From: Janthinobacterium lividum
Lineage (GTDB): Bacteria; Pseudomonadota; Gammaproteobacteria; Steroidobacterales; Steroidobacteraceae
DNA length: 10,369 bases
Assembly: GCA_943327025.2 (NCBI GenBank)
Contig: CALPVO020000058.1
Span: 1 to 10,369, forward strand
Direction: 5' to 3'
Position numbers and translations under genes: made by a program. Under the pieces are notes generated by a model that was not told the origin of the DNA, ran no database searches, and saw only the letters and a program-made list of their open reading frames with translations. Positions 1-10,369 of this stretch are shown piece after piece (position 1 is the first letter of the stretch; each line of letters opens with the position of its first letter).

Positions 1-1
1 C

Positions 2-1366
2 GTAGGCGATGGCACCACCTTGTCCGCCGTCGTGCGCCTCATCGACCGCGCACAAGCCGGGCGCCCCGCCATGGCCAGTCGCGCCGACCGTCTAGCCAGT
101 CGCTTCCTCGGTGCCCTACTCGGCCTTGCTGTCGTCGTGGCGCTGGTCTGGGCATGGCTGGACCCTTCGCGTCTTGTGCCCACAGTCATCGCCGTCTTGG
201 TTGTGGCTTGTCCTTGCGCCCTGTCATTGGCTGTCCCGACTGTTCTCACCGCCGCACTGCGGCGGTTGGCGCGTCAGGGCGTGTTGGTAGTCAACCCCGA
301 CGCCCTCGAACGCTTGGCCGGAGCCACGGACGTCGTCTTCGACAAGACCGGTACGCTCACAGCCGGGCATCCGATGGTCACCGATGTCACGCTGCTGCCC
401 GCAGGCAAGGGCGGCATCTCAGGGCCACCCACTACTGTACTTTCGCCTACTCCGGCTGCCGTGTTGCAGCTGGCCGCCGCGCTCGAAGCCGGTGCTGCCC
501 ATCCACTGGCGCGCGCTTTTCCGCCGCGCGGCCCAGTGCCTTCGGCACAGCAACTGGTACAGGTGACCGGCGAAGGGCTCGAAGGGATTGTGGAAGGTCA
601 GCGCCTGCGTATCGGGCGGGCATCGTTCGTCGCCGGGCTCGCGGGACCGGTGCCCAGCGTTGCCGCCGAAAACAATCTCTTCCTCGGGAGTGAATACGGC
701 TGGCTGGCAGCATTCACCGTACGCGATGAACTGCGTCCGGGTGTGAACCAGCTACTGGCCCGCTTGCGCACTGCGGGCCTGCGTATTCATTTGGTGAGCG
801 GCGACCGCACTGCCGCCGTTGCTACGTTAGCGGCAGAACTGGGTCTGAGCGATTGGCATGCCGAGGCACGTCCGGCGGATAAAGTGGCTTATGTGCAAGC
901 ACTGCAAGCGCGTGGTGGCCGAGTAGCCATGGTGGGCGATGGCTTGAACGACGCGCCGGTGCTCGCCGTCGCCGATGTATCGCTGGCCCTACAGGAAGGG
1001 ACCGCTCTGGCCCGAGCACAAGCCGACCTGATTCTCGGCGGTGACGGTCCGCGCGGGCTGTGGACAGCTTGGGTCATCGCACGTCGCGGCATGGCCCTGA
1101 TGCAGCAAAACTTGCGTTGGTCCGCCGCCTACAATCTCCTTGCCGTTCCCGCGGCAGCCGTGGGCCTCGTCGCGCCATGGCTGGCAGCCATCGGCATGTC
1201 CGCCAGTTCCTTAGGCGTGGTTCTCAACGCCCTGCGCATTGGCCAACCCATTTCCTTCACCGAGGTACCCGATGGACAGCCTGCTGTGGATCGTGCCGCT
1301 CAGCCTGCTGCTGGTGGCCCTGGCCTTGTGGGCATTCTTCTGGGCAGTGGACGCCGGGCAGTTTGA
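2..1366 (+). CDS. ccoI: cbb3 oxidase maturation copper P-type ATPase CcoI (5' end missing)
   Basis: P1B-type heavy-metal ATPase that moves copper across the inner membrane for assembly of the cbb3 cytochrome c oxidase (family knowledge). The reading frame is open from base 2, so the N-terminal metal-binding domain and first helices lie upstream of the window; the TTG at 20 is internal. Visible motifs: the CPC ion-binding motif in a membrane helix (209-217), the DKTGTLT phosphorylation loop (from 341), an HP motif in the nucleotide-binding domain (AAHPLARAF), and the hinge GDGLNDAP (935-958). Two C-terminal helices end in SSLGVVLNALR, typical of CcoI/FixI. The ccoS gene starting inside its 3' end makes CcoI much more likely than housekeeping CopA. 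About 40 residues follow NALR, out of frame with ccoS, so the tail looks like read-through rather than conserved protein. Confidence 0.93.
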   Translation, partial: VGDGTTLSAVVRLIDRAQAGRPAMASRADRLASRFLGALLGLAVVVALVWAWLDPSRLVPTVIAVLVVACPCALSLAVPTVLTAALRRLARQGVLVVNPDALERLAGATDVVFDKTGTLTAGHPMVTDVTLLPAGKGGISGPPTTVLSPTPAAVLQLAAALEAGAAHPLARAFPPRGPVPSAQQLVQVTGEGLEGIVEGQRLRIGRASFVAGLAGPVPSVAAENNLFLGSEYGWLAAFTVRDELRPGVNQLLARLRTAGLRIHLVSGDRTAAVATLAAELGLSDWHAEARPADKVAYVQALQARGGRVAMVGDGLNDAPVLAVADVSLALQEGTALARAQADLILGGDGPRGLWTAWVIARRGMALMQQNLRWSAAYNLLAVPAAAVGLVAPWLAAIGMSASSLGVVLNALRIGQPISFTEVPDGQPAVDRAAQPAAGGPGLVGILLGSGRRAV

Positions 1367-1475
1367 AGACCTCGAATCCCCTGGCTGGTCCGTACTGGAA
1401 GAAGACCAGCCGCCTACCACTGCACCGAACTCCACACCTGCGCCCGCACCTGCCACTGAAGACAAGGCACCATGA
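1272..1475 (+). CDS. ccoS: cbb3-type cytochrome oxidase assembly protein CcoS
   Basis: Small single-pass membrane protein needed for maturation of cbb3 oxidase (family knowledge). The 67-residue product has one N-terminal membrane helix (LLWIVPLSLLLVALALWAFF), then the family signature FFWAVDAGQFEDLESPGW, then a Pro/Ala/Thr-rich tail. I chose ATG 1272 because GAGG at 1262-1265 lies six bases upstream and the protein then begins MDSLLW, as usual for the family; a TTG at 1239 would add 11 residues without support. It overlaps ccoI by 95 bases, and its stop overlaps the next start as ATGA (1472-1475), which implies coupled translation. Confidence 0.95.
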   Translation: MDSLLWIVPLSLLLVALALWAFFWAVDAGQFEDLESPGWSVLEEDQPPTTAPNSTPAPAPATEDKAP

Positions 1476-2305
1476 TTGAAGCCGCGCTCTACGCGCAACT
1501 GACAGGAGCCATGCTGACCGGCCTCGCCGCTGGCGGGCACTGCCTCGGTATGTGCGGCGGCCTGCAAGCGGCGCTCATGCCCGCAGCTACCCCGGGCCTG
1601 TGGCGCCTGCAATGCGGGCGCAGTTTGGCCTACACGCTGTTGGGCGCCGTCGCGGGTGGTCTCGGTGCGGGCCTGGGTTCGGGTCTGGAGGCAGGCCTCG
1701 GTATCGGGTTCACAGCGCCCGCCGTCAACGTCCTGCGCCTCCTCGCCAGCCTCATGGCAACGCTAGCCCTCCTGAGTCTTGCTGCCCGTTTGGTGTTCCG
1801 CCGCGACCTTCTAGGGCTGGAGCGGCTAGGCGGGTACTTCTGGCGATGGCTGCAGCCGCTAGCGCGCCGTGCCGGAGAATGGCGGGAACCTTGGCGCAGC
1901 TACGCGCTGGGCATGGTGTGGGCCTTCATTCCCTGCGGCCTGGTGCTTTCCATGGCGGCACTCGCCGCTACCACCGGCGCCGCGTGGCACGGTGCCTTCC
2001 TGCTGGCTGCCTTTGCCCTCGGTACGTGGCCGGCCCTGCTTGGAGCGGGCGCCGTGGGCCGACTCACGGGGCTGGCTACCCGCGCGGTACCCAGCCGCGC
2101 CAACACCTGGGCGCGCTGGGCGCTAGCGATGGCGCTGGTCCTGCTCGCTGCCGCACAGGCGGCTTTCCTGTTCGCGCCCCACCAGGGCCATCACGCCGAC
2201 GACCCGGCCATGCCTCACCAGCACCACACCGCCGCACTTTCCGGCTTCCGTGATGGCGGCGGGAGCCTTACACTGTCGGTACGCGCCGTTCGCGCGCCAG
2301 CATGA
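1472..2305 (+). CDS. TauE/SafE-like (DsbD_2/UreH-type) membrane protein with His-rich tail
   Basis: Integral inner-membrane protein of 277 residues with about six hydrophobic segments. It carries the hallmark HCLGMCGG (residues 23-30) at the end of the first helix and a conserved IPCG (153-156) in a later helix, as in the cytochrome c biogenesis/TauE-SafE-like family that often follows ccoS in proteobacteria. Family members are linked to metal or thiol handling; the name 'sulfite exporter' is inherited and unproven here. The C-terminus after the last helix has seven His between residues 237 and 252, a plausible metal-binding tail. Start ATG 1472 overlaps the ccoS stop (ATGA), with AAGG just upstream. 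From position and motifs I infer a copper or redox role in cbb3 assembly; the substrate is unknown. Confidence 0.85.
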   Translation: MIEAALYAQLTGAMLTGLAAGGHCLGMCGGLQAALMPAATPGLWRLQCGRSLAYTLLGAVAGGLGAGLGSGLEAGLGIGFTAPAVNVLRLLASLMATLALLSLAARLVFRRDLLGLERLGGYFWRWLQPLARRAGEWREPWRSYALGMVWAFIPCGLVLSMAALAATTGAAWHGAFLLAAFALGTWPALLGAGAVGRLTGLATRAVPSRANTWARWALAMALVLLAAAQAAFLFAPHQGHHADDPAMPHQHHTAALSGFRDGGGSLTLSVRAVRAPA

Positions 2306-2307
2306 GG
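2304..2307 (+). promoter_or_regulatory. Ribosome binding site that fixes the GTG 2316 start
   Basis: GAGG at 2304-2307 lies eight bases before GTG 2316 and overlaps the TGA stop of the upstream membrane protein gene. This favours GTG 2316 over an in-frame ATG at 2250, which would overlap the upstream gene by 56 bases and has no such site. Confidence 0.55.
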
Positions 2308-2315
2308 TCGAAGCC

Positions 2316-2669
2316 GTGGGTAGGGAGTACGAGCCGAAAGCCGGCCAGTGGTATGAGAACCTGGACGAGGACACCTTGTTCCGCGTCGTCCGTGTGGACG
2401 AGGACGAGGGCATCATCACGCTCCACTACGAAGACGACGACGAGGCCGAGGAGATCGATCTCGATTCCTGGTACGAGTTGGACCTCGAGTTGTCGGCTGC
2501 CCCTGCAGTCCCCAGCGACTACGATGAAGAAGACGAGTGGGACGACGAGGAGGAAGACGACGACGAGGATGACGAGGACGATGACTGGGATGAAGACGAC
2601 GATGACGATGATGATGACGACTGGGAAGACGACGATGACGGTTCCGGCAGCAGCCGGAATGACTACTAG
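2316..2669 (+). CDS. DUF6763-like small protein with a polyacidic tail
   Basis: Predicted 117-residue cytoplasmic protein of unknown function. Residues 6-58 (EPKAGQWY..., FRVVRVDEDEGIITLHYEDD, EEIDLDSWYELDLE) resemble the small DUF6763-type proteins of gammaproteobacteria, recalled from memory and not searched. After a short Ala/Pro linker, residues 68-108 are 37 Asp/Glu out of 41; the only other residues are Tyr69 and Trp75, Trp91 and Trp103. About half of the whole protein (60 of 117) is Asp or Glu. GTG 2316 is preferred because of GAGG at 2304-2307. It sits 10 bases after the TauE/SafE-like gene and 27 before fixL, so it is probably cotranscribed. The tail could bind divalent metal or basic proteins; that is inference only. 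Confidence 0.75.
   Translation: MGREYEPKAGQWYENLDEDTLFRVVRVDEDEGIITLHYEDDDEAEEIDLDSWYELDLELSAAPAVPSDYDEEDEWDDEEEDDDEDDEDDDWDEDDDDDDDDDWEDDDDGSGSSRNDY
2517..2639 (+). repeat. GA-rich trinucleotide tract coding for the acidic tail
   Basis: A 123-base run built almost wholly of GAC, GAT, GAG and GAA codons, broken by one TAC and three TGG codons. Such low-complexity sequence is prone to replication slippage, so tail length may vary between strains. It codes in frame for residues 68-108 of the DUF6763-like protein. Confidence 0.7.
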
Positions 2670-2691
2670 CCGTCTGCAGTTGCAGGGCTAG
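2642..2691 (+). other. Two adjacent hairpins at the junction before fixL
   Basis: Hairpin 1 (2642-2659) is TTCCGGC-AGCA-GCCGGAA, a perfect 7-bp stem at the end of the DUF6763-like gene. Hairpin 2 (2666-2691) pairs CTAGCC with GGCTAG and, inside that, CTGCA with TGCAG, with a 2-base bulge at 2672-2673; it starts at the TAG stop and ends six bases before the fixL ATG. There is no T-run, so this is not a standard intrinsic terminator. The 3' arm of hairpin 2 holds the most likely fixL ribosome-binding bases (AGGG, 2684-2687), so it could dampen fixL translation or act as an attenuator or processing site. Confidence 0.45.
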
Positions 2692-2696
2692 CCAGG

Positions 2697-3836
2697 ATGC
2701 CCGCAGGTCTTCGTGCCCAACTGGACCTCCAAGCGGTACTCGATGCCGCTGTGGAGGCCGTCATCCTCATCGACGAGAACGGCGTCATCGAAACCTTCAA
2801 TCGCTCGGCCGAACGCTTGTTCGGCTGGACGGCCGCTGAAGTGATGGGCAAAAACGTCTCTTTGCTCATGGAAGGCGCCGACCGCACCGGTCACGACGGC
2901 TACCTCAAGCGCTTCTTGAACACTGGCGAAGCCAAAATCATCGGCATCGGCCGCGAGGTTCCGGCACGCCGCCGCGACGGGTCGGTATTCCCGGCCATGC
3001 TCGCCGTGGGCGAGGTGCAACAAAGCAATCCGCGCCGCTTTGTCGGCTTCCTGCACGACATCACGCGGCGGCGCCAGGCGGAAGAGGCCGCGCGCCAGTC
3101 CGAGGCGCGGCTCAACCACTTCGCACGCCTGTCCACCATGGGCGAAATGGCCGCCGGCCTCGCCCACGAAATCAACCAGCCACTGACCGCCATCGCCACC
3201 TTCTCGCAAGCAGCTACCCGCATGCTCGCGCGTCCGGAAGGTATTGAACGCGAGGACCTCAGCGAGGCCCTTGACCAGATCACTGCGCAGGCCCTGCGTG
3301 CTGGCGAAGTCATTCGTCGGCTGCGCGCCTTCGTGAAAAACCGCGAAGTCCGCCATGAAAGGGTGGACTGCAGGCGAGTGGTGGAAGACTCGCGCCTGTT
3401 GCTGGAGGCGGATGCGCGTAGCAACAACGTGCAACTGCGCTTGCAAGTGGCAGACTCACTGCCACCCATCACTGCCGACCCCGTGCAACTGCAACAGGTG
3501 CTCATCAACCTGGTGCGCAACGCCATCGAGGCCTCAATCGACGTTCCCGGTGCCCACCGCGAAGTGGTGGTCAGCGCCAAACTGGACGGCGAAGGCATGG
3601 TGGAAGTAGCGGTCGCCGATCATGGCCACGGCCTCTCCCCTGAAGCAGCCGAACGGCTGTTCCATCCCTTCTTCACCACCAAGCCCAGTGGTACTGGCCT
3701 TGGTCTGGTCATCAGCAGTTCCATCATCCGCGCCCATCATGGGCGTCTTGCTTACCGCAGTACGCCAGGTGGCGGTTGCACCTTCTTTTTCACGCTACCC
3801 CCACTCGGCGTTTTGCCGGGCGCTGAAAGCCACTGA
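2697..3836 (+). CDS. fixL: FixL-type heme-PAS oxygen-sensing histidine kinase
   Basis: Soluble sensor kinase of 379 residues with no membrane segment. Order: heme PAS domain (about 10-122), short coiled linker, HisKA, then HATPase_c. The PAS domain keeps the FixL heme pocket. His66 in GHDGYLKRF matches the proximal heme ligand (His200 of Bradyrhizobium FixL); Arg72 and Arg86 (IIGIGR) match Arg206 and Arg220 of the oxygen switch; the pocket residues Ile81, Leu102 and Val104 match Ile215, Leu236 and Ile238. The phospho-acceptor is His157 in GLAHEINQPLTAI. An N-box (NLVRNAIEA), DHGHGL and TKPSGTGLGL complete the ATP site. When oxygen leaves the heme, FixL kinases phosphorylate FixJ (family knowledge). 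ATG 2697 gives a normal PAS start but has only a weak ribosome site, inside a hairpin arm. The fixJ ATG 3855 follows 18 bases after the stop. Sitting beside ccoIS suggests control of cbb3 respiration. Confidence 0.92.
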   Translation: MPAGLRAQLDLQAVLDAAVEAVILIDENGVIETFNRSAERLFGWTAAEVMGKNVSLLMEGADRTGHDGYLKRFLNTGEAKIIGIGREVPARRRDGSVFPAMLAVGEVQQSNPRRFVGFLHDITRRRQAEEAARQSEARLNHFARLSTMGEMAAGLAHEINQPLTAIATFSQAATRMLARPEGIEREDLSEALDQITAQALRAGEVIRRLRAFVKNREVRHERVDCRRVVEDSRLLLEADARSNNVQLRLQVADSLPPITADPVQLQQVLINLVRNAIEASIDVPGAHREVVVSAKLDGEGMVEVAVADHGHGLSPEAAERLFHPFFTTKPSGTGLGLVISSSIIRAHHGRLAYRSTPGGGCTFFFTLPPLGVLPGAESH

Positions 3837-3841
3837 CGATC

Positions 3842-3845
3842 GGAG
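3842..3845 (+). promoter_or_regulatory. Ribosome binding site that decides the fixJ start
   Basis: GGAG at 3842-3845 touches ATG 3846 with no spacer but lies nine bases from ATG 3855. Normal spacing therefore favours ATG 3855 as the fixJ start. Confidence 0.6.
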
Positions 3846-3854
3846 ATGTCCGCC

Positions 3855-4478
3855 ATGAAAGAAAAAATCACCACCGTATTCGTGGTCGACGACGACGAAG
3901 CGGTCCGCACGTCGCTGAAGCTGCTGCTGCGGTCCGTAGGCTTACCCGTGGAAACCTGCGTTTCAGCACAAGAATTCCTCGACCGCTTCGATGCCGAGCG
4001 CCCAGGCTGCCTGGTCCTGGACATCCGCATGCCCGGCATGAGCGGCTTGGAACTGCAAGAGCGCCTAAATGCGATGCACGCCATGATCCCCGTGGTGTTC
4101 ATCACGGGGCACGGTGATGTGCCCATGGCCGTAGAGGCCATGCAGCATGGCGCCGTAGACTTCATCCAGAAGCCCTTCCGCGACCAAGACCTGCTGGACC
4201 GTATCAACCAAGCGCTCGAGAAAGACCGCGACAACCGCGCCGGCCTGCGTGAGCGCGACAACATCCGCGCCCGCATCGCCGACCTCACTCCGCGCGAGAA
4301 GGAAGTCATGGACCTCGTGACCGCAGGCAAGGCCAACAAGGTCATCGCGGGCGACCTCGACGTCAGCCAACGGACGGTGGAAATCCATCGCGCGCGGGTG
4401 ATGGAAAAGATGGGGGCGTCCTCGCTGGCTCACTTGGTCCGTATGATCATCGCCGCCGGTGAGGTCACGCCGAACTAA
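3855..4478 (+). CDS. fixJ: FixJ-family response regulator (receiver + LuxR-type HTH)
   Basis: Two-domain transcription regulator of 207 residues, partner of the FixL encoded just upstream. Receiver domain: acidic pocket Asp12/Asp13, phospho-acceptor Asp56 in LVLDIRMPGMSG, switch Thr84 (FITGHGDVPMAVEAM) and Lys106 in the KP motif. A short linker leads to a GerE/LuxR HTH (about 144-200: LTPREKEVMDLV... SQRTVEIHRARVMEKM). The FITGHGDVPMAVEAM stretch is typical of the FixJ subfamily rather than NarL. In rhizobia phosphorylated FixJ activates fixK and through it the cbb3 genes (established); the targets here are unknown. An ATG at 3846 would add three residues but has no room for a ribosome site. 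Confidence 0.93.
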   Translation: MKEKITTVFVVDDDEAVRTSLKLLLRSVGLPVETCVSAQEFLDRFDAERPGCLVLDIRMPGMSGLELQERLNAMHAMIPVVFITGHGDVPMAVEAMQHGAVDFIQKPFRDQDLLDRINQALEKDRDNRAGLRERDNIRARIADLTPREKEVMDLVTAGKANKVIAGDLDVSQRTVEIHRARVMEKMGASSLAHLVRMIIAAGEVTPN

Positions 4479-4590
4479 ACGGTGGCCCACCAAGCATCCG
4501 TAAAACCCGTTATAGCGGGGTGGCAGTGGTAGTGGGACATTGCGTAGGCTGCCGTTTTCTTTCCATTTTGCCCGGCAGCGGGTTACCCGC

Positions 4591-4980
4591 TTGGCCACTC
4601 TGCTCTACCCTGTCATCAGCCTCATCACCACCAATGCGCGGCTTGCGCGCGATTTCCTACGGTGGATGGAGCCGTATGCCGTGCTTGGGCGCGTCTTCCC
4701 TTCCGGGCAAGCTCTACTAGACGATGTAGACGGCGCGCAGACACAGCTGCTGGTACTGGCATCGGCGGTAAGCGACCTGCCCCTTGGAACACTCCTCCGG
4801 CAGTTGCGACTGCATGGCGAGGCGGACGCCATTTGCCTTGATGAGCAAGGTGACGTAGCGAGCGCCGTGGAGGCCCTCCGCGCGGGTGCCATCGACATTG
4901 TCGACTTGCCACAAGCGGAGCTTGCCCTCATTCGCCATGTACAGCGTATCCTTGGCAGCGGCCTCCCCCGGAGTGCCTGA
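4591..4980 (+). CDS. Degenerate FixJ-like receiver, phosphorylation-dead (possible FixT-like antikinase)
   Basis: Predicted stand-alone receiver-like protein of about 129 residues with no output domain. From ISLITTNARLA to IRHVQRIL it aligns with the receiver of FixJ next door with a single one-residue gap; shared stretches include SGQALLD against SAQEFLD and GDVASAVEALRAGAID against GDVPMAVEAMQHGAVD. Every phosphotransfer residue is replaced: Asp12/Asp13 by Thr/Thr, Asp56 by Ala, Thr84 by Asp, Lys106 by Leu. It could be a FixJ paralogue that binds FixL without accepting phosphate. FixT of Sinorhizobium is a known receiver-like inhibitor of FixL, so an analogous role is plausible but inferred. 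It has one Cys, so a FixT-type iron-sulfur cluster is unlikely. The start is uncertain: TTG 4591 puts the first strand near residue 9, whereas TTG 4540 would add 17 codons that are T-rich with poor GC3. Neither has a strong ribosome site. Confidence 0.68.
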   Translation: MATLLYPVISLITTNARLARDFLRWMEPYAVLGRVFPSGQALLDDVDGAQTQLLVLASAVSDLPLGTLLRQLRLHGEADAICLDEQGDVASAVEALRAGAIDIVDLPQAELALIRHVQRILGSGLPRSA

Positions 4981-4991
4981 AGGGCACGGTT

Positions 4992-5069
4992 GCCCAGTTC
5001 GTACTGCCGATTCGTACCACCGAGTCGTTCTGCGCAGCCGTGCTGCCAAGTCGTGTCGCGGAGTCTTGC
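4992..5069 (+). repeat. Six degenerate 13-bp tandem units upstream of the VIT-type gene
   Basis: The spacer between the degenerate receiver gene and the iron-transporter gene divides into six consecutive 13-mers (4992, 5005, 5018, 5031, 5044, 5057), consensus roughly TGCCGAGTCGTGC. Columns 3 (C), 9 (C) and 11 (T) agree in 6 of 6; columns 6 (A), 8 (T), 10 (G) and 13 (C) agree in 5 of 6. Thirteen is not a multiple of three, so coding periodicity does not explain it. The last unit contains the ribosome site (GGAG, 5060-5063). It could be a cluster of regulator sites or a decayed satellite. Confidence 0.55.
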
Positions 5070-5070
5070 C

Positions 5071-6117
5071 ATGTCGACCGAAAACGCTGCTGAAAGCTGG
5101 TTCCATGAACGTCAGTCCGCTTGGCTTTACCGCATTCTGGCGGACTGCGAGACAGACCCGGCCAAGCGCTCTCTGTTCGTTTCGCTGGGTGCTGCCGCGG
5201 AAGAACAAGCGCTCACTTGGGAACGCAATGGCGGGCTGACGCCAGCCTTCATCGCCGCCTTCCAACCCAGCGCGCGTGCACGATTGGTAGCCGTGCTGCT
5301 CCGCCGCCTCGGCCCGCGGCGTATGAAGACGGCACTCATCGCCATGAAGCTGCGCGGACTTTCTGTCTATGGCGCCGGCGCGCCCACCCCCGGCCATGCC
5401 ATGCCCACCTCCGTGTCGGAAGTCGGCGCACGCCACAAGAGCATGGGTGGCGGCAACCTGCGCGCTGCCGTCTTCGGTGTGAACGATGGGCTCGTGTCGA
5501 ACGCCAGTTTGTTGATGGGCGTGGCCGGCGCTGGCGCGACCAGTGGTGCGGCGCTGACTGCCGGCGTCGCCGGGTTGTTGGCCGGCGCCTTGTCCATGGC
5601 GGCCGGCGAATACATCTCCGTGCGTTCGCAGCGCGAGATGTTCGAATACCAGATTGGCCTGGAGCGCGAAGAACTCGAGGAATACCCCGAGGAAGAGGCA
5701 GAAGAACTGGCGCTCATCTACGCTGCCCGTGGCATGGACTTGGCCCGTGCCCGCGAGATGACCTATGAACTGGTGAAGAACCCGGAACACGCGCTGGACG
5801 CTCTGGCCCGCGAAGAATTGGGCCTGAACCCCGATGACCTCGGCTCGCCGTGGAGTGCCGCGCTATTTAGTTTCCTGGCGTTCTCGCTGGGCGCGGCGCT
5901 GCCCTTGCTGCCGTTCCTGCTTGGCCATGCCGTCAACCAGGCGGCGGTCTACGCCGCCGGGCTGAGTGGCGTGGCGCTGTTTGCTGTCGGCATGGTGTTG
6001 TCGCTGTTCACCGGCCGCAACGCGTTCGTTGGCGGCTTGCGCATGCTGGCTATCGGTGCAGGTGCCGGTGCCATTACCTTCGGCATTGGGCACTGGCTCG
6101 GCGGCGTGGTGGGCTAA
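5071..6117 (+). CDS. VIT1/CCC1-family iron/manganese transporter with ferritin-like N-terminal region (MbfA-like)
   Basis: Inner-membrane protein of 348 residues. Residues 8-55 (HERQSAWLYRILAD, then EEQALTWE) look like two helices of a rubrerythrin/ferritin-like domain, as in MbfA-type proteins, which export iron and lower iron and peroxide stress (family knowledge). Residues 125-348 are the VIT1/CCC1 membrane domain: NLRAAVFGVNDGLVSN (129-144), GALSMAAGEYISVRSQ (172-187), an acidic cytoplasmic segment (EREELEEYPEEEAEEL, 198-213) expected to bind metal, then three hydrophobic segments. Oddity: the usual ExxH iron-ligand pair of the ferritin part appears as AAEEQ, with the His position taken by Gln46, so it may bind iron poorly. 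ATG 5071 has GGAG (5060-5063) seven bases upstream; a longer frame from GTG 4990 would run through the 13-bp repeats and is rejected. Confidence 0.88.
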   Translation: MSTENAAESWFHERQSAWLYRILADCETDPAKRSLFVSLGAAAEEQALTWERNGGLTPAFIAAFQPSARARLVAVLLRRLGPRRMKTALIAMKLRGLSVYGAGAPTPGHAMPTSVSEVGARHKSMGGGNLRAAVFGVNDGLVSNASLLMGVAGAGATSGAALTAGVAGLLAGALSMAAGEYISVRSQREMFEYQIGLEREELEEYPEEEAEELALIYAARGMDLARAREMTYELVKNPEHALDALAREELGLNPDDLGSPWSAALFSFLAFSLGAALPLLPFLLGHAVNQAAVYAAGLSGVALFAVGMVLSLFTGRNAFVGGLRMLAIGAGAGAITFGIGHWLGGVVG

Positions 6118-6137
6118 GGCCCGCGACGCTTAGGCCC
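6111..6137. terminator. Hairpin holding both stop codons of the convergent genes (possible bidirectional terminator)
   Basis: GGGCTAAG (6111-6118) pairs with CTTA-G-GCCC (6129-6137): eight base pairs, one bulged G, a ten-base loop. TAA of the VIT-type gene (6115-6117) and TAA of cbpA (6132-6130, minus strand) lie opposite each other in the stem. No T-run follows on either strand, so it is not a canonical intrinsic terminator, but it is the only candidate at this 12-base convergent junction. Confidence 0.35.
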
Positions 6138-7113
6138 AGCCCTCGCGCGGGTGGTAAGCGACTGCGTCGCGTAGCGCTTCCCAAGCCGCGGCTACGGCGG
6201 GGTCCTCATTCGCTGGCGGCATGGCGATGTCGACCACCACATAAAGGTCGCCGCGGCCTTCGGCTGCACCGCGTTCGCCGGCAAAGCCTCGACCACGCAG
6301 GCGCAGTTTGCGGCCCGCACTGCTGCCCGCCGGAATACGCAGGTCCACAGCGCCTTCCAGCGTGGGCACTTGCACGGTGGCCCCCAGCGCCGCTTCCCAC
6401 GGCGCCAGCGGCACGTGGAGGTGCAGGTCGCGCCCTTCCAATTGGTAATGGCGGTGCGGATGGTGCTGCACTTCCAGCAGCAAATCGCCAAACGGGCCGC
6501 CGACACCTTCGTCACCCTGACTACCCAACCGAATGACCTGTCCGGGCAAGACTCCCGCGGGAATCTTCACGCGCAAGTTGCGCCGCTCCGTCGTACCGTC
6601 CGCACGACGACGATCGAAGTCGATTTCGCGGGGGGCGCCAGCGTGGGCTTCTTCCAAGGTCACCGCCAGCACGACGCGTACGTCTCGACCACGCGCACGG
6701 GCCTGCCGCGCCTGACCGGCACGTCTGCCAAAGAGTTCGCCAAGGTCCTCGCCGCCGCTGAAGCCACCGCCGGCATTGCTGCCGAACAGCGACGAGAAAA
6801 AATCGCTGAAGCCACCACTGGCATGTGCACCGCCCTGCGGCCCGCCACGCCCGCCAAAGTCAAAACCCGGGGGCGCACGGAACTGCTGACCATCCCGCCA
6901 ATTGGCGCCCAACTGGTCGTAGGCCGCTCGCTTCTCGGTGTCCTTCAGGACCTCGTACGCTTCCTGCACTTCCTTGAAGCGCGCCTCTGCATTCTTTTCC
7001 TTGCTGACGTCCGGGTGAAACTTGCGCGCCTTGCGCCGGTAGGCGCGCTTGATTTCTTCCGCATCAGCGGTACGCGGCACCCCAAGCAGGGCGTAGTAGT
7101 CACGGTATTCCAT
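6130..7113 (-). CDS. cbpA: CbpA-type J-domain co-chaperone (DnaJ family, no zinc finger)
   Basis: Class B Hsp40 of 327 residues that stimulates the DnaK ATPase and delivers clients (family knowledge). J domain at 3-70 with HPD at 33-35 (KFHPDVSKEKNA). A Gly/Phe-rich stretch covers about 75-125 (FSDFFSSLFGS, GGEDLGELFG). The C-terminal substrate-binding domains start near 135 (RGRDVRVVLAVTLEEAHAG) and include GRDLHLHVPLAPWEAALG. There is no CxxCxGxG, so it is CbpA-like rather than true DnaJ. ATG 7113 gives MEYRDYYALLGV, the usual family start; a GTG at 7119 adds two residues. Neither has a convincing ribosome site, and a heat-shock-like promoter lies directly upstream, so the mRNA may be leaderless. 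No cbpM-like modulator gene is visible beside it. Confidence 0.9.
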   Translation of the reverse strand: MEYRDYYALLGVPRTADAEEIKRAYRRKARKFHPDVSKEKNAEARFKEVQEAYEVLKDTEKRAAYDQLGANWRDGQQFRAPPGFDFGGRGGPQGGAHASGGFSDFFSSLFGSNAGGGFSGGEDLGELFGRRAGQARQARARGRDVRVVLAVTLEEAHAGAPREIDFDRRRADGTTERRNLRVKIPAGVLPGQVIRLGSQGDEGVGGPFGDLLLEVQHHPHRHYQLEGRDLHLHVPLAPWEAALGATVQVPTLEGAVDLRIPAGSSAGRKLRLRGRGFAGERGAAEGRGDLYVVVDIAMPPANEDPAVAAAWEALRDAVAYHPREGWA

Positions 7114-7120
7114 GCGCACA

Positions 7121-7148
7121 GAATGTACCCAATGGAAAAGATTTCAAG
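7121..7148 (-). promoter_or_regulatory. Putative RpoH (sigma-32) promoter of cbpA
   Basis: Read on the minus strand, CTTGAAA (7148-7142) is a perfect match to the sigma-32 -35 core, preceded by CCC as in the extended consensus. After a 13-base spacer comes GTACATTC (7128-7121), which shares the CAT core of the -10 consensus CCCCATNT but is otherwise weak. The predicted transcript start would be near 7115-7114, one or two bases before the cbpA ATG. Heat-shock control suits a DnaK co-chaperone. Confidence 0.5.
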
Positions 7149-7151
7149 GGG

Positions 7152-7173
7152 TTGGCGTACGCAAACGCGCCAA
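7152..7173. promoter_or_regulatory. 22-bp dyad just upstream of the cbpA -35 element
   Basis: TTGGCG (7152-7157) and CGCCAA (7168-7173) form a perfect 6-bp inverted repeat with a ten-base spacer, three bases from the CTTGAAA element. The size and spacing suit a dimeric regulator site. I do not recognise the regulator. Confidence 0.3.
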
Positions 7174-7211
7174 TCGTCGTGGCACACTGGGGCGCGAGCC
7201 CGCTTACTCTG

Positions 7212-7230
7212 GAAACCTGAAGGTTTCAGG
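7212..7230 (-). terminator. Overlapping inverted repeats at the end of the LOG-family gene
   Basis: Two alternative 6-bp stems share this stretch: GAAACC-TGAA-GGTTTC (7212-7227) and CCTGAA-GGT-TTCAGG (7216-7230). They overlap the TGA stop of the LOG-family gene on the minus strand. No T-run follows, so a terminator role for the left-pointing operon is only tentative. Confidence 0.3.
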
Positions 7231-7903
7231 GCCCGGCATGGCCATGCGCAGGTGGGCGGGTGGCGAGCACTGCGGCAGCGGCTTCGGCGCCGGTGTCGAC
7301 GATAGTAACCAAGGCGGCGTCGGCCGGCGATATCACCCCCTGCTCCGCCAGCCAGTCGAAATCTAACGCACGCTGCCAAAACTGCCGGCCCACCAAAATG
7401 ATGGGCAAACGCTCCACCTTGCGGGTCTGCACCAAGGTCAGCGCTTCAAATAACTCATCGAAGGTACCGAAGCCTCCGGGGAACGCCACCAAGGCACGGG
7501 CCCGCAACATGAAGTGGAACTTGCGCAGCGCGAAATAGCGGAATTCAAAACCAAGCCCCGGGGAAACGTAACGGTTCGGCTGTTGCTCGTGCGGCAAACG
7601 GATATTCAGGCCCGCCGTCAGCGCACCCGCTTCTTGAGCACCGCGGTTCGCAGCCTCCATCACGCCCGGCCCACCACCGGTCATCACCACCCATTCGCGA
7701 CAACTGGGGTCTTCACAAGCAGCCAGCCGCATGGAAAATTCGCGCGCTTGCTCGTACCAGTGGCTGCCTGCCGGCAAACGCGCCGAACCGAACACCACCA
7801 CCGTGGCCACCACCTTGCGCCGGCGGAACGCCCATTCAGGACGCAACAGTTCACCCAACATGCGCCAAGGACGCGCCACCCAAGCTTCAAACGCCGTATT
7901 CAT
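7226..7903 (-). CDS. LOG-family (TIGR00730-type) nucleotide 5'-monophosphate hydrolase-like protein
   Basis: Cytoplasmic Rossmann-like protein of 225 residues. It carries the two LOG signatures, GGGPGVMEAANRGA (76-89) and PGGFGTFDELFEALT (142-156), which form the nucleotide-binding and catalytic site that cleaves the N-glycosidic bond of nucleotide monophosphates. Plant LOG enzymes activate cytokinins; bacterial relatives act on AMP-type or pyrimidine nucleotides (family knowledge). The true substrate cannot be told from sequence. A Trp/Arg-rich N-terminus (about 30 residues) precedes the first strand (VVATVVVFGSAR). ATG 7903 overlaps the TGA of the upstream RNase-like gene as ATGA, so the two are translationally coupled and may share a nucleotide or RNA turnover role. 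Confidence 0.88.
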   Translation of the reverse strand: MNTAFEAWVARPWRMLGELLRPEWAFRRRKVVATVVVFGSARLPAGSHWYEQAREFSMRLAACEDPSCREWVVMTGGGPGVMEAANRGAQEAGALTAGLNIRLPHEQQPNRYVSPGLGFEFRYFALRKFHFMLRARALVAFPGGFGTFDELFEALTLVQTRKVERLPIILVGRQFWQRALDFDWLAEQGVISPADAALVTIVDTGAEAAAAVLATRPPAHGHAGP

Positions 7904-9285
7904 TCGCCAGCCAACTCCACCACCTCACCGGTTCGTGCCACCGCCACGTTTAGCCCGCGCTGTGCAAGTGCTGCGGCCAAGGCATCGCTGCCACGGGGTT
8001 CGCCATGTACCAGCCAGATCTTGCGAGGCGGCGTACCGAAGGCCGCCACCCACGCCAACAAGGCAGTCTGGTCCGCATGCGCGGAAAAACCACCCAAGGT
8101 CACCACCTCGGCGTTGACGGACACTGTCTCGCCGAACATCTTCACTTCGCGAGCACCATCCACCAACTGCCGCCCCAGCGTCCCAGCCGCCTGGAAGCCC
8201 GTGATAAGCACCGTGGTACGTGGGTTCGGCAAGTGTTGTCGCAAGTGGTGTCGCACTCGGCCGCCATCGCACATGCCACTGGCGGCAATAATCACGGCTC
8301 CGGAACTGATGCGGTTGATCGCCATGGACTCCTGCACGGTTTCCGTGAAGGTGACCTTGAGTCGCCGCGAAGGCGGTGGGCGATGCTCCACCGCCGCTTG
8401 CGCTGCCTCATCGAACAACTCGAAGTGACGGGCAGTAATCCGTGTTACTTCCTGCGCCATGGGCGAATCCAGGAACACCTGCAAGGGCGGCAAACTCCCT
8501 GCCGCCACCAAGTCATTCAGACAGTAGAGGAGTTCCTGCGTACGGCCCACCGCAAACGCCGGCACGATGACGTTACCGCGCTTCTCGAGCAAAGCCCTGC
8601 GCAAGGCCAGCACCAGTTCATCAAGCGTTGCCGCCAAAGTGCGGTGGTTGCGGTCGCCATAGGTCGACTCCAGCAACAGCACATCGGCCTCAGCCACCAT
8701 CGCGGGGTCTTGCAAGATGGGGCGTCCCGGTTGCCCCAAGTCGCCGGAAGCGACGACCTTCACCTCGCGCCCCGCTTCCTGCAACCACAGTTCGACGATA
8801 GCCGAACCGAGGATATGCCCTGCATCCTGCAGACGCGCACGCACACCGGGGGCTGGCGCGAATTCCTCGCCATAGTCCACCACGCGCAGTTGTTGCAGCG
8901 TGGCGTCCACTTCAGCCGGGGTATAAAGCACGGTGAAATCCCGGCCACGGCGTTGCGAGCGTTCCGCCTCCGCCTGCTGCAGGTGGGCGCTATCTGCCAG
9001 CATCACCACCAACAGCTCGCACGTAGCCTGCGTGGTGTAGATAGGACCACTGAAGCCTTCCCGCACCAACCGCGGCAGCAAGCCGCTGTGGTCAAGATGC
9101 GCGTGGCTAAGCACTACGAACGTCAGTTCCTTGGCACTGAATGGCCAAGGAGTGCGGTTGCGCTCGTAAAGACCACGGCCACCTTGAAACAGCCCGCAAT
9201 CGAGCAGGAACTGGTCTTCGCCCACCGTAAAGTGATGGCAGGAGCCGGTGACCTCACCGGCCGCGCCGCAGAAGTGCAGTTTCAA
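7900..9285 (-). CDS. Beta-CASP metallo-beta-lactamase-fold RNase-like protein
   Basis: Zinc-dependent hydrolase of 461 residues, of the beta-CASP group that includes RNA endo/exonucleases (CPSF73/YSH1-like, often annotated 'MBL fold metallo-hydrolase, RNA specificity'). Motifs: LHFCGAAGEVTGSCH at the N-terminus, LDCGLFQGG (28-36), zinc-binding HAHLDH (61-66), DAGHILGSA with His157, ASGDLGQPGRP with Asp182, the beta-CASP motif A-like Asp in DSPMAQEV, SGMCDGGRVRHHL, and GGFSAHADQ near the C-terminus. Start TTG 9285 is chosen because AGGAGG lies five bases upstream and the protein then begins exactly where the family does; a longer frame back to 9537 would add 84 basic residues, unlike the family, read through the end of the next gene. 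It follows the glycosyltransferase gene by 37 bases and overlaps the LOG-family gene. RNA as substrate is inferred from the family. Confidence 0.9.
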   Translation of the reverse strand: MKLHFCGAAGEVTGSCHHFTVGEDQFLLDCGLFQGGRGLYERNRTPWPFSAKELTFVVLSHAHLDHSGLLPRLVREGFSGPIYTTQATCELLVVMLADSAHLQQAEAERSQRRGRDFTVLYTPAEVDATLQQLRVVDYGEEFAPAPGVRARLQDAGHILGSAIVELWLQEAGREVKVVASGDLGQPGRPILQDPAMVAEADVLLLESTYGDRNHRTLAATLDELVLALRRALLEKRGNVIVPAFAVGRTQELLYCLNDLVAAGSLPPLQVFLDSPMAQEVTRITARHFELFDEAAQAAVEHRPPPSRRLKVTFTETVQESMAINRISSGAVIIAASGMCDGGRVRHHLRQHLPNPRTTVLITGFQAAGTLGRQLVDGAREVKMFGETVSVNAEVVTLGGFSAHADQTALLAWVAAFGTPPRKIWLVHGEPRGSDALAAALAQRGLNVAVARTGEVVELAGE

Positions 9286-9290
9286 GACGA

Positions 9291-9296
9291 CCTCCT
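9291..9296 (-). promoter_or_regulatory. Perfect Shine-Dalgarno that fixes a TTG start
   Basis: Minus-strand AGGAGG (plus CCTCCT, 9291-9296) stands five bases before TTG 9285. It is the strongest ribosome site in the window and decides the start of the beta-CASP gene despite the rare codon. Confidence 0.8.
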
Positions 9297-9322
9297 GTCG
9301 TGGTAACTCGACGGGCCGAACG

Positions 9323-10369
9323 TCACGCTTCCGGTTCAGCCTCCGCCGGTGCCGTATCCATGTGGCCAGCCCCATGACCAGCCCCGTGGCCAGCGCCAGT
9401 GGGACCGAGCCGTTGCACCGCCACACCAATGGGCACCAAAGCCCACCACTTCCGACGGTACGCGAAAATCTCGGCGCCGTCCGGCGGCGTACCGCGACCC
9501 TCCACCACCACGTAAGCACCGGGGTGAGTACGCCCAAGCAATTGCAGCGAAGCCGCAGCCTCTTGCCCCATCAACTCCGGCAAGGGCCGCTCAAGCCGGC
9601 CAATGAAACCCAACTGCCCGTGGTAGTCCCCCCAGAAAGCCACCACTCGGTCTTGCTGCTGCAAGACCCGCACCCGCTGCGCCAAAGGAGCGAGGTCGAA
9701 GGTGCGTCCTGCGGCTGAATGCAGCATGACGTAGAGCACCAAGGCCACCACGCCCGCAGTCAGCAACTGCACTTGCGCCAAGGCACGCGGCCATGGACGC
9801 CGCAATGCACCCGGCACGGCCAGCCCTAACAGCACCATCAGCGCGCCGGGCCACCATGGCGTCCCGGCCAGCCAACCCCGGTGCCAGGCACGAAACGGGT
9901 CATCCACCGGGGCTTGCGGGCCGAGCCCCAACGACCCGGCCAACAACAAGGCAGCCAAGGCCACGACCAGCAGACCGATGAATAGGCCAGCGCGATCGTG
10001 ACGGGTGCTGGGGTCCTGCAGAACCAAACCCCGCGCAAGCAGCAAAGCGAGCGGTGCCATGAGCGGCAACAGGTACTGCGGCTGCTTGCCGCTGACGAGG
10101 CTCAGGATGAACAGTGGCAACAGCAGCCAAGCCCAGAGGAAGCGGCCCGCGGCATCGCGCACCCCAGCCACGGTACCCAACGCCTGCCAAGCGCGCGGCC
10201 ACAGGACCCACGGCAGCCATAGCAAGGGCAAGAACAGGCCGTAGTACCAGAAGGGGCGCTGGTGGGCGAAGCTTTGCACCATGCGTTGGCTGGTCTGCTT
10301 GAGCAAGATGGCCTGTGCATAAACTTCGCCGCCCGCCGCGGCAGCCGGCAAGGCCCAGGCGAGCGCCAC
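9323..10369 (-). CDS. ArnT/PMT-type membrane glycosyltransferase, C-terminal part (5' end beyond window)
   Basis: Only the last 348 residues are in the window; the frame is open at the right edge, so the N-terminal catalytic Asp region is not seen. Visible are about six hydrophobic segments (GLFLPLLWLPWVLW, FLWAWLLLPLFILSL, QYLLPLMAPLALLLA, LFIGLLVVALAALLLAG and two more). The SGKQPQYLLPLMAPLALLLA stretch is typical of ArnT/PMT (GT39/GT83-like) enzymes that use polyprenyl-phosphate sugars. A soluble, probably periplasmic C-terminal part follows (VLQQQDRVVAFWGDYHGQLGF). Family members add sugars to lipid A or proteins; the acceptor here is unknown. The last residues are a Gly-Ala-Gly-His repeat and an acidic tail. 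It is probably the first visible gene of the left-pointing operon. Confidence 0.85.
   Translation of the reverse strand: MALAWALPAAAAGGEVYAQAILLKQTSQRMVQSFAHQRPFWYYGLFLPLLWLPWVLWPRAWQALGTVAGVRDAAGRFLWAWLLLPLFILSLVSGKQPQYLLPLMAPLALLLARGLVLQDPSTRHDRAGLFIGLLVVALAALLLAGSLGLGPQAPVDDPFRAWHRGWLAGTPWWPGALMVLLGLAVPGALRRPWPRALAQVQLLTAGVVALVLYVMLHSAAGRTFDLAPLAQRVRVLQQQDRVVAFWGDYHGQLGFIGRLERPLPELMGQEAAASLQLLGRTHPGAYVVVEGRGTPPDGAEIFAYRRKWWALVPIGVAVQRLGPTGAGHGAGHGAGHMDTAPAEAEPEA
9362..9397 (-). repeat. Three 12-bp tandem units coding (GAGH)3
   Basis: Three near-identical 12-mers (9362-9373, 9374-9385, 9386-9397) encode GAGH-GAGH-GAGH at the C-terminus of the glycosyltransferase. The period keeps the frame, so copy number may vary between strains. 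The spaced His residues could bind metal weakly; no function is known. Confidence 0.65.

Follow-up and report, generated by a model that had tools for sequence, protein, structure and literature searches.

A FixJ-like pseudo-receiver behind fixLJ in the Steroidobacteraceae: an extreme member of a series and a candidate third part of an oxygen switch

On pSymA of S. meliloti, a small ORF (L090:22329-22676, minus strand), whose product shares 95% identity with a protein named FixT, lies behind fixJ and ahead of a gene that we read from its sequence as CRP-like and take to be fixK1, the gene that follows fixT1. In Caulobacter crescentus, FixT is described as a receiver-like negative regulator of FixL (PMC7078487). 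FixT is reported to lower the autophosphorylation of FixL while leaving dephosphorylation unaffected, and Osp of Rhodobacter sphaeroides to inhibit autophosphorylation of CckA in the same way, again with dephosphorylation unaffected (PMC7078487, PMC9430884); according to the same papers, both proteins are not phosphorylated and have no acidic pair (PMC9430884, PMC7078487). A 2025 perspective, in which receiver-like proteins without the key catalytic residues are treated as pseudo-receivers, calls their switching a mystery, states in its section 7 that the second acidic residue binds the metal directly, and describes the cmrRST operon of Clostridioides difficile, where a kinase, a normal regulator, and an atypical regulator, CmrT, occur together (PMC12632262). 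CmrT has been described as a response regulator of the OmpR family. FixT and Osp find no mention in the main text of that perspective, and no title or abstract start among the matches listed from the open-access PMC literature describes a group of pseudo-receivers linked to fixLJ.

The present analysis concerns such a gene in a window of 10,369 nucleotides, the whole stretch of DNA that was analyzed, whose features in and around fixLJ are as follows.

2..1366, plus strand: copper-ATPase-like end (assigned by reading the sequence)
1239..1475, plus strand: fixS/ccoS
1472..2305, plus strand: DsbD_2-type membrane protein
2250..2669, plus strand: DUF6763 gene
2697..3836, plus strand: fixL, heme-PAS-like sensor histidine kinase (PAS, HisKA, HATPase_c; Pfam)
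3846..4478, plus strand: fixJ, response regulator with intact DD, D, T, and K and a LuxR-type DNA-binding domain (Pfam)
4479..4590, plus strand: gap of 112 bases between fixJ and the pseudo-receiver
4591..4980, plus strand: single-domain FixJ-like pseudo-receiver, 129 amino acids, TTG start, all phosphotransfer residues gone
4990..6117 (ORF as listed), plus strand: VIT1-family gene, probable start ATG 5071 (Pfam VIT1, E 2.9e-69, and sibling sequences)

The upstream genes at 2..2669 read as the surroundings of cytochrome cbb3 assembly; the DUF6763 gene just 5′ of fixL encodes a very acidic tail with long Asp and Glu runs. FixL heme-PAS structures such as 1dp6 match residues 10-130 of the fixL product, which scores 364.6 bits against the NCBIfam FixL model, under its cut-off of 850, and the fixJ product passes the NCBIfam FixJ cut-off (256.4 bits; cut-off 255). 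Its probable start is a Met codon (MKEK) near 3855, where many sibling FixJs also begin, and not 3846. The VIT1-family product has a ferritin-like-looking stretch (WFHERQ...AAEEQALTW) ahead of its VIT part, an arrangement that presumably resembles MbfA-type iron exporters. The pseudo-receiver itself lies directly behind fixLJ, as the earlier note on this DNA had it, on the plus strand. Because the divergent genus-mate G002 has GTG at the equivalent position, TTG 4591 is the likely start. The next listed ORF begins 9 bases after the pseudo-receiver ORF ends. In the gap between fixJ and the pseudo-receiver there is no FNR/FixK-type box above chance (the window holds five FixK/FNR-type matches with up to two mismatches, against 6.0 expected by chance), no sigma-70-like promoter, and no plus-strand terminator-like site; one terminator-like site lies on the minus strand at 4492-4480. 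A FixK/FNR promoter belonging to the pseudo-receiver alone was rejected on the box count and on the absence of a sigma-70-like site anywhere in 2200-6300.

The 129-residue product aligns with the neighboring FixJ (3846-4478) with one single-residue gap, and all five residues on which phosphotransfer depends are absent from it in the manner first claimed: where a phosphorylatable receiver has DD, D, T or S, and K, and the neighboring FixJ has DD, D, T, and K, the window protein has TT, A, D, and L. The residue numbers originally given for these changes, 12/13, 56, 84, and 106, hold for FixJ counted from Met4 (about 3855), but counted from the first Met of the ORF they become 15/16, 59, 87, and 109. 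Pfam likewise finds no DNA-binding domain, in agreement with the earlier reading. By sequence the protein reaches an E of 0.014 and 16 bits against Pfam Response_reg, under its cut-off of 30.2, and an E of 6.5e-9, under the model cut-off, against NCBIfam FixJ; its nearest solved chain by sequence is the FixJ receiver 1d5w (E 3.9e-5). An AlphaFold2 model built from an alignment of 24 sequences (pLDDT 84.2, pTM 0.81) has a receiver fold. Foldseek gives 221 matches in the PDB at E<=0.001; every one of the best 50 is either a receiver or a receiver-like protein (TadZ, CpaE), and B. japonicum FixJ comes ninth. The predicted fold, a point on which the first reading could have failed, is thus the (beta-alpha)5 fold of a receiver, and with its key catalytic residues lacking the protein is a pseudo-receiver in the sense of PMC12632262, although it stays under the Response_reg cut-off. 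These results, with the conservation described next, support the view that the window product is a conserved, phosphorylation-dead, FixJ-like receiver behind fixLJ.

Conservation extends to the lost residues. A search of 5.8 billion proteins returned 33 homologues at E<=0.001, all of which have A, T, or S in place of the acceptor Asp; the acidic pair is missing in all 30 that cover that position, the Thr position holds Asp in 30 and Glu in 2 (1 does not cover it), and Lys is aligned at the Lys position in a single homologue. The window protein has one Cys (Cys82), and exactly one is present in 31 of the 33. Three genus-mates carry the receiver in the same place (G003, 93% identity; G001, 85-86%; G002, 43%), and the reading frame is open in all three and in the window genome. 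By the NG86 method the receiver has dN/dS values of 0.155, 0.144, and 0.148 in three close pairs, next to about 0.12-0.15 (0.117-0.147) for FixL and 0.045-0.068 for FixJ. The pseudo-receiver is under purifying selection, which together with the 33 homologues places its ORF beyond chance. Matches at E<=0.01 in 55 of 59 relatives are, as far as they were looked at, mostly FixJ or other receivers and were set aside as not orthologous. A decaying, functionless duplicate of the FixJ receiver could account for the loss of every phosphotransfer residue, for the length of some branches in the tree described below, and for the higher dN/dS of 0.28-0.32 against the distant G002; the values of 0.14-0.16 in close pairs, which are like those of FixL, the open frames, and the homologues make it extremely improbable, and a pseudogene is rejected on dN/dS and open frames. 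The earlier note had exposed its claim to a lack of homologues combined with neutral decay, and these figures dispose of that concern.

The earlier note missed the series to which the window gene belongs as an extreme member: pseudo-receivers linked to fixLJ, both in its own family and outside it. At 46 loci from 16 genera and 5 families, fixL and fixJ have behind them, in the same orientation, a FixJ-like receiver that carries no other domain; 38 of these loci belong to the window's family and 8 to four other families. They derive from profile searches of overlapping draws of 120 genomes of the family, 296 of the order, and 369 of the class, and a second contig of G027 with the same locus is left out of the count. 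Since 37 of the 46 fall in the 120-genome draw, at least 37 of those 120 family genomes carry such a receiver; FixJ, sought in the same 120, reached E<=1e-45 in 106. The second acidic residue is non-acidic in every one of the 46 receivers (P in 15, A in 12, S in 9, G in 5, T in 4, and H in 1). Elsewhere the loss is graded: the first acidic residue stays acidic in 35, the acceptor position holds Asp in 19, Glu in 17, and other residues in 10, and Thr is kept in 6 and Lys in 37, the assignment of key residues in the alignment being uncertain for L067, L069, and L082. The partner FixJs read DDDTK at 44 loci and DDDSK at 2, with the second acidic residue acidic in all 46. Because acceptor Asp and Lys are retained as often as this, some siblings may still be weakly phosphorylated. 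The 17 loci with Glu at the acceptor position include all four of genus g23 and all six of genus g24, and this change may represent a phosphomimic state.

All 30 listed matches scoring above the first FixJ match (G112) in the family profile search adjoin a FixJ. Another 27 fixJ-type loci showed no clear second receiver in the profile lists; read downstream, they yielded three more degenerate receivers (L069, L082, and L088, included in the 46) and no intact single-domain receiver behind fixJ. At L080, the ORF behind fixJ is long and kinase-like and ends in a receiver-like part. Profiles built from the receivers also match FixJ itself at E of about 1e-35, so intact neighboring receivers should have shown up. 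A further profile search was confined in its scoring to the 7999 candidates that share most words; at E<=1e-25 it found 4168 proteins, and the best 120 listed include 113 new ones, 110 without an acidic residue at the second position of the pair and 3 with Glu for the acceptor Asp. The window receiver belongs with the group in sharing a branch with the sibling receivers, in having lost the second acidic residue, and in lying behind fixLJ. Four members of genus g23 that were looked at, like most other fixJ loci read downstream, have no receiver, and FixLJ therefore works without one. At three g23 loci (L065, L070, and L071), VIT directly follows fixLJ with no receiver found between them, and four other members have the receiver, an apparent loss or gain within one genus. 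Other strongly degenerate receivers behind fixLJ, at L067 (g10), L069 and L082 (g11), L088 (g14), and L128 (family f10), are perhaps independent end states; those at L069 and L082 are each followed by another receiver-like stretch. One contig of a genus-mate of the window (L027, CALQLF020000001.1) bears the label Candidatus Planktophila lacus; this name is actinobacterial, at odds with the contig's fixLJ relatives, and probably marks a mislabeled MAG.

Kinship was assessed by a tree and by comparison of profiles. In a tree of 67 rows made by a quick method (43 receivers, 17 FixJs, 4 FixTs, and three other receivers; 6 of the 46 receivers are omitted as near copies, and 17 of the 46 FixJ rows and 3 of the 33 homologues are used), one branch with SH-aLRT 97 separates the receivers from FixJ, FixT, and the three other receivers. 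Several receiver rows, L088 and L067 among them, have very long branches, and where within the receiver branch the window genus belongs is uncertain because long branches meet, that of the window genus with that of genus g11. Profiles were compared for 37 loci (without the last 9), with L067 dropped from the receivers and L040 from the FixJs, and the E-values are per single pairwise comparison: the window group matches the sibling receivers at 8.6e-23, the FixJ receivers at 8.2e-11, and FixT at 0.41, and the siblings match FixT at 2.8e-5, more weakly than FixJ does (3.7e-6). By profile comparison and by tree, the window group is not closer to FixT than to FixJ, and descent as an orthologue of S. 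meliloti FixT is rejected by both. The separateness from FixT that was originally suggested is supported, for the S. meliloti protein, by the profile comparison. A second argument for it, that a lack of Cys pairs sets the window protein apart from iron-sulfur FixT, stands for Caulobacter FixT, whose four-Cys Fe-S motif the single Cys of the window protein does not match, and fails for S. meliloti FixT1, which has two Cys; it is limited to Caulobacter because the motif is described as unique to that FixT (PMC7078487). The sequences give no support for common descent with S. meliloti FixT beyond the receiver superfamily, and the FixT-like arrangement was probably reached independently of it.

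The surfaces of the receivers were compared region by region with the FixJ of the same locus; the comparison covers 36 of the 46 loci and is weak evidence because only three control receivers were available. Helix alpha1 is the usual kinase-docking helix. Its identity to the locus's own FixJ is 40% in 32 siblings, against 21% in the three controls, and 45% for S. meliloti FixT and its FixJ (one pair). Our first choice, a tentative one that we place somewhat short of an even chance, is that the pseudo-receiver binds FixL as a brake, a role that the earlier note had considered alongside that of a decoy. It would be inherited together with the oxygen sensor pair FixL-FixJ, be made together with both, and act through binding and not through phosphate, the kinase core of FixL being its most likely target. 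The outcome would be lower FixL autophosphorylation or less access for FixJ, as for FixT of S. meliloti and Caulobacter and for Osp on CckA, a function that would have arisen separately from S. meliloti FixT. For the window genus, alpha1 has 0% identity to its own FixJ, so any FixL binding there would be by a rebuilt surface, and the contrast with the 40% of the siblings weakens the case for a brake in the window genus relative to them. The rebuilt helix is 67-71% identical pairwise within the window genus, about as conserved as the rest of the protein, which a new partner would explain: the protein might be an adaptor for a ligand or another protein, with its linkage to FixLJ reflecting shared expression only. 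The persistence of the fixLJ link in five families, while VIT is close by at 20 of 46 loci, speaks against such an adaptor, and we regard it as decidedly unlikely. Conservation by secondary-structure element is too even to name one binding face.

Action on FixL as a brake has its main rival in pairing with FixJ, in which the dead receiver would form a heterodimer through the alpha4-beta5 face and block or redirect DNA binding. WhiI, which redirects BldM, is cited as a precedent (PMC12632262). Helix alpha4 is the part most like the locus's own FixJ (53% identity in the window genus and 60% in siblings), but it also reaches 52% in the three controls, as expected of a face conserved in general. 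The alpha4-beta5/beta5 stretch is 66% identical in siblings against 47% in controls, yet only 38%, under the controls, in the window genus. The change of D to E at 17 of 46 loci could mimic phosphorylation; an output domain, however, is absent. On balance we consider this pairing unlikely. Cooperation with the downstream VIT1-type iron transporter instead of FixLJ, suggested by a VIT gene within 120 bases at those 20 of 46 loci, the window among them, is improbable to a far greater degree: no VIT was found that close at the other 26 receiver loci (some stretches end early), and three loci have fixLJ and VIT without a receiver, so VIT is not a constant partner.

A broader reading, to which we give just below an even chance, is a three-part oxygen switch of FixL, FixJ, and pseudo-receiver in a whole group of Steroidobacteraceae and related gammaproteobacteria, in which the third part would have arisen apart from S. 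meliloti FixT and would gate FixL or FixJ without phosphate, and in which the window genus would be the end state, with every phosphotransfer residue gone and the docking helix rebuilt. Keeping a single gene order, the loci make up a large natural series that runs from receivers with Asp and Lys but without the metal-binding residue to the loss of everything, and each member adjoins an intact FixJ that serves as an internal control. Should these receivers act on FixL or FixJ, the oxygen switch would have acquired FixT-like control more than once, and comparison along the series could show which surface carries the effect.

The window protein belongs to an already known kind, the FixT-like and Osp-like single-domain receivers; what is new is the pseudo-receiver series across the family and beyond, together with the absence of specific kinship with S. 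meliloti FixT. Its closest curated family and its closest solved structure by sequence are those of its partner, the FixJ receiver, which keeps all five residues and a DNA-binding domain, whereas the window protein has neither. The cmrRST operon shares its gene make-up of kinase, normal regulator, and atypical regulator, although CmrT is an OmpR-family regulator and the window protein a receiver alone. Osp, which can be likened to it by description and not by sequence, is likewise a single-domain receiver without the acidic pair but acts on CckA, unlike the FixL target proposed here. Caulobacter FixT is set apart, again by description and not by sequence, by its four-Cys Fe-S motif against one Cys. 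S. meliloti FixT shares the arrangement of the window protein, being single-domain, receiver-like, and directly behind fixJ, and the acidic pair is lost in both. Both also have Asp at the receiver Thr position (the invariant Asp80 of FixT; 30 of 33 in the window group), which we read as coincidence or convergence, and FixT, unlike the window protein, still has the Lys, along with an Asp pair in its acceptor region.
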